Positions 1 through 61,509 of a DNA stretch of 61,509 nucleotides are shown piece by piece. Position numbers and translations under genes: made by a program. This DNA comes from Chloroflexota bacterium (lineage in GTDB: Bacteria > Chloroflexota > Dehalococcoidia > Tepidiformales > Tepidiformaceae). Each line of letters begins with the position of its first letter. Within the stretch, counting starts at the first letter, position 1. The DNA lies in NCBI GenBank assembly GCA_026702615.1, contig JAPPBY010000027.1, positions 1 to 61,509 on the forward strand, read 5' to 3'. The notes under the pieces were generated by a model. That model ran no database searches, had not been told where the DNA came from, and was given only the letters and a program-made list of their open reading frames with translations.

Positions 1-10
1 CGGCGTCTCC

Positions 11-3000
11 ATGAACACGATTGCGGCCGTGGTCGTCGTGATCACGGTCGGCATCTTGCTGCTGCTGGCGTGGGTGGCCTTCCGCAACCCGGTGATGTTC
101 AAGACGGGCCTCCGCAACATCCCCCGCCGCCGCGCCCAGACCACCCTCATCATCTTCGGGCTGATGCTTGCGACCGTCATCATGACCGTCGCCTTCGGCA
201 CCGGCGACACCGTCTCGAGCACGGTCACCGACGACATCTACCAGCTCACCGGCGAGACCGACATGCTCATCGTCTGGGACGAGGAAGGCAGCCCGCGCCC
301 CGAGGACGAGCGGGTCATTCCCCTTGAGGAGGTTGCCGCCTGGGAGGAGCGATTCGCCAACGACCCCGACATCGATGGCTTCCTGCCGATCCTCCTGGAG
401 ACGCTCCCCGTCATCAACACAGCCACCGGGTTGAACGAGGCCGGCGCCACCATCGTCGCTTACGACACCGAGGCGGCAGCGCCGTTCGGCTCGCTCCGTG
501 ACCTTGACGGGAACGCGGTCACGCTCAGCGGCAACCAGGTCGTGCTCAATGAAGACCTGGCCGGCGAAGTCGACGCCGAAGTCGGGCACACGCTTGTCCT
601 CCTCTATCAGGGCTATCCGTTAGAGGTCGAGGTCGTCGCGATCGCGCCGAACAGCTTCCTCAGCGGCACCTTCAATGTCGGCGCCTCCGAGTTCCCCGGC
701 GGCGCGGTGAGCTTCGACTTCCTTGCCGAGGTGATTGGCCGCGACGACATCGCCTACGCCGTGGTCGTGACGAACGCGGGCGGCGTGCGCGGTGGGCTTG
801 AGCGCTCCGACGTGGTGGAGGAGAAACTGAACGAGGTCATCGATGGCACCCCGTATGAGGTGCAGCCGCTGAAGAAGGATGCGATCGAGATCGCCAAGCT
901 GGTCGGCAGCGTCTTCACCACCGTCTTCATCATCTTTGGGCTGTTCTCGATCGCTGCCGGCATCCTCCTCATCTTCCTCATCTTCATCATGCTGGCGGCC
1001 GAGCGGAAGCCCGAGATGGGCATGGCCCGCGCCGTCGGCGCCAAGCGCCGCCACCTCGTCGAGTCCTTCCTCGCCGAGGGCATGGGCTACGACCTCGGCG
1101 CGGCCATCGTCGGCCTCGTGGCGGGCGTCTTCGTGACGTTCGGCATGGTCGGGCTCATCAACGCGTTCGCCGAAACGGGCCTTGGTCTGGAGCTGCGCAC
1201 GAATCTCACGCCTCGCAGCCTTGTCGTCGCCTTCTGCCTCGGGGTCATCTCGACCTTCATCGTCATCTTCTTCGCTGCCGTGCGTGCCAGCCGCCTCAAC
1301 ATCGTTGCCGCCATTCGCGACCTCCCGGAGCCCATCGTCACCAATCCCGAAGCGGCAACCTGGCGGGGCTACGCACGGGCCGTGCTCAACGCGGCCGTCG
1401 GCGGCGGCGCCATCGCCGTGAGCGTGTTCGCCCTCTACCGCCTGCCCGACTTCGCGCCGCTGTTCACCATCGCCCTCCTGTTCGGGCTTGTCGGGCCGTA
1501 CGTTCACATGCTCCGGCGGCAGAACTTTGGCGCGCCCCGGCACGAGCGCATCGCCGGGCAGCGCATACCCCTCTGGCCGTTCCTGCTCGTCCCCCTGATC
1601 CCCTTCTACCTCGTCGCGCTGCTGATCGTCCGCGTCATGCGTGATCGCAACCCACAGGTGAGCTTCTGGCTCATCGTCCTTGGCATCCTCCTGCCCCCCG
1701 TCGGCCTCGTCCTGATTGCCTCCCAGGATCGCGATCGGCCGATCGCGTGGGGAGCCGGTTTCGGGGTCGTGGGGCTGGCCCTCGCCGCCCTCTTCATGGA
1801 GTGGGCCTTCTCCTCCGACAGCTACTTCTTCTTCGCCGGGGGCATGTCACTCGCCTTCGGCTGGGCGGCCTTCACGCTGCGCTACTTCCGCCTCCACGAA
1901 CGCATCTCGTTCACGATCCTCGCCTGCTTGCTGCTCGCCTTCTGGTACGTGTCGCCTGCCGGCGCCCTCGACTTCATCATCGGCGACCTCGAGGGCGGCC
2001 CCGAGCTCTTCTTCCTTAGCGGCATCGTCATGGTCGCCTGCGGCACCTTCCTCGTCGTCTACAACGCCGACATCCTGCTGCCGCCCATCGCCACCCTGGG
2101 GGCGCGGCTGGGACGCATCGTGCCCGCGGTCAAGACCGCCGTCGCCTACCCCCTCACAGCCCGCATGCGCACCGGCATGACGATCATGATGATCGGCCTC
2201 ATCACTTTCTCGCTGGTGATGTTCTCCACCGTCAACGACAACTTCGACAACATCTTCCTCTCCGATGATGCGAAGGGTGGCTTCGATACGATCGTCTTCG
2301 TCAACAGCAACAACCGCGCCGATGACCTTGTCGCGGCGCTGGAGCAGAACGGCGTCGATACCGGGCCCATCGTCGCCGTCAGCGAACAGCGCATCGCCTC
2401 TGCGGGGGAGACGGAGATCTTCGTCGATGCTCCCTCGGGTCCGGGCGTTGCCGGCACCTACACCGTGATCGGCGCTGACGCCGCCTTCTTTGCCACGAAC
2501 GAATTCGAGCTCAAGCGGCGTGCTGCAGGCTACGCCAGCGACGAAGCGGTCTGGGCCGCGGTCGCCAGCGACCCCACGCTTGCCGTCATTCCCGGCAATC
2601 TGACGAGCGAGGGCGGCGACTTCTCCGAGTTCGACCTGCTCAAGCTCGACCCCGCCCTTGTGGGGGAGGGCTTCGAGCCGTTCATCCTCCACCTCCATGC
2701 TCCCGGCACCGACCTCAACACGTCTGTCACCGTCATCGGACAGATGGACGATCCCGCGGACATCTTCTGGGCCGCCATCATCGTGCAGCGCGACACCGTC
2801 GTCGCCGCCTTCCCCGATTCCGACTCCCAGCGATTCGTCATCAAAACCCGTGACGGAACCGACCAGGAGGCCTTCGCCAAGTCCATCGAGTCGGGCCTGC
2901 CCCAGGCCTCGGCCGAGTCGTTCCAGAAACTGCTCGACGACCAGCGTGCGGCCTCGCAGGGCTTCCTCCTGCTCTTCCAGGGATTCATGGGGCTCGGCCT

Positions 3001-3367
3001 CATCATCGGCATTGCCGCCCTCGGCGTGATCGCCTTCCGCGCGGTCGTCGAGCGCCGCCAGCAGATCGGCATGCTCCGCGCCATCGGCTACCAGCGCTCG
3101 ATGGTCGCCCTCAGCTTCGTCTTTGAGTCAGGCTTCGTCGCCCTCTCCGGGATCATCCTGGGGGCCGTCCTGGGCGTCTCCCTCTCGTGGGTCCTCTTCA
3201 CCTCGGGTGGCATCGGCGAGGCCTCCGAGGGCGCGGACTTCATCGTTCCCTGGCTCCAACTTATCGTCATCTGCGGAATCGCCTTCGGAGCCTCGATGAT
3301 CATGACCTGGTTCCCCGCCCAGAGCGCCTCGCGCGTCGCCGTCGCCGAGGCCCTCCGCTACGAATGA
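11..3367 (+). CDS. Giant FtsX/MacB-family ABC transporter permease
   Basis: A 1118-residue integral membrane protein of the FtsX/MacB permease family, which normally pairs with a LolD/MacB-type ATPase to move lipids, lipoproteins or peptides out of the membrane. It has an N-terminal membrane anchor (residues 10-25), an extracytoplasmic domain, a first FtsX core near 297-430, a block of extra membrane segments near 455-700, a second anchor near 715-740, a second extracytoplasmic domain, and a C-terminal FtsX core near 985-1110. The cytoplasmic loops carry the family-typical RAVGAKRRHL and RAIGYQRSM sequences. This is two MacB-like halves fused, roughly 2.5 times a simple FtsX protein. Only ten bases lie upstream, so an ATPase gene may precede it outside the window. 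It ends in an ATGA overlap with the next gene. Substrate unknown. Confidence 0.88.
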   Translation: MNTIAAVVVVITVGILLLLAWVAFRNPVMFKTGLRNIPRRRAQTTLIIFGLMLATVIMTVAFGTGDTVSSTVTDDIYQLTGETDMLIVWDEEGSPRPEDERVIPLEEVAAWEERFANDPDIDGFLPILLETLPVINTATGLNEAGATIVAYDTEAAAPFGSLRDLDGNAVTLSGNQVVLNEDLAGEVDAEVGHTLVLLYQGYPLEVEVVAIAPNSFLSGTFNVGASEFPGGAVSFDFLAEVIGRDDIAYAVVVTNAGGVRGGLERSDVVEEKLNEVIDGTPYEVQPLKKDAIEIAKLVGSVFTTVFIIFGLFSIAAGILLIFLIFIMLAAERKPEMGMARAVGAKRRHLVESFLAEGMGYDLGAAIVGLVAGVFVTFGMVGLINAFAETGLGLELRTNLTPRSLVVAFCLGVISTFIVIFFAAVRASRLNIVAAIRDLPEPIVTNPEAATWRGYARAVLNAAVGGGAIAVSVFALYRLPDFAPLFTIALLFGLVGPYVHMLRRQNFGAPRHERIAGQRIPLWPFLLVPLIPFYLVALLIVRVMRDRNPQVSFWLIVLGILLPPVGLVLIASQDRDRPIAWGAGFGVVGLALAALFMEWAFSSDSYFFFAGGMSLAFGWAAFTLRYFRLHERISFTILACLLLAFWYVSPAGALDFIIGDLEGGPELFFLSGIVMVACGTFLVVYNADILLPPIATLGARLGRIVPAVKTAVAYPLTARMRTGMTIMMIGLITFSLVMFSTVNDNFDNIFLSDDAKGGFDTIVFVNSNNRADDLVAALEQNGVDTGPIVAVSEQRIASAGETEIFVDAPSGPGVAGTYTVIGADAAFFATNEFELKRRAAGYASDEAVWAAVASDPTLAVIPGNLTSEGGDFSEFDLLKLDPALVGEGFEPFILHLHAPGTDLNTSVTVIGQMDDPADIFWAAIIVQRDTVVAAFPDSDSQRFVIKTRDGTDQEAFAKSIESGLPQASAESFQKLLDDQRAASQGFLLLFQGFMGLGLIIGIAALGVIAFRAVVERRQQIGMLRAIGYQRSMVALSFVFESGFVALSGIILGAVLGVSLSWVLFTSGGIGEASEGADFIVPWLQLIVICGIAFGASMIMTWFPAQSASRVAVAEALRYE

Positions 3368-4158
3368 GCGCGGCGAACGACCGCCCCGAGCTGCGCGGTA
3401 CGCAGCTCTTCGACCTCACCGGACGCGTCGCCATCATGACGGGCGCCGGGCGCGGCCTCGGCCGTACGATGGCCCTCGCGCTGGCCGCCGCCGGAGCTGA
3501 CCTCGCCCTCGCCAGCCGCACCGTCTCGGAACTCGAGTCCCTGGGCGAAGAGGTGGAGGCGCTCGGCCGGCGCGCCATCGCCGTTCCCACCGACGTGACC
3601 TCCCCGGAGGCGTGCGAGGCGATGGTGGCCGCTGCAGTCGGGCGGCTCGGGCGCCTCGACATCCTCGTGAACAATGCCGGCATGAACGTCCGCAAGCCCG
3701 CCCTCGAGCTCACCCCGGACGAGTTCGATTCCGTCCTTCAGGTAAACCTGAAGGGCTACTACAACGGCGCCCGGGCAGCGGGCCGGCACTTCGTCGCGCA
3801 GGGCTCCGGGAAGCTTATCAACGTCTCCAGCATCCTCGGTAGCGTCGCTCTGCCGAACCAGGCCGCCTATGCCTCCTCCAAGGGCGCCATCGACCAGCTC
3901 ACGAAGGTGCTCGCGATTGAGTGGGCCGACGCCACAGTCCAGGTGAACGGCCTCGCCCCGACCTACTTCGAGACGGACCTGACCCGCCCGCTCTACGAAG
4001 ACCCCGAGCGCAAGGCCTTCATCGAAGACCGCACGCCTATGGGCCGCTGGGGACAGCCCCACGAGCTCGCCGGCGCCGTCATCTTCCTCGCGAGCGACGC
4101 CAGCGACTTCGTCACCGGCCAGACGATCCTCGTCGACGGCGGCTGGACGGCCTGGTAG
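3364..4158 (+). CDS. SDR family oxidoreductase
   Basis: A 264-residue classical short-chain dehydrogenase/reductase. The Rossmann cofactor motif TGAGRGLG is at residues 26-33, NNAG near 103, and the catalytic pair Y169/K173 lies in YASSK. Length and layout fit FabG-like or gluconate 5-dehydrogenase-like enzymes acting on an alcohol/ketone with NAD(P); the substrate cannot be read from sequence. The ATG at 3364 is chosen because it overlaps the permease stop (ATGA), implying translational coupling, and the SDR fold begins about 18 residues later. Longer in-frame starts lie inside the permease gene. The gene ends six bases from a convergent gene. Confidence 0.9.
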   Translation: MSAANDRPELRGTQLFDLTGRVAIMTGAGRGLGRTMALALAAAGADLALASRTVSELESLGEEVEALGRRAIAVPTDVTSPEACEAMVAAAVGRLGRLDILVNNAGMNVRKPALELTPDEFDSVLQVNLKGYYNGARAAGRHFVAQGSGKLINVSSILGSVALPNQAAYASSKGAIDQLTKVLAIEWADATVQVNGLAPTYFETDLTRPLYEDPERKAFIEDRTPMGRWGQPHELAGAVIFLASDASDFVTGQTILVDGGWTAW

Positions 4159-4163
4159 CCGCC

Positions 4164-4559
4164 CTACGTCCCGCCGATCTGCGGCTCCCAGAGCGTGAAG
4201 AAGTACCCGTCCGGCCCCATCACCTGGCACGTCCGCCCCGTCCCATCGTCGTGCGGCGGCTGGATGCTGACGTAGCCCATCTCGACCGCCTTCCGGTGCC
4301 GCGCGTCGATCGCGTCCACCTGGATGCGCACCTCCGCCCCGATACCCCGCGCCGCCCCCTCGTTGGCGAGCGCCTGGCGCCACGGGTGCCCCTCGTACGA
4401 CTCGTCCGAGTGCAGCTGGATCTCCGCGCCTTGCAGCGCCAGCCCGGCGAAGCCGGGGTGGCGTGTCTCCAGCGTCGCGCCGGCAACGTCGGTCAGGAAC
4501 GCCGCGAAGCCGTTCAGGTCGGTCGCCCAGAGGACGATGCTGAGTGCCCCCTGCGGCAT
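4164..4559 (-). CDS. VOC/glyoxalase-superfamily protein
   Basis: A 131-residue protein resembling single-domain VOC (glyoxalase/bleomycin-resistance/dioxygenase) proteins: an N-terminal strand (SIVLWATDLNGFAAFL), a central Arg/Asp-rich helix, and the usual C-terminal DPDGYFF-like end seen here as GPDGYFFTLWEP. Such proteins bind a metal and rearrange or detoxify small substrates; the substrate is unknown. The ATG at 4559 lies five bases after the upstream DUF35 stop, so it is the third gene of a thiolase-like/DUF35/VOC operon. The reading frame stays open far upstream, but that part only antisenses or overlaps the DUF35 gene. Confidence 0.75.
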   Translation of the reverse strand: MPQGALSIVLWATDLNGFAAFLTDVAGATLETRHPGFAGLALQGAEIQLHSDESYEGHPWRQALANEGAARGIGAEVRIQVDAIDARHRKAVEMGYVSIQPPHDDGTGRTCQVMGPDGYFFTLWEPQIGGT

Positions 4560-4564
4560 GGGCG

Positions 4565-4978
4565 TCAGGCCACGGGGCGGAAGCGGGGGACGGGCGCCTC
4601 CCCTTCGTGCTCCCACACCACCTCGACGGGCATGCCGACGACGATCTCGTCGTTCGGGACGCCGATGATGTTCGCAGGCATGCGTGGGCCTTCGTCCAGC
4701 TCCACGACCGCGATGTTGTAGGGAAGATCGGGCTCCCAGGCGGGGTGGTAGCGCTGGTGCATGATTCCGAACGTGTAGACGGTCCCGCGCCCGCTGACCT
4801 CTTTCCAGCTGATTCCCTCGGCGAGGCAGGTGGGGCAGGTAGGGGACGTGGGGAGACGCATCTCGCCGCACATGTCGCAGGTGGCGAGCAGCAGGCGGCC
4901 CTCTTTGCCGGCGGCGAAGAAGGGTTCCGTCAGCTCATCGGGCTGGGAGACGGGCTTCACGGGTGGGGAGTCGGCCAT
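4565..4978 (-). CDS. Zn-ribbon OB-fold protein (DUF35 family)
   Basis: A 137-residue DUF35-type protein. It has an N-terminal rubredoxin-like zinc ribbon (CDMCGE followed by CPTC) and a C-terminal OB-fold containing GRGTVYTFGI and the conserved PYNIAVVELDEG segment. The family binds acyl-CoA and acts as partner of thiolase-like proteins, for example ChsH2 with Ltp2 in steroid side-chain cleavage, or the acyl-CoA synthase scaffold in archaeal mevalonate synthesis. The ATG at 4978 follows the thiolase-like stop by 11 bases, so a complex of the two products is likely. Confidence 0.9.
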   Translation of the reverse strand: MADSPPVKPVSQPDELTEPFFAAGKEGRLLLATCDMCGEMRLPTSPTCPTCLAEGISWKEVSGRGTVYTFGIMHQRYHPAWEPDLPYNIAVVELDEGPRMPANIIGVPNDEIVVGMPVEVVWEHEGEAPVPRFRPVA

Positions 4979-4989
4979 CGTGCGTCGCC

Positions 4990-6180
4990 TCAGTTCGCGT
5001 GCGGGCTCAGGATGAGTGAGGCGTGGTAGCTCAACGCCCCCCCGTTGCCCGTCGAGAGGATGAGGTCGTTCTTCTCGACCTGGCGCTCGCCGCCCTGCCC
5101 GCGTCCCTGGATGATCGCTTCGCTCAGGGGGGTCATGCCCCACATGTAGTAGGCGGAAAGCTGCCCGCCGCCCGTGTTCGTCGGGAGCGAGCCGCCCGGA
5201 CCGAGCTTGCCGTCCTCCACGAAGGCTCCGCCCTCGCCCTTCTTGCAGAAGCCGTAGTCCTCGAGCGTGACCAGCACGGTGTACGTGTAGCAGTCGTACA
5301 GCTCGCAGACGTCGATGTCCTCGGGGCCCACGCCCGCCATGCCGAAGACGGTCTCCGCGGCCAGCCGCGCGCCCGTCTCCGTCTCCGGCGAGTCGCCTGC
5401 GTGCCTGCTGTCGCCCGGATGCCCCTGGCCCATCCCATGGACGTACACGGGCGGCTGCGGCATGTCCTTCGCCTGCTCCGGCGGGCTCACGATCACCGCC
5501 ACCGCGCCGTTCGAGACGAGGCAGCAGTCGAGCAGGTGGAGCGGCTCCACGATCCAGCGGGAGGCGTGGTACTCCTCCAGCGTGAGCGGGTCCCGCATCT
5601 TCGCGTGCGGGTTCATCGTCGCCCACGAGCGCTCCGCCACGGCGATCGCCCCGAGCTGGTCCTGCGTCGTGCCGTAAAGCGACATGTGTCGTCGGGCGGC
5701 AAGCGCGTACGAGGTGTTGGCGCCGAAGTGCCCCGCTCCCGCCGAGAGCCCGAGGATGCCCGTCGGACCCGCCCGGCGACCGGCGTTGCCGTAGGCCGCA
5801 GCCGAGGAGCCGCCCTGCTGCAGGGGAGCGTCGGCGAAGACGCAGACCACGTGTTTGGCCATGCCCGCGTCGATTGCCATCGTCGCGTACTGCACCATCT
5901 GCGCCGCCGTCGAACCGGCCGCGTTCATGTGGTTGAGAAGGCGGAGGTTGCCCATTCCGAGGGCGTTCTGGAGCTGCAAGCTTATGCCCTGGCCGGAAAA
6001 ACCCGTGATGCCGGCGTTGATGAGCAGGCCGTCGATGTCGGACTTCTCGAGCCCTGCGTCGGCGATGGCGAGGCGTACGGCATCGACCGCGAAATCGGTC
6101 GAACTCTTGCCGTAGATGCGCCCCATGGGCGTAATGCCGAGACCGGTGATTGCGGCCGCGCCGCGTAGTCGATGTGCCAT
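4990..6180 (-). CDS. Thiolase-like protein (SCP-x/Ltp2 type)
   Basis: A 396-residue thiolase-superfamily protein. Landmarks are the N-terminal AAAITGLGITPMG, the mid-protein CELYDCYTYTVL and the C-terminal NTGGGQLSAYYMWG and GNGGALSYHASLIL. Where true thiolases have their nucleophilic Cys, this protein reads NAAGSTAAQ, and the C-terminal CGHGG-type motif is GNGGA, so ordinary thiolysis is unlikely. Together with the adjacent DUF35 gene it resembles the Ltp2-ChsH2 class of acyl-CoA retro-aldolases, in which a Tyr in the YDCYT-like segment is thought to act; that role is inference. The ATG at 6180 has a TAGAAT box seven bases upstream and no ribosome-binding site. Confidence 0.85.
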   Translation of the reverse strand: MAHRLRGAAAITGLGITPMGRIYGKSSTDFAVDAVRLAIADAGLEKSDIDGLLINAGITGFSGQGISLQLQNALGMGNLRLLNHMNAAGSTAAQMVQYATMAIDAGMAKHVVCVFADAPLQQGGSSAAAYGNAGRRAGPTGILGLSAGAGHFGANTSYALAARRHMSLYGTTQDQLGAIAVAERSWATMNPHAKMRDPLTLEEYHASRWIVEPLHLLDCCLVSNGAVAVIVSPPEQAKDMPQPPVYVHGMGQGHPGDSRHAGDSPETETGARLAAETVFGMAGVGPEDIDVCELYDCYTYTVLVTLEDYGFCKKGEGGAFVEDGKLGPGGSLPTNTGGGQLSAYYMWGMTPLSEAIIQGRGQGGERQVEKNDLILSTGNGGALSYHASLILSPHAN

Positions 6181-6187
6181 GGCCGCG

Positions 6188-6193
6188 ATTCTA
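6188..6193 (-). promoter_or_regulatory. -10 box TAGAAT, leaderless start of thiolase-like gene
   Basis: TAGAAT (five of six matches to TATAAT) ends seven bases before the ATG at 6180. Transcription would start at or within a base or two of the start codon. No consensus -35 and no Shine-Dalgarno are visible. Confidence 0.6.
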
Positions 6194-6224
6194 GCGCAGG
6201 CCCTTCCGGCATGCCGCTCGCTGG

Positions 6225-6950
6225 CTAGAAGCGGTAGGTCTCGTAGTCCTTCGCGACCACCGTGCGAGCCAGGTCCGTCTGCACGTCCGGCGTGACGTGC
6301 GTCAGCACGAGCCTCGCCGAGGCGGGCATTGCCGCGTGTAGCTCGGGGATGTCGTCGACCAGGTTCATGTGGATCGGGATGGGGATGTCGCGCGAGGCGC
6401 ACTCGGCTACGAGCACGTCCGCCTCTCGCGCGAGGTCGAAGACAGCGTCGCAGAGGCGCGTGTCCCCCGTGTAGGCGAAGCGCTCGCCCTCCAGCCGGGC
6501 CTGGTACCCGAGGTTGAGCGAGAGCCGGTTGTCGTGCTCGACTGCCACCGCCTCGACTGTCAGATCACCGACCGTGGTGGAGTCGCCCGCAGCCAGCTCC
6601 CGCCACTCGATGCCGAACTCGCCCTCGAACAGCCCCGGGTAGACCGTCCCGCCGACTTCGCGGGCCAGTCGCTCCGTCTCCGGCGGGCCCACGATCGTGA
6701 CCGGGGTCTTCCGGCCCTGGTGCTTCCAGTGCAGCAGCAGGAACGGCAGGCCCAGGAAGTGGTCACCGTGGTGGTGGCTCAGCACGACCGCTTCGACCGT
6801 GTTCGGATCCACGCCGACGCGGTGCAGCGACATGAGCGCCTGCGGAGGCGCCTCGAAGAGGTAGCGGCCGTTCGCGAGGAACCCGTTCCAGCAGAGTCCC
6901 CCGGCGGCGAACGCGTTCCCCGTGCCGATGAAGGTCAGGTCGAGCGACAT
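6225..6950 (-). CDS. MBL-fold metallo-hydrolase (RNase Z-like)
   Basis: A 241-residue metallo-beta-lactamase-fold hydrolase. The metal-binding motif HHHGDH is at residues 59-64, with further ligands expected at the TGDTR segment and LTHVTPD near the C-terminus. It is shorter than tRNase Z (about 310) and lacks an obvious exosite arm, so it is better called an RNase Z-like or general MBL hydrolase (candidates include phosphodiesterase or PQQ/arylsulfatase-type enzymes). ATG 6950 is preferred; ATG 6959 (three residues longer) is possible but would lie inside the likely -10 box. It is divergent from argC with 69 bases between the start codons. Confidence 0.85.
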   Translation of the reverse strand: MSLDLTFIGTGNAFAAGGLCWNGFLANGRYLFEAPPQALMSLHRVGVDPNTVEAVVLSHHHGDHFLGLPFLLLHWKHQGRKTPVTIVGPPETERLAREVGGTVYPGLFEGEFGIEWRELAAGDSTTVGDLTVEAVAVEHDNRLSLNLGYQARLEGERFAYTGDTRLCDAVFDLAREADVLVAECASRDIPIPIHMNLVDDIPELHAAMPASARLVLTHVTPDVQTDLARTVVAKDYETYRF

Positions 6951-6957
6951 GGCCGGC

Positions 6958-6963
6958 ATCCTA
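6958..6963 (-). promoter_or_regulatory. -10 box TAGGAT, leaderless start of MBL gene
   Basis: TAGGAT lies seven bases before the ATG at 6950 with no Shine-Dalgarno between them, so the transcript should begin at the start codon. It forms a divergent pair with the argC promoter. Confidence 0.55.
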
Positions 6964-7007
6964 CTGCGCCTGCGTGGCGCGCGTTCGCGCCTGCCCGCGA
7001 CAGGCGA

Positions 7008-7013
7008 GACAAT
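7008..7013 (+). promoter_or_regulatory. -10 box GACAAT, leaderless start of argC
   Basis: GACAAT is followed by exactly six bases and then the argC ATG at 7020. No ribosome-binding site fits in that space. This would drive the arginine cluster from a leaderless mRNA. Confidence 0.55.
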
Positions 7014-7019
7014 GCGGAT

Positions 7020-8045
7020 ATGACGGTTCGGGCAGGCATCATCAACGTCACCGGTTTCGCGGGGATGGAAGCGGCGCGCCTGCTCTGGAACCACCCCGAG
7101 GCCGAGCTCGTCGCTGCAACGGGCCGCTCCCTCGCGGGCCAGAAGCTGGGAGAAGCCTTCCCCCACCTCGCCGCCTACGCCGACTTCCCCATCACGGGCG
7201 AGATCGAGGCTGAAGTCGACGTCGTCTTCTCGGCGCTGCCGACCGGCGCGAGCGCCGAGGCCTGTGCCCCGCTCGTTGACCAGGGCGTGCGCGTCATCGA
7301 CATCGCAGCCGACTTCCGCCTGCGCGAGCCCGAAGTGTTCGCCCAGTGGTTCGGCGCTGAGCACCCCGCTCCGGGCCTCCTCGGTCGTGCCGTCTACGGA
7401 CTCGCCGAGCTGTACGCGACCGACATCGCCGGCGCCGACCTTGTCGCCAACCCCGGCTGCTACCCCGCCGCGACCATCCTCGCGCTCGCGCCTGCGGTCG
7501 CCGCGGGTATCGTTGAGCCCCGCGTGTTCGTCGATGCCAAGTCGGGCATCTCCGGCGCGGGCCGTGGTACGGGCGGCGGCTTCAGCTACAGCGACGTCAA
7601 CGAGGACGTTTCCGCCTACCGCGTCGCGAACCACAACCACCAGCCCGAGATGGCGCAGGAGCTCTCGCGGTTGCGCGAGGGTCCGGACGTCGCCGTCACC
7701 TTCGTGCCCCACCTCGTTCCCATGACGCGTGGCATCCACTCGACCTGCTACGCCCCCCTCGCCGAAGATGTCTCGCCCGCGCAGGCGCTCGCCCTCTACC
7801 GCGACTTCTATGCGGATGCGCCCTTCACCTCCGTGACGGACGCTCCCCCGCACACGAAGCACACCTACGGCAGTAACGACTGCCTGGTGCACCCCACCGT
7901 CGACGAGCGCAACGGCGCCCTCGTGGCCGTGGGCGTGCTCGACAACCTCATGAAGGGCGCCGCCGGCAGCGCCATCGAGAACATGAACCTGATGTTCGGC
8001 CTCCCCCAGCAGGCCGGCCTCGACCGCCCGGCCCTCTACCCGTGA
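7020..8045 (+). CDS. argC: N-acetyl-gamma-glutamyl-phosphate reductase
   Basis: A 341-residue ArgC, which reduces N-acetylglutamyl-5-phosphate with NADPH to the semialdehyde in arginine synthesis. The catalytic Cys147 is in NPGCYPAA; the NADP-binding N-terminus, the ADFRL segment and GIHSTCYAPL near the C-terminus all match the family. The first gene of argCJBD, it overlaps argJ by GTGA. The cofactor loop reads NVTGFAGMEA rather than the usual GASGYTGAEL. Start ATG 7020 is set by the family N-terminus; longer in-frame starts run back through the divergent gene. Confidence 0.96.
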   Translation: MTVRAGIINVTGFAGMEAARLLWNHPEAELVAATGRSLAGQKLGEAFPHLAAYADFPITGEIEAEVDVVFSALPTGASAEACAPLVDQGVRVIDIAADFRLREPEVFAQWFGAEHPAPGLLGRAVYGLAELYATDIAGADLVANPGCYPAATILALAPAVAAGIVEPRVFVDAKSGISGAGRGTGGGFSYSDVNEDVSAYRVANHNHQPEMAQELSRLREGPDVAVTFVPHLVPMTRGIHSTCYAPLAEDVSPAQALALYRDFYADAPFTSVTDAPPHTKHTYGSNDCLVHPTVDERNGALVAVGVLDNLMKGAAGSAIENMNLMFGLPQQAGLDRPALYP

Positions 8046-9241
8046 GCATCGAGATCGACCCGACCGGGACCGCGACCAGTCCCGCGGGATACCGCGCGGG
8101 CGCCACCTACGCAGGAATCAAGACCTACGGCGAGAACAAGCTCGACCTTGGCATCCTCCTCTCCGACCACCCTGCCACTGCGGCCGGTGTCTTCACGGTC
8201 ACACGCCTCCATGGCGCTGCCATCGATGTTGACCGCGAGCGGCTAGCGGGAGGCGAAGGGCGGGCGGTTGTCGTGAACAGCGGCAATGCCAACGACAGCA
8301 CCGGCGAGCGCGGCGTCAGCGATGCCTATCGCATGGCCGAGCTGGCCGCGCAGAAGGTGGGCATTCCCGCCGAAGCGATGTTCGTCTGCCACACGGGCGT
8401 CATCGGCCACTACCTGCCCATGGACAAGATCGAGGCCGGAATCGAGGCCATCGAGCTATCCGATGACGCCGGCGCAGACTTCGCCCGCGCCATCATGACG
8501 ACCGACCTCGTGCCCAAGCACTGCTCCGTGCGCTTCGGGCCGTACACCCTCGGTGGCTGCGCCAAGGGCTCGGGCATGATTCATCCGAATATGGCGACCA
8601 TGCTCGCCTACCTCACGACCGACGCCCCCATTGCCCGAGATACCCTGCAGACGGCTCTCTCCGAGGCGACCGACCGCAGCTTCAACCTCATCACGGTCGA
8701 CGGCGACACCAGCCCCAGCGACACGGTCCTCCTCTTCGCGAACGGCGCCGCCGGTGGCGAGACGATCATCCCCGGCAGCGAGCACTACGATGCCTTCCGC
8801 GAGGCCCTCGACGCCGTCTGCATCCACCTCGCGAAGGCCATCGCCCGCGACGGCGAAGGCGCCACGAGGCTTATCGAGATCACGGTCAATGGAGCCGCCT
8901 CGGACGCCGATGCCCGCCGCCTTGTGCGCGATATCGGCACCTCCCCCCTGGTCAAGACCGCCGTCCACGGCGCCGACCCCAACTGGGGCCGCATCGTCGG
9001 CGTCATCGGGCGCTCTGATGTCGCCATCGTGGAGGAGGCCGTGACCGTCGCCGTCTGCGGCCGCCAGCTCTTCGAGCGCACCGTGCCCATCCCCTACGAG
9101 GAGGCCGAGGTCTCCCGGGCCATGTCCGGCGACGAGGTCACGATCGAAGTCTCCCTTGGCGCCGGGGATGCGAGCGCCACGGGCTGGACCTGCGACTTCA
9201 GCGCCGACTACATCCGCATCAACGCCGACTACACGACGTGA
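8042..9241 (+). CDS. argJ: Bifunctional ornithine acetyltransferase / N-acetylglutamate synthase
   Basis: A 399-residue ArgJ, which transfers the acetyl group from N-acetylornithine to glutamate and so recycles it. The self-cleavage site is visible in HPNMATMLAY, where T186 becomes the N-terminal nucleophile of the beta chain; KGSGMIHPN precedes it, and TAVHGADPNWGRI and the C-terminal tyrosine-rich end are typical. It starts at GTG 8042, overlapping the argC stop, and ends with a GTGA overlap into argB. Presence of argJ implies the cyclic arginine pathway; whether it is bi- or monofunctional cannot be read here. Confidence 0.96.
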   Translation: MSIEIDPTGTATSPAGYRAGATYAGIKTYGENKLDLGILLSDHPATAAGVFTVTRLHGAAIDVDRERLAGGEGRAVVVNSGNANDSTGERGVSDAYRMAELAAQKVGIPAEAMFVCHTGVIGHYLPMDKIEAGIEAIELSDDAGADFARAIMTTDLVPKHCSVRFGPYTLGGCAKGSGMIHPNMATMLAYLTTDAPIARDTLQTALSEATDRSFNLITVDGDTSPSDTVLLFANGAAGGETIIPGSEHYDAFREALDAVCIHLAKAIARDGEGATRLIEITVNGAASDADARRLVRDIGTSPLVKTAVHGADPNWGRIVGVIGRSDVAIVEEAVTVAVCGRQLFERTVPIPYEEAEVSRAMSGDEVTIEVSLGAGDASATGWTCDFSADYIRINADYTT

Positions 9242-10017
9242 GCAGCCAGCGCCCTCTTGTCATCAAGGTGGGTGGCAGCACCCTCGGCGCCGCCGACACG
9301 ACCTTTCATGACATCGCCGCCCTCGACCGCGCCGGTGAACGCCCCATCGTCGTCCACGGCGGCGGCGCCGAAGCCAGCCGCTGGCTCGACGCGATGGGCA
9401 TCGAGAGCCGCTTCATCGATGGCCTGCGCGCCACCGACGAGCGAGCACTGCCCGTCATCGTGGCCGTCTTCGCGGGACTCGTGAACAAGCGAGTCGTCTC
9501 CGCCCTGAACGCCGCCGGCGCCCGCGGCGCCGGCCTCTCCGGCGCCGACGGGCGCACGCTCGAGTGCGAGCAGCGCCGCCCTGAGCTGGGGTTCGTCGGG
9601 ACGCCCGTCGCCGCCCATCCCGAGGCCGTGCTCGCCCTCCGCGATGCTGGCTTCGTGCCGGTTGTCAGCCCCGTCGGCTACGTACCTGGCGAGGAGGGCG
9701 ACCAGCTCGTGAACGTGAACGCCGACGAGGCCGCCGGCTGGATCGCCAGCGCCGTCGACGCCCGCGAGCTCGTCTTCCTGACCGATGTCGAGGGGGTGCG
9801 TGGCGAGGACGGCGCCGTCATTCCCGAACTCGATGCTGCTGCGGTGGCCGCGCTGCGCGAATCGGGCGTCATCGCCGGCGGCATGATCCCCAAGACCGAC
9901 GCCTGCCTCCTCGCCGCCCGGCTCGGCGTCCCCAGCCACATCATCGACGGGCGCGTCCCCCGCGCCCTCCTCGACCGCGAGGGCCTCGGGACGGTCTTCC
10001 CGCCTGCTCGTCCCTGA
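9238..10017 (+). CDS. argB: Acetylglutamate kinase
   Basis: A 259-residue amino-acid kinase that phosphorylates N-acetylglutamate. N-terminal KVGGSTLGA is the phosphate-binding strand, VHGGGAEASRWL the substrate loop, and FLTDVEGV and GGMIPKTDAC the nucleotide-binding segments. It lacks the roughly 20-residue N-terminal helix typical of hexameric, arginine-inhibited enzymes, so feedback inhibition by arginine may be absent (inference). GTG 9238 overlaps the argJ stop. Confidence 0.94.
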   Translation: MSSQRPLVIKVGGSTLGAADTTFHDIAALDRAGERPIVVHGGGAEASRWLDAMGIESRFIDGLRATDERALPVIVAVFAGLVNKRVVSALNAAGARGAGLSGADGRTLECEQRRPELGFVGTPVAAHPEAVLALRDAGFVPVVSPVGYVPGEEGDQLVNVNADEAAGWIASAVDARELVFLTDVEGVRGEDGAVIPELDAAAVAALRESGVIAGGMIPKTDACLLAARLGVPSHIIDGRVPRALLDREGLGTVFPPARP

Positions 10018-10044
10018 CCGCAGGGCCCGTACACGGGCGCGGCG

Positions 10045-10050
10045 TACAAT
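10045..10050 (+). promoter_or_regulatory. Possible internal -10 (TACAAT) for argD
   Basis: TACAAT is a five-of-six -10 match, 45 bases before the argD start and its AGGAG site. No -35 match stands out. A short GCCCG/CGGGC hairpin lies just before it. Confidence 0.35.
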
Positions 10051-10095
10051 CCCCATCCCGACCCAACCTAACCCCCGACAGGAGCCCGAAACGGC

Positions 10096-11286
10096 ATGAG
10101 CGACTGGATCGAACGCGACAGCAAGTACCTCTTTCAGAACTACGGCCGCCAGCCGATCGTGCTCGAGCGTGGCGAGGGATCGCGCGTCTGGGACAGCGAG
10201 GGCAATGAGTACCTCGACTTCGTCGGTGGCCTTGCCGTCACCTCGCTGGGCCACTCCCACCCCGCTGTCACCGCCGCCGCCTCCGCCCAGGCGGAGCAGC
10301 TGATCCACGTCTCCAACCTCTACTACACGACGCCGATGATCGAGCTGGCCGAGCTCCTCGTGGAGAACTCGCCCCTCGACCGCGTCTTCTTCTGCAACTC
10401 CGGCGCCGAGGCGATCGAGGCCGCCATCAAGGTCGCGCGCCGCTGGGGGCACGATGAGCAGGGCGGGAAGCACGGCATCATCGCCATGCAGGACGGCTTC
10501 CACGGACGCAGCCTCGGCGCCCTTGCTGCGACCGGCACCGCCCGCTACCGCGAACCGTTCGAGCCCCTGCCCACCGGCTTCAGCCACGTCCCGTGGAACG
10601 ACCTCGATGCCCTCCGCGAGGCCACCGACGACAACACCGTTGCCGTTCTCATGGAGCCCATCCAGGGCGAGGGAGGCGTGAACGCCCCCGCTCCTGGCTA
10701 CCTGCAGGGCGTCCGCGACTGGTGCGACGAGAACGGCCTCCTCCTCATACTCGACGAGATCCAGTCCGGTATCGGCCGAACCGGGACCCTCTGGGCGCAC
10801 GAGCAGGATGGCATCGAGCCCGACATCATGTGCGTGGCCAAGGGCCTCGCCGGCGGCCTCCCCATCGGCGCGGTGCTCGCCCGCGAGGAGCTCGCCGGCC
10901 ACCTCGTCCCCGGGGACCACGGCACGACCTTCGGCGCGAACCCCGTCGCGACCGCCGCCGGTGTCGCCGTTCTCCGCCACATCTTCGAGAACGACGTGCT
11001 TGCCGCCGCCCGCCGCGCTTCCGACCGGCTCGTCGCCCGCCTGAGCGCGATGGAGGACCGGCTCCCCGCGGTTACCGAGGTGCGCGGTCGCGGCCTGTTG
11101 CTCGCCGTCAGCCTCTCCAGTGAGGCCGCCGCCGGCGTCGTCACGCTCTGCCGCGAGCGCGGCCTGCTCGTGAATAACGTGCGTCCCGACCGCATCCGCC
11201 TGATGCCCGCCCTCATCGTCGGCGACGACGAGATCGACCGCGCCTGCGACATCCTCGAGGAGGCCATCCAGTTAGCGACCTCGTAA
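10096..11286 (+). CDS. argD: Acetylornithine aminotransferase
   Basis: A 396-residue class III PLP aminotransferase converting N-acetylglutamate semialdehyde to N-acetylornithine. The PLP lysine is K249 in CVAKGLAGG; the GAEAIEAAIK, FHGRSLGALA and GEGGV segments and the DEIQSGIGRTG strand are all present. It starts at ATG 10096 behind an AGGAG site. The 78-base gap from argB contains a TACAAT hexamer, so a second promoter inside the cluster is possible. Its stop overlaps the next small gene by one base. Confidence 0.95.
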   Translation: MSDWIERDSKYLFQNYGRQPIVLERGEGSRVWDSEGNEYLDFVGGLAVTSLGHSHPAVTAAASAQAEQLIHVSNLYYTTPMIELAELLVENSPLDRVFFCNSGAEAIEAAIKVARRWGHDEQGGKHGIIAMQDGFHGRSLGALAATGTARYREPFEPLPTGFSHVPWNDLDALREATDDNTVAVLMEPIQGEGGVNAPAPGYLQGVRDWCDENGLLLILDEIQSGIGRTGTLWAHEQDGIEPDIMCVAKGLAGGLPIGAVLAREELAGHLVPGDHGTTFGANPVATAAGVAVLRHIFENDVLAAARRASDRLVARLSAMEDRLPAVTEVRGRGLLLAVSLSSEAAAGVVTLCRERGLLVNNVRPDRIRLMPALIVGDDEIDRACDILEEAIQLATS

Positions 11287-11564
11287 TGGGTCTGCTGCTT
11301 GCCCTCGGCACGCTCGCGTCCGTCGGCGTGGCGGGCGTGGGCTTGCGGTTGCTGCTTGCCGCCCGCGCCTCCGACGCCGCCATCGCCCCTCCCGCGACGC
11401 TCGTCCTGGGAAGCGTGGCCGCCGGCGCCATAGGCCTCGCCTTCACCCCCTTCGCGCTGGCGGGTTCCCTCCCCACAGCCCTTGGCGTGGTCGTCTTCGT
11501 GCTGGTTCTGGTCGCGCTCGCAAGCACCGTTGGGGCCTGGACAGTGCTCCGGCGGGTGTTCTGA
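11286..11564 (+). CDS. Small membrane protein of unknown function
   Basis: A 92-residue, strongly hydrophobic protein with three predicted membrane segments (near residues 2-22, 36-58 and 66-88) and almost no loops. I do not recognise a family. Its ATG shares the last base of the argD stop (TAATG), and argG follows 60 bases later, so it is probably co-transcribed with the arginine genes. Composition matches its neighbours, so it looks resident rather than transferred. An arginine-linked transport or regulatory role would be speculation. Confidence 0.65.
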   Translation: MGLLLALGTLASVGVAGVGLRLLLAARASDAAIAPPATLVLGSVAAGAIGLAFTPFALAGSLPTALGVVVFVLVLVALASTVGAWTVLRRVF

Positions 11565-11623
11565 CTGCCGCACGAGCGGCGGGCGCGCTACGCTTGGGGG
11601 ACTAGACCGAAAGGCAGGCCCGC

Positions 11624-12868
11624 GTGCCCAAACTCGTTCTCGCCTACAGCGGCGGCCTCGATACCACGACGGCGATCACCTGGCTCACGAAAGAGCGCGG
11701 CTACGACGTCGTCGCCCTCAACATCGACGTGGGCATGAGCCGCGAGCAGGCCATGCTCGAAGAGCGCGGCCTCGCCGCCGGCGCCGCCAAGGTCATCGTC
11801 GAGGACGCGCGCGAGGACTTCCTTCGCTACTTCGCCTTCCCCGCCCTCGCCGCCGGCGCGCTCTACCAGGACGCCTACCCTCTCGCGACTGCTCTCGCAC
11901 GGCCGCTCATGGCCAAGCTGCTCGTCGATGTTGCGCACGACGAGGGCGCCGTCGCGGTCGCCCACGGCTGCACGGGCAAGGGCAACGATCAGGTCCGCTT
12001 CGATGTCGGCATTCGCACCCTCGACCCCGCCCTCGCCATCGTCGCCCCCACCCGCGAGGAGGCGATGTCCCGCGAGATGGAGATCGAGTACCTCCAGGAG
12101 CACGGCATCGCCCTAGCCTGGGAGGTCAAGGGTTCCTTCAGCATCGACGAGAACATCTGGGGCCGGAGCGTGGAGGCTGGCGTGCTCGAGGATCCCTGGA
12201 CCGCGCCCCCACCCGACGCCTACGTTTGGACGACCGCCCCCGAAGCCGCGCCCGCCGAGGGTGTCGACGTCGAGATCGGCTTCGAGAAGGGCTTCCCCGT
12301 GACCGTCGCCGGCGAGGCGCTCGCCCCGGTCGCCCTGGTTGAGCGCCTCAACGACCTCGGCGGCCAGCACGGGGTTGGCCGCGTCGACCACATCGAGGAC
12401 CGCCTCGTCGGCATCAAGAGCCGCGAAATCTACGAGGCGCCCGCCGCGACGATCCTCTTCGCCGCCCACCGCGCGCTGGAGACGATGACCCTCTCGAGAC
12501 AGCAGCAGAAGCTGAAGCGAGAGATCGCCGCCCAGTACGCCGAGCTAATCTACGACGGCCTTTGGTTCAGCGCCCATCACCAGGACCTCGCCGCCTACAC
12601 GGCCAGCACCCAGCGCTTCGTGAGCGGGCAGGTGCGTCTGCGCCTCCACCGCGGCGCCGTCACCGTGACCGGCCGCCGCGCCGAGTCCTCGCTCTACGAT
12701 CGGGCTCTCGCCACCTACGACCGCGAGGACGCGTTCGACCACGCATCGGCGGTCGGTTTCATCGACATCTGGGGGTTGCAGACGCGCGTGCAGGCCCGCC
12801 AGCAGCTGCTCGACCAGTTGCCCCAGGCCCTCCGCATCGCCCGACCCCGCGAGGAGGCGTCAGAGTGA
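11624..12868 (+). CDS. argG: Argininosuccinate synthase
   Basis: A 414-residue ArgG joining citrulline and aspartate with ATP. The PP-loop SGGLDTTT starts at residue 9, and HGCTGKGNDQVRF, GRSVEAGVLEDP and GRVDHIEDRLVGIKSRE follow in the standard order. It starts at GTG 11624; a TACGCT hexamer lies about 30 bases upstream. The expected partner argH is not found next to it; instead two unrelated-looking small genes follow, the first overlapping the argG stop by GTGA. Confidence 0.96.
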   Translation: MPKLVLAYSGGLDTTTAITWLTKERGYDVVALNIDVGMSREQAMLEERGLAAGAAKVIVEDAREDFLRYFAFPALAAGALYQDAYPLATALARPLMAKLLVDVAHDEGAVAVAHGCTGKGNDQVRFDVGIRTLDPALAIVAPTREEAMSREMEIEYLQEHGIALAWEVKGSFSIDENIWGRSVEAGVLEDPWTAPPPDAYVWTTAPEAAPAEGVDVEIGFEKGFPVTVAGEALAPVALVERLNDLGGQHGVGRVDHIEDRLVGIKSREIYEAPAATILFAAHRALETMTLSRQQQKLKREIAAQYAELIYDGLWFSAHHQDLAAYTASTQRFVSGQVRLRLHRGAVTVTGRRAESSLYDRALATYDREDAFDHASAVGFIDIWGLQTRVQARQQLLDQLPQALRIARPREEASE

Positions 12869-13218
12869 GCGCAGCGTCCGAAACGACCACGATCAGCTAT
12901 CACGGCCCCGGCGATGGCGCCGAGCTCTGGGGCGGAACCCAGGCCGATTTCGTCCTCGACTGGCCAAACCGTCCGGCCCGGGAGGTCGCCGTCCTGCTGC
13001 AGGACGCCGCCGCCGAGGCGCTCGCGCAGGCAGCCTCTGCCGAGGATGGCCCCGACTTCCGCGCCGAGGCCGCTCGCGCCGTGGGCGAGGCCTGGCTGGA
13101 GGCGCAGCTTGAACGCGATGGGCGAGTCGACTCCATCGTCGTGATCTCCGCCGCCACCCTTGCCGAGCGGCCTGAGCTCGTCGCGGTGTCCCGCACGCTC
13201 GCCGCCGGCACGTCATGA
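12865..13218 (+). CDS. Hypothetical protein in arginine/leuS interval
   Basis: A 117-residue soluble, acidic, Ala-rich protein with no family I recognise. Its N-terminal half is strand-like (SYHGPGDGAELWGG) and the middle is helical and alanine-rich. It begins at GTG 12865 overlapping the argG stop and ends in an ATGA overlap with the next gene, so it is translated as part of the argG transcript. Codon use matches the arg genes, which argues for a real gene. Confidence 0.6.
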   Translation: MSAASETTTISYHGPGDGAELWGGTQADFVLDWPNRPAREVAVLLQDAAAEALAQAASAEDGPDFRAEAARAVGEAWLEAQLERDGRVDSIVVISAATLAERPELVAVSRTLAAGTS

Positions 13219-13784
13219 CCGAGGAGCGCCGCCGCGTTCCCGTTGACCAGGTCGGCAGGAGCCGTCCGTCTCCAATTGATCCTGGAGGTCCGGAACCCTG
13301 CGACTGCCCGCAACTCGACCGCAACGAGTGGCACGAGGTGGAGAGCGACTGGAGCGACATCGCTTTCGCGAAGATCGGCATCCCCGCCTTCCTCGGCGTC
13401 CCCATTGGCTTCTGGGCCAACCGGCGCAAGCTGGTCGCCCGCGCCGAGGCTGCCGGCAACGTCCCCGAGGACGCCATGTTGATCATGGGTCCTGGACGCC
13501 TGCGCCGTACGGTCATGATGGAGGTGGAGGACGCCGACACCTCCCGCCGCGACATCGTGACCCCCGGCGGCGTCGTTTTCACCCGGCTGTTGCCCGCCCC
13601 CTGGGGCCAGATGAAGACCATCGTGAAGGAAACCCGCGACATGGCCCGGGAGCGTTACGGCCGCAATCCCGCCGCCATCTGGGTCTGGTACCTCACCTGC
13701 CAGACCTGCTCCTCGGAACGCGACTTCGAGACGCTCTTCGTCGCGCACTACCCGAAGCGCCCCGCAACCAGGGATGCGGGATGA
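13215..13784 (+). CDS. Conserved-looking protein with CxC and CxxC motifs
   Basis: A 189-residue protein of unknown function. A CDC motif is at residues 29-31 and a CQTC motif at 162-165; four cysteines so placed could bind zinc or an iron-sulfur cluster (inference). The core is an alpha/beta-looking region with WSDIAFAKIGIPAFL, not assignable by eye. ATG 13215 overlaps the preceding stop. It is the last gene before leuS, separated from it by a 178-base leader region. It is not argH: the signature GSSxMPxKxNP is absent. Confidence 0.6.
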   Translation: MTEERRRVPVDQVGRSRPSPIDPGGPEPCDCPQLDRNEWHEVESDWSDIAFAKIGIPAFLGVPIGFWANRRKLVARAEAAGNVPEDAMLIMGPGRLRRTVMMEVEDADTSRRDIVTPGGVVFTRLLPAPWGQMKTIVKETRDMARERYGRNPAAIWVWYLTCQTCSSERDFETLFVAHYPKRPATRDAG

Positions 13785-13819
13785 CGCTCACCGCAGGCTT
13801 CGCTACCATCGTGAACACG

Positions 13820-13876
13820 ATGCATTCGATGTGGCCCGGTTCAAGGCTCGCCCTTCGACGGCCTCGCGGCGCTTAG
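13820..13876 (+). CDS. Possible leuS leader peptide
   Basis: An 18-codon ORF (MHSMWPGSRLALRRPRGA) between the preceding gene and leuS. A TACCAT hexamer ends ten bases before its ATG, and its stop codon lies in the loop of a strong hairpin. The same frame also opens at ATG 13781, overlapping the previous stop. It contains only two Leu codons, so a classical leucine attenuator is not established. Speculative. Confidence 0.2.
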   Translation: MHSMWPGSRLALRRPRGA

Positions 13877-13937
13877 CCGGCGAGGCCTCCCCCCAGACCT
13901 GCCCCCAGTTTCCTGCTGACCGGCCAACGCAGGCCGG
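13860..13937 (+). promoter_or_regulatory. Structured leader upstream of leuS (two hairpins)
   Basis: Hairpin 1 pairs GGCCTCGC (13860-13867) with GCGAGGCC (13880-13887), with extra pairing inside the loop. Hairpin 2 pairs CCGGCC (13920-13925) with GGCCGG (13932-13937) around a six-base loop, 25 bases before the leuS ATG. No U-run follows, so termination is not indicated; control of translation or mRNA stability is possible. No T-box consensus was found. Confidence 0.4.
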
Positions 13938-13962
13938 ACCCTCCCGCTGAACGAGGAGCTTC

Positions 13963-16401
13963 ATGGTAGATCGCTACGACCCGCACACCATCGAGCCGAA
14001 GTGGCGCGAGCGCTGGCAAGCCGATGGCATCGACCACGCCAGCGACGACGACGAGCGCCCGCCGTGGTACGTGCTCACGATGTTCCCCTACCCCTCGGGC
14101 GACTTCCACACGGGCCACTGGTACGCCATGACCCCCTCCGACTCCTTCGCCCGCTTCCGCCGCATGCAGGGGTACAACGTGCTCTTCCCCATGGGCTTCG
14201 ATGCGTTTGGCCTGCCCGCCGAGAACGCCGCCATCCAGCGCGGCCTCGACCCGAAGGAGTGGACCTATGGGAACATCGAGCGCATGCGCCAGCAGCTCCG
14301 CTCGATGGGCGCGAGCTTCGACTGGGAGCGCGAGATCGTCACCTGCGACCCCGAGTACTACCGCTGGACCCAGTGGTGGTTCCTGAAGCTGTACGAGCAG
14401 GGCCTTGCCTATCGCGCCGAGGCCGCCGCCAACTGGTGCCCCTGCTGCCAGACCGTGCTCGCCAACGAGCAGGTGCTCGATGGCCTCTGTGAGCGCTGCG
14501 ACGATCCTGTCGAACGCCGCTTCCTCACGCAGTGGTTCTTCCGCATCACCGCCTACGCCGAGGAGCTGCTGGATTTTGGCGGCATGGACTGGCCCGAGCG
14601 CGTCACCACCATGCAGCGGAACTGGATCGGTCGCTCGGAGGGAGCGAACCTGCGCTTCCCCGTCGATGTCGACGGGGTCGACGAGCCCTTGACGGTCTTC
14701 ACGACGCGCCCAGACACCGTCTACGGGGCCACCTTCATGGTGCTCGCGCCAGAGCACGAGCTTGTCGAGCGCATCACCACCGACGAGCAGCGCGAGGCCG
14801 TCGAGGCGTACGTTGCCGCCACCTCCCGCGTTGCCGAGATTGAGCGGCTCTCCACTGAGCGCAAGAAGACGGGCGTGTTCACGGGCGCGTACGCCGTCAA
14901 CCCGTTCAACGGCGACCGAATCCCCATCTGGATCGCCGACTACGTGCTCGTGACCTATGGGACCGGCGCGATCATGGCCGTCCCCGCGCACGACGAGCGC
15001 GACTTCGAATTCGCCCGCGACCACGGGCTCGACGTCGTGCCGGTCTTTGACCACCCCGAGATCGATGTGGACGTACCCCTCGAGGCCGCGTTCACGCAGG
15101 GTGGCGCGATGATCAACTCGGGCCCCTTCGACGGGACCCCGGCAAGCGACGCCATCCCCGCTGTCATCGCGCACGCGGAGGCGGAAGGCGCCGGCACAGG
15201 GGCGATCACCTACCGTCTGCGCGACTGGCTCATCTCGCGCCAGCGCTACTGGGGCACGCCCATCCCCATGATTCACTGCGATTCCTGCGGCGTGGTGCCC
15301 GTACCCGAGGAAGACCTCCCCGTCGTCCTCCCCGACGACGTGCACTTCGAGCCAACCGGTCAGTCGCCTCTGACGCAGATCGAGGAGTGGGTCAACGTCG
15401 ACTGTCCGCAGTGCGAGGCCACCGCTCGCCGCGAGACGGACACGCTCGACACCTTCATGTGCTCGAGCTGGTACCAGATGCGCTACGTCGACCCCCACAA
15501 CCCCGAGCGCCCCTTCTCGGCGGAAGCGATGCGCCAGTGGCTCCCGGTCGACCTGTACACGGGCGGCGCCGAGCACGCGGTCATGCACCTCCTCTACACG
15601 CGCTTCTTCTGGAAAGCGGCGCGCGACATGGGCATTGTCGAGGGCGACGAGCCGATGAAGCGCCTCTTCAACCAGGGCGTCATCCTCGGCCCCGACGGCA
15701 ACCGCATGTCCAAGAGCCGCGGCAATGTCGTCGCGCCCGACGACCTGGTTGCCCAGCACGGCGCCGACGCCTTCCGCTGCCAGCTCATGTTCGTCGGACC
15801 CTGGGACCAGGGAGGTCCCTACAACCCGAGCGGTATGCCCGGCATCGTTCGCTGGCTCAACCGCCTCTGGTCCGTTGCCACCGAGGCTCCTCCTGAGGCC
15901 GGGGACGGCGCCGAGTCACGCGAGCTCGTCGCCGCCACTCACCGCACCATCCGCGACGTCAGCAGCGACATCGAGGAGTTCCGCTTCAACACCGCCATCG
16001 CGCGCCTGATGGAGCTGACGACCGCCCTCTCCCGTGCGCGAGAGTCGGGTGGCGTCGACGGGGCCACCTGGGAACGCTCCCTCGAGACGCTGATCCTGCT
16101 GGCGGCGCCCCTCGCCCCCCACATCGCCGAGGAGCTCTGGGGCCGCCGCGGCAAGCCCTACAGCGTCCACCAGCAGGCCTGGCCCGAGTTCGACGAGTCA
16201 CTCGTCGTCGAGGAGACGGTTGAGATCGTCGTGCAGGTCAACGGCAGGGTGCGGGACCACCTCACCCTCCCCGTCGATGCCGGCGAGGACGACGCGCTCG
16301 CGGGTGCGCTGGCGAGCGACCGCGTGCAGGGTTGGGTCGAGGGCAAGGAGCCGCGGCGCGTGATCTACGTGCCCGGCAAGCTGCTCAACATCGTCGTCTA
16401 G
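13963..16401 (+). CDS. leuS: Leucyl-tRNA synthetase
   Basis: An 812-residue class I synthetase charging tRNA-Leu. The HIGH-equivalent HTGH is at residues 49-52, a zinc site (CPCC with CERC) at about 160-185, the editing domain in the middle, and the KMSKS-equivalent RMSKS at 581-585. The C-terminal anticodon-binding domain ends with VNGRVRDHLTLP and the short tail expected for bacterial LeuRS. The start ATG 13963 has an upstream GAGGAGCTT site. It converges on yggT. Confidence 0.97.
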   Translation: MVDRYDPHTIEPKWRERWQADGIDHASDDDERPPWYVLTMFPYPSGDFHTGHWYAMTPSDSFARFRRMQGYNVLFPMGFDAFGLPAENAAIQRGLDPKEWTYGNIERMRQQLRSMGASFDWEREIVTCDPEYYRWTQWWFLKLYEQGLAYRAEAAANWCPCCQTVLANEQVLDGLCERCDDPVERRFLTQWFFRITAYAEELLDFGGMDWPERVTTMQRNWIGRSEGANLRFPVDVDGVDEPLTVFTTRPDTVYGATFMVLAPEHELVERITTDEQREAVEAYVAATSRVAEIERLSTERKKTGVFTGAYAVNPFNGDRIPIWIADYVLVTYGTGAIMAVPAHDERDFEFARDHGLDVVPVFDHPEIDVDVPLEAAFTQGGAMINSGPFDGTPASDAIPAVIAHAEAEGAGTGAITYRLRDWLISRQRYWGTPIPMIHCDSCGVVPVPEEDLPVVLPDDVHFEPTGQSPLTQIEEWVNVDCPQCEATARRETDTLDTFMCSSWYQMRYVDPHNPERPFSAEAMRQWLPVDLYTGGAEHAVMHLLYTRFFWKAARDMGIVEGDEPMKRLFNQGVILGPDGNRMSKSRGNVVAPDDLVAQHGADAFRCQLMFVGPWDQGGPYNPSGMPGIVRWLNRLWSVATEAPPEAGDGAESRELVAATHRTIRDVSSDIEEFRFNTAIARLMELTTALSRARESGGVDGATWERSLETLILLAAPLAPHIAEELWGRRGKPYSVHQQAWPEFDESLVVEETVEIVVQVNGRVRDHLTLPVDAGEDDALAGALASDRVQGWVEGKEPRRVIYVPGKLLNIVV

Positions 16402-16414
16402 CGGGCGTCGAGCC

Positions 16415-16672
16415 TCAGTTCGAGACGCGGTTCACGACCCAGATCATCAGCCAGAGCACGATGATGACGACCATCGGGCTCAGGTCGATCATCCCCGTGC
16501 GCGGCATTGCGCGGCGTACCGGGTCGATCAGTGGGTCCGTGATCTGGTGGACGAGCCGAATGAGCGGATTCGTCCGCGAGATCGGGAACCAGCTCAGTAG
16601 CGCCCGCGCCACGATCGCCACGATGAGGATGTAGAGAAAGGCCCGGAACAGGTCGGCGATGACAGGGTTCAC
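16415..16672 (-). CDS. yggT: YggT family membrane protein
   Basis: An 85-residue protein with two membrane segments and the YggT repeat features (SWFPISRTNPLIRLV and ITDPLIDPVRRAMP). Family members sit beside proC/yggS and near cell-division genes and have a loosely defined role in membrane or osmotic physiology. GTG 16672 overlaps the proC stop (GTGA), giving the normal family length; the longer in-frame start would add 16 residues inside proC. Confidence 0.85.
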   Translation of the reverse strand: MNPVIADLFRAFLYILIVAIVARALLSWFPISRTNPLIRLVHQITDPLIDPVRRAMPRTGMIDLSPMVVIIVLWLMIWVVNRVSN

Positions 16673-17463
16673 TGGGCCGCTCCCAGCTCGCGCGAGCGTT
16701 CGCAGGCGGCGCGGACGCACGCCTCGATGAGCGTGCGGAACTCCCCGCGATCCAGCTCCGCGAGCCCCGCTGCGGTCGTGCCGCCCTTGGAGGTGACGCG
16801 CTCGCGCAGGACCGCTGGTGGGAAGTCGCTGATCTGTGCGTAGGCAGCTGATCCGGTCAGGGTCTGCATGGTCATCGCCTCCGCTTCTTCATGGGTCAGG
16901 CCGATGGCCACGCCCGCGTCGATGAGCGCCTCGATGAACAGGAATACGTAGGCAGGGCCGCTGCCGCTCAATGCCGTGGCCATGTCGATCTTCCCCTCGT
17001 CGTCGACGTAGAGGTCCTGCCCGATCGCGCCCAGCAACTCGCGCACGGTTTCGCGCTGCCCCTCGTCGACTGACTCGGTCGCGGTCCAGACGCTCATGCC
17101 GGCGTTGATGGTGGCGGGTGTGTTCGGCATGACGCGCACGATGCGGTCGTGCCCGAATCGCTCCGCGAGGTTCGCGATGCGGACGCCCGCCATGATCGAC
17201 ATCAGGAGCGCGTCGCTCGCCAGCTTTCCGGACAGGCTGTGGAGTTCCTGTGGCTTGATGGCCAGCAGCACGAGGCTCGCGCCGGCAAGTGCGTCGCCGG
17301 CCTCGCCGGCCGTGGTGACGCCGTAGCGCGCGGCCAGGTCTTCCCGGCGCTCGCCGATCAGCTCGACGACCGTCACGTCGCTCGCAGCGACCACCCCGCG
17401 GTCAAGCGCGCCGGCAAGGATGGCCTCCCCCATCACCCCGCCCCCCACGATCGCGACCGTCAC
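16669..17463 (-). CDS. proC: Pyrroline-5-carboxylate reductase
   Basis: A 264-residue ProC, the last step of proline synthesis, reducing pyrroline-5-carboxylate with NAD(P)H. The cofactor loop GGGVMGEAI opens the protein; the AIKPQ segment, VRVMPNTPATINAG and ALSGSGPAYVFLFIEAL are diagnostic. It starts at GTG 17463, overlapping the yggS stop. The yggS-proC-yggT order is conserved in many bacteria. Confidence 0.96.
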   Translation of the reverse strand: MTVAIVGGGVMGEAILAGALDRGVVAASDVTVVELIGERREDLAARYGVTTAGEAGDALAGASLVLLAIKPQELHSLSGKLASDALLMSIMAGVRIANLAERFGHDRIVRVMPNTPATINAGMSVWTATESVDEGQRETVRELLGAIGQDLYVDDEGKIDMATALSGSGPAYVFLFIEALIDAGVAIGLTHEEAEAMTMQTLTGSAAYAQISDFPPAVLRERVTSKGGTTAAGLAELDRGEFRTLIEACVRAACERSRELGAAQ

Positions 17464-18146
17464 GTTGTGCGCTCCCCGAAGATGGCGCGCCCCACCCGCA
17501 CCAGCGTCGCCCCCTCCTCGATTGCGACCTCGAAGTCGTCTGTCATCCCCATGGAGAGTTCCTCCAGTGAGAAGCGCTCTGCCAGCTCTCGCAGGTCGCG
17601 GAACACTGGCCGTACGTCCTCTGGGTCAGTGGCCATCGGCGCGATCGTCATGAGCCCGCGGAGGCGCAGGTTGGCCGCCTCGCGCGCCGCTTCCACCAGC
17701 GTCTCGACCGCATCGGGCGCGGCGCCCTGCTTCTGCGGCTCGGCCGCCACATTGACCTGCAGGAGCACGTCGCGCGGTGCGGGCGCCGCCCCGTCGAGTC
17801 GCGCCAGCAGCTTTGCCGAGTCGGCCGAGTGGATGACGTCGAAGGCCGAGGCTGCCACTTTGGCCTTGTTCGATTGGAGGTGCCCCACCAGGTGCCAGGT
17901 CGCCTCGACGCCGGCGTTCCTAGCCGCTTCGATCTTGGGCACGGCTTCCTGGATGCGGTTCTCGCCGAAATGCCGGAGGCCTCCGGCGTACGCCGCCCGG
18001 ATGGCTTCCACCGGCTGGCCCTTGCTGACGGCTACGAGCGTCACGGAATCCGGGTCGCGACCGGCTCGCTGACAGGCGCGGGTCATTCGCTCACGCACAC
18101 GCTCGACCCCCGCTTCCACATCTTGCTGCAGGGCGACCGCGCTCAC
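17460..18146 (-). CDS. yggS: YggS-family PLP homeostasis protein
   Basis: A 228-residue alanine-racemase-like single-domain protein that binds pyridoxal phosphate and buffers the cofactor. The PLP lysine lies in VAVSKGQPVE, close to residue 42; HFGENRIQEA and the C-terminal LSMGMTDDFEVAIEEGATLVRVG are typical. It is first gene of the operon with proC and yggT. GTG 18146 has a TAAGAT box seven bases upstream and no Shine-Dalgarno. Confidence 0.94.
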   Translation of the reverse strand: MSAVALQQDVEAGVERVRERMTRACQRAGRDPDSVTLVAVSKGQPVEAIRAAYAGGLRHFGENRIQEAVPKIEAARNAGVEATWHLVGHLQSNKAKVAASAFDVIHSADSAKLLARLDGAAPAPRDVLLQVNVAAEPQKQGAAPDAVETLVEAAREAANLRLRGLMTIAPMATDPEDVRPVFRDLRELAERFSLEELSMGMTDDFEVAIEEGATLVRVGRAIFGERTT

Positions 18147-18153
18147 GGGCTCG

Positions 18154-18159
18154 ATCTTA
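18154..18159 (-). promoter_or_regulatory. -10 box TAAGAT, leaderless start of yggS
   Basis: TAAGAT lies seven bases before GTG 18146, placing the transcript start at the start codon of yggS. Confidence 0.5.
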
Positions 18160-18188
18160 CTCGTGCGTGCGCGGGACCGGAGCGCCCC

Positions 18189-20600
18189 CTAGCCGCACTT
18201 CGTGTAGCCGCAACTCCGGCACACGAGGCAACCCTCGCCGTACTCAAGGACCGAGCCGCATTCGGGGCAGCCCACTCCGCTCGGGACCATGTCGCCGTGC
18301 GACAGCACGGGCTCGTCCACGCCCCGGCTCTCGACGACCTCGTACGGCGGGATGAGCGTTGGCTGCACCGCCGCTTCGCTGTCGCCGAACTTCAGCTCCA
18401 GCCAGCGGAAGATGTAGTCGGTGATGCTCGTCGCGATCGGAATCTCGGGGTTGCCCGTGGGACCGCTCGGCTCGAAGCGGCTGCCCTGCATCCTGCTCGC
18501 GAGCACCGAGACCGGCACCCCGAACTGAAGCGCGTAGCTCGTCAGCATCGCCAGGCTGTCCATCAGCGCCATTACCGTCGAGCCCTGCTTGCTCACGTTC
18601 ACGAAGAGCTCGCCGGGTGTCCCGTCCGCGAAGAGGCCGACGGTCATGTACCCCTCCTGCTCCCCCACGCGGAACTTGTGCGTGATCGACTGGCGCTCGT
18701 CGGGTAGGCGGCGGCGGATGGGCCGGCCTTTCTCCGCCACCAGCGCCTCGGCCGCCGCGATGGCCTCGGCCGCGGCCTCCTCGCTCTCGCTCTCCTCCTC
18801 GCCCGCGTGCTTCAGCACCTGCAGGTCGCGAGAGCCGTCGCGGTAGATGGTGATGCCCTTGCAGCCCGTGTCGTACGCCAGCTGGTAGGCGGTGGCGACG
18901 TCCTCGACCGTGGCCTCGTTGGGGAAGTTGATCGTCTTCGAGACGGCGTTGTCGGTGTGCGCCTGGAACGCCGCCTGCATGCGCACGTGCGCTTCGGGGG
19001 CGATGTCGTGCGCCGTCACGAACACCTCTTTCACCCAGTCGGGCACGTCGGTGCGCTCCGCCAGGTGCCCGCCGTGGGCGAGGAAGTCGATCAGGTCGTC
19101 GCTGTAGAAGCCCTCGGTCCGGGCGATGTGCTCGAAGTGCTCGTTCACCTCGTTCAGCTCGACTCGCTTCGTGGGGTCGTCCTTGTCGAGGTAGTGCGAG
19201 CGTACGAAGGCCAGCGCGAACACCGGCTCAACGCCGCCGGAACAGTCGGCGATGATGCTGAGCGTGCCCGTGGGCGCGATCGTCGTGCGCGTGGAGTTGC
19301 GCAGTGGCATCGGTCCCTCGCCCCCGCCCGGCCCGTACATCGACTGGCCCCACTCGGGGAAGTTGCCGCGTACGGCCGCCAGATTGTGCGAGGCCGCGTC
19401 CGCCTCGCGCTGGATGAAGCCCATCACCTCTCGGGCCAGCGCCAGCGCCTGCTCGGAGTCGTAGGGGATGCGCAGCTCGAGCAGCATGTCCGCCCAGCCC
19501 ATCACCCCCAGCCCGATGCGGCGGATGGCGAGGGAGGTCTCCTCGATCTCCTCGATCGGGTACTGGTTCATCTCGATCACGTTGTCGAGCAGGTGCACGC
19601 AGCGATGCACCGTCGAGCCCAGGCGCTCGAAGTCCACAGCCTTCGAGCCCGGCTCCCCCACCACGAAGTGGGCCAGGTTGAGCGAGCCCAGGTTGCACGA
19701 GTCGTAGGAGTACAGCGGCTGTTCGCCGCAGGGGTTCGTCGATTCGATCGGCCCCCGCCCCGGGACGGGATTCGCACGGCCGTCGTTGATGCGGTCGATG
19801 AAGATGACGCCCGGGTCACCGTTCTGCCAGGCGTTCTCCACCATCGTCTGCCAGACCTCGCGGGCGTTCCGCTTGTCTATCGCCTCGCCGGTCTTGGGGC
19901 TGATGAGGTTGTAGTCGCCGCCCTCCTCCAGCGCCGTCATGAACTCGTCCGTCACGGCCACGCTGATGTTGAAGTTCGTGAGCGTGGTCATGTCCGCCTT
20001 CATCTCGATGAAGTGGTCGATGTCCGGGTGGTCGACGCGCAGGATGCCCATGTTGGCGCCCCGCCGCGTGCCGCCCTGCTTGATCGCCTCCGTGGCCGAG
20101 TCGAACACCGTCATGAAGGACACGGGACCGCTGGCGACGCCCATCGTGCTGCGCACGCGGTCGTTCGCCGGACGCAGACGCGAGAAGGCGAAGCCCGTAC
20201 CGCCGCCCGACTTGTGGATCACGGCTGTATCCCGGATCGCCTTGAAGATCCCATCGATCGAATCCGGCACCGGCAGCACGAAGCACGCCGAAAGCTGCTG
20301 CAGATCGCGACCCGCGTTCACTAGCGTCGGCGAGTTCGGGAGGAAGTCGAGCGAAGAGAGCAGGCGGTAGAAATCCTGCTCGGCGGCGGTGCGATCAGCC
20401 TCCGTGCCGCCGAAGCGCAGCTCCGCCTGGGAGAGGTTGCGCGCCACCCGCTGGAAGCATTGATCGGGCGTCTCGATCGGATCGCCCTTGTCGTCGCGCG
20501 CCACGATGCGACGTTCCATGACCACGACGGCGTTCTCCGAAAGCGGTGTTGCGGCGAAACCGGCGCCGGTATCGGGAGTGGGCTCGGAAGTGGTAACCAT
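18189..20600 (-). CDS. nrdJ: Adenosylcobalamin-dependent ribonucleotide reductase (class II)
   Basis: An 803-residue class II RNR that makes deoxyribonucleotides without oxygen or a metal-radical subunit. The first redox Cys is in QQLSACFVLP, the active-site loop NPCGEQPLYS is near residue 290, and the C-terminal tail ends in a four-Cys segment (CPECG, CLVCRSCGYTKCG) that carries reducing power. No N-terminal ATP-cone is seen, so overall activity control by dATP is unlikely through that domain. ATG 20600 follows a GGAGGACACC site. A TTGCAA/TATTCT promoter lies in the 100-base gap after nrdR. Confidence 0.97.
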   Translation of the reverse strand: MVTTSEPTPDTGAGFAATPLSENAVVVMERRIVARDDKGDPIETPDQCFQRVARNLSQAELRFGGTEADRTAAEQDFYRLLSSLDFLPNSPTLVNAGRDLQQLSACFVLPVPDSIDGIFKAIRDTAVIHKSGGGTGFAFSRLRPANDRVRSTMGVASGPVSFMTVFDSATEAIKQGGTRRGANMGILRVDHPDIDHFIEMKADMTTLTNFNISVAVTDEFMTALEEGGDYNLISPKTGEAIDKRNAREVWQTMVENAWQNGDPGVIFIDRINDGRANPVPGRGPIESTNPCGEQPLYSYDSCNLGSLNLAHFVVGEPGSKAVDFERLGSTVHRCVHLLDNVIEMNQYPIEEIEETSLAIRRIGLGVMGWADMLLELRIPYDSEQALALAREVMGFIQREADAASHNLAAVRGNFPEWGQSMYGPGGGEGPMPLRNSTRTTIAPTGTLSIIADCSGGVEPVFALAFVRSHYLDKDDPTKRVELNEVNEHFEHIARTEGFYSDDLIDFLAHGGHLAERTDVPDWVKEVFVTAHDIAPEAHVRMQAAFQAHTDNAVSKTINFPNEATVEDVATAYQLAYDTGCKGITIYRDGSRDLQVLKHAGEEESESEEAAAEAIAAAEALVAEKGRPIRRRLPDERQSITHKFRVGEQEGYMTVGLFADGTPGELFVNVSKQGSTVMALMDSLAMLTSYALQFGVPVSVLASRMQGSRFEPSGPTGNPEIPIATSITDYIFRWLELKFGDSEAAVQPTLIPPYEVVESRGVDEPVLSHGDMVPSGVGCPECGSVLEYGEGCLVCRSCGYTKCG

Positions 20601-20661
20601 GGTGTCCTCCAGCAGGTTCCAGGTGGCGGGTCTAGGGCTAGAACGTTTGTTCGGGGCGGGA

Positions 20662-20690
20662 AGAATAGCGCCGCGTGCTCCGGGTTGCAA
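20662..20690 (-). promoter_or_regulatory. Candidate nrdJ promoter
   Basis: On the minus strand, TTGCAA (20685-20690) and TATTCT (20662-20667) are separated by 17 bases; each matches its consensus at four positions. The start site would be about 55 bases before nrdJ. The -35 lies just before the end of nrdR's downstream region. Confidence 0.5.
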
Positions 20691-20699
20691 CCTCCATCG

Positions 20700-21254
20700 C
20701 TACCCCACCGTCCGCAGGAATGGCGCCGGCTCTTCCGAGTCGGTCTCCTCTCGTGCGGTGTCTTCGGGGAGGGCGAGCTGCTGGGTGCGCTCATCGAAGC
20801 TGGGCACGCGCCCCTCGTCCAGCGCCTGGAGCGCGTCCTTGAGCGAATCAAGGTCGGCGAAGGCGCGATAGACCGAGGCGAAACGGATGTAGGCGATGTG
20901 GTCGATCCGCCTCAGCGCATCGACGGCGAGCTCGCCGATGACCGAGGACGGCACCTCAAGGCGCCCGTCGCGGGTGACGCGCCCCTCGATGTCGGCCACG
21001 ACGGCGTCGAGCTGGTCGGCGGAAACGTTGCGCTTGGCGCAGGCCGAACGCAGCCCGGCGAGCAGCTTCTCCCGATCGAAGTCCTCCCGGCGCTCGTCCT
21101 TCTTAACCACCTGCACGGTGGAGCGAAGGACGGTCTCGAGCGTCGTGAAGCGCTCCCCGCAGTCCGCACACTCGCGCCGCCGGCGCACGGCATTTCCGGT
21201 TCCCCGGCTGTCCGTAACGCGGGAGCTTTCTGAGTGGCAGAAGGGGCAGCGCAT
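20700..21254 (-). CDS. nrdR: Transcriptional repressor NrdR
   Basis: A 184-residue NrdR, which represses ribonucleotide reductase genes when dATP is abundant. The zinc ribbon uses C3, C6, C29 and C32, and the ATP-cone follows (VVKKDERREDFDREKLLAGL onward). The extension past about residue 150 is acidic and longer than usual. ATG 21254 gives the canonical MRCPFC start. It lies directly upstream of nrdJ and has NrdR-box-like sites in its own promoter region, so auto-repression of nrdR and possibly nrdJ is likely. Confidence 0.96.
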   Translation of the reverse strand: MRCPFCHSESSRVTDSRGTGNAVRRRRECADCGERFTTLETVLRSTVQVVKKDERREDFDREKLLAGLRSACAKRNVSADQLDAVVADIEGRVTRDGRLEVPSSVIGELAVDALRRIDHIAYIRFASVYRAFADLDSLKDALQALDEGRVPSFDERTQQLALPEDTAREETDSEEPAPFLRTVG

Positions 21255-21267
21255 AACGATTTCGAAT

Positions 21268-21367
21268 TGTTAACGGGTGTTAACGCCTTTCTCGCTGGAA
21301 GCGCATCATCGCCTATATCTTGGGGGCCTGTCAATACATTAGGCACAAGATGTTGGGGCTGTTAACG
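21268..21367. repeat. Three TGTTAACG repeats near nrdR
   Basis: TGTTAACG occurs at 21268-21275, 21278-21285 and 21360-21367. Each contains the palindrome GTTAAC. Two lie in the nrdR leader ten bases apart, and the third just beyond the NrdR-box pair. An unidentified regulator could bind them; AT-rich words like this are rare in the surrounding sequence. Confidence 0.45.
21310..21358 (-). promoter_or_regulatory. Pair of NrdR-box-like operators around nrdR promoter
   Basis: Minus-strand sites CCCCAACATCTTGTGC (21343-21358) and CCCCAAGATATAGGCG (21310-21325) both fit the NrdR-box pattern around the C-W-A-n-A-T-n-T-W-G core. They are 33 bases apart start to start, about three helical turns. TTGACA (21329-21334) lies between them, and GATGAT (21305-21310) 18 bases downstream overlaps the second box. 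Confidence 0.7.
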
Positions 21368-21416
21368 CACCATAACAGTTTACCAGGTGACCAGGCTCAA
21401 GGCCTGACCAGAACCC

Positions 21417-21794
21417 TTACCGGCGGCGGCGAACCTCGTGGAACTGGCAGGCTTCGGTGTCGGGCCAGGGCGCGAGCACGCCGCTTCCCGGGTGCAGGCA
21501 GCGTCCTCGTCCGGTGTCGCCGGGGACGAACTCGTGGCAGTTCTCGCACGTGAGGGCCGTCTTCGCTCCGGGATTCAGGTCCTCCCGCACCGCAGCCATG
21601 AGGCTCCGTGGTCCGGGTTGCCAGGTGAGCGCCCGCATGTCGTCGTTGTATGGCGAGGCGGCGACGGCGCTGGCGAAGGAGTCGTCGTCGGAACGCCGGC
21701 GCTTGCGGCGAGCTTCCGATCGTCGCAGCGCCTCGGCCCCCAGGCTCTCCCGGTCACGACGGGAGCGGCGTTTGCGTCCCTTGCGACGGCCCAT
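21417..21794 (-). CDS. Basic N-terminus, four-Cys C-terminus protein, unknown
   Basis: A 125-residue protein. The first 35 residues are almost all Arg/Lys with some acidic residues; the C-terminal half carries CENC (83-86), C99 and C116 with nearby His residues, a pattern that could bind zinc or a metal cluster. The basic tail suggests nucleic-acid contact. No family recognised. ATG 21794 has TAGGCT six bases upstream and no Shine-Dalgarno. The 162 bases downstream, before nrdR, hold only the nrdR control region. Confidence 0.6.
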   Translation of the reverse strand: MGRRKGRKRRSRRDRESLGAEALRRSEARRKRRRSDDDSFASAVAASPYNDDMRALTWQPGPRSLMAAVREDLNPGAKTALTCENCHEFVPGDTGRGRCLHPGSGVLAPWPDTEACQFHEVRRRR

Positions 21795-21800
21795 ACCCGC

Positions 21801-21806
21801 AGCCTA
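21801..21806 (-). promoter_or_regulatory. -10 box TAGGCT, leaderless start
   Basis: TAGGCT is six bases from the ATG at 21794. The same hexamer at the same spacing precedes two other genes in this window (52106 and 56550). Confidence 0.55.
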
Positions 21807-21847
21807 GCGAGGCGCCAACGCCGCGTCGAGCAGTTTCGGCGGCGGCC

Positions 21848-22372
21848 TCAGAAACCGGGCAGCCGCCCCTCGCGCCCAGCCCCCGCGACCGTTGCCTCAT
21901 GCGCGAGCAACGCCCGTTTCGTGTCGAGGCCGCCCGCGAAGCCGGTCAGCGAGCCGCCCGCCCCGACGACCCGATGGCAGGGCACGATCACGGGCGCCGG
22001 GTTCCGTCCCGTCGCCGCCCCGACGGCCCGCGCTGCCGCGGGCCGTCCGACCTCCTCCGCGATGGCCCCATAGGTGTTAGTCGCCCCGAACGGGATGCGC
22101 GCCAGCTCGCCCCAGACAAGCCGCTGGAACTCCGTGCCTTCGAGGTCGAGCGCAAGGTCGAACTCCCGGCGCTCGCCGCGGAAGTACTCGCTGAGCTGGG
22201 TGACCGCTCGCTCCAGGTGTTCGATGGCCGCTGCTTCAGCGCGTGTTGTGTCATCGCTCTCGCGTCCCCACCGCACCTCCCGGACACCCCGCTTCGATGC
22301 GACGACCGTGAGGTCCCCGATCGGCGTGGCGATCGCGCGGGTGGCCAACGAAGCGGGGTCTACCGGTGCCAC
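21848..22372 (-). CDS. ogt: Methylated-DNA--[protein]-cysteine S-methyltransferase
   Basis: A 174-residue alkyltransferase that removes O6-alkyl groups from guanine in a single suicide transfer. The acceptor Cys132 is in VIVPCHRVV, preceded by the RAVGAATGRNP helix; the C-terminal GGLDTKRALL matches Ogt rather than Ada. GTG 22372 is proposed, overlapping the end of the upstream ABC-lipoprotein gene by 13 bases; the family fold begins at about residue 11. The start is the least certain part. Confidence 0.9.
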   Translation of the reverse strand: MAPVDPASLATRAIATPIGDLTVVASKRGVREVRWGRESDDTTRAEAAAIEHLERAVTQLSEYFRGERREFDLALDLEGTEFQRLVWGELARIPFGATNTYGAIAEEVGRPAAARAVGAATGRNPAPVIVPCHRVVGAGGSLTGFAGGLDTKRALLAHEATVAGAGREGRLPGF

Positions 22373-24057
22373 TCCGCGATGTTCCAGACCTCGCTGTCCC
22401 AGGCGTTGAACTCGACGCCCTTCAGCGTGTTCGCGTGCGCCGAGACGACACCACGGCTCACGAGCGGAATCTCCACGTAGTTTCGAACGAGGATGTCGTT
22501 GAGTTGCTTCACGACTGCCTCGCGCTCGGCCCCGATGGGGAGGGGCGGGAGTTGCTCGAATGCCGCGTCGTATTCCGGGTCGCAGGCCCGGGCCACGTTG
22601 CCCTCCGACCAGCTGTTGTCGCGCGTGGGGATGTGCGTGCAGCGGTTGTCGGAGAGGTAGTTCTGCGGCTCGATGCCCCCGCCCGTTGCGTACATCTGCA
22701 CGTCCGCGAAGAACCGCCGGTACGTTTGCGGCCCCAGGTCGCTGCCGAAGAACACGCCCGCGTCGTGGTGGACCAGCTCCGTCTCGATGCCGATCTCGCG
22801 CCACCAGTCGCGAACCAGCTCCTGCGTTGCCTGCCGGATGGCGTTCGTCGAGGTCTGGTACGTGATCCGCAGCGGCACGCCGTTGTGTTCCCGGATCCCG
22901 TCCCCGTCGCTATCGACCACCCCGTGCTCATCAAGCAGGCGGTTGGCCCCGGCGATGTCCTGGGTGAGGCAATCGTCGTTCGCGCCCGAGACGTAGTGCT
23001 CGGGACCGGCAATGAGGTCGCATTCGGGCCGTCCGGCGAAGCCGTATAGCTCGGTCAGCCGCTCCCGGTCGATGGCCATCGACATTGCCTGCCGGATCGG
23101 CTGGAAGGAGAGGAACGGATGGGGATTCTCGCCGTCCAGGTACTCCGAGCGGTTGTCCCCGAGGGCGGGGTCCGGATTCGTCTGGTTCACGACGATGCGC
23201 TCTACCAGGTCGGAGAACGCTGACACCACGGCGCCGTTGCCCGCTGCCCACAGCGCTTCGAGCAACTCGGGCTCGACCTGCAGGTTCCAGGCGTAGTCGG
23301 CGATACCCCACTGCAGGACGGCCGTGGCCGCTGCCGTCGCGCTTCCGCCCCCCTTCAGCACGACGCTGTCGAAAAAGGGTTTCTCCCCCCGCCAGTGCGG
23401 ATTGCGCTCGAAGACAGCCTCAACCTCGGGCGTGAAGGAGACGATGCGGTACGGGCCCGTGCCGAGCGGCCCGTGGTTCTCATCCTCGCACCCGCTGGCG
23501 GCCTCGCCCACGCAATCGGCGAACTGCGCGGCGCTGATGATGGGCGTGCCCGCGCTCACGAACGCATCGTAGGGGTACGGCGTGGGCTCCTCGAACGTGA
23601 CTCTGACGGTGTGCTTGTCGACGGCCTCCACGGACGCAATGCCAGTGAACGCGTCTACGGCCGTGCACCCGGTCGCCTCATGCGTGCAGTAGCGCCAGGT
23701 GAACACCACGTCCTCGGCGGTCATGTCGCTACCGTCCGACCACTTCACCCCCTCCTTCAGCTGCCAGGTGATGGACCGCAGGTCCGCCGGCACACCCCCG
23801 TTCTCAATCGTCGGGATCTCCTCCGCTAGCGCCGGAACCAACGCCCCATCGGGCCCGTAGTGGGCCAGCGGCTCCAGCGTGATGGCGCCGGCGTCCCGGT
23901 CCTTGAAGCCTCCCGAGAGGTAGGGACCGGGCAGGGACGGGGCCTGCCAGTAGAGGAGGGTGAGGACCTCTTCCTCCTCGCCTTCCCCGTCGCCGCCGCA
24001 GGCGGCGAACGCGACGAGCAGGGCCAGTCCGAGCAGGATTACGAGGAAACGGTGCAT
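22360..24057 (-). CDS. ABC transporter peptide-type substrate-binding lipoprotein
   Basis: A 565-residue SBP family 5 (DppA/OppA-like) protein. It has a signal peptide with lipobox FAAC (C20), then GAL..LAEEIP, the family WSDGSDMTAEDVVFTW segment, GTGPYRIVSF and QAMSMAIDRERLTELYG. It would bind an oligopeptide or other small solute outside the membrane, but no permease or ATPase genes are adjacent, so it is an orphan binding protein here. It overlaps the ogt start. A TACATT hexamer lies 18 bases before the ATG. Confidence 0.92.
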   Translation of the reverse strand: MHRFLVILLGLALLVAFAACGGDGEGEEEEVLTLLYWQAPSLPGPYLSGGFKDRDAGAITLEPLAHYGPDGALVPALAEEIPTIENGGVPADLRSITWQLKEGVKWSDGSDMTAEDVVFTWRYCTHEATGCTAVDAFTGIASVEAVDKHTVRVTFEEPTPYPYDAFVSAGTPIISAAQFADCVGEAASGCEDENHGPLGTGPYRIVSFTPEVEAVFERNPHWRGEKPFFDSVVLKGGGSATAAATAVLQWGIADYAWNLQVEPELLEALWAAGNGAVVSAFSDLVERIVVNQTNPDPALGDNRSEYLDGENPHPFLSFQPIRQAMSMAIDRERLTELYGFAGRPECDLIAGPEHYVSGANDDCLTQDIAGANRLLDEHGVVDSDGDGIREHNGVPLRITYQTSTNAIRQATQELVRDWWREIGIETELVHHDAGVFFGSDLGPQTYRRFFADVQMYATGGGIEPQNYLSDNRCTHIPTRDNSWSEGNVARACDPEYDAAFEQLPPLPIGAEREAVVKQLNDILVRNYVEIPLVSRGVVSAHANTLKGVEFNAWDSEVWNIAEWHR

Positions 24058-24075
24058 AGACGAACTCGCTGCCTG

Positions 24076-24081
24076 AATGTA
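24076..24081 (-). promoter_or_regulatory. Candidate -10 (TACATT) for SBP gene
   Basis: TACATT on the minus strand, 18 bases before ATG 24057, in the 201-base divergent region shared with menF. No clear -35. Confidence 0.35.
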
Positions 24082-24173
24082 GAGCGCTCCCGCCGGGGGA
24101 GCTCGCGCCCGATCGTACGCTGAGCGTCCACTTCGCGCCCCGGTCTCCGCGCCGCCGTAGGAGGGGCACGCCG

Positions 24174-24179
24174 TATACT
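24174..24179 (+). promoter_or_regulatory. Candidate -10 (TATACT) for the men operon
   Basis: TATACT is a five-of-six -10 match about 80 bases before the menF GTG. It is the best promoter signal upstream of the six-gene operon. The leader between it and menF has no obvious regulatory structure. Confidence 0.45.
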
Positions 24180-24258
24180 TTCTGAGGCCCTGCGTGAAGG
24201 CTCTACGACGCCTACATTGGGGTCCGGCGGAAGCGATGAACAGATCTGGAGGGGGCGC

Positions 24259-25656
24259 GTGACCGAGATAGAGACCGCTCCTTCCCGTACTTCGGCCCTT
24301 GATCTTGCCGGCGAACTCCTGGCCCTGCGTTCCCGCCGCGATGGCGCCGGCCTCGCAACCGTCGCCCTCCCGGTCGGGCTGCTCGGAAGCGCGGCCGGAT
24401 GGAGCGTGCGGCAGCTTCGCTCCGCGGCCACGGTGTCCTGGGAGCAGCCCTCCGAAGACTTGCACCTGTTCGGCTTTGGGCGCGCCCTCGATCTCGGCTC
24501 GGCGGCGGGCGCGCCGCTCGCGGCGGCGGCCCCCGCCCTTCGCGAGGCCGCCGACGAGCATCGCGCCGGCGACGTCGACTCCCTCGCCCGACCCCGCTTC
24601 TTCGGCGGCGCGCGCTTCGATGCGAGCGCCCCGCACCTCGAGCACGCCTGGGAGGCTTTTGGCGCCTGGCGCTTCGTCCTCCCCGAGGTCATCGTCGCCC
24701 TTCACGGAAGTCAGGTCAGCGCCTCCCTCACGCTTGCCGTCCGCCCGCAGCAGACACGGGAAGACGTCGCCGCTGCCGTGGCCGGCGCCATCGCCCGTGT
24801 CGCACTCCCCTCCCACCCTGCTGCCGGACCACCCCGTTACCAGCGAACCGGCCCCGACGCGTCCCACTGGCGCTCCGCCGTCTTGCAGGCGCTCGGCGAG
24901 ATTGCCGATGGACGCTACGGGAAGGTCGTCCTCGCCCTGCAAGCGCGCTGCCACTCCCCCACCCCCCATGACGTTGCTAGCACGCTGACGGCCCTCGCCG
25001 ACCGCTACGAGAGTTGCTTCGTGTTCGGCTACCGGCTCGGCGACTCGAGCTGGGTTGGGGCCAGCCCCGAGCTGCTCGTGTCGCTGGAGCAGGGCCGCGT
25101 GCGAGCCCTCAGCTTGGCGGGCACCAGCGCCCGCGGCCGGGATGCGGAGGAAGACGATGAGCTCGCCGGCGTGCTCATCGCCAGCGAGAAGGAGCGCAGC
25201 GAGCACGACCTTGTTGTGCGCGCGGCCCGCGAGACGCTTGCTTCACTCTGTGCCGACCTCTCCGTACCGGACGAGCCTCGCATCCTGCGCATGGCCGGAA
25301 TCCAGCATCTGCAGACCCCCATCGAAGGGCGTGCCGCACCCGGCGTCGACGTGCTCGATACCCTGCTTGCGATGCACCCCACGCCTGCCGTGGGCGGTTC
25401 GCCTCGCGAACCCGCCCTCGACGCCATCGCCCGGCTCGAGGGCATGGACCGCGGCTGGTACGCGGGCCCCATCGGCTGGATGGACATGAACGGTGAGGGC
25501 GCCTTCGCCGTCGCCCTGCGGGCGGCCCTCCTGCACGGGCGCGAGGCGCTGCTCTACGCCGGCGCCGGCATCGTCGCCGGCTCCGACCCCGATCGCGAGC
25601 TCGCCGAGGCCGAGCTGAAGCTCCGTCCCCTGCTCGAGGCCCTGCGCGGGGAATAG
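24259..25656 (+). CDS. menF: Isochorismate synthase
   Basis: A 465-residue chorismate-binding enzyme that converts chorismate to isochorismate, the first committed step of menaquinone synthesis. The C-terminal half holds the active site: GASPELLVSL, LAGTSARG, KERSEHDLVV, HLQTPIEG and the Mg-binding GPIGWMDMNGEG. GTG 24259 sits behind TGGAGGGGG. It starts a run of six tightly packed men genes; menD begins two bases after its stop. Salicylate or anthranilate synthase functions are unlikely in this context. Confidence 0.94.
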   Translation: MTEIETAPSRTSALDLAGELLALRSRRDGAGLATVALPVGLLGSAAGWSVRQLRSAATVSWEQPSEDLHLFGFGRALDLGSAAGAPLAAAAPALREAADEHRAGDVDSLARPRFFGGARFDASAPHLEHAWEAFGAWRFVLPEVIVALHGSQVSASLTLAVRPQQTREDVAAAVAGAIARVALPSHPAAGPPRYQRTGPDASHWRSAVLQALGEIADGRYGKVVLALQARCHSPTPHDVASTLTALADRYESCFVFGYRLGDSSWVGASPELLVSLEQGRVRALSLAGTSARGRDAEEDDELAGVLIASEKERSEHDLVVRAARETLASLCADLSVPDEPRILRMAGIQHLQTPIEGRAAPGVDVLDTLLAMHPTPAVGGSPREPALDAIARLEGMDRGWYAGPIGWMDMNGEGAFAVALRAALLHGREALLYAGAGIVAGSDPDRELAEAELKLRPLLEALRGE

Positions 25657-25658
25657 CG

Positions 25659-27380
25659 GTGGTTGCCGCCGCCAACACCGCCGCAGCCCGCGCCCTCGTC
25701 GAAGGCCTTGCCGCCGCCGGCGTCCGTGATGCCTGCGTCACCCCCGGCTCCCGCTCCACCCCCCTGACCGTCGCCCTCGCCGAGCAGCATGCGATTCGCC
25801 CCTGGCTCCACCTCGACGAGCGCTCGTCCGCCTTCTTCGCGCTCGGGCTGGCCCGCGCCAGCGGCAGGCCGGTGGCCCTCGTCTGCACCTCCGGCACGGC
25901 CGCCGCCAACTTCCACCCCGCCGTCGTCGAAGCGGACCTCTCGCGGGTTCCCCTCATCGTCTGTACCGCCGACCGGCCGCCCCACCTCCGCAACGTAGGC
26001 GCCCCCCAGACCATCGATCAGGTCGGCCTGTACGGCGTCAGCGTGCGCCACGAGCGCGACCTCCCCGCGCCCGGCTCCGCGGACGCCTCGCCTCAGGTGT
26101 TCGGTCAGGCCGCGGCCCAGGCCGTCGAGGCGTCGCTGGGTCTCCTTCCCGGCCCCGTCCACCTGAACGTCCCCTTCGACGAACCCCTCATCGAGCCTCC
26201 CGGCGCCCACCCCTCGCCCGCCTCGGCCTCGCAGTCCGGTCCACTTCCCCCGGTTCCCCCCATCACCCCCCGCCCCGACGCGATCGAGACGGCGGTCGAG
26301 GCCCTGGACCGCTCCGAACGGCCCCTGATCGTTGCCGGGCCTGAGAGTGGCGGCCTCCCCGCCGAGCCGATCGCGGCTCTCGCGAGCGCCCTCGGCGCTC
26401 CCCTCCTCGCCGATCCCCTCAGCGGCCTCCGCACCGGTGGCCACGACCGCACCCACGTTCTCGACGCGTACGACGCCTTCCTCCGCGACCCCCGCGCCGG
26501 CGCACTCGCCCCGGATTGCATCCTGCGCTTCGGCGCGGCCCCGACCTCGAAGGCGCTCAACCAGTTCCTCACCCGAGCCACCGACGCGACCCACATCCTC
26601 TGCGACCTCCCCGGCTCCTTCCGCGATCCGAATGCCGTGACAACCCAGCGCCTCACCGCCGACGCCCGCACTGCCGCGAACGCGCTGCGCGAACAGCTTT
26701 CGCGCGAAGCCAACGGCGATTGGCTCGCGCAGTGGCGCGAGCGCGATGCCCGCGCCCGTGAGTCGCTCGACGCCTACGCGCAGGCAGCGGCGGACCCGTT
26801 CGAGGGTCGCGCAGTCGTCGAGCTACAGCGAGCGCTCCCCGCCGGCGCCACGATCTTCGCCGGGAACAGCATGCCCGTTCGCGACGTCGACTCGTTCCTC
26901 GTGAGCGACGAGAAGGCCCTTGCCGTTGCTTCCAACCGGGGCGCCAACGGCATCGACGGCGTGGTCTCGTCGTCGCTGGGGCACGCCGCCGGCGGAACAG
27001 GGCCCGTCGCCCTCCTAATCGGCGACATCTCCCTCTACCACGACCTCAATGGCCTCTGGGCGGGCATGCGCCACGGGCTCGAACTGACCGTCGTCATGCT
27101 CAACAACGGCGGCAGCGCCATCTTCCACTACCTCCCCCAGGCCGCCCATGAGCATGTTTTTGAGGAGTGGTTCGCCACGCCCAGCGACATCGACTTCGCG
27201 GCCGCCGCCAGCGCCTACGGCGCGAGCCACCGCGTCCTCGGCGACTGGTCGGAGCTCGAGGCCGCTCTCGCCGGGCCGGGGCAGGGCGTGCGCATCGTCG
27301 AGGTCCGCACCGACCGCGTCCGCAACCTCGAGATGCACGAGGAGGCGTGGGCACGGGCCAACGAGGCGGCCTGGGCATGA
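25659..27380 (+). CDS. menD: SEPHCHC synthase (2-oxoglutarate decarboxylase)
   Basis: A 573-residue thiamine-diphosphate enzyme joining isochorismate and 2-oxoglutarate. Landmarks: CVTPGSRSTPLTVAL at the N-terminus, the catalytic Glu region HLDERSSAFFALGLA, GNSMPVRDVDSF and the ThDP-binding GDISLYHDLNGLW...NNGGSAIFHYLPQ segment. Length is normal for MenD. GTG 25659 follows menF by two bases, and the stop overlaps the menH ATG. Confidence 0.96.
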   Translation: MVAAANTAAARALVEGLAAAGVRDACVTPGSRSTPLTVALAEQHAIRPWLHLDERSSAFFALGLARASGRPVALVCTSGTAAANFHPAVVEADLSRVPLIVCTADRPPHLRNVGAPQTIDQVGLYGVSVRHERDLPAPGSADASPQVFGQAAAQAVEASLGLLPGPVHLNVPFDEPLIEPPGAHPSPASASQSGPLPPVPPITPRPDAIETAVEALDRSERPLIVAGPESGGLPAEPIAALASALGAPLLADPLSGLRTGGHDRTHVLDAYDAFLRDPRAGALAPDCILRFGAAPTSKALNQFLTRATDATHILCDLPGSFRDPNAVTTQRLTADARTAANALREQLSREANGDWLAQWRERDARARESLDAYAQAAADPFEGRAVVELQRALPAGATIFAGNSMPVRDVDSFLVSDEKALAVASNRGANGIDGVVSSSLGHAAGGTGPVALLIGDISLYHDLNGLWAGMRHGLELTVVMLNNGGSAIFHYLPQAAHEHVFEEWFATPSDIDFAAAASAYGASHRVLGDWSELEAALAGPGQGVRIVEVRTDRVRNLEMHEEAWARANEAAWA

Positions 27381-28234
27381 CGCTCGTCCCCCTCGAAGGC
27401 GGCTACTCCCTGAACGTGGAGCGCTGGGGCAGCGGGCCACCCCTAGTGCTGCTCCACGGATTCACCGGCTCCGCCATGAGCTGGGGACCGCTCGCCGAGA
27501 TGCTGGCCGCGCGCTTCACCCTGCTCGCCGTCGACATCGTCGGCCACGGAGCCTCCGGCAAGCCCGACGACCTCGACTGCTACGCCATCGACCGCGTCGC
27601 CCGGGACTGCGTTGCCGCGATGCTCGCGTTCGGCGTGCGGCGAAGCTCCTGGCTGGGCTACTCGATGGGCGGCCGCCTCGCCCTCTACGTGGCCGCGACC
27701 ATCCCGAAGGCCGTCGACCGTCTCGTGCTCGTCGGCGCCTCGCCCGGCCTCGCTGACCCCGCCGAGCGGGATGCCCGCCGCCGCGCCGACGAAGCCCTCG
27801 CCGACCGCATCGAGCAGGACGGCGTGCCCGCCTTCGTCGACTACTGGGAATCCCTGCCCCTCTTCGAGAGCCAGCAGCGACTCCCCACGGGGATGCGCCT
27901 CGCCATCCGCCGTGGTCGCCTCGCGAACAACGCCAACGGTCTCGCCAGCAGCCTTCGCGGCATGGGAACGGGCGCCCAGCCCCCGCTCCACGACCGGCTC
28001 GGCGACATCGAAGCGCCTTCCCTCCTGCTCGCCGGGGCGCACGATGCGAAGTTCGCCGCCATCGCCGACGAAATGGCCGAAGCCATGCCCAATGCCCGCG
28101 CCGCCCTAGTCCCCGGAGCCGGGCATGCCGCACACATCGAGAAAGCGGCATACTGCGCTCGCACGATTACGGCCTTCCTCGAGGAAGGCGCGAGGGAGCA
28201 GCGACATGGCGGTAGCCTGGGAGCCGGCAGGTGA
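27377..28234 (+). CDS. menH: SHCHC synthase (alpha/beta hydrolase)
   Basis: A 285-residue alpha/beta hydrolase, MenH, which eliminates pyruvate from SEPHCHC to give SHCHC. The catalytic triad is S96 in GYSMGG, D223 in AGAHDAKF and H250 in [21 protein letters not shown] forms the oxyanion region. ATG 27377 overlaps the menD stop (ATGA). The 3' end overlaps the menB start by 29 bases. Function is assigned mainly by context, since MenH resembles many hydrolases. Confidence 0.92.
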
Positions 28235-29033
28235 TTACGAAGACATCCTCTACGGGAAGGCCGAGGGGATGGCTCGCATCAGCATCAACCGCCCCGAGGT
28301 CCACAACGCCTTCCGCCCCGAGACCGTCTTCGAGCTGATCGACGCCTTCCAGAAGGCGCGCGAGGACCCCGAGGTCGGCGTCGTCCTCTTCACCGGCGAA
28401 GGCGGCCGCGCCTTCTGTTCCGGCGGCGACCAGCGAGTCCGCGGCCACGGCGGCTACGTTGGCGAGGACGACGTGGCCCGCATCAACGTCACCGATCTGC
28501 ACAAGCTCATCCGCTCCATCCCCATCCCCGTGATCGCCCTTGTGGCGGGCTGGTCGATCGGCGGAGGGCACGTCCTCCATGTCATCTGCGACCTCACCAT
28601 CGCCGCCGAGAACGCCCGCTTCGGGCAGACCGGCCCGCGCGTCGGTTCCTTCGACGGCGGCTTTGGGGCCGGGCAGCTTGCCCGTCTCGTCGGCCAGAAG
28701 AAGGCGCGGGAGATCTGGTACCTCTGCCGCCAGTACGACGCCCAGGAAGCGCTCGAGATGGGTCTTGTGAACGCCGTCGTTCCCCTCGACCAGCTCGAGG
28801 ATGAGGGTGTCCAGTGGGCCCGCGAGGCCCTTCGCCACAGCCCCCTCGCCCTGCGCCTGATGAAGTCGTCCTTCAACGCTGAGCTCGACGGCATGACCGG
28901 CATCACCGAGCTCGCGCACAACGCGACGCTGCTCTTCTACATGAGCGACGAGGGCAAGGAAGGACGCAACGCCTTCATCGAGAAGCGCGAGCCCGCCTAC
29001 TCGGACATGGCCAAGTTCCCGCGACGCCCATGA
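28206..29033 (+). CDS. menB: 1,4-dihydroxy-2-naphthoyl-CoA synthase
   Basis: A 275-residue crotonase-fold enzyme closing the naphthoate ring of OSB-Co[11 protein letters not shown] (around 71-80) forms the oxyanion and CoA site, and [14 protein letters not shown] (141-154) contains the catalytic Asp150. Glycine in the QTGP segment is the feature of bicarbonate-dependent MenB. ATG 28206 is behind GAGGGAGCAG and overlaps the menH 3' end by 29 bases; the stop overlaps menC by ATGA. Confidence 0.95.
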
Positions 29034-30163
29034 CCCCCGCCGGCCCCATCGCCAACGTGCGCTGGCGGCCCTGGCGCATCCCCCTGCGTGACCCCCTTGC
29101 GACCGGCGCCGGCGAACTGACAGCGCGCGAGGGTCTCGTCGTGCGCATCGAGACCGCCGCCGGCGCCATCGGCCTCGGCGAGAGCGCTCCGCTGCCCGCC
29201 GAGCGCCTGAGCGTGGGCGCCCTCGCGGCACGCGTAGCCGAGGTTGGCCAGGCACTCGTGGGCCGATCGTCGACCGATGCCTGGCCCCTCTCGCCGGGTA
29301 GGCGGCTCCCTGGCGCGGACGTCGGCATCGAGACCGCCCTGGCCGATCTGCTTGCCGGGTTGTGCGGAGTGCCCCTCGCCAACTGGCTGGCGGATCAGGC
29401 AGGACTGGCCCCTCCTTTGCCCGCTCCTATCCCCGCGAACGCGCTTCTCGGAGCCGACTCCCCCGATGCCCTCGCTCGAGAAGCCAGGGCCGCCCTCGAC
29501 TGCGGCTTCTCCACCGTCAAGGTGAAGGTCGGACGAGACGTCGCTGCCGACGGCGAGCGGCTGCGCGCCGTCCGCGCCGCTCTTGGCCCCGATCCCGAGC
29601 TGCGCATCGACGCGAACGGCGCCTGGAGTGAGCAGGAGGCCGTCGAGGCCCTTGCTGTCCATGCTGTTCACGATGTCGCGCTCTGCGAGCAGCCGGTCCC
29701 GCCGGGTCCCGACGCCAGCGCGAGCCTCGCGCGGGTGCGCGCCGTCAGTCCCGTCCCCATCGCGGCCGACGAGTCCTGCGCCTCCCTGTCCGATCTTCGC
29801 GCCCTTTTCGACGCAGACGCGGTCGACGCCGTCGTCATCAAGCCCCTGCGCACGGGACTGGCGGAGGCGCTTGCCATGATCGGCGACGCAACCGCCCGAA
29901 ACGTGTCCTGCATCCTGACCACAACGTTCGATACGGGTATCGGTACCGCCCTCGCGACCCACCTCGCGGCGCTCCTGCCCCACCCCCGCCCCGCCTGCGG
30001 CCTCGCGACGCTCCCGATGCTGGCTGGTGACGTCGTGCGCGGTTGCCCCGCCCCCGATCGGGGAGCGCTGGCGCTCCCCGACGTCCCCGGCCTCGGCGTC
30101 CAACTCAAGGACGACGCGCTCGACCGTTTCGCCACCGGTCCCTGGGAGGGGGTGTCCGCATGA
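29030..30163 (+). CDS. menC: o-Succinylbenzoate synthase
   Basis: A 377-residue enolase-superfamily enzyme dehydrating SHCHC to o-succinylbenzoate. The catalytic lysines are K164/K166 in TVKVKVG and K271 in VIKPLR; metal ligands are D194 (DANGAW), E220 (CEQP) and D247 (ADES). Similar enzymes racemise N-acylamino acids, but the men context settles the call. ATG 29030 and the stop overlap both neighbours by four bases. Confidence 0.94.
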
Positions 30164-31638
30164 GCGCCATGCTCCCCGACTGGCTCACGCATCGCGCCCG
30201 CACGCTTCCGCGTGTGACTGCCATCTCCAGTGGTCGGCGGCGGGGACTGAGCTACGCCTCCCTCTACGAGTACGCCGTCCGCCAGGCGAACGCGCTCGCC
30301 GCCGCTGGAGCAGCCCCCGGGGAGCGGGTCGCGATCATCGCGGGCACCTCCCGGGACTTTGTCGTCGCGCTGCACGCGACCAGCCTCACGGGAGCCATCT
30401 TCGTGCCGCTCAACATCCGGCTCACCGCCGCCGAGATCGCGGAGCAGCTCGGGAACGCCGAACCCGCCGTCGTGCTCTGCGACAAGTCCCGCGAGGCGCT
30501 CGCAGTCGAAGCCGCCGCCCTCGCGGGCGTCCCTCCGCCGCACCGCATGCCCCTCGCGCCCGTGCCGGAGAAGGCATCCTTCGTCGATGCCCACGACGAA
30601 GACAGCTGCCACAGCATCGTCTACACCTCGGGCACGGCCGGAAACGCCAAGGGCGTCATGCTCACGTATGGCAACTTCTGGGCGAGCGCGAGCGCCTCCG
30701 CTCTCAACCTCGGCCTCGACCCCTCCGATCGCTGGCTCGCCTGCCTGCCCCTGAACCACGTCGGCGGCCTCTCCATCCCGATCCGCAGCGCCATCTACGG
30801 CACCGCCGTCGAGCTTCACACCCAGTTCGTACCCGAAACGGTCAACAGAGCCGTGCGGGCGGGTCAGATCACGCTCCTCTCCGTCGTCCCGACGATGCTC
30901 CGCCGCATGCTCAACGCCGACGACCGCCACTTCGACGGCTCGCTGCGAGCCGTCCTCGTCGGCGGCGGACCCGCCCCGCCCAGGCTGCTGGAGCGGGCAA
31001 CCGCGCGCGGCCTGCCGGTCGTCCAGACCTACGGCCTCACCGAGGCCTGCAGCCAGGTCACCACGCTCGCCCCTTCCGAGGCGATGTCGCACCTTGGTTC
31101 GTCGGGACGCGCCCTCCTCTCCGGCGACGTACGGGTCGACGCACCGACCGGCGAGGCCGGTGAGATTCTGATCCGCGGTCCCGCCGTCACGCCTGGCTAC
31201 TACCGCGACGCGGATGCGACCGCCCGCGCCTTTGCCGATGGCTGGCTGCAGACCGGCGACATCGGCCTCCTCGACCAGGACGGCTTCCTCACCGTGCTCG
31301 ATCGCCGCGACGACGTCATCGTCTCGGGCGGCGAGAACGTCTACCCCGCCGAGGTCGAGGCCGCCCTCCTCGCCTACCCCGGCATCGAGGCTGCCGCCGT
31401 CGTCGGTGTCCCCGACGAAGAGTGGGGCCAGCGGGTTGTCGCCGCGGTCGTCTCGCAGCTGCCCGTCGAGCTCGGCCGCGTCGAGCCCCTCCTCCGCAGC
31501 CGCCTCGCCGGCTACAAGATTCCCGCCGCCATCGAGCGCTTCGACGCCCTCCCCTCGACCGCTTCAGGCAAGGTCCAGCGCCGCCTCGTCCGCCAGCAAA
31601 TGGCGGAACGCCTCGCTACACTCCCCACCAGTCACTAG
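30160..31638 (+). CDS. menE: o-Succinylbenzoate--CoA ligase
   Basis: A 492-residue acyl-adenylating enzyme forming OSB-CoA. The P-loop YTSGTAGNAKGV lies near residue 155, YGLTEACSQ and TGDIG in the middle, and the C-terminal catalytic Lys in STASGKVQRR. Last gene of the menFDHBCE set, translated via an ATGA overlap with menC. No menA (prenyltransferase), menI (thioesterase) or menG (methyltransferase) follows, so those must be elsewhere. Confidence 0.95.
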   Translation: MSAMLPDWLTHRARTLPRVTAISSGRRRGLSYASLYEYAVRQANALAAAGAAPGERVAIIAGTSRDFVVALHATSLTGAIFVPLNIRLTAAEIAEQLGNAEPAVVLCDKSREALAVEAAALAGVPPPHRMPLAPVPEKASFVDAHDEDSCHSIVYTSGTAGNAKGVMLTYGNFWASASASALNLGLDPSDRWLACLPLNHVGGLSIPIRSAIYGTAVELHTQFVPETVNRAVRAGQITLLSVVPTMLRRMLNADDRHFDGSLRAVLVGGGPAPPRLLERATARGLPVVQTYGLTEACSQVTTLAPSEAMSHLGSSGRALLSGDVRVDAPTGEAGEILIRGPAVTPGYYRDADATARAFADGWLQTGDIGLLDQDGFLTVLDRRDDVIVSGGENVYPAEVEAALLAYPGIEAAAVVGVPDEEWGQRVVAAVVSQLPVELGRVEPLLRSRLAGYKIPAAIERFDALPSTASGKVQRRLVRQQMAERLATLPTSH

Positions 31639-31658
31639 TCACCACCACGGAGTACCCC

Positions 31659-32162
31659 ATGAGCGACGATGCGCTCCGCACGCTCCTCGACCGCCAGGCC
31701 ATCAGCGACACGGTTCTGCGTTACGCCACTGGTATCGACATGCGCGATTGGGAGGCCTACCGCTCGTGCTTCACCGACGAGGTTGAGATTGACTTCACCT
31801 CCTGGGGCGGCGGCGAGCCTTCCGTCATGAGCGGCGACGACTGGACTGCCGGCGTGCGCGCCGGCCTCAGCGGCTTCCAGGCGACCCAGCACATCAGCAC
31901 GAACCACGTCATCACGTTCGCCGACGGGGGCGACGAGGCGACCTGCATCTCCTACATGCAGGCCCAGCACTACCTCCCCAACGCCGAGGGCGACAACACC
32001 CTAACCCTGGGCGGCTACTACACGAACACACTCGTCCGCGCCGACGACGGCTGGCGCATCCGCCGCTGCCAGCTCACCGTCACCTGGACCACCGGCAACA
32101 AGCACATCTTCGTGCTCGCCCGCGAGCGCTGGGCCGCCATGGAGGCCGCCGGCGAGGCTTAG
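31659..32162 (+). CDS. SnoaL-like/NTF2-fold protein
   Basis: A 167-residue nuclear transport factor 2-fold protein of the SnoaL_4/aromatic-ring dioxygenase-beta-like type: the opening DRQAISDTVLRYATGIDMRDW and FTDEVEIDF segments and the C-terminal DGWRIRRCQLTVTW strand are characteristic. Members act as small cyclases, isomerases or dehydratases, or only bind ligands; the activity here is unknown. It follows menE by 20 bases and might be co-transcribed. Tail-to-tail overlap of four bases with the MFS gene. Confidence 0.8.
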   Translation: MSDDALRTLLDRQAISDTVLRYATGIDMRDWEAYRSCFTDEVEIDFTSWGGGEPSVMSGDDWTAGVRAGLSGFQATQHISTNHVITFADGGDEATCISYMQAQHYLPNAEGDNTLTLGGYYTNTLVRADDGWRIRRCQLTVTWTTGNKHIFVLARERWAAMEAAGEA

Positions 32163-33418
32163 GGAGGCGCCCGCTCCTGGCCGGGTAACTGCTCGCGGTT
32201 GTGCTCCCGCAGCCATAACAGCAGGAGCGGGAGTCCGATGACGACGACCAGGACGGCCGCTGTGCGATAGCTCACGGTGAGGCCCCAGTGATCGCCGATC
32301 ACGCCCAGCAGCGGCTCCATCCCCGCCACGATGAGGCTGAACATCATGTTCTGAATCGACAGGATGGTGGCGCGGTTGGCGCTCGGAATGCGTCGGTTCA
32401 GGTAGTCCGACATCACCACGAAACTCATCGCGAAGGTCAGCGTCGTGAGCGGATAGAAGGCGAATGCGGCCAGGTGATCGATAAACCCGAGCCCCGTCGC
32501 CGTCGCCAGGACCGCCAGCGGCATTAACATAACGACTCCGCTCACGCCCAGCGCGTTTACCAGCCGGTAGGCCAGCAGCGCCCCCGCAATCGAGAGCAAC
32601 TGCCCCGGTGTGAGGAAGAACCCGAAGAGCCCGTAGCGCACGTCGTGGTCAGAGAGGAATGGCTGCTGAAGGATGATCATGCTGACGCCGATGCCCATGA
32701 CCGCCGCCATCATCAGCATCATCATCCGCACGGCAGGGCGCCCGAAGGCCACGCCAAAGGCTTCCTTGATAGTCGCGAGGTAGTTGGCGTGGTCCTCTCC
32801 CTCGGCCCGGGGCGGCTCCTTGAAGCTGAAGGTGACCACCCACGCGATGGCCATCAGACCTCCGCTGGCGACAACCGGAACCCACAGCCCCGCGAAATCG
32901 CCTAGCGGCGCCCCGATCAGCAATCCCAGGATTGCGGCAGCTGCCGACACCGCGCGCGTGCGTCCCCACAGCTTCTGGTAGTCGTCCTCGCGACCGTTGG
33001 CGCGCAGCGAGTCGTACACGAAGGCCGAGTCCGCTCCCGAGTACAACGTCCACGCCACTGCCCACACGAGGTACGAGACGAGGAGGATGCCAAAGTTCGC
33101 CGCGATGCCGAACACGATGACCGCGATCGCGTTCGTCAGCGCCCCATAGCTCAGCGAGACCTTGCGTCCCCAGCGGTCCGCGATCGCCCCTGTCGGAACC
33201 TCCAACACGATCAGCAGGATCCAGAATGGCGCGTCCAGCACCGTGAGCTGGGTCAGCGAGAGTCCCCGGAAGTCGGTCAGGTAGACAGCCCAGATAGGCA
33301 GCCACAGCTGGAAGTCCACGAAGAAGCGGAACAGGTAGAACCGCCACACGTTCGCCTGGAGTGAGCGCGCATCCTCGGGCGAAAGAGGGGCTGGGGAGGC
33401 AGTTGAGATGCTGCTCAC
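32159..33418 (-). CDS. MFS transporter
   Basis: A 419-residue major facilitator protein with about twelve membrane segments. The family A-motif appears as GAIADRWGRKVSLSYG after the second segment. Substrate is not predictable; the sequence resembles multidrug or sugar-type efflux members. GTG 33418 is chosen because it directly precedes a normal-length N-terminus; the frame continues 25 codons further up to another possible start. Confidence 0.85.
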   Translation of the reverse strand: MSSISTASPAPLSPEDARSLQANVWRFYLFRFFVDFQLWLPIWAVYLTDFRGLSLTQLTVLDAPFWILLIVLEVPTGAIADRWGRKVSLSYGALTNAIAVIVFGIAANFGILLVSYLVWAVAWTLYSGADSAFVYDSLRANGREDDYQKLWGRTRAVSAAAAILGLLIGAPLGDFAGLWVPVVASGGLMAIAWVVTFSFKEPPRAEGEDHANYLATIKEAFGVAFGRPAVRMMMLMMAAVMGIGVSMIILQQPFLSDHDVRYGLFGFFLTPGQLLSIAGALLAYRLVNALGVSGVVMLMPLAVLATATGLGFIDHLAAFAFYPLTTLTFAMSFVVMSDYLNRRIPSANRATILSIQNMMFSLIVAGMEPLLGVIGDHWGLTVSYRTAAVLVVVIGLPLLLLWLREHNREQLPGQERAPP

Positions 33419-33567
33419 CCCGAGGTGCTCCCGCGGGTCTGGGGCGCCAGGGGCACGGCGACGATGCTTGTGGGCTGCATGGGCGACGCCCAATCGTACG
33501 CGAAGCCGCCGCTCGACCCCCTCGAGGGCGTGCTACCGTGCCGCCATCCCAGCCAGGGAGGTTCCCC

Positions 33568-33948
33568 ATGGCACGCTTCATCCTCATCGGGCTCGTCGAA
33601 CCCGGCAGCGATAGTCCGGAAGACCAGCAGGCCTTCGACGACCACTACCTCGGCCAGCACATCTACGACACCGCCCTCTGTCCGAACTTTCTCAGCGGCA
33701 CCGTCTACAAGCTGCGGGGCGGCCATGTCGGCATCGACATTCCCTCCGAGTACATCGCCATCTACGAGGTCGATGCCGAGAGCTACGAGGAGGCCGAGCG
33801 CGTCCTCAACGAGTGGCAGCGCGACCCCAACGCCTGGGAGGGTCGCGCCGAGCACAACAGGGCGATGGCCGAGGCGGAGGGCAATCCCCTCAAGGTCAAG
33901 GGTTCGGGCTGGTACGAGTTCGAGTGCGCCTACCACACCCGCGGCTGA
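33568..33948 (+). CDS. EthD/DUF4286-like small ferredoxin-fold protein
   Basis: A 126-residue protein resembling dimeric alpha-beta barrel (EthD/ABM) proteins: a first strand ARFILIGLVEP, a helix (QQAFDDHYLGQHI) and the typical EYIAIYEVDAESYEEAERVL strand-helix. Such proteins act as small monooxygenases, cyclases or carrier partners in ring-degradation pathways. The start ATG 33568 sits behind AGGGAGG. A TACCGT hexamer lies about 35 bases upstream. Confidence 0.7.
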   Translation: MARFILIGLVEPGSDSPEDQQAFDDHYLGQHIYDTALCPNFLSGTVYKLRGGHVGIDIPSEYIAIYEVDAESYEEAERVLNEWQRDPNAWEGRAEHNRAMAEAEGNPLKVKGSGWYEFECAYHTRG

Positions 33949-34000
33949 GGTCGGGCGCCCTTTTCCCGCCGGTAAAGGCCAGTTTGCCCGCCGCGTTGGG

Positions 34001-34019
34001 ACAAAAGGCGCGCTTTTGT
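34001..34019. other. Inverted repeat upstream of coupled uORF
   Basis: ACAAAAG (34001-34007) and CTTTTGT (34013-34019) form a perfect 7-bp dyad with a five-base loop. It lies directly before a GACAAT box, so it could be an operator; it may also serve as a terminator for the gene ending at 33948, although the U-run is within the stem. Confidence 0.4.
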
Positions 34020-34020
34020 A

Positions 34021-34026
34021 GACAAT
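34021..34026 (+). promoter_or_regulatory. -10 box GACAAT, leaderless uORF
   Basis: GACAAT followed by exactly six bases and ATG 34033, the same hexamer and spacing as at argC. TTGGGA lies 19 bases upstream as a weak -35. Confidence 0.5.
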
Positions 34027-34032
34027 GAGCAG

Positions 34033-34092
34033 ATGAACGCCGACTACCGGCGCGGTGTGTGTTGCCTGCGTGTTCGGAGGGCTTCCCGATGA
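34033..34092 (+). CDS. Short upstream ORF coupled to tail-anchored protein gene
   Basis: A 19-codon ORF (MNADYRRGVCCLRVRRASR) whose TGA overlaps the ATG of the next gene (ATGA). A GACAAT box six bases before its start implies a leaderless transcript. It has an Arg-rich tail and two adjacent Cys. It may be a real micro-protein or only a device that delivers ribosomes to the next start. No homology is known to me. Confidence 0.35.
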   Translation: MNADYRRGVCCLRVRRASR

Positions 34093-34919
34093 GCCGTCTG
34101 ACGCGTGCCCTTGGCTTTGGGAATGGTGACAGCCGCTCCCGCCCGAGCGCCGACTCGCCCAAGGTGCGGCGCATCCGCGAGACCATGCGCTGGCGCGGCT
34201 ACGACCTCAGCGAATACACCGACGAGCAGATCGCGACCGTCAGCGCCCGCTTCCCCAACGATATCTCCGAGGACGGTGAGACGACCGAGGACGGTCGCCG
34301 CGCCCTTGCCGCCGCTCTCGAGCAGGGCGACTTCGCTCCGGCGCCCGAGCCCCCCGCCCCCGAGCCTGAGCCCGCGGCGGAGGCGCCTTCCGCATCCGCC
34401 TCTGCCGAGGCCTCCCCGCCCCGCGAGGATCCGCGCCGCCCCCAGGCCGCGCCCACCTCCGCCCACCGCACTGCCCTCGGCATGCCCACCCTCCCCGAAC
34501 GCTTCTTCCATGTGTTCGGTGTCCATGCCTGGCGGCCCCTTGGTGGCGAGGACGGCAAGCAGATGCAGTGCGTCGGCTGCGGTCAGATGCGCAACGAGCC
34601 CATCCCCTTCCGTCCCCCAACGCCGCCACCCCCACCCCCGCCACCCCCGCCCCGCGAGGACCCGATCTCGCGCCGCGAACCACCGCCCTCCCCCCTCGAC
34701 GACCTCTCCAACCTCGGCGATCGCGACCGTGATCGCGAGCGTGACCCCATGGGCCGGCCGACCCAGCGGCCGCAACGTCCTCCGGGCCAGCGCCCCGACT
34801 CGGCCTGGGACTTCTTCATGGGGCTCCCCTGGTGGTCGAAGCTGCTGGCCATCTTCATCGCCATCCAGGTCATCCTCTTCATCGTCTCCGCCGTCGCCGG
34901 CGGTGGCGGTGGCGGCTAG
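34089..34919 (+). CDS. Pro-rich, C-terminally membrane-anchored protein, unknown
   Basis: A 276-residue protein. The first ~75 residues look folded (KVRRIRETMRWRGYDLSEYTDEQI), then an acidic Pro/Ala linker, a short Cys module (HVFGVHAWRPLG, CVGCGQM), a run of ten prolines, an Asp/Arg-rich stretch, and a single C-terminal membrane segment (SKLLAIFIAIQVILFIVSAV) ending in glycines. This suggests a tail-anchored protein with a cytoplasmic domain. The family is not recognised. ATG 34089 overlaps the upstream short ORF stop. Confidence 0.7.
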   Translation: MSRLTRALGFGNGDSRSRPSADSPKVRRIRETMRWRGYDLSEYTDEQIATVSARFPNDISEDGETTEDGRRALAAALEQGDFAPAPEPPAPEPEPAAEAPSASASAEASPPREDPRRPQAAPTSAHRTALGMPTLPERFFHVFGVHAWRPLGGEDGKQMQCVGCGQMRNEPIPFRPPTPPPPPPPPPPREDPISRREPPPSPLDDLSNLGDRDRDRERDPMGRPTQRPQRPPGQRPDSAWDFFMGLPWWSKLLAIFIAIQVILFIVSAVAGGGGGG

Positions 34920-34940
34920 GGACGCTGGCGGGAGTCATCG

Positions 34941-35402
34941 GTGATTCGTTACGAGGACATCCACCACATCGCCTTCGTGGCCTCCGACCTGCAGCGCGGC
35001 ATGGAAGAGGTCGGCGAGGTCTACGGGGTCTCCTGGACCACGCCCCGTCACCTCGAGCTTCCCGTGCGCGACTCGCGCGGCGACCGCACGCTCAACCTCT
35101 CGGTCGTCTACTCGCAGGAGGGGCCGCTTTTCCTCGAGGTGCTGCAGGCCGTCCCGGATTCGGTCTGGGCCCTCACGCCCGGCTCGCATCTCCACCACAT
35201 TGGCGTCCACGTCGATGACGTCGAGGCTGAGATCGAGCGGCTCGAAGGGCTCGGTCAGGCAATCGAGGCGGCCGGCATTGGCCCAGGTGGACGGCTGAAC
35301 AGCTGGGCCTACCTCCAGAGCGAGCAGGCACTGCGCGTCGAGATCATGGACATCAGCGGCCGTGAGGCCACGGCCCAGTGGGCCCGGGGCGAGATCGAGT
35401 AG
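34941..35402 (+). CDS. VOC-superfamily protein
   Basis: A 153-residue VOC-fold protein. Metal-ligand-like segments are IHHIAFVASD at the start and HLHHIGVHVDDVEAE in the middle, with a C-terminal LRVEIMDIS. This pattern fits methylmalonyl-CoA epimerase/glyoxalase-like proteins, but substrate is unknown. GTG 34941 is 21 bases after the preceding stop. It converges on the MFS gene eight bases downstream. Confidence 0.8.
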   Translation: MIRYEDIHHIAFVASDLQRGMEEVGEVYGVSWTTPRHLELPVRDSRGDRTLNLSVVYSQEGPLFLEVLQAVPDSVWALTPGSHLHHIGVHVDDVEAEIERLEGLGQAIEAAGIGPGGRLNSWAYLQSEQALRVEIMDISGREATAQWARGEIE

Positions 35403-35410
35403 TTTCCCCT

Positions 35411-36727
35411 CTACTCGAGCCGCCGCAGCCGCGGCGACGCCACCATGATGAACGCCGCGATTCCCACGAGGCCGATGGCCAGCGCCCCCATTGCGATGTC
35501 GATGCCGGCCCGCTCCGCGACCACGCCGATGACGAACGCCCCCAGCGCCATCATCCCCGGCTGCAGCATCATCAGCGCCATCACGCGACCCCGGAACTCG
35601 TTTTCCACGTAGGAGTGCAGCAGGATCTGGCTAAACGCCTGCCGTCCCGCCGTGCCGATTCCGACGAACACGATCGCGATGACGGCGAACCAGAACGCGG
35701 TCGAGCCCGCGAGCAGAATCAGCGACGCGCCCAGCCCGACCACGCTCAGCAGCAGTAGCAGGCCCCGGCGGCGCTCCGGCAGCGAGGCGATGACGAGCGC
35801 CCCGAAGAGCGCCCCGCCCCCGCTCACTGCCGTCAGCAACCCCAGCTCCACCGGTCCGCCGTCGAGCACGTCCTTCACGAAGCCCGGGAGGAGCTGGATG
35901 TAGGGCATCGCCAGGAAGGCGCTCAGCAGCGTCACGGCCAGCACGATCAGGATGGTCGGGTCGTGGCGCACGTAGACGAACCCGTCACGCAGGTCGCCAA
36001 GCCCGCCCCGCGCCGAACCGCTCGAGGCGGCCTCCTGGCGAGGCAGCATCGCCAGGGTCACCATCGCGAAGAAGTACGTGCCGGCCATGACCATGTAGAC
36101 GGGCCCGGCGCCGATGACGCCGCCACCGGCCGCGGCCGCCAGGAAGCCCGCCGCTGCAGGCGCCAGCACCCGCATCAGGTTCATACCCGCCGAGTTGAGC
36201 GCGACCGCGTTCATCAGCAGGTCGCGGCCCACAACCTCGGGAATCATCGCCTGCCGTGCGGGCATCATCAGCGCCATCGTGATCCCCTGCAGGGCCCCGG
36301 CGGCGAACAGGTGCCACAGCACGACAGTGTCCGTGAGGATGAGGATGCCCACCCCCAGGGCGGTCAGGACGGAGACGAACTGCCCCACCTGGAGCACCAC
36401 CTTCTTTGGCGCACGGTCCGCCAGCACGCCGCCGAGGACGCCGAGGAAGAGCATGGGCAGGGCGGAGGCGAGCGCGATGCCGCCCAGCGCTGCGAACGAG
36501 CCCGTGATTTCGAACACCACGTACCCGCGCATCACGAGTTGGATGTTCATCCCAGCCATCTGGCCGAGCATGGCCAGGTAGAACCAGCGAAAGTCGCGCT
36601 CCCCGAAGGAGGCGAACGTGGGCAGGGCGGCTACGCGAGCGGTAACCGGATTGGAGCGGAGAGCGGACCCGGCGCGCGTCGTACCTGTCGACTGCGCCAA
36701 GGGGCCTCCCGTGCGCGGGAGGCGCAC
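35411..36727 (-). CDS. MFS transporter, EntS/MFS_3 type
   Basis: A 438-residue major facilitator protein of the MFS_3/EntS-like group with about twelve membrane segments; GGVLADRAPKKVVLQVGQ is the A-motif. The typical FASFGERDFRWFYLA opening begins about residue 37. The start is uncertain: GTG 36727 lies inside a hairpin that probably ends the upstream transcript, so a shorter TTG start is possible. Substrate unknown. Confidence 0.85.
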   Translation of the reverse strand: MRLPRTGGPLAQSTGTTRAGSALRSNPVTARVAALPTFASFGERDFRWFYLAMLGQMAGMNIQLVMRGYVVFEITGSFAALGGIALASALPMLFLGVLGGVLADRAPKKVVLQVGQFVSVLTALGVGILILTDTVVLWHLFAAGALQGITMALMMPARQAMIPEVVGRDLLMNAVALNSAGMNLMRVLAPAAAGFLAAAAGGGVIGAGPVYMVMAGTYFFAMVTLAMLPRQEAASSGSARGGLGDLRDGFVYVRHDPTILIVLAVTLLSAFLAMPYIQLLPGFVKDVLDGGPVELGLLTAVSGGGALFGALVIASLPERRRGLLLLLSVVGLGASLILLAGSTAFWFAVIAIVFVGIGTAGRQAFSQILLHSYVENEFRGRVMALMMLQPGMMALGAFVIGVVAERAGIDIAMGALAIGLVGIAAFIMVASPRLRRLE

Positions 36728-36752
36728 ACCCTCACGCTAAGGTGAGGGTGTG
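36725..36752 (-). terminator. Strong hairpin after PEP-mobile-domain gene
   Basis: An 11-bp perfect stem (36725-36735 with 36742-36752) and a six-base loop, transcribed after the gene ending at 36808. It has no U-run and overlaps the proposed MFS start. Confidence 0.5.
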
Positions 36753-36766
36753 GGAGAGGCAAGCAG

Positions 36767-36796
36767 CAGGCGGCGCGCCTCTCGGTGCGCCGCCTG
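36767..36796 (-). terminator. GC-rich hairpin directly after PEP-mobile-domain gene
   Basis: A 10-bp perfect stem (36767-36776 with 36787-36796) with a ten-base loop, 11 bases past the stop codon at 36808. Lacks a poly-U tail; may act as a terminator or mRNA-stabilising structure with the second hairpin. Confidence 0.5.
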
Positions 36797-36807
36797 TCGT
36801 GTTGGTG

Positions 36808-38538
36808 CTAGGGCTCGACCGTCACCGTGCCCGTCGAGCCATCGATCGTGACCGTGGCCCCGTCCGGGATGAGCGACGTGATGCCCCGGATCTGCGCGAC
36901 AGCCGGAATCCCGAACTCGCGCGCGACCGTGGCGGCGTGACTGAGGATGCCGCCCGTCTCCACCACGACGCCCGCCGCGGGGATGAAGAGCGGCGTCCAC
37001 GCCGCGTCCGTCACCGGCGCGACCAGGATCTCGCCGGGCTCTAGCATGGTGCTGACGGCCGCTTCGGCGCTCTCGATGACGCGCGCCTTGCCCGTCGCCG
37101 AGCCCGGGCTGATGCCCAGCCCCTCGTAGCTCGCCGAGCTGACCGCTTCCGCGGCCACTCTCGGGATCAGCTCGACCGGCCACTCGAACATGACCGGCAG
37201 CTCGTGCTGCTGCATCCGGGCGAACTCGTCCTTGCGGCTGGCGATGCTCGCCTTCGCCTCGGCGGCGTCGAGGTTGCCCTCGGCGGCGGCTTGCAGCTCC
37301 GGAAGCCGCAGGAACCACACGTCCTCGGCGTCATCGAGAGTGCCACGCTCGACGAGCCGTTTGGCAAGCTCGACAACCGGCGGACGCTGCGTGCGACAGG
37401 CCCGCGCCCAGTTCGCCTTGCTGCTCTCGCGGCCCCGGTTCATCGTCTGCGCGTGGTACAGGGCCTGCCGGTACTCGTCCAGCACCTCTGCCGGCAGCTT
37501 CGACTCGATCTCGCGCTCGACTTCCTCACGCGCGGCCGCCTGTTTGCGCTCCAGCTCGTGTGGGTCGCGCTCGGGCGGCGCGTTCAGGTCGGCCTGGATG
37601 CTGCTCAGGACGAAGTTTGGCGCCTCGTTCCAGGTCCGGTACGAAGGATTCGTCTCGTTCTGGCCGCGGAAGCCGAGCTCCTTGATGAACTCGGCGTACT
37701 CGGCCGCGAACGCCTGCCAGTCCTCGTTGGGAGGACTCGCGAGGTTCGCCAGGAGCCCGTCCGGGGTCAGTGATGCGAACTCCGTCGCGAGCGCCGGCCG
37801 CGCCGCGATGAAGCGGCTCAGGTCCCAGATTGCCTTCGCCGGGAGAGCGCTCTCGACGTCCGTCAGCCCGCTCGTAATCGTGTTCGCCCACTCCGGCGGG
37901 TGGTCGGGGATGTGCTCATCAAGGATGGCTCCGACCACGCTCGTGTACTCGCCGCCGCCCACCGAGTTGAAGTAGTGCGCCATGAAGATCCGTCCAGCCA
38001 GCTCGGTACCGGCGTCCAGCGCCTCGGTGAGCTCGGCCTCGCTGGCCGCGCTCCAGTCCCGATCGAGCGAGTCCCGGTAGGCCTTCTTGCAGATTTCGCG
38101 ATTCCGGTCGCGGATTTCCACTGAGCTCTCCCACTTCTCGGTGATGGCCGCGCGCGCGGCGATGGCGCGCTCCTCATCCCCGTGGGCCTCACTCGTGAAC
38201 TCTTCCTCGCCGCCCTCGAGGAACTGCTTCAGGAAGTCGCTTCCTTCGCCCACCGAGTAGAGCGCCGTGAACGCCATGTTCAACCCGAAGTTGATGACGA
38301 AGCGCCCCCCGATGAAGGGCAGGGTCGTCGCCACGGGCGGTTTCGGGATCTCCAGCAGGTCGGTCGTGCCGAAGGTCTCCATGACCCCGTAGTTCCAGAC
38401 ATAATCCCACTCGCGCCAGATATCGGCGGCCAGCGGCTTGGTCACGCCCGGGAGCACCTCCGCGGCGTTCGCCGTGGTGTAGTTCCCGTGCACGGTGTCG
38501 TGGTGGCTGTCCCAGCTGCAGTGAAGCTCTTCGCTCAT
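36808..38538 (-). CDS. PEP-utilising mobile-domain protein lacking ATP-grasp
   Basis: A 576-residue protein whose C-terminus is the swivelling phosphohistidine domain of PEP synthase/PPDK/rifampicin phosphotransferase: GGILSHAATVAREFGIPAV, with the phospho-His at about residue 534. No N-terminal ATP-grasp domain or PEP-binding barrel is visible; the first ~480 residues are helical and acidic, with a region (EFIKELGFRGQNE) like the substrate-linked domain of related proteins. It resembles the split subunit arrangement of phenylphosphate synthase, so a partner supplying the ATP-binding domain is expected. ATG 38538 lies behind AGGAGGGAC. Confidence 0.8.
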   Translation of the reverse strand: MSEELHCSWDSHHDTVHGNYTTANAAEVLPGVTKPLAADIWREWDYVWNYGVMETFGTTDLLEIPKPPVATTLPFIGGRFVINFGLNMAFTALYSVGEGSDFLKQFLEGGEEEFTSEAHGDEERAIAARAAITEKWESSVEIRDRNREICKKAYRDSLDRDWSAASEAELTEALDAGTELAGRIFMAHYFNSVGGGEYTSVVGAILDEHIPDHPPEWANTITSGLTDVESALPAKAIWDLSRFIAARPALATEFASLTPDGLLANLASPPNEDWQAFAAEYAEFIKELGFRGQNETNPSYRTWNEAPNFVLSSIQADLNAPPERDPHELERKQAAAREEVEREIESKLPAEVLDEYRQALYHAQTMNRGRESSKANWARACRTQRPPVVELAKRLVERGTLDDAEDVWFLRLPELQAAAEGNLDAAEAKASIASRKDEFARMQQHELPVMFEWPVELIPRVAAEAVSSASYEGLGISPGSATGKARVIESAEAAVSTMLEPGEILVAPVTDAAWTPLFIPAAGVVVETGGILSHAATVAREFGIPAVAQIRGITSLIPDGATVTIDGSTGTVTVEP

Positions 38539-38569
38539 TCTCGTGTCCCTCCTGAGGGCTGCCGGGGCG

Positions 38570-39346
38570 CTAGTAGGCGGCGGTTCCGCCGTCGACCGAC
38601 CAGAGCGCGCCCGTGATCCCCGAGCCGACATCGGACGCCAGCAGCACCGCCACCGCGCCCACTTCCTCGACGGTGTTCATGCGCTTGATCGACGACTCGC
38701 TGGAGAACTGCTCGACCATCTCGTCGTAGGTCAGCCCCATGGAAGCGGCGGCGGCGGCCCCGCTCTCACGCACGATGTCCGTCTCGATCAGCCCCGGGCA
38801 GATGGCGTTCACGGTGATGCCTGTCGTGCCCACTTCCTGGGCTGAGCTCTTCGTGAGCCCGTTGATCGCGTGCTTCGCGGCCACGTAGGCGGCGATGCCG
38901 GGCTTGCCGTGCTTCCCCTCCAGCGAGGAGATGTTGATGATGCGCCCGCTTTCCTGCGGAATCATGTAGCGGAAGGCGTGCTTGATCCCCCAGAACGTGG
39001 CCGACAGGTTCCACAAAATCGTGTGGTCCCACGCCTCGTTCTCCATCTCGGCGACGGGAGCGAAGCCGGAGCTGCCGCCCGCGTTGTTCACGAGGATGTC
39101 GATGCGCCCGTAGCGCTCGACTGTCCCGTCGACGAGCCCCGAGATGGTCGCCTCCTGCGTCACGTCGCCGGCGATGAAGTGGGCCTGGTCGCCCGCTCCC
39201 ATCTCCTCCAGCGCCCGCGCGCCCTTCTCCTCGCTGCGACCGTTCATGACGACGCTCGCGCCCTCGGCGATAAACGCTTCCACGATGCCCCGACCGATGC
39301 CCCGGGTCCCTCCGGTAACTGCCGCGACCTTGCCTTCCAGCTTCAT
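38570..39346 (-). CDS. SDR family oxidoreductase
   Basis: A 258-residue short-chain dehydrogenase, cofactor motif TGGTRGIG at residues 12-19, NNAG near 88, active-site YVAAK near 155 and NAICPGLIETDI typical of FabG/3-hydroxyacyl dehydrogenase-like members. ATG 39346 has an AGGAGG site eight bases upstream. It lies 31 bases upstream of the PEP-mobile-domain gene in the same direction and probably shares its transcript. Substrate unknown. Confidence 0.9.
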   Translation of the reverse strand: MKLEGKVAAVTGGTRGIGRGIVEAFIAEGASVVMNGRSEEKGARALEEMGAGDQAHFIAGDVTQEATISGLVDGTVERYGRIDILVNNAGGSSGFAPVAEMENEAWDHTILWNLSATFWGIKHAFRYMIPQESGRIINISSLEGKHGKPGIAAYVAAKHAINGLTKSSAQEVGTTGITVNAICPGLIETDIVRESGAAAAASMGLTYDEMVEQFSSESSIKRMNTVEEVGAVAVLLASDVGSGITGALWSVDGGTAAY

Positions 39347-39492
39347 CACACCCCTCCTGGAGTTCATGGTGATACGCCCCGCGGCCATTGCCGCAGGGCC
39401 GACGGCGAAGCTTAACGACACACCCCGCGCAAGCGCCACCGCAGACAGGTCGGTGTCACGAAACGGACGGGGTAATTCGGGGGCGCGGCCGG

Positions 39493-39498
39493 TACGCT
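39493..39498 (+). promoter_or_regulatory. -10 box TACGCT, leaderless start
   Basis: TACGCT is six bases before ATG 39505, leaving no room for a Shine-Dalgarno. The surrounding 158 bases between this gene and the divergent SDR contain nothing else I can name. Confidence 0.5.
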
Positions 39499-39504
39499 TG
39501 CTCC

Positions 39505-41583
39505 ATGCCGCTTGTTCCCTCCCTGAGGCTCATCGGCCTGGCAGCACTTGCGGCCGCGATGCTCGCCGCTTGCGGTGGTGAGCCCCCCACACCGTCGCCC
39601 ACTCCGCCGACAACGCCCTCGCCCACCGAGACACCCACCGCTCCGCCGCCCACGTCCACCCCGACCGCCGCTCCAACCACCACCTCATCACCGACCGCTA
39701 CCCCAACAGAGGCGTCGTCAGCCACTCCCTCTCCAACGCCGACAACCCCCACCACGGCTACGCCGTCCCCCACTCACCAGCCCACCGCCACTCCCTCCCC
39801 GGCCCCCGATGAGCCTCCAGAACCCGTCGAGCCCGCCTCCCCTGCCTCCCCGGTCCAACCCCGCCTCCCCCAGTCCCCCGTGTTTGACGGCCCACCCGGC
39901 GTCTACACCGACATCACCGTTGGCGCGACCCACGCCTGCGCCCTCACACAGGACAGCGAGGCAGTCTGTTGGGACATCGAGAGCGCCCATGCCTGGGATA
40001 CGCCACCCGGCCCCTACACCTTCATCGAAACTGATGGAGACGAGACCTGCGCTATCACCGACGAGGGCGTGATTGTGTGCTGGGGGAGCGGCGGGGGACC
40101 GATACCTGAGGACAAGTCGGATCCCTCTCACGACGCGCCCCCGGGCCAGTACATTGCCTTCAGTTGGGAAGTCTGGGTCTTGAATTATGAGGGGGACCGC
40201 TCTACCTACTCTTGTGCGGTTAGGGAGGGGGGCGAGGCCGTCTGCTGGGGGTCTTGGGCCAGCGCAAGGCCTGACCCGCCTGCTGGACCGTTCCTCTCGA
40301 TCAGCGGGCCGAAGTCCTTCGGTGCCTTGGGAGGCGAGTGGGACGAGATATGTGCGCTAAGCACGGTGGGGGAGGCTGTCTGCTGGGGTACCTTCAACCG
40401 TGAATACTCCGTGAGCCGCGAGCGGTACGGCGAAGTCGGGTTTGTCGAGGTGGGAGTCACTCGGTACGCCGCTCTCTGCGGGCTGACGACCGACGGGAGG
40501 TGGACCTGCGGACCCGATGAGCCTGATGTCCGCTACACGGCGATTTCGACCGGGGGCCTGCACGATTGTGGAATCACCGAAGATGGAAAGGGGGTCTGTC
40601 TCGCCGCATCGAGTCGTTGGTGGCAGGGAGACCTCATGGCGATGATGCCACCCGATCCCTCCCCCGGACGATATGTGGATATCAGCGGTGGCGATGGCTT
40701 CGGGCACCAGGGGGATACCGCCTACGCCTGCGGGCTCACGGAAGCTGGTGGAGCTATCTGTTGGAAGAACGTGGTGAACAGGGTCGCTCCGCTCGATCCA
40801 GCGCCACCCTATGTGGCCGTCAGTGATGGATACGGCCACACGTGCGCTCTGACGGAAAACGGGGAAACCCACTGTTGGGGCTGGAACAACTTTGGCCAGC
40901 TAGACATCCCCCAAGGCCGCTACAAGGCTATTGGCGCCGGCCGAGCATCTACGTGTGCCCTAACCGTGGAGGGGGAGATGGTGTGTGTGGGGCCGGACGC
41001 CCCCTGGGACGTGCCGGCTGGTTCCTACATCTCCATCAGCATGAGAGGCGCCACTGTCTGTGCACTGACGGAGGAAGGAGCCCCAGTCTGCTGGCATCTG
41101 GGCAGCCTCTTCGAAACGCCAGCCGGACCGTTCGCGAATATCAGTGTGTCCCACGAAGCGGGCGCGTGTGCCCTTTCTGAGGGTGGCGAGGTCTCGTGCT
41201 GGTCCTCCTGGGAGGCACCGCATGTGCGGGAGGGCCTCTACCGGTACCTCAGCGACCCGTGCGCGATCACCGAGGGTGGCAAAGTCGTTTGTTGGGGGGG
41301 CTCGCAGCTTGGGCGGAGTCTGCCGACGGGTGAGTTCGTGGCCATCAGCATGGGCAGCGGTCACGGCTGTGCACTCACGGTCACGGGCGAAGCACAGTGC
41401 TGGGGCGTCTTCGAAGTAGTCAGGGGCGCTCCGGACTACGGCTCTGTCGATCCTCCGCTCGCCGGCGGCTTCACGGCCATTTCCTCCTCCCCATACCGTG
41501 CGTGTGGGCTGACCGACACCGGCCGTGTGGTGTGCTGGGGCGACAGCGAGTACGAGGAAGTGCCTTGGTGGTCCTATGAATAG
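39505..41583 (+). CDS. Lipoprotein with RCC1-like Cys-paired repeats
   Basis: A 692-residue exported lipoprotein: signal peptide with lipobox LAAC (C23), a low-complexity Pro/Thr/Ser linker (about residues 26-125), then about fourteen ~40-residue repeats. Each has a strand with C-[AG]-[LIV]-T near the middle and a second Cys followed by Trp (CALTENGETHCWG is a clear copy), the pattern of RCC1/BLIP-type beta-propeller repeats with a disulfide per blade. Likely a surface-displayed propeller for ligand or protein binding. Codon use after the linker is less C-rich than in its neighbours, so recent acquisition is possible. It overlaps vanZ tail-to-tail by 10 bases. Confidence 0.85.
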   Translation: MPLVPSLRLIGLAALAAAMLAACGGEPPTPSPTPPTTPSPTETPTAPPPTSTPTAAPTTTSSPTATPTEASSATPSPTPTTPTTATPSPTHQPTATPSPAPDEPPEPVEPASPASPVQPRLPQSPVFDGPPGVYTDITVGATHACALTQDSEAVCWDIESAHAWDTPPGPYTFIETDGDETCAITDEGVIVCWGSGGGPIPEDKSDPSHDAPPGQYIAFSWEVWVLNYEGDRSTYSCAVREGGEAVCWGSWASARPDPPAGPFLSISGPKSFGALGGEWDEICALSTVGEAVCWGTFNREYSVSRERYGEVGFVEVGVTRYAALCGLTTDGRWTCGPDEPDVRYTAISTGGLHDCGITEDGKGVCLAASSRWWQGDLMAMMPPDPSPGRYVDISGGDGFGHQGDTAYACGLTEAGGAICWKNVVNRVAPLDPAPPYVAVSDGYGHTCALTENGETHCWGWNNFGQLDIPQGRYKAIGAGRASTCALTVEGEMVCVGPDAPWDVPAGSYISISMRGATVCALTEEGAPVCWHLGSLFETPAGPFANISVSHEAGACALSEGGEVSCWSSWEAPHVREGLYRYLSDPCAITEGGKVVCWGGSQLGRSLPTGEFVAISMGSGHGCALTVTGEAQCWGVFEVVRGAPDYGSVDPPLAGGFTAISSSPYRACGLTDTGRVVCWGDSEYEEVPWWSYE

Positions 41584-42161
41584 ACACCCTGGTCCCTACC
41601 CCGTGCCCGCCGCCGCGCCCATCCCAGCGCGACGCTTGCCCCCACCGCCAGCGCCCCCGCAAGCACGTTGAAGAGGATGTCCCACGGGTCGAAGACGCGG
41701 CTGGGCACGGCCAGCTGGAGGCACTCGTCGAGCAGGCCCACCGCCGATGTCGCCAGGATGGCGACGACCGCTGGCGCGGGGACGCGCCGGCCCTGGCCGG
41801 CCCGCTCCGCAAGGGCCGCGTACACGAACACGCCCAGCACCCCGTACTCGATGAGGTGCGAGCGCTCCTCCAGGACTGCGATACGGAGGAACACCAGCAG
41901 GTACACCGCCGCAATGCCCACCGCGACCGCGATCTCCAGGCGACCCGGTCGGGCCCAGACCCCCTGCAGGACGGCAGTCGTCCCCACGAGGAGCATGCAG
42001 AGGAGGAACAGCCCGGCGCTGAGCGCCTCCTCCAGCGCATCGAGATCGCGGAGTGCCTCCGCCAGCTGACCGCCCACTCCCAGCGAGGCGAAGATCGCCG
42101 CTACCACGGCCAGCGTCCACAGCCACAACCGCCGCTCGCGACCCGAGGAGAAGAGAGGCAT
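41574..42161 (-). CDS. VanZ-like membrane protein
   Basis: A 195-residue membrane protein of the VanZ family: EERSHLIEYGVLGVFVYAAL and LLDECLQLAVPSRVFDPWDILFNVLAG carry the conserved acidic/Asn residues, with about five membrane segments. Family function is poorly defined; the name derives from teicoplanin resistance. ATG 42161 has TATAGT eight bases upstream. The 3' end overlaps the RCC1-like lipoprotein gene. Confidence 0.85.
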   Translation of the reverse strand: MPLFSSGRERRLWLWTLAVVAAIFASLGVGGQLAEALRDLDALEEALSAGLFLLCMLLVGTTAVLQGVWARPGRLEIAVAVGIAAVYLLVFLRIAVLEERSHLIEYGVLGVFVYAALAERAGQGRRVPAPAVVAILATSAVGLLDECLQLAVPSRVFDPWDILFNVLAGALAVGASVALGWARRRARGRDQGVYS

Positions 42162-42169
42162 GGCTGGCG

Positions 42170-42175
42170 ACTATA
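42170..42175 (-). promoter_or_regulatory. -10 box TATAGT, leaderless start of vanZ-like gene
   Basis: TATAGT (five of six -10 matches) is eight bases before ATG 42161; no Shine-Dalgarno. Confidence 0.55.
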
Positions 42176-42301
42176 GGGCCGGCGCCGGAAACGCTCGCCC
42201 CGCCGCCAACTCCTTGTGGGGCCTGCCCCTATCCCGTACTGTCATCCCTACAAGGGCGCGCCACGCGTTAGCGCAGCCGCGCCCGCTCCGGGAGGCGCGA
42301 C

Positions 42302-44074
42302 GTGCACGATCTGGTTATTCGCAACGGCACCATTGTCGACGGGACGGGAGAGGCCCCGTTCCAGGGCGACATCGCCATCGACGACGGCAAGATATCCGCC
42401 ATCGGTCGCATTGAGGCCGAGGGCCGAGAGACGGTCGACGCAACGGGGCAGATCGTTACCCCGGGCTTCGTCGATATCCACACCCACTTCGACGGTCAGA
42501 TCACCTGGGACCCGCTGCTCACGCCCTCCTGCTGGCACGGCGTCACCACCGTCGTCATGGGGAACTGCGGCGTCGGCTTCGCCCCCGCCGCCCCCAATCG
42601 CCACGAGTGGCTCATCGGCCTCATGGAGGGCGTCGAGGACATCCCCGGCACCGCCCTCTCCGCCGGCATGCAGTGGAACTGGGAGACCTTCCCCGAGTAC
42701 CTCGACTATCTCGACACCCTGCCCAAGGCCCTCGATGTCGGCACGCAGGTGCCGCACGGCGCCGTCCGCGCCTACGTCATGGGCGAACGCGGCGCCATGA
42801 ACGAGCCCGCCAACCCCGAGGACATCCACGAGATGAAGCAGCTCGTGCGCGAGGGTCTCGAGGCGGGCGCGCTTGGCGTCTCAACTTCCCGCACGATCGC
42901 CCACCGCGCCATCGACGGCGTGAACGTCCCCGGCACCTTCGCCGAAGAGGACGAGATGATGGCCTTCGGCGAGGCCCTCGCGGAGGCCGGCACCGGCGTC
43001 TTCGAGCTCGCCCCCGCCGGCGTCACCGGCGACGACATGAACCTCCCCGATCTCGAGGTCGCCTGGATGCGGCGCGTCTCCGCCGCCACCGGCCGTCCCA
43101 TCACCTTCGCCCTCGTCCAGCTCGACGCCGAGCCCGACCACTGGAAGCGCATGTTCGACCTCTCGGAGGAGGCTGTCGCCGAAGGCGCCGACCTCTACCC
43201 GCAGGTCACGGCGCGTGCGCCGGGCGTCCTGCTCGGCCTCCAGACGAACCACCCCTGGGTGAACGCGCCGACCTTCCAGGAGATCAGCGGCCACTACAAG
43301 CTTGGTGCCGGCGACGCCCACCACCTCCGCCGCACCCCCATCGAGGAGATCGCGGCCGAGATGAGCAAGCCCGAGGTGAAGGCGAAGCTCATGGAGGAGC
43401 TTGGCGCTGCCCATCAGGACATCGCCTTCATCGACCTCGCGCGCGTCTTCCCCATGGAAGAGCCGCTCGACTACGAGCCCCGCCGCGAGGACAGCGTCGC
43501 CGCCACCGCCGAGCGCGAGGACCGCGACGCCTACGACCTTTTCTACGACTTGATGCTCGAGGACGAGGGCAAGCGCATGTTCTTCGCCCCGACCCTCAAC
43601 TACACCGAGTTCGACTACGAGGTCGTGCGCAAGATGCTGACGCATCCGCGCGCCGCCCTTGGCCTCGACGACGCCGGTGCGCACTGCGGCGTCATCTGCG
43701 ATGCGAGCATGCCCACCTTCATGCTCACGCACTGGGCCCGCGACCGCTCCCGTGGCGAGGGCCTGCCCCTCGAGTTCGCTGTCAAGAAGATGACGAGCGA
43801 TACGGCCCGCCTCTACGGCCTCCACGACCGTGGCGTGCTGCGCCCCGGCATGAAGGGCGACGTCAACGTCATCGATCTGGAGCGCCTCCAGCTACGCGCC
43901 CCCGAGCTCGCCCACGATCTCCCCGCCGAGGGCCGCCGCCTCATCCAGAAGGCGGAGGGCTTCGTCGCCACGATCGTCAGCGGCGAGGTCATCATGCGCG
44001 ACGGCGAGGACACCGGCGCCCGCCCTGGCAAGCTCGTTCGCGGCGAGCAGCAGCCCGCCGCCAGCGTGAGCTAG
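42302..44074 (+). CDS. N-acyl-D-amino-acid deacylase family amidohydrolase
   Basis: A 590-residue amidohydrolase-superfamily enzyme. Metal-binding DIHTHFDGQ is near residues 58-66, NCGVGFAP near 97, a C-terminal DDAGAHCG loop and the closing beta-sandwich (KGDVNVIDLE). Homologues hydrolyse N-acyl-D-amino acids or related amides; the exact substrate is not clear. GTG 42302 is used. A rho-independent terminator follows, so it is probably a single transcription unit. Confidence 0.9.
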   Translation: MHDLVIRNGTIVDGTGEAPFQGDIAIDDGKISAIGRIEAEGRETVDATGQIVTPGFVDIHTHFDGQITWDPLLTPSCWHGVTTVVMGNCGVGFAPAAPNRHEWLIGLMEGVEDIPGTALSAGMQWNWETFPEYLDYLDTLPKALDVGTQVPHGAVRAYVMGERGAMNEPANPEDIHEMKQLVREGLEAGALGVSTSRTIAHRAIDGVNVPGTFAEEDEMMAFGEALAEAGTGVFELAPAGVTGDDMNLPDLEVAWMRRVSAATGRPITFALVQLDAEPDHWKRMFDLSEEAVAEGADLYPQVTARAPGVLLGLQTNHPWVNAPTFQEISGHYKLGAGDAHHLRRTPIEEIAAEMSKPEVKAKLMEELGAAHQDIAFIDLARVFPMEEPLDYEPRREDSVAATAEREDRDAYDLFYDLMLEDEGKRMFFAPTLNYTEFDYEVVRKMLTHPRAALGLDDAGAHCGVICDASMPTFMLTHWARDRSRGEGLPLEFAVKKMTSDTARLYGLHDRGVLRPGMKGDVNVIDLERLQLRAPELAHDLPAEGRRLIQKAEGFVATIVSGEVIMRDGEDTGARPGKLVRGEQQPAASVS

Positions 44075-44098
44075 CCAGCCCTCGCGCCAGTCGACTCC

Positions 44099-44131
44099 GG
44101 CCCGGGCGACTCCGTCGTCCGGGCCTCTTTT
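44099..44131 (+). terminator. Rho-independent terminator after amidohydrolase gene
   Basis: GGCCCGG pairs with CCGGGCC, with further pairing inside (GCGAC/GTCGT), followed by TCTTTTC. It lies 24 bases after the stop at 44074. Confidence 0.85.
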
Positions 44132-44176
44132 CGGCCCATTTCGAGCGGGCTGAGACTCAACCGAGAAGGAAGGGCC

Positions 44177-44578
44177 ATGACCATCACCCCGATCAATCCC
44201 GACACGCTCCACCGCAATCCCGCGTTTTCGCAAGCGATCACGGTCGATGGTCCCCATCGCACCGTCTACGTCGGGGGGCAGAATGCCGTCGATGTGGACG
44301 GAAACGTGGTCGGGCAGGGGGATGTCGAAGCCCAGGCGGAACAGGTGGCCCGCAACCTCCAGGCCGCCCTCGCGGCCGCGGGCGCGACGCTGGACGATGT
44401 CGTGAAGCTCACCATCTACCTGGTTGAGCCTCACTCCGCCTTCCCCGCCTACGGAGCCTTCCAGCGCGTCTGGGGAATGCCCGCCACCCCTCCCACCATC
44501 AGCCTCCTCTACGTCTCCGGCCTCTTCCAGCCCGACTTCCTCCTGGAGGTCGATGCCGTGGCGGTCACCGCCGCGTAG
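44177..44578 (+). CDS. Rid-family (RidA-like) protein, without the key Arg
   Basis: A 133-residue YjgF/YER057c/UK114-fold protein. It has the trimer-forming features (VYVGGQNAVD, NLQAALAAAGATLDDVVKLTIYL), but where RidA enzymes have the imine-binding Arg in PARS, this protein reads PPTIS. Loss of that Arg suggests it is not a 2-iminobutanoate deaminase but a binding or other Rid subtype. ATG 44177 follows GAAGGAAGGGCC. Confidence 0.85.
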   Translation: MTITPINPDTLHRNPAFSQAITVDGPHRTVYVGGQNAVDVDGNVVGQGDVEAQAEQVARNLQAALAAAGATLDDVVKLTIYLVEPHSAFPAYGAFQRVWGMPATPPTISLLYVSGLFQPDFLLEVDAVAVTAA

Positions 44579-44679
44579 CGTCGAAACCAGTCCCCCAACC
44601 CCGCCGCGCGCGGTATGCTTAGTCGCCACACAAGAACTGCGCCCCCGCGGGCGCGGCCATGCATGCACGGGAGCGCTCC

Positions 44680-45999
44680 ATGACCGAGACGATGTACAAG
44701 GACATGATCGAGGCAGTCGCCGAGTGTCCGGTGAATCTGGAGGAGATTGACCTCTTCAAGGCCGGCCAGCAGGAGCACTGGTTCGACTCCTACAAGATCC
44801 TCCACGAGGAAGCGCCCGTCATGCGCATTCCCGGCGAGGGCACGACTCCCGGCACCGATGGCTTCATCATCACCAAGTACGACGACATCGCGATGATCAT
44901 TCGCGATCCCTACACCTTCCCCCAGCCCTCCTACGGTGGAGCCGGCCTCGAGGTCGAGGAAGATGACGATCACTCCGTCCTCCTCGACGCGATGGCGCGC
45001 AACACCCTCCGCCCCAACATGGAGCTGCACAAGCAGCACCGCATCCAGCTCACCGACCCCTGGGTCGGCGCGACCGGCGCCCCCCGCCACCGCCCCATGG
45101 TCACGCGCTTCGTCGACGAGCTCATCGACAACTGGATCGACCGCGAGCCCGCCGAAATCGACTTCGTTGAGGAGTTCGCCGCCCCCCTTCCCCAGATGGT
45201 GATGACGACCATCCTCGGCTTCCCCTTCGAGGACATGCCCCAGCTCCGCATCTGGGGCCAGGCGCAGGTTCGCCGCTTCGTCTATGGCAAGGGCCACCGC
45301 AACCTGATGAGCGACGAGGAGGAGGCGGACAACGCCCGCGACCTCGGCGACTTCATGCAGTACGTCCAGAGCCACGTCACGAAGAAGCGCCAGGACCCCA
45401 AGGACGACATGACGTCCTTCCTCACGCAGGTCGAGTACATGGGTCGCAAGCTCACCGACTCCGAGGTCGTGGGGGTGGTCTTCGGCATGCACATCGGCGG
45501 TCTGGAGACGACCCAGTACGCCATCGCCGCCGAGGCCGAGCTCCTCGGTCGCGATCCCGAGCTCTGGAACACCCTCAAGGCAGATCGCTCGAAGATCCGC
45601 TTCTTCGTCGAGGAAGGCATGCGCATCCAGGCTCCCACCCAGGGCCTCTCCACCCGCATGACCGCGAAGGACGTGGAGCTCCGGGGCGTCACCATCCCGA
45701 AGGGCTCCATCCTGCACCTCCGCTACGGCGCCGCGAACCACGACCCTGAGGAGTACCCCTGTCCCGCCGATGTCGACCTTTCGCGGCCAAACACCGGCCG
45801 CCACATGACGTTCTCGCAGGGCATCCGCGTCTGCCCCGGGGCGGGAATCTCACGTCTCGAGCAGAACATTGCCTGGGAGCGCCTCTTCGAGCGTCTCGAC
45901 GGCATTTCGTTCACCCCCGGGAAGAACGACTTCCGCCACCAGCCCGGCATCATGCTGGGTCTGTGGGACCTCCACCTCAACTTCGAGAAGGCGAAGTAG
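44680..45999 (+). CDS. Cytochrome P450
   Basis: A 439-residue soluble bacterial P450. The heme-thiolate Cys385 is in FSQGIRVCPGAG; the I-helix reads GGLETTQ (acid-Thr pair), and the ExxR motif lies in EEGMRIQ. Substrate unknown. ATG 44680 is preferred because GGGAG lies seven bases before it; the ATG at 44659 would add seven residues. Redox partners (ferredoxin or ferredoxin reductase) are not adjacent. A small acidic gene follows 16 bases later. Confidence 0.93.
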   Translation: MTETMYKDMIEAVAECPVNLEEIDLFKAGQQEHWFDSYKILHEEAPVMRIPGEGTTPGTDGFIITKYDDIAMIIRDPYTFPQPSYGGAGLEVEEDDDHSVLLDAMARNTLRPNMELHKQHRIQLTDPWVGATGAPRHRPMVTRFVDELIDNWIDREPAEIDFVEEFAAPLPQMVMTTILGFPFEDMPQLRIWGQAQVRRFVYGKGHRNLMSDEEEADNARDLGDFMQYVQSHVTKKRQDPKDDMTSFLTQVEYMGRKLTDSEVVGVVFGMHIGGLETTQYAIAAEAELLGRDPELWNTLKADRSKIRFFVEEGMRIQAPTQGLSTRMTAKDVELRGVTIPKGSILHLRYGAANHDPEEYPCPADVDLSRPNTGRHMTFSQGIRVCPGAGISRLEQNIAWERLFERLDGISFTPGKNDFRHQPGIMLGLWDLHLNFEKAK

Positions 46000-46015
46000 T
46001 ACGCGAGGAAAGGCC

Positions 46016-46243
46016 GTGGCCGAATCCGATTCCGTAGAGGAACTTGCGCGACTCGCCCGTGAGGCGGCGAAGGTGCGCTGGGGCCCGGAAGACACCGGCG
46101 CCGCTCCCGTCCTGCCGGGCAAGGAGAAGCGTGACGAAGAGGCCGATCCCGAGCGCATGTCCGGCGAGCAGGAGCGCGAGGTTCTGAAGGCGCTCGACCC
46201 CTTCTGGACCCGCGGCATCGTGAAGCCTGAGGACGAGGACTAG
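46016..46243 (+). CDS. Small acidic protein downstream of P450
   Basis: A 75-residue, very acidic, mostly helical protein (opening VAESDSVEELARLAREAAK, ending KPEDED). I recognise no family. GTG 46016 lies 16 bases after the P450 stop behind GAGGAAAGG, so co-translation with the P450 is likely. An accessory or redox-partner docking role for the P450 is only a guess. Confidence 0.6.
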   Translation: MAESDSVEELARLAREAAKVRWGPEDTGAAPVLPGKEKRDEEADPERMSGEQEREVLKALDPFWTRGIVKPEDED

Positions 46244-46255
46244 GCCACTTCGCGG

Positions 46256-46284
46256 TTGCGGGAGAAACCGCAGCGCGCGATACT
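46256..46284 (+). promoter_or_regulatory. Candidate promoter of a short RNA
   Basis: TTGCGG (46256-46261) and GATACT (46279-46284) are exactly 17 bases apart. A start near 46291 would give a ~58-nt transcript ending at the next terminator. No ORF fits. Confidence 0.4.
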
Positions 46285-46290
46285 GTCTGT

Positions 46291-46348
46291 ACCCCCCCAG
46301 TTGCTTAGGTGGCTGGGATCGAGGCCCGCTTCGGCGGGCTTCTTGTTT
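46291..46348 (+). ncRNA. Possible ~58-nt small RNA
   Basis: Between the candidate promoter and terminator the sequence can fold: CCCAG (46296-46300) pairs with CTGGG (46313-46317), followed by the terminator hairpin. Its RNA would start with a run of C. It could instead be merely the 3' end of the P450 transcript. Confidence 0.3.
46324..46348 (+). terminator. Terminator with UUCG loop
   Basis: GCCCGC-TTCG-GCGGGC followed by TTCTTGTTT; a textbook rho-independent terminator for plus-strand transcription. It ends just before the NYN gene stop on the other strand. Confidence 0.9.
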
Positions 46349-46349
46349 G

Positions 46350-46964
46350 CTACCAGCCCTCTGGTCTCCGTATTACGCCTCGCTCGTCGTGCAACTCGTC
46401 GGGCAGTTGACAGTCGGCGATGACCCGCTTTCGTAGCTGCCTGGCGGCTGTTCCCACGAGCCGTCGTGACCTTTTGCTGGGCGGATGGGGATTGACGATC
46501 TGGACGGTGACGCCCCGCTCTTCCTGAACAACCCGAACCGGCTCCGCCAGGTCCGAGTCGTTGCTGATGACCACAGCTGTGTCGCACCGCCCTTGAAAGG
46601 CGTCCACGAGGAGATGCGTGGCAAGGTTCACATCGGAGCCCTTCTCTTCCGTCCGTAGCACTTCCACGATGACGCTCTTGTCAGAGGCGAGCGGCAGGCG
46701 AGTGGGCCGCGTGACGAAGTGCCCGTAGTGAATCTCGACGAGCGGATTCGTCGCCAACGCTCTCAGGTAGGCCGCCTGCCGCACAGGACGCTGGGGATCG
46801 TCTGCGTGTGCAGTCACCCGTGCGGTGAAATAGCGAATCTTCACGATGTCGTCCCGTGGCATTAGCCGGCGGCAGACCGCCTCTAGGTCGACCCACTTGT
46901 GGGGTGTTCCCTTGAGGGCCCCGTAGTAGAAATTGAACCCGTCGACGTAGACAATGGTGGCCAC
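46350..46964 (-). CDS. NYN-domain (PIN-like) protein
   Basis: A 204-residue NYN-domain protein, a PIN-like fold that often acts as an RNase. Conserved acidic residues appear in YVDGFNFYYG (D8, N11), EEKGSDVNLATHLL and SNDSDLAEP, the normal metal-site set. Length and sequence resemble LabA/DUF88-like proteins. GTG 46964 has TATACT nine bases upstream. Its 3' end meets a terminator on the other strand. Confidence 0.9.
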   Translation of the reverse strand: MATIVYVDGFNFYYGALKGTPHKWVDLEAVCRRLMPRDDIVKIRYFTARVTAHADDPQRPVRQAAYLRALATNPLVEIHYGHFVTRPTRLPLASDKSVIVEVLRTEEKGSDVNLATHLLVDAFQGRCDTAVVISNDSDLAEPVRVVQEERGVTVQIVNPHPPSKRSRRLVGTAARQLRKRVIADCQLPDELHDERGVIRRPEGW

Positions 46965-46973
46965 GGAGAAGCA

Positions 46974-46979
46974 AGTATA
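46974..46979 (-). promoter_or_regulatory. -10 box TATACT, near-leaderless start of NYN gene
   Basis: TATACT lies nine bases before GTG 46964; a start 7-8 bases later leaves a leader of about one or two bases. Confidence 0.45.
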
Positions 46980-47009
46980 CGCACACAGAGTGAAGGCGCT
47001 GCCCCGCCC

Positions 47010-48107
47010 CTACCCCCACTCCAGCGCGAGCTCGTCGCCGAAGAAGGCGGCGAGCCGCTCCGCCTCCGCCCCAGCCGCCTCCCGCACCCCCGACGCAACC
47101 TCCCCGAACGGCTCGATGGTCAGCGAGAGCTGTCCCCGTGCGCGGTCGTGCGACCACACACCTTCGATACGCCCGTCGGCCAGCAGGACCGGCGAGATCC
47201 AGCCCTGTGGCCGGTGCACCCGCGTCTTGTACTCCGGCGACAGGATCGCCGGGACGTCCCGCGCGGAGCCGATGACGTAGGGATCGAAGGCAGGCAGGAG
47301 CCGCACGGCCCCTGATGGGCTTGTGGTTCCCATCTCCGCAACCTGCGTGGCGAGCGCCCAGTGTGGCTCGCCCTCGACGTCGACCTCGACCGCCTCGTCC
47401 CCGAGCGCGCGAAAGGAGCGCGTCGCCTGTGCCGGACGGCGCGGACCCCACCACCGCGAGTATTCGGCGGCCGTCGCCGGTCCATACGCGCCCAGGTAGC
47501 GGCGCGTCACCTCAGCGAGCGCCTCCTCCGGCGGGGGGCCGGGCTCCGCCTCAAGCCACGCCGCCGGACTGACGAAGGTCACGTTGCGGCCGCTGTTAGG
47601 ACCAAAGCAGAGGCTCCCCTGGAACGAGGCCGGCTTCAGGTACGCGCCCCAGCTGTCCGCCAGCTTCTCCCCGAGCGCCCGCGAACCCGATGTCTCCGCA
47701 ACTGCCTCGGCTAGTTCGTCGCGAGTCAGCGCCTCCCCGCCAAGCACCTCCCGTACCGTGTCGAGCAGAAGGTCGCGCTCCTCGGCGGTGATCTTGAAAC
47801 CCCGCAGCCAGGCGCCCTTCAGGTAGTGATCGTAGGTGTCGAGTGCCGCCTGCCAGAGGCCGTACTCGGCTGCTGGCAGCAGGTGGAGCGTGCCGCGCAT
47901 CGCCCACGTCTTCACGAGGCTGCGGTGCTCCCACAGCTCCACGTCGAGGTCGCCCGGGCGAACCCCGTCGACCCTGGCCCATGCCGCCAGCTCGGCGCTG
48001 GAAGCCATCTGCGCCTGCAGCCCACCCACTGCCCCCACCACCCTGAGCAGCTCATCACGCGGGCGCCTGGAGACGAGGTGCTGCCGCTGCGTGCGCCACG
48101 CGAGCAC
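47010..48107 (-). CDS. AlkZ/YcaQ-like DNA glycosylase (winged-helix)
   Basis: A 365-residue winged-helix protein of the AlkZ/YcaQ (HTH_42) family, which unhook bulky or crosslinked alkyl bases from DNA. The catalytic QxQ motif is Q31/Q33 in GLQAQM; QxQ is the AlkZ form, unlike QxD of YcaQ. The C-terminal AFDPYVIGSARD region is typical. The canonical start is GTG 48107, but the family sequence extends upstream (LSWASV) to an ATA at 48138-48140 with an ideal ribosome-binding site; see findings. Confidence 0.85.
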   Translation of the reverse strand: MLAWRTQRQHLVSRRPRDELLRVVGAVGGLQAQMASSAELAAWARVDGVRPGDLDVELWEHRSLVKTWAMRGTLHLLPAAEYGLWQAALDTYDHYLKGAWLRGFKITAEERDLLLDTVREVLGGEALTRDELAEAVAETSGSRALGEKLADSWGAYLKPASFQGSLCFGPNSGRNVTFVSPAAWLEAEPGPPPEEALAEVTRRYLGAYGPATAAEYSRWWGPRRPAQATRSFRALGDEAVEVDVEGEPHWALATQVAEMGTTSPSGAVRLLPAFDPYVIGSARDVPAILSPEYKTRVHRPQGWISPVLLADGRIEGVWSHDRARGQLSLTIEPFGEVASGVREAAGAEAERLAAFFGDELALEWG

Positions 48108-48136
48108 GCTCGCCCAGCTGAGGTTCGAGCGCTCTG

Positions 48137-49249
48137 CTATTGGTCTCCTCCGAACCGGGCAGGGTCGAACGGTGTCAGGTCGACCTCGCTGCTGCGCCCC
48201 TCCGTAATCAGCTCCGCCATGGCTTCGCCGGTGGCGAGCGAGAGGATGATGCCCTTACGCCCGTGCCCCGTGGCCACGTACGCCCCTTCCCGACCGGGTG
48301 CGGTGCCGATGATCGGCAGACCGTCGCCCGATACCGGGCGGAGGCAAGCCGTCTGGTTGACCACGTGCATCCCCTCGAGTCTGGACGTGAACCGTGCCAG
48401 CGTCGCGAGCACGTAATCGCGCGCCGCCTCTGTCGGTTCCGCGTCGAATCCCTCCTCTTCCTCCGTTGCGCCGATGTGCACCAGGCCGGTGGGGCGGGTC
48501 ACAACGTAGTGCCCGTGCATGTCGGAGAAGCCTCCCGGTGGGGGCTCGACCGCGGGCTCCAGGTGCACGATCTGGCCCTTCAGGGGACGGATTGGGATGG
48601 GCAGGTCGAGCCATGCTGCTGCCCGCACCGACCACGGGCCCAGGGTGATCACCGTGGCGTCGGTCGTGACGACACCGTCGTCCAGCTCTACTCCGTCCAC
48701 GTAGTCCGCTCCCCCCACCAGCCCCACCGCCCGCCCCATGCGTAGCGAGGCCCCCATGCTCTGCGCGCTCTCCAGCAGCCGCCTGGTGAACTTGGCGGAG
48801 TCGATCTGCGCCGTCGGCTGCGCGAGCACAGCTGCCACGGGCTGGTCGATCCACGGGCAACGCTCCCCGAGCTCCTCAAGCGGGATCGGTTGGGCGCTCA
48901 GGTGCTGGGCGCGAGCGAGCAAGTCGGCCGCCTCGTCCTCGTCCTGCGCGACGAGGCACGTCGTGTACGGCGTGTAGTCGTAGGTTGCGGGGCCGTCGAG
49001 CAGCTCTGCGATGGTTCGGTGGAGCGCCACGCTCCTCGCGATCATCGGCGGAAGGGCTCCGGTCTTGTCGTCGTCGTGGGGCAGGCCCGGCGACAACAGC
49101 CCAGCCGACTTGCCGCTCGCGCCGTGGGCCACCTCGGTGCCCTCAATGACAAGCGGCTGCATGCCCCGCTGGGCAAGGAAGTACGCGATCGCCGCTCCGA
49201 TCACCCCACCCCCCACAATCGCGACGTCCGCATGCTGGTTCGGGCTCAC
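48137..49249 (-). CDS. FAD-dependent oxidoreductase (DAO/glycine oxidase family)
   Basis: A 370-residue D-amino-acid/glycine/sarcosine oxidase-fold flavoprotein. The FAD motif GGGVIGAAIAYFLA is at residues 12-25, and the C-terminal CLRPVSGDGLPIIGTAPG and GHGRKGIILSLATGEAMAELI are typical of ThiO-like glycine oxidases. Neither thiamine genes nor a hydantoin operon are adjacent, so substrate is uncertain. GTG 49247-49249 follows GGGGGAGG. Its stop overlaps the ATA candidate start of the AlkZ-like gene. Confidence 0.9.
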   Translation of the reverse strand: MSPNQHADVAIVGGGVIGAAIAYFLAQRGMQPLVIEGTEVAHGASGKSAGLLSPGLPHDDDKTGALPPMIARSVALHRTIAELLDGPATYDYTPYTTCLVAQDEDEAADLLARAQHLSAQPIPLEELGERCPWIDQPVAAVLAQPTAQIDSAKFTRRLLESAQSMGASLRMGRAVGLVGGADYVDGVELDDGVVTTDATVITLGPWSVRAAAWLDLPIPIRPLKGQIVHLEPAVEPPPGGFSDMHGHYVVTRPTGLVHIGATEEEEGFDAEPTEAARDYVLATLARFTSRLEGMHVVNQTACLRPVSGDGLPIIGTAPGREGAYVATGHGRKGIILSLATGEAMAELITEGRSSEVDLTPFDPARFGGDQ

Positions 49250-49318
49250 GCTACCTCCCCCGTGAGTCTGTCACGGAGAGCGGCGCGGGGACAGGGAGAG
49301 GGATGGCCGCGACAGCAA

Positions 49319-49344
49319 GAAGCCAGGGCGATTGCCCTGGCTTC
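49319..49344 (-). terminator. Terminator after exported repeat protein gene
   Basis: An 11-bp perfect stem (49319-49329 with 49334-49344) and four-base loop, read on the minus strand after the stop at 49379, followed by TTGCTGTC; the stem itself ends in TTC. Confidence 0.7.
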
Positions 49345-49378
49345 CTGGTGCTAACCGTCTGGAGGCGAGGTGGCAGCG

Positions 49379-50137
49379 CTACTCCAGTTCAACGTCCACT
49401 GGAATCAGGTCGTCACTCCGCTCAAAGCGGCCGCTGCCGAAGACAGACATGCTGAGTGGACCGTCGTCGTCATGCGTCGTCCAGGTTCCACCCTCGGGCC
49501 GCGTGCTGAGGTAGAGGTTGTCGGGGTTGCTGGTGCTCCGCCACACGGCCACGTGGACGGTCGCGGTGGATCCATTCCCTAGGTCGACGTCAACCGGAAT
49601 CAGGTCGTCACTCCGCTCAAAGCGGCCACTGCCGAAGACGGACATGCTAAGGGGACCGTCGTCGTCATGCGTCGTCCAGGACCCACCCTCGGGCCGGGTG
49701 CTGAGGTAGAGGTTGTCGGGGTTGCTGGTGCTCCGCCAAACGGCCACATGCACGGTCGCGACACGTGCCGCCTGCGCCAGTGTCAGGTTCAGCGTCACGG
49801 GACCGCTTCCGCCGTGCTGTGCGGTCTGCGCGGCGGCCTGGCCCCCGATCTCAAAGCGAATGTCGCCGTCGCAGCCGTCTCGCGTACTGGCGTTGTGAAC
49901 GGTCACGAAGTACGACGTGACCCCCGACCTGGAGAAGGTCGTCGCAGGGCTGTTGTTGCACAGCGTGTCGCCAACGAAGGCCTCCACGCTTAGCCCGGTC
50001 GCCACATCTCCGTCGGCTCCGGTTACGGTTCCCGTAAACGCCGAGGGGGGGCTGGGCTGCGCCAGTGCAACCGTCACGAAGGAAAGCGCGAGCGCCGCAA
50101 CTGCGGCAGTCAGAATCCAGGGCTTCATTCTTTTCAT
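49379..50137 (-). CDS. Exported protein with 65-residue tandem repeat
   Basis: A 252-residue secreted protein of unknown function. N-terminal signal peptide (cleavage expected near VALAQPS), a domain with two Cys (about 60 and 90) resembling an Ig-like or cell-surface module, then two tandem copies of a beta-rich unit (VHVAVWRSTSNPDNLYLS... ending DDLIPVDV). ATG 50137 follows CAGGAGTCG; ATG 50128 is an alternative. It is monocistronic, with a terminator behind it. Confidence 0.75.
   Translation of the reverse strand: MKRMKPWILTAAVAALALSFVTVALAQPSPPSAFTGTVTGADGDVATGLSVEAFVGDTLCNNSPATTFSRSGVTSYFVTVHNASTRDGCDGDIRFEIGGQAAAQTAQHGGSGPVTLNLTLAQAARVATVHVAVWRSTSNPDNLYLSTRPEGGSWTTHDDDGPLSMSVFGSGRFERSDDLIPVDVDLGNGSTATVHVAVWRSTSNPDNLYLSTRPEGGTWTTHDDDGPLSMSVFGSGRFERSDDLIPVDVELE
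49391..49760 (-). repeat. 195-bp direct tandem repeat inside the exported protein gene
   Basis: Two near-identical copies, 49391-49565 and 49586-49760, exactly 195 bp apart and in frame (65 codons). Only a few substitutions separate them (for example CCACTG/CAACCG near the start), so the duplication looks recent or maintained by recombination. Confidence 0.9.
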
Positions 50138-50184
50138 GGGGGTGGTCGACTCCTGCGTGAGTTTTGCCGCCGGTTTGCCTAAGG

Positions 50185-51090
50185 TTACCCGAGGATAGCC
50201 ACGTCAATGGCCATAACGATGAAGATCGCCGCAAGATATGCCAGAGAAAACGTGTAGAGCCGGATTGACGGCACCCGATCCGGCCACTTCCAGAGCCCGA
50301 ACGCGATCGCGACGAACCCCAGACCGGCTGCTCCCGCCACCGCGCCGTACAGCCAGCCGACCTCGCCGGTCAGCAGGAGCGAGAGCGTGAGCGGCAGGAG
50401 CACGATCGAGTAGGCGAGGATCTGCCGACGGGTCGCGACCTCGCCGGCCTGCACCGGCAGCATCGGCACGCTCGCCTCGCGGTAGTCGGGGGCGATGCGC
50501 AGAGCCAGGGCCCAGAAGTGCGGCGGCGTCCAGAAGAAGATGATGGCGAACATGATCACGGGCGCCCAGGCCAGCTCCCCGGTGACCGCCGCCCAGCCCA
50601 CCATTGGCGGAAAGGCCCCCGCCGCGCCCCCGATAACGATGTTCTGCGAGGAGCGCCGCTTCAGCCACACCGTGTAGATGAACACGTAGAAGAGGAATGC
50701 CGCCCACGCCAGCACGGCCGCCAACAGGTTGGTTGTCGCCCAGAGGAACGCGAATGCGCCCACGGCCAGCGCGAGCCCGAAGAGGAATGCGTTGAGCGGA
50801 GGAATCTCCCCGCGCACCAGCGGCCTGGACTGCGTCCGGCTCATGAGTGCATCGATGTCGCGGTCGTACCAGCAGTTGACCGCGTTCGCCCCCGCGGCCG
50901 AGGCCGCGCCGCCGACGAGCGTCGCGATCACGAGCGCCGTCGAGGGCCAGCCGCCTTCTGCCACCACCATCGCGGGGACTGTCGTCGCCAGGAGCAGCAG
51001 GATGATGCGCGGCTTGGTGATGGCGACGTAGCTGCGAATAGTCGCCGACGCCCGGCTCGACTCCCGCAGGGCCAGTCCCAGTGCCGTCAT
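50185..51090 (-). CDS. ctaB: Protoheme IX farnesyltransferase
   Basis: A 301-residue UbiA-family integral membrane enzyme that farnesylates heme B to heme O. The prenyl-diphosphate motifs are NAVNCWYDRDIDALMSRTQ and, further on, YREASVPML with YTVWLKRRS between them; about nine membrane segments. ATG 51090 overlaps the ctaA stop (ATGA), so the two are co-translated. The longer upstream frame is inside ctaA. Confidence 0.95.
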   Translation of the reverse strand: MTALGLALRESSRASATIRSYVAITKPRIILLLLATTVPAMVVAEGGWPSTALVIATLVGGAASAAGANAVNCWYDRDIDALMSRTQSRPLVRGEIPPLNAFLFGLALAVGAFAFLWATTNLLAAVLAWAAFLFYVFIYTVWLKRRSSQNIVIGGAAGAFPPMVGWAAVTGELAWAPVIMFAIIFFWTPPHFWALALRIAPDYREASVPMLPVQAGEVATRRQILAYSIVLLPLTLSLLLTGEVGWLYGAVAGAAGLGFVAIAFGLWKWPDRVPSIRLYTFSLAYLAAIFIVMAIDVAILG

Positions 51091-52022
51091 GCGGGCGCCT
51101 CCGCCGGGGCCGCCGGGACGCGGTTGGGCGACACCGCTTGCGCGGAGTACCCGAGGAGCGCGGCTGCCGACAGGGTGAGCCACAGCAGGGAGGCTAGCAC
51201 GGTATGCGTTACGGTGAGCGCGTCGGGGAATGTGTACAGCACGTTGAGCGCCCCGATCGCCACCTGAGCCGCGTAGATCACTGCCGTCGTTCGCGCCACG
51301 TGCATCCCCCACCGCAGCGTCCCGCGCTCCCGCCAGGCGACGACCACGAGCCAGGCCAGTGGTACGAGCAGCAATGCCGCCAGGTAGCGATGCACCATGT
51401 GCGTGATCTGCTGGTCGTCGGCGCCGGGGAACACGCCGCCGCTACAGAGCGGCCAGCCCTCGCAGGCGGTCGAGCCCCCGCTTTCACCGAGATAGCCACC
51501 CATCCACACCACTGCCGCGAACAGCACCAGGGCGACGATCGCCCGCTGGCCCACACGCCAGGCCGCGGCGCGCTGTTCGGGTGGGATTCCGCCTCGGACC
51601 TCGTTGAACATCGCGAGCGCGGTCGCGGCCATCACCGTCAGGATCGCCATCGCCAGCAGCAGGTGGGTCGCGACGATCTCGGCGGGCAATTCCTCCCAGA
51701 CCGTGATCGCCCCGATCACGCCCTGGATGCCCACCAGGGGCACGGCCGCGATTGCCGGCCAGAGCACCGCCGGCGTTCCCCGGTAGTGCCGCCAGGCGAA
51801 GACCGCGGTCGCGATCACGAGGATCCCGACGAAGGCCGCAACGAAACGGTGGGTCGACTCGATCACCGCTTCCTGCTCGTGCGGCGGCACGATGCCGCCG
51901 TGACAGGTCGGCCAGTCGGGGCAGCCCAGCCCCGACCCCGTTGCGCGCACGTACACCCCGACCCCAATCAGGATCAGCGTGGCGGCGCAGGTGATGAAGG
52001 CGAGGTTGCGGGTGGCTCTCAT
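51087..52022 (-). CDS. ctaA: Heme A synthase
   Basis: A 311-residue CtaA/COX15 enzyme oxidising heme O to heme A. It has eight membrane segments, paired His ligands (THRFVAAFVG, MVHRYLAAL, ATHLLLA, VTHTVLA) and Cys pairs in LGCPDWPTCHGG and CEGWPLCSGG. Its presence implies an aa3-type terminal oxidase elsewhere. A TACGCT hexamer sits about 35 bases before ATG 52022, divergent from the sirtuin promoter. Confidence 0.96.
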   Translation of the reverse strand: MRATRNLAFITCAATLILIGVGVYVRATGSGLGCPDWPTCHGGIVPPHEQEAVIESTHRFVAAFVGILVIATAVFAWRHYRGTPAVLWPAIAAVPLVGIQGVIGAITVWEELPAEIVATHLLLAMAILTVMAATALAMFNEVRGGIPPEQRAAAWRVGQRAIVALVLFAAVVWMGGYLGESGGSTACEGWPLCSGGVFPGADDQQITHMVHRYLAALLLVPLAWLVVVAWRERGTLRWGMHVARTTAVIYAAQVAIGALNVLYTFPDALTVTHTVLASLLWLTLSAAALLGYSAQAVSPNRVPAAPAEAPA

Positions 52023-52093
52023 CGACTCGGAGGCGCCCCTGCAGACGCCGGTTCTCAGCGTACGGTGCGATGCCCGGAGGCGCCAGATTCCGG

Positions 52094-52099
52094 TAGGCT
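52094..52099 (+). promoter_or_regulatory. -10 box TAGGCT, leaderless start of sirtuin gene
   Basis: TAGGCT, six bases, then ATG 52106; identical in box and spacing to the genes at 21794 and 56550. Confidence 0.55.
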
Positions 52100-52105
52100 C
52101 GCGCC

Positions 52106-52864
52106 ATGAGCGAGACCGACATTGATGCCGTCGCCTCGTGGCTGCGGGAGGCCCGGTCGGTCGCCATCCTCACCGGCGCCGGCATCTCGACCGAGTCCGG
52201 GATCCCCGATTTCCGCGGACCCGACGGCGTCTGGACCAAGAACCCCGCCGCCGAGCGCACTGCCACCATCCAGCACTACGTCGCCGACCGCGACCACCGG
52301 GTCCGTTCCTGGGCCAATCGCGCCGACAGCCCCATGCACAACGCCGAGCCGAACGCCGGCCACTACGCCCTCACCGCCCTGGAGGGGAAGGGGAAGCTCG
52401 ACACGCTCGTCACGCAGAACATCGACGGACTCCACCATGCTGCCGGCACCTCGCCAGAACGAATCGTCGAGATCCACGGGACCGTGCGCGACTACGCCTG
52501 CCTCGGCTGCGCCGAGCGTGGCCCCATCGAAGTCGTGCTGGAACGCGTGCGGAACGGCGATGAGGACCCGCACTGCGACCAGTGCGGCGGCCTCCTCAAG
52601 TCGGCCACGATCTCCTTTGGCCAGGCGCTCATCGCCGAGGATCTCGAGCGGTCCCAGCTCGCTGCCGCCAACTGCGATCTCTTTCTCGCGATCGGCACCT
52701 CGCTCACGGTTTACCCCGTGGCCGCACTCCCCGAGATCGCGCTCCAGTGCGGGGCGCGCCTCGTCATCCTCAACGCGCAGGAGACCCCCTACGACCCGGC
52801 CGCGGCCACCATCCTGCGGGACGGCATCGGCACCGTGCTCCCCGATATCGTCGAGCGCGTCTAG
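52106..52864 (+). CDS. Sir2-family NAD-dependent protein deacylase
   Basis: A 252-residue sirtuin that removes acyl groups from lysines using NAD. GAGISTESGIPDFRGPDG (24-41) binds NAD, TQNIDGLH (103-110) is the core, catalytic His124 is in EIHG, and the zinc Cys are 132, 135, 157 and 160. No second N-terminal extension is present, as in class U or III bacterial sirtuins. Tail-to-tail overlap of four bases with the nitroreductase gene. Confidence 0.95.
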   Translation: MSETDIDAVASWLREARSVAILTGAGISTESGIPDFRGPDGVWTKNPAAERTATIQHYVADRDHRVRSWANRADSPMHNAEPNAGHYALTALEGKGKLDTLVTQNIDGLHHAAGTSPERIVEIHGTVRDYACLGCAERGPIEVVLERVRNGDEDPHCDQCGGLLKSATISFGQALIAEDLERSQLAAANCDLFLAIGTSLTVYPVAALPEIALQCGARLVILNAQETPYDPAAATILRDGIGTVLPDIVERV

Positions 52865-53568
52865 CGGCCTGACTCCGGAGCGTCTTGCTGCTCGCCCCAG
52901 CGGTCCCAGTGCACCACCTCGCCCAGCGGCCTGCGTCGCGCCTGCGAGAATCGTCCCTTCTCCAGGTAGCCCAGCGGGATGAGGGCCATGACGAACGCGT
53001 TCTCGGGTAGCCCAAGCAACTCGTTGACCCCCGAGTCTTCGTCCAGCGTCCAGGTCATCACGGTTCCGATGTCGAACGCCCGCGCTGCCAGCATCAGGTT
53101 CTGCACGGCGCCGTAGATCGAACCCCCGAGGCCTGCCCCCGAGCGCCGCGTGTTGTCCGACATGCGGGCAGCGGTCTGCATGACCGGCGCCACGATCACA
53201 GGCACCTCCGCGAAGTGCTCCGCCAGGTGGACCACGCCCCGGCGGTTGCGCGCGTCGATTCCGATTTCCCCCTCGGCGATCCCTCCGCGCGTGATGCGCG
53301 CCGCTCCGAGCTCCTCGTCGCTCACCCGCTCGTAACCGTAGGAGGACAGGAGTCGCTCCGAGTAGACCTTCGCGATCGCGTCCTTCGTCTCCTGGTCGCG
53401 GATTACGACCCAGCCCCAGCCCTGCTGGTTGCCGCCCGTCGGACCGCGGACGGCCGCATCGAGGATCTCCCAGATCACATCCTCCGGGATCGGGTCCGGC
53501 TTCAGGAATCGCTGCGCGCGTGTCGTATGGATCGCGTCGAGGACATCAAGGGGTTCACGGTCCGGCAT
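52861..53568 (-). CDS. Nitroreductase-family flavoprotein
   Basis: A 235-residue FMN-dependent nitroreductase-fold protein: TTRAQRFLKPDPIPEDV at the start, AAVRGPTGGNQQGW as FMN contact, and a C-terminal VMALIPLGYLEKG segment. It may act on nitro compounds, quinones or a F420-like or cobalamin-ligand substrate. ATG 53568 follows AGGAGG. TAGACT lies about 32 bases upstream, divergent from the LLM gene. Confidence 0.9.
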   Translation of the reverse strand: MPDREPLDVLDAIHTTRAQRFLKPDPIPEDVIWEILDAAVRGPTGGNQQGWGWVVIRDQETKDAIAKVYSERLLSSYGYERVSDEELGAARITRGGIAEGEIGIDARNRRGVVHLAEHFAEVPVIVAPVMQTAARMSDNTRRSGAGLGGSIYGAVQNLMLAARAFDIGTVMTWTLDEDSGVNELLGLPENAFVMALIPLGYLEKGRFSQARRRPLGEVVHWDRWGEQQDAPESGR

Positions 53569-53600
53569 AGGGCCTCCTGGTATGGCTGTTCGCCGTCGCG

Positions 53601-53635
53601 AGTCTACCTGTCCGCGAGTGTCAGACGCGTATCAT
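53601..53635. promoter_or_regulatory. Divergent -10 pair between nitroreductase and LLM genes
   Basis: TAGACT (53601-53606, minus) and TATCAT (53630-53635, plus) lie in the 98-base gap between the two starts. Both leaders have AGGAGG sites. Confidence 0.45.
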
Positions 53636-53666
53636 CCGCGCGACGCGCACCCATAGGAGGCTGGCG

Positions 53667-54536
53667 ATGAAGATTGGGCTCTACGGCATCAACCTGGGCG
53701 TCCTCGCCGACCGTGAAGCCATGCTCCGCGTCGCCCGCGCGGCCGAAGCCGCCAACTTCGAGTCGCTCTGGACCGGCGAGCACGTCGTGTTCGTCGACCC
53801 CCAGCAACCGCCCTCCCCCCTCGTTCCCGACACCCCTCTCGCCGACACCGTCGCGACCCTCGCCTTCCTCGCCGGCGCAACCGAGCGCGTGCGCCTTGCC
53901 AGCGGCATCCTCCTCCTCCCCCAGCGCAACCCCGTCGTGCTCGCCAAGGAGCTCGCCGGCATCGACGTGCTTTCGGGCGGACGCCTCATCCTTGGGGTGG
54001 GTGTCGGTTCGGTCGAAGGCGAGTTCGACGCCATCGGCGTCCCCTTCCGCGAGCGCGGCGCCCGCACGTCTGAGCACATCGAGGTCCTGCGTACGCTCTG
54101 GACGCAGGAGAAGCCGGTTTTCGAAGGCCGCTTCACCTCGTTCTCCGGCATCCAGTCCCGTCCCCTTCCCGTCCAGCAGCCCCATCCCCCCATCGTGATC
54201 GGCGGCTACTCCGACGCCGCCCACCGGCGCACCATCACCCAGGGCGACGGCTGGTACGGCTTCATGATGGATGTTGAGGGCGCCGCCGCCGCCATCCAGG
54301 CACTCGGTGAGGCCGCCGAGAAGGTCGAGCGCCCCGACTACCTGGGACCCCTCGAGATCACGATCACGCCGCGTGGCCGCCTCGACCGCGAGGCCGTCGA
54401 GCGCTTCGCCGAGGTCGGCGTCCACCGCCTCGCCCCCATGCCCCGCCACCTCATGCTCCCCACCGACGATCCCGACCCCATCCGCGACGACGTCGTTGCC
54501 TTCGTCGAAGCCACGGCGGAGTCTCTGGAGCTGTAG
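53667..54536 (+). CDS. LLM class flavin/F420-dependent oxidoreductase
   Basis: A 289-residue luciferase-like TIM-barrel protein. The opening KIGLYGINLG, RVARAAEAANFESLWTGEH, RVRLASGILLLPQRNP and GRLILGVGVGS are family hallmarks, and the loop after TFEGRFTSF-type segment is preserved. F420 or FMN could be the cofactor; the protein does not settle which. ATG 53667 follows TAGGAGGCTGGCG. Divergent from the nitroreductase gene. Confidence 0.9.
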   Translation: MKIGLYGINLGVLADREAMLRVARAAEAANFESLWTGEHVVFVDPQQPPSPLVPDTPLADTVATLAFLAGATERVRLASGILLLPQRNPVVLAKELAGIDVLSGGRLILGVGVGSVEGEFDAIGVPFRERGARTSEHIEVLRTLWTQEKPVFEGRFTSFSGIQSRPLPVQQPHPPIVIGGYSDAAHRRTITQGDGWYGFMMDVEGAAAAIQALGEAAEKVERPDYLGPLEITITPRGRLDREAVERFAEVGVHRLAPMPRHLMLPTDDPDPIRDDVVAFVEATAESLEL

Positions 54537-54542
54537 GGTTGG

Positions 54543-54571
54543 TTGCTATCTGTACCGGTACACAGTACAGT
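54543..54571 (+). promoter_or_regulatory. higBA promoter
   Basis: TTGCTA (54543-54548) and TACAGT (54566-54571) are 17 bases apart; the operator lies in the spacer. TACAGT ends five bases before the higB GTG. Confidence 0.55.
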
Positions 54572-54576
54572 ACCTT
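54551..54576. promoter_or_regulatory. Palindromic operator of higBA
   Basis: TGTACCGGTACA (54551-54562) is a perfect 12-base palindrome, overlapping a second dyad in which GGTAC pairs with GTACC around ACAGTACA. Both sit between the -35 and the start codon, the usual place for HigA autorepression. Confidence 0.65.
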
Positions 54577-54855
54577 GTGATTCGCTCGTTTCGCCACCGT
54601 GGGCTTCGGCGGCTGCACGAGCGCGGTGATTCCAGCCGAGTGAGAGCTGATCAGGTGGAGCGCATCCGAGTCGCCCTGTCGCACCTTGACTCAGCCGGGG
54701 TGCCCTCCGACCTCGCTCTTCCCGGCTACAGACTTCATCCACTGAGGGGCGACTTGAGGCACTTCTGGAGCATTTCGATCTCCGGCAACTGGCGAATCAT
54801 CTTTCGGCTCGAAGACGGCGACGTGTACGACATCGACTTGGTCGACTATCACTAG
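54577..54855 (+). CDS. higB: HigB-family toxin
   Basis: A 92-residue RelE/HigB-fold toxin, an mRNA interferase acting at the ribosome. The opening MIRSFRHRGLRRLHERGDSS, PLRGDLRHFWSISISGNWRIIF and DIDLVDYH match the HigB family closely. Start GTG 54577 (read as Met) fits that opening; the frame is open further upstream through the LLM gene. It precedes the antitoxin, the order typical of higBA. Base composition is lower in GC than neighbours. Confidence 0.9.
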   Translation: MIRSFRHRGLRRLHERGDSSRVRADQVERIRVALSHLDSAGVPSDLALPGYRLHPLRGDLRHFWSISISGNWRIIFRLEDGDVYDIDLVDYH

Positions 54856-54869
54856 ACAAGGAGTGACCT

Positions 54870-55169
54870 ATGCCCATGAAAGACCCACCCCACCCCGGCC
54901 TTGGTATCAAGCTGAACTGCCTGGAGCCGCTTGGCCTGAGCGTGACGGAGGCCGCAGAGGTGCTGGGCGTCGCGCGACATACCCTCTCGCGGGTCCTGAA
55001 CGGGCACGCCGCTATCTCCCCGGACATGGCGATCCGTTTGGAGAAGGCCGGCTGGTCAAACGCCGAGTTCTGGCTCCGCCTTCAGACCGCCTACGATCTG
55101 GCACAGGCCCGGAAGCACGAGGACGCCATCAAGGTCGAGCGGTATGAGCCGCTCACGCCTGTCGGCTAG
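54870..55169 (+). CDS. higA: HigA-family antitoxin (XRE HTH)
   Basis: A 99-residue HigA antitoxin with an XRE helix-turn-helix at about residues 23-60 ([22 protein letters not shown]) and the C-terminal extension that contacts HigB. It neutralises the toxin and represses the operon. ATG 54870 follows AAGGAGTGACCT, 15 bases after higB. Confidence 0.93.
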
Positions 55170-55178
55170 GGTCCAGCC

Positions 55179-56261
55179 TCACTCCTCGCAGACCACCCCG
55201 TCGCCGTCCCCGTCTCGAGCGGCTGGCACCATCTCCGCCGGGAAACCCCTGCCCCCGTCAGGGCAACGCCCCCGACTGCAGCCCTGCTGCCTGCGCTCAC
55301 CCGCCGCTTCCGCCGCCGCACACGATGCGTAGGTCCGCTGCGATTGCGTGCTGGAAACCTCCGTGGGCGTGGAGTCGGTAGTCGAGCCCGCTGTGCCCGT
55401 CGAGGAGCAGGCGCTTGTGAGCGCGCTTGTCTCCGACGGACCCAGGACGTGGCCGTAGCGGCTGGCCGTGTCCCAGTAACGGGTCGCGTACGCGCAGGCG
55501 TTGGCGTTGTAGCCCTCCGCGTCGAGCGATCGCCAGCGCGGGAGCCACTCGTTCGCGAGGTCGTCCGACTTCGAGAGGTTGAACCTGGCGACCGTGGGCA
55601 CGAGGTTCCCGAGGTCGCTGTAGGCGGCGCGAGCCTCGGACTCGCTATCCACCAGTTCACAGAGCACGGACCAGGGGAGCACGTGGTCCCGGTGCCCGTC
55701 GCCGTTCAGAGAATCGAGGCTGTAGAACCCCCTCGCCCCGTCGAGCAGGTCGCGCGCCTCGCCCGACCACGAGGGCCGGTCGTCGCACCACTCCGGCTCC
55801 TCCGAGGAACCCTGCCCCGTCTCCGTCGTCGCCGCGCGTGGCGTCGCCGTAGCGGCCGCGGCCGTTCCCTCCGACCGAGAGACGGCAGCCCCGCTGCCGG
55901 GGATGACCAGCTCCCAACCCACCCTGAGATTGCTGCAGTTCGCGTCGATCCTGGGGTTCGCTTCGAGCAGCCGCGACGTCGAGATGCCGAATTCCTGCGC
56001 GATGCGCCAGCACACGTCCCCCGCCTGCACGACGTAGGTCGTCGTCACCTCGGCGGCTGGGGTTGGCGTCGGGGACGGGGTCGAGACGGGCGTGCGTTCC
56101 GGCGACGAGGTGGAGGTTGCCGGGGCCTCGGTCGCTGTCTCGGGAGATGCGGTTGCAGTTGAGGCCGTTGGCGCCGTACCGGGCCCTTCCTCCGGCTCAC
56201 ACGCCACGGCGCCGCCCAGGACCAGCACGGCGAACAACACAACGAATACGCTGTATTTCAC
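55179..56261 (-). CDS. Lipoprotein: LysM, HNH-type nuclease (DUF1524-like), excalibur
   Basis: A 360-residue lipoprotein. Signal peptide with Cys21 (GAVAC), Pro/Thr-rich linker to about 72, LysM peptidoglycan-binding domain 76-120 ([19 protein letters not shown]), linker, a DUF1524/GmrSD-C-like HNH domain at about 165-290 ([16 protein letters not shown] with N228/K231, [16 protein letters not shown]), then a C-terminal excalibur calcium-binding segment (310-360, ending [11 protein letters not shown]). A cell-wall-attached nuclease is the best reading. GTG 56261. It lies divergent from nothing; higBA converges on it. Confidence 0.8.
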
Positions 56262-56409
56262 AGCTGTAGCTCTATCCCTTAGAGACTGCTCCCGGCTTCC
56301 CCTGCGGGTCAGATCAGGAGTGGGCGTTTTAGTGGACGATTAGTGGCCGGACACTCCCCCTACGGGGATCGTCGACCCGTGAAATCTCTATGTGTCGTAT
56401 GGGTTGTGC

Positions 56410-56486
56410 TGGTCGGGGCGACCGGATTTGAACCGATGACCTCTTGACCCCCAGTCAAGTGCGCTACCAGGCTGCGCCACGCCCCG
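56410..56486 (-). tRNA. tRNA-Pro (anticodon GGG)
   Basis: A 77-nt tRNA including an encoded CCA (56410-56412). Acceptor stem CGGGGCG pairs with CGCCCCG, anticodon stem CTTGA/TCAAG flanks loop CTGGGGG with anticodon GGG, and the T-arm has GGTTCAAATCC. It starts with C as prolyl tRNAs in bacteria do. Confidence 0.95.
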
Positions 56487-56537
56487 ACAAAGCCCTCGAA
56501 GCGTACACGATCCCCTCCTACCCTCGCCTTGCCCGCG

Positions 56538-56543
56538 TAGGCT
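56538..56543 (+). promoter_or_regulatory. -10 box TAGGCT, leaderless start of MFS gene
   Basis: TAGGCT, six bases and ATG 56550; no Shine-Dalgarno. The same layout as 52094 and 21801. Confidence 0.55.
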
Positions 56544-56549
56544 TCCCCA

Positions 56550-57779
56550 ATGCGCGTCATCCCCGGTCAGGCGCAGTCGTTCGACCTGCGTTCGCTGATC
56601 GGCGGCATCTATCTGCCCGCCCTCTTCTTCGGCATCGGCCAGTGGATGATCATCCCCGCCATCCCCCAGTTTGCCGACGAACTCGGGGCGAGCGTCTTCC
56701 TCAGCGGCATCATCTTCGCCGCCCGCGGCGCCGGCTCGATGATCGGGGATGTTCCCTCCGGCCTCCTCATGAGCCGCCTCGGCGGGCGCGTCACCATGAC
56801 ATCCGGCGTGGTGCTGACCGCCGTTACGGCGGCGGCGATGGGGTTCAGCAGCGGTCCCGCCACCCTCGGCCTCTTCACGCTGTTGAACGGCGTCGCCTTC
56901 GCCCTCTGGCACGTCTCGCGCCTCGCCTACATGACCGAGACCGTGCCCGTCGAGTACCGCGGACGCGCCCTCTCGCTCGTCGGCGGCGTGACGCGCGTCG
57001 GCTTCTTCGCCGGGCCCATCGTCGGAGGCGCGATCGCCCAGTTTGGCGGGCTGGAAACCGTGTTCTTCGCCCAGGCCGTGGTTGTCGGCGTGGCCGCCCT
57101 GCTCGTCGCGACCCGCCTTCCCGAGCCTCGCGGGGGCGATGCCGGCACCCCGGAGCGTCCCCATGTGAGTCTCCGCAGCGTGGCCCTCGCCGAACGCCGC
57201 AGCCTCATCGTTGCGGGGTCGGTCGCCATCACCCTCGTGCTCATCCGCCACGGACGTCAGTTCCTGATTCCCGTCTGGGGCAGGGAAGCCCTCGACCTCG
57301 ATCCCTTCGAGATCGGCCTCGTATTCGGGCTCGCCTCCGCCATCGACATGGTCATGTTCTATCCCGTCGGCGTGGTCATGGACCGCTGGGGACGGAAGTG
57401 GGTCATCGTGCCGAGCCTGCTGGTGCTCTCCGCTAGCCTGCTCCTCATGCCGCTCACGGCCGGCTTCATGTCGTTCCTGCTGGTGGGACTGCTCTCCGGC
57501 TTCGGCAACGGGCTGGGAAGCGGCGCCGTCATGACCCTCGGCGCCGACCTTGCCCCACCCGATGCCGCGGGCGAGTTCCTCGGGCTCTGGCGCTTAGTCG
57601 GGGACGTAGGCGCGGTCGCCGCGCCGCCCGCGATCGGCGGGCTCGAAGACCTGTTCACGCTTGATGCCGCGGCTGCGGTTACCGGGATCATCGGGCTCGC
57701 CGGCGGAGTCATCATGCTCCTGCTCGTGCGTGAGACCCTGACGCGGTCTCGTGAGCCCGCCCGCGCGTCCCCCCGCTAG
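56550..57779 (+). CDS. MFS transporter
   Basis: A 409-residue major facilitator protein with about twelve membrane segments; the A-motif appears as GLLMSRLGGRVTM and as GVVMDRWGRKWVI in the second half. Resembles drug/metabolite efflux MFS members (subfamily not clear). Divergent from tRNA-Pro; its 3' end overlaps the exonuclease III gene tail-to-tail by four bases. Confidence 0.88.
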   Translation: MRVIPGQAQSFDLRSLIGGIYLPALFFGIGQWMIIPAIPQFADELGASVFLSGIIFAARGAGSMIGDVPSGLLMSRLGGRVTMTSGVVLTAVTAAAMGFSSGPATLGLFTLLNGVAFALWHVSRLAYMTETVPVEYRGRALSLVGGVTRVGFFAGPIVGGAIAQFGGLETVFFAQAVVVGVAALLVATRLPEPRGGDAGTPERPHVSLRSVALAERRSLIVAGSVAITLVLIRHGRQFLIPVWGREALDLDPFEIGLVFGLASAIDMVMFYPVGVVMDRWGRKWVIVPSLLVLSASLLLMPLTAGFMSFLLVGLLSGFGNGLGSGAVMTLGADLAPPDAAGEFLGLWRLVGDVGAVAAPPAIGGLEDLFTLDAAAAVTGIIGLAGGVIMLLLVRETLTRSREPARASPR

Positions 57780-58549
57780 AGGTCGAGCTCGATGCCGACC
57801 GGGCAGTGGTCCGAACCCAGTTGCTCGTGCTCGATGAACGCGCTCCGCACCAACGGCAGCAGGTCCTCGCTGACGAACACATAGTCGATGCGCCAGCCGA
57901 TGTTCCGCTTGCGGCGCTCCCGCCAGGGGTCCCAGTAGCTGTACGCGTCCACCTGCTCCGGGTGTAGCGCCCGGAAGGTGTCGACGAAACCGCTCTCGAT
58001 CACGCGGTCGACCCACGCGCGCTCGACGGGCAGGAAGCCCGTCTCCTTCTCGTTGGGGCGGGCCACGTCGATCTCGCCGTGGGCCACGTTCAGGTCCCCC
58101 ATGAACACGACGCTCCGGCCCTCGTCCCGCAGCGCCACGATGCGCTCCAGGAAGGCTTCGTAGTACGCGAGCTTGAAGTCGAGCCGCGCGAGCTTCCGGC
58201 CGGCGTTGGGGAAGTACGAGGTCAGCAGCACGAAGTCCCCGAAGTCCGCCTCGATGACGCGTCCCTCGCGCTCGAACTCGGGCGTCTCCAGCCCGAGGCG
58301 CAGGTCAACGGGAGTTTGCTTCGTCAAGAGGATGGCGCCGCTGTACCCCGGTTCCTCGGCCGGGTGCCAGGTGGCCTCGTACCCGGCCTCGAGCCAGGGC
58401 TGCTCCTCGACCTGTTCGGGACGCGCCTTCACCTCCTGCAGCCCGGCGATGTCGGGCGCCGTCTCCTCGAGCCATGCCGGGAAGTTCCCCGAGCGCAGCC
58501 CCGCGCGGAGGCCGTTCACGTTCCAGGAGCAGATGCGCAGCGTCGCCAC
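57776..58549 (-). CDS. xth: Exodeoxyribonuclease III (AP endonuclease)
   Basis: A 257-residue exonuclease III/ExoA-type AP endonuclease of base-excision repair. The metal-binding LQEVKA (Glu), GDLNVAH (Asp/Asn) and GSDHCP (Asp-His) are all present, and NVNGLRAGLRSGNF opens the fold. GTG 58549 lies three bases after the stop of the membrane-protein gene, so the two are co-transcribed. Confidence 0.96.
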   Translation of the reverse strand: MATLRICSWNVNGLRAGLRSGNFPAWLEETAPDIAGLQEVKARPEQVEEQPWLEAGYEATWHPAEEPGYSGAILLTKQTPVDLRLGLETPEFEREGRVIEADFGDFVLLTSYFPNAGRKLARLDFKLAYYEAFLERIVALRDEGRSVVFMGDLNVAHGEIDVARPNEKETGFLPVERAWVDRVIESGFVDTFRALHPEQVDAYSYWDPWRERRKRNIGWRIDYVFVSEDLLPLVRSAFIEHEQLGSDHCPVGIELDL

Positions 58550-58552
58550 CGC

Positions 58553-59287
58553 TTACAGGTACTGCCGTGCGATCACGACGACTGCGGTGCTCACCCCGGC
58601 CACGACGAGGTATTCGGCGATGGTCGAGGGCTTCAGGTCGTCGTCGAGCAGGTGGTGGACCAGCCCGGTCGCGACGTAGAACCCGATGATCATGAGCGCG
58701 CCCGTCAGCAGGTCGTCGAGCGGGAAGTAGTAGAGCGCGATGCGCAGCTCGGCCAGTGAGATGCCGATCGCCAGCGCGGCCAGCAGGGATGATGCGCCCC
58801 GCCCCCGGCTCTCGCGCAGCAGGTCGAGCGCCAGCGCGAAACTCAGCGCCCCGACGGCCGCTGCCGATGCGGGCAGGTTCAGGTCGTGCGTGAAGAACAC
58901 CGTGAAGAGCGCCAGTGCGACCAGGTACGTGACCACCGCCAGCACGAGCCGCATCGGCCCGAAAAGCGGCCGGCTCGGCGAGACCGCGTGGTACTCCGCG
59001 TACAGCATCAGGCCGGTCGCGGCGCCCGCCGCCAGCCCCGCCGCCAGCCTTGCGTACCCGCTGACCGCCTCGTCGATGAAGAGCCCCGCGCCGAGCACCC
59101 CCAGCAGGGGCAGCAGCGCGTAGCTCAGGGAGCCGAAGGGGCTTCCGCGCCAGTCGGGGTGGGAGCGCACGGCGCTCTCGACGCCCGCGGCCGCGATGAG
59201 CGCCGTAAGGGCCAGGATCCAGTGCTGCTCAGGCCGGAAGTTGAGGTAGGCGGCGAGGCCCGCCATCGCGAGTCCACCGAGCACCAC
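58553..59287 (-). CDS. Multi-span membrane protein, unknown
   Basis: A 244-residue membrane protein with about seven hydrophobic segments (LDLLRESRGRG lies in a loop). No family I can name. GTG 59287 is proposed, but the frame is open upstream with a plausible CTG. It is followed within three bases by xth, and preceded by the amidohydrolase gene, 63 bases away. No function can be assigned. Confidence 0.65.
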   Translation of the reverse strand: MVLGGLAMAGLAAYLNFRPEQHWILALTALIAAAGVESAVRSHPDWRGSPFGSLSYALLPLLGVLGAGLFIDEAVSGYARLAAGLAAGAATGLMLYAEYHAVSPSRPLFGPMRLVLAVVTYLVALALFTVFFTHDLNLPASAAAVGALSFALALDLLRESRGRGASSLLAALAIGISLAELRIALYYFPLDDLLTGALMIIGFYVATGLVHHLLDDDLKPSTIAEYLVVAGVSTAVVVIARQYL

Positions 59288-59350
59288 GGCGCGGCCCGTC
59301 GCGGTCAGGCTGGGGATTGGTGGCTCGGCCCGGGCTTCCGCTTCCAGCGC

Positions 59351-60232
59351 CTACTCCTCCGCGAGCGTGGGCTCCTCGAACCCGTAAATCTCCGCCGCGT
59401 TTCGCCACCACAGGCGCTCGCGGTCCGACTCCGACAGCTCTAGCTGGTCGTAGATCGCCTCGAAGCGGTCGATGTGCTCGCGGATGTCGTCCATGCCGCA
59501 GTCCGAGCCGAACACCAGCTTCTCGATGCCGATCTCGCCCCCGATTAGTCCGAGCTCGACCGCGTGCCGCTCGATCGTCTCGCCGCCGCTCATGTCGAGG
59601 GAGACGTTCGGCCGCCAGCGCGCGATGGAAGTCGCGTACTCGTAGTTGCCCTGGTTTCCGAGGTGCGCGCCGATGATGCGCAGGTCGGGGAAGCGCTGCG
59701 CGATCGTGTCCAGGTGGACCGGCGACATGCGCTCCGCGGAGACATCGCGCATCGGCCAGCGGCCGCGCATCTCCTGCATGCGGCGGAAGGTCGCGGCCGC
59801 CGCCGGGTCCCTCCGCGGATGCGTGACCGAATAGTCGATGCCCCCGCCGATGACGCCCAGGTGGAACAGGACCGGCATCCCCAGCCGGTCGGCTGCCGCG
59901 TAGGTGGGCAGGTAGTCCGGCTCGTCGTAGCGGCGCGCCACGCCGATCAGCTTCAGCCCTCGGTACCCCATCGCGTGGAGCTCCCCGACCTCATCCCGGC
60001 CGATCACCTCCGGGTCGATCATCGCCACCGGCACGAACAGGTCCGGGTACTCCTGCAGGATCTCGATGCCGCGCTCGTAGGTCGGCCCGAAGCGCCCGCC
60101 CGTCAGGACGCAGGCCTTCGTGATCCCGGCAGCCGTCGCCACTTCGGCGAGGCGCTCGATAATCGGCGCCGGGTCGGCGTCGGGCTTCTCCCAGTCGCGC
60201 GGGAAGTGGATGTGAACGTCGAAGATCTTCAT
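59351..60232 (-). CDS. Amidohydrolase 2 family protein
   Basis: A 293-residue amidohydrolase-2 (ACMSD-like) metal enzyme. HIH near the start (DVHIHF), a central GMPVLFHLGV His, IIGAHLG and the FGSDCGMD Asp are the typical metal-site set. Members hydrolyse or decarboxylate cyclic or aromatic acids. ATG 60232; TACACT lies about 28 bases upstream. Confidence 0.9.
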   Translation of the reverse strand: MKIFDVHIHFPRDWEKPDADPAPIIERLAEVATAAGITKACVLTGGRFGPTYERGIEILQEYPDLFVPVAMIDPEVIGRDEVGELHAMGYRGLKLIGVARRYDEPDYLPTYAAADRLGMPVLFHLGVIGGGIDYSVTHPRRDPAAAATFRRMQEMRGRWPMRDVSAERMSPVHLDTIAQRFPDLRIIGAHLGNQGNYEYATSIARWRPNVSLDMSGGETIERHAVELGLIGGEIGIEKLVFGSDCGMDDIREHIDRFEAIYDQLELSESDRERLWWRNAAEIYGFEEPTLAEE

Positions 60233-60260
60233 CTTGGGGCCGCAGGATCGCGCTTGCCAG

Positions 60261-60266
60261 AGTGTA
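60261..60266 (-). promoter_or_regulatory. Candidate -10 (TACACT) for amidohydrolase gene
   Basis: TACACT on the minus strand, 28 bases before ATG 60232, in the 67-base gap after the LLM gene. No -35 seen. Confidence 0.35.
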
Positions 60267-60299
60267 GCACGAGGGCGGTTTCGCCCCTGCTCGCCGTGC

Positions 60300-61142
60300 C
60301 TACAGCAAGCGCTCGGCGAACGCTTCGAGCGCGGGGATGGCGTCCCGGGACGACCGCCACAGCGTCACGACGATGCGGTTCACCCCCGCCTCCACCAGCG
60401 CCTCGACCTCGTCCCGCGTGATCGAAGGCGAGCCGTTCACGGTCACGTCGAACGGCTCACCGGCGCGGCCGTACTGCTCCCGCAGTTCCGTCAGCTTCGC
60501 GACGTGCTCGCGGGCGCTTTCGGGCGTGTGCCGGAGCGCGTACCACCCGTCGCCCAGACGCGCGGCGCGGCGCAGGGCTGCGGGCGTCTCGCCCCCCACG
60601 AGGATGGGCGGGTGCGGCTTCTGGAAGGGCTTCGGCTCGAACGCTGCTGGGCCGAGGTCGTAGTGCTTGCCGTGGAACTCGGGCTCCGGTTCCGTCCAGA
60701 GCGCCCGCAGCACGGCGATGCACTCGTCCATGCGCGCCCCTCGCGTGTGGAAGTCGAGCCCGACCATTTCGAACTCCTCCTCCAGCCAGCCCGCGCCCAC
60801 GCCGAAGATGACGCGCCCCCGCGTCAGGTAGTCGAGGTCGGCCACCGTCTTCGCGGTCGACACGGGGTCGCGCAGGGGCAGGATGAAGACGGCGGTCCCG
60901 AACCGGATCGTCGTCGTGTGCGAGGCGATGTAGGTGAATACCGTGAGCCCGTCCATGAAGGGCCAGCGCGGTTCGAGCGGCGCCTGCCCGTCCTCCGCGT
61001 AGGGGTAGGTCGAGGGCATCTCGGTCGGAAAGATGAGGTGGTCCGGGCGCCAGAGGGACTCGAAGCCCAGCTCCTCCGCCTTCTGCGCCGCCGCGATCAG
61101 CGCCTCGCCCCGGATGCCGTGAATGACCGTGCCGAATTTCAT
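60300..61142 (-). CDS. LLM class F420-dependent-type oxidoreductase
   Basis: A 280-residue luciferase-like barrel protein: KFGTVIHGIRG, EELGFESLWRPDHL, IRFGTAVFILPLRDP, GRVIFGVGAGWLEEEF and GARMDECIAVLRALWT are hallmarks of TIGR03619-like F420-dependent LLM proteins. ATG 61142 overlaps the stop of the upstream thiolase-like gene (ATGA). Substrate unknown, though the neighbours suggest acyl-CoA or ketone oxidation. Confidence 0.9.
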   Translation of the reverse strand: MKFGTVIHGIRGEALIAAAQKAEELGFESLWRPDHLIFPTEMPSTYPYAEDGQAPLEPRWPFMDGLTVFTYIASHTTTIRFGTAVFILPLRDPVSTAKTVADLDYLTRGRVIFGVGAGWLEEEFEMVGLDFHTRGARMDECIAVLRALWTEPEPEFHGKHYDLGPAAFEPKPFQKPHPPILVGGETPAALRRAARLGDGWYALRHTPESAREHVAKLTELREQYGRAGEPFDVTVNGSPSITRDEVEALVEAGVNRIVVTLWRSSRDAIPALEAFAERLL

Positions 61143-61509
61143 GCCCGCGCCTCCCTGCTGAAGATGAGCCCGCCGCTGGCGAGCGTCCCCGCCCCCACTG
61201 TCGCGACGGTGTGAGCCGCGCCCTCAATCTGGCGCGCTTCCGCCCGCCCGGTCACCTGCAACACTGCTTCGCTGATCTGGGCCATCCCGTGCAGGCGCCC
61301 CTCGCCCAGCGAGCAGCCCGACGTGTTCACCGGCAGCTCGCCATCGAGCGCCGTCGCCCCGGAGGCGATGTAGCTCGCGGCCTCTCCCCGCCCCACGAAC
61401 CCCAGCGCCTCCAGCCACACGTAGAGGAAGATGCTGAACCCGTCGTACAGCATGGCCACGTCGATGTCGGCCGGCCCGAGGCCCGCCGACTCCCACAGCT
61501 TCTCCCCCA
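61139..61509 (-). CDS. Thiolase-like protein, C-terminal part (runs off window)
   Basis: About 120 C-terminal residues of a thiolase-superfamily protein; the 5' end lies beyond 61509. Landmarks DVAMLYDGFSIFLYVWLEALG, GELPVNTSGCSLGEGRLHG and AAHTVATVGAG match the CoA-thiolase-like C-terminal domain. The NTSG Cys loop differs from the GNGG of the first thiolase-like gene. It is coupled to the LLM gene. Confidence 0.85.
   Translation of the reverse strand, partial: GEKLWESAGLGPADIDVAMLYDGFSIFLYVWLEALGFVGRGEAASYIASGATALDGELPVNTSGCSLGEGRLHGMAQISEAVLQVTGRAEARQIEGAAHTVATVGAGTLASGGLIFSREARA

Follow-up and report, generated by a model that had tools for sequence, protein, structure and literature searches.

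Which activity, and in which place, should be expected of a bacterial lipoprotein that carries a LysM domain, an HNH-like core and an Excalibur domain in one chain? One gene of a 61,509-nucleotide stretch of Chloroflexota DNA, here called the window, raises this question. We approached it through the layout of the protein, the homology of its core, the conservation and neighbourhood of the gene, and the distribution of its parts among related genomes.

Protein layout and the envelope of the genus

Domain, motif and profile searches confirmed that LysM, HNH-like and Excalibur parts are joined in that order in one predicted lipoprotein, as a first-pass annotation of the DNA had read them (Table 1), and the orthologues in five relatives were 360-364 AA long. 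Of the three spacers, one is Thr/Pro/Ser-rich and follows C21 (residues ~22-72), the second leads from LysM to the core, and the third from the core to Excalibur. In the Pfam search of the window protein, the LysM domain passed its cut-off of 20.9 bits with a score of 47.1 (PF01476, E 2.3e-12). The Excalibur domain stayed below its cut-off of 22 bits (PF05901) both in the protein search (14.3 bits) and in the six-frame scan (19.1 bits); three of the six LysM-form orthologues reached that cut-off, neighbouring stretches being counted. The Excalibur domain is defined, in the available text of PMC5137146, by a DxDxDGxxCE motif and two conserved cysteines, and in all six LysM-form proteins the motif was intact, the two cysteines corresponding to C314 and C358. 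After C21 each of these six proteins contained ten cysteines: LysM has two, and the core and Excalibur have four each. An even number in each domain would fit disulfides formed outside the cell.

Table 1. Coordinates of the lipoprotein gene and its parts in the window.
Feature	Position	Strand	Basis or remark
Whole gene	55179..56261	(-)	GTG start, 360 AA; exact ORF ends confirmed
Lipoprotein signal peptide, residues 1-20, and C21 (predicted lipidated)	56199..56261	(-)	Lipobox pattern
LysM domain, residues 76-121, cysteine pair C84/C109	55899..56036	(-)	PF01476 match; cysteines in 6/6 LysM-form proteins
HNH-like (GmrSD_C/DUF1524-related) predicted nuclease domain, residues ~157-285	55407..55793	(-)	Profile comparisons with controls
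D192-H193, predicted metal ligand and general base	55683..55688	(-)	Residue conservation
N228-x-x-K231, second half of predicted active site	55569..55580	(-)	Residue conservation
Excalibur domain, residues 311-359	55185..55331	(-)	Below Pfam cut-off in window protein
DxDxDGxxCE motif, residues 350-359 (D350-E359), within Excalibur	55185-55214	(-)	Motif conservation

The lipobox was scored with a PROSITE-type pattern, which placed a cysteine at residue 21 in all six LysM-form proteins; a lipobox cysteine together with a signal peptidase II in the genome is the combination expected of a bacterial lipoprotein. Signal peptidase II, MraY and penicillin-binding transpeptidases were each present in all nine genomes of the genus, so that lipid anchoring is possible and so is peptidoglycan as the target of LysM. 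Some Dehalococcoidia have no cell wall, and the idea that peptidoglycan is missing here and LysM binds something else was dropped in view of these MraY and transpeptidase genes.

The genome (G000) encodes two other LysM proteins, at L072:2279-2689 (+) and L073:1570-2295 (+), in which LysM also carries a cysteine pair. The first of them resembles the initial 123 residues of the window protein at 59% identity and has no nuclease part.

Homology of the core

The first-pass label of DUF1524/HNH proved right in kind by profile comparison, but it missed the Pfam cut-off. No Pfam family was reached above cut-off by the core, which gave weak matches only, to Endonuclease_1, GmrSD_C and HNH_4; for GmrSD_C (PF07510) the core reached 12.0 bits at best, against a gathering score of 23, and because it falls below that score the core is treated here as a distant relative and is not filed as a PF07510 member. 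An alignment of nine related cores from eight genomes (A2) was compared by hhalign with one of twelve secreted HNH proteins (A3), drawn from genomes of Chloroflexota and from plasmids of actinobacteria. The two joined over core residues 40-135 at 97.1% probability, with a score of 67.6; the highest of 200 column shuffles scored 23.4 and the reversed alignment 20.9. The comparison is partly biased, since four of the twelve A3 rows had entered it by way of a weak match to the query. With the other eight rows alone the probability was 68.0% and the score 35.0, where 100 shuffles reached no more than 24.7; an HMM built from them put the window gene second of the 558 window ORFs, but not significantly (E 1.5). 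Run over the whole genome of origin, the A3 HMM had the window gene as its sole match at E <= 0.001 (E 7.6e-5), a value to which the same row bias applies.

Viral homologues provided a fairer test, since they were fetched with A3 by the motif PLA[ENV]A[HW]xSG[AG], which is absent from the window core. From 80 viral loci, 37 were hand-picked to thin out near-copies and three with stops were dropped, and the resulting 34 rows matched the close family at 95.8% probability with a score of 55.7, the maximum of 200 shuffles being 20.4. The HMM of these rows placed the window gene first of the 558 window ORFs (E 0.0025). These profile comparisons make it very likely that the core is homologous to the secreted HNH endonuclease family of the GmrSD_C/DUF1524 type.

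Matches in the phage database (two records from one phage, E 0.8) and in the plasmid database (five records, best E 0.3) were not significant alone, and they fell on genes annotated as HNH in two of two and four of five cases, respectively. A weak endonuclease VII match to the core was found in PHROGs (E 0.017). The close family, searched against viral_contigs, gave 99 candidate stretches with no relatives among them, and solved structures and NCBIfam returned, by our reading, LysM-type or low-complexity matches only, none of them over an NCBIfam cut-off. Two AlphaFold2 models were poor (mean pLDDT 52.6 and 65.4), with the stretch leading into and holding D192/H193 below 50 in both, and contained no recognisable HNH fold; used on such low-pLDDT models, Foldseek yielded 34 PDB and 47 viral-model matches, none at E <= 0.001, and the best VIA-align hit (Z 4.2) was a designed helical repeat.

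The core contains the active-site signature of DHxxP with N-x-x-K downstream. D192, H193, P196, N228, K231, C159, C256, Y258 and C285 were invariant in all nine close relatives and in all 38 distinct rows of a wider alignment (A5); among the A3 counterparts, the aspartate, histidine and asparagine were each kept in 12 of 12 proteins and the lysine in 11 of 12. N219, although invariant in the close family, was asparagine in just five of the 38 A5 rows. The D192/H193 region, N228 and K231 had been singled out beforehand as the HNH residues, and their conservation in the close family, A5 and A3 bears out that choice. Their roles, with D192 and H193 as metal ligand and general base and N228 and K231 completing the active site, are presumably those of HNH nucleases in general. 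It has also to be asked whether the HNH fold may be kept in an inactive or binding-only form, the protein being an adhesin for extracellular DNA. A core divergent enough for Pfam to miss would suit such a role, but the four predicted catalytic residues do not vary among the nine relatives and the dN/dS of the core is 0.12-0.21, and we consider an adhesin unlikely.

Neighbourhood, distribution and proposed module exchange

The nuclease gene lies in a conserved chromosomal stretch, not in an island. The genes at 56550-61459 stand in the same order beside it in all five relatives, and those at 49379-54536 lie on its other side in the three of five loci that reach that far, the other two ending inside the first of them; the names given to neighbouring genes are our reading of the ORFs, with no search behind them. 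A tRNA-Pro gene (GGG anticodon) is located just upstream of the nuclease gene at 56410-56486 (-). Pairwise NG86 dN/dS against the five orthologues was 0.04-0.22 for LysM, 0.12-0.21 for the core and 0.07-0.13 for Excalibur, and 0.15-1.08 for the three linkers, values that are rough because several dS exceed 1.

Between the nuclease gene and a luciferase-like gene lies a pair at 54271-55169 (+) that we take to be a HigBA-like toxin-antitoxin system. The window, L008 and L009 have it, whereas L006, L007 and L010 show no such pair next to the gene; because the latter three of the five relatives keep the nuclease, the pair was rejected as a functional partner. The same observation weighs against the proposal that the protein protects the surface against foreign DNA, whether phage genomes or the DNA of neighbours. 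A predicted surface nuclease adjoined by such a pair, in the window and two of the five relatives, might invite this explanation, but the pair is dispensed with in the remaining relatives, the gene is not in an island, and injected phage DNA is normally not exposed at the wall; on balance defence seems improbable. Less probable still is an antibacterial toxin displayed on the surface. HNH domains are common as toxin warheads and surface lipoprotein toxins exist, but no small immunity-like gene follows the nuclease gene in all relatives, the next gene in three of five being directly the conserved luciferase-like one, and the core sequence is conserved and not polymorphic.

Among the nine genomes of the genus, the core was found in seven and, by ORF reading, the LysM form in six, and since two genomes are without it the core is dispensable. 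No match to the core occurred in the 29 other genomes of the family. The class sample gave matches in 7 of 294 genomes, namely six of the genus (G031 lies outside this draw) and G170, which belongs to another family, and the phylum sample in 2 of 400, one of them the weak partial match of G485 (E 8.7e-4 over 59 of 134 profile positions). The genome_contigs scan, which finds close relatives only, gave 58 candidate stretches. Six of them proved to be relatives: five matched over nearly the full length, the best segment showing 66-89% identity, and the sixth shared Excalibur only.

The HMM of the HNH family fetched 30 loci, 25 of which had an ORF passing the filter, these being the best-scoring part of 41 matching genomes; seven of the 25 ORFs were already in A3, and Excalibur and LysM were scored by sequence pattern. 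The Excalibur motif was present in 16 of these 25 best-scoring ORFs and the LysM motif in none, from which HNH-Excalibur appears as the common stock and LysM as the addition. The order of domains in the window protein, unfamiliar to the first-pass annotation, is indeed unusual; HNH-Excalibur without LysM is common in the same class. The wall-binding LysM addition appears, as judged from these sequences, to be known so far from one genus of uncultured bacteria, and our search of the open PMC literature found no paper on a LysM-HNH-Excalibur architecture.

In L018 (G034), L019 (G032) and L024 (G170), the same core was joined to another N-terminal half, in which inspection by eye showed no lipobox; this half matched a 252-AA window protein encoded at 49379-50137 (tblastn E 1e-10 to 1e-13). 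L024 is without Excalibur, and G032 carries both the LysM form and the other form. We tentatively propose, as an idea with rather less than an even chance of being right, that a nuclease-Excalibur cassette is sent to different surfaces by exchange of its N-terminal half: by lipid and LysM to the cell's own wall in six genomes, and elsewhere by a repeated 'YLSTRPEGGSWTTH' module accompanied by an ordinary secretion signal, possibly to host or matrix surfaces, with G032 having both. The core would have drifted far enough to represent an unlisted HNH subfamily.

Several further proteins share parts of these designs. The 252-AA protein, encoded on the minus strand 5 kb from the nuclease gene, contains two copies of a ~60-residue 'VxVWRSxxNPDNLYLSTRPEGGSWTTH...SGRF' module, and no Pfam model reached its cut-off on this protein. 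Matches to the module numbered 24 in the genome of origin and 3-38 per genome in the eight others of the genus; it occurred in ORFs of up to ~1300 AA and is possibly an undescribed surface module. At L074:775-3205 (-) in G033, two adjoining genes have the same N-terminal module, a common unnamed middle domain and a C-terminal Excalibur motif, that is, the same plan of address tag, middle and Excalibur with another middle domain. A secreted HNH protein at L178:568-2211 (-) in G259 continues into four Excalibur motifs in tandem.

Proposed role and nearest known systems

We hold, with a little better than even confidence, that the gene encodes a nuclease exported as a lipoprotein and tethered to the cell envelope, which breaks up extracellular DNA near the cell. 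The protein would be exported by Sec and its signal peptide cleaved at C21, whose lipidation would hold it to the membrane, and the Thr/Pro/Ser-rich spacer would let LysM bind wall glycan. The HNH domain would cut nucleic acid outside the cell, its active site containing D192/H193 and N228/K231 as homology suggests. Excalibur and up to five disulfides may restrict full folding to the exported protein, which meets Ca2+ and oxidation outside, and the extracellular DNA broken up near the cell would supply phosphate and nucleosides.

In the available text of PMC5137146, the Excalibur domain of CbpL takes on its fold when Ca2+ is present and is a random coil in its absence. The domain may consequently check that the protein is outside and not act as a switch, and by this analogy Ca2+-induced folding need not turn the nuclease on in the way that the earlier suggestion of a calcium-activated enzyme would have it; in the presumed marine habitat, moreover, Ca2+ would always be plentiful. 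The isolate of L009 bears a name (jk18x1bzbins.86) of the form used in an Ircinia sponge study, in its available text (PMC9531527), and on this ground a sponge habitat is supposed and the genus is likely to be sponge-dwelling.

Uptake, defence and nutrition, the three uses offered by the first-pass annotation, are indistinguishable by sequence, and nutrition is our first choice as a best guess. In uptake, the protein would trim double-stranded DNA on the cell surface, as EndA reportedly does in pneumococcus, so that a ComEC channel can take it in during natural transformation; this would agree with a surface position and with the ComEC-type Competence domain present in eight of the nine genomes of the genus. 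However, ComEC is also found in G035, which is without the core, many bacteria possess it but no protein of this kind, and no competence gene is linked to the nuclease core in its neighbourhood, leaving uptake quite unlikely as the main role.

If the protein is indeed an envelope nuclease that breaks up extracellular DNA, it would add an HNH example to a small set of envelope-tethered nucleases that are mostly of other folds, and would place such a nuclease in uncultured bacteria that very likely live in sponges, a habitat in which phosphate may be obtained from extracellular DNA. It would further illustrate how a nuclease core is re-addressed by a swap of N-terminal modules, with no new kind of system opened.

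Among bacterial surface nucleases, the nuclease domains of Bacillus subtilis YhcR are of a family other than HNH, and B. subtilis YokF has a Thermonuclease (SNase) fold instead of HNH and no LysM. YhcR is sortase-anchored, whereas the window protein has no LPxTG by eye and no SNase match in Pfam; for these reasons, it may work like YhcR but is not a YhcR-type member. The likeness is that of a wall-anchored nuclease acting on extracellular DNA, YhcR being described in the available part of PMC11458576 as a nuclease that is anchored to the wall, depends on Ca2+ and degrades the DNA of biofilms, and the window protein being a predicted nuclease. YokF, in the available text of PMC3929857, is a surface nuclease lipoprotein whose loss together with paralogues reduces growth on DNA, and it also carries an Excalibur domain according to the accessible portion of PMC5137146. 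By analogy, YhcR and YokF would be the closest working analogues, and the predicted fold belongs with neither of them.

By homology, the nearest system is the secreted HNH endonuclease family of Chloroflexota and Actinomycetota (GmrSD_C/PF07510-like), in which DHxxP, N-x-x-K, W-x-P, C-x-Y and a final cysteine align with the window core. These proteins are likewise secreted, and in the Chloroflexota loci L050, L065, L069 and L070 HNH is followed by Excalibur; in contrast, the window core is shorter, is without much of the family's first half and stays under the PF07510 cut-off, and the window protein has the LysM that all 25 best-scoring family ORFs lack. L064, from G035 of the same genus, passes the GmrSD_C cut-off (27.6 versus 23 bits), has an Excalibur stretch just under its own (20.5 versus 22), and gives a BLASTP E of 6e-4 with the window core in a two-sequence comparison. 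Its N-terminal half is a 'YLSTRPEGGSWTTH'-like module of the same type as in L018, L019 and L024, where the window protein has LysM. Seen beside these relatives, the window protein appears to be a known kind of secreted nuclease with an extra wall-binding tag.
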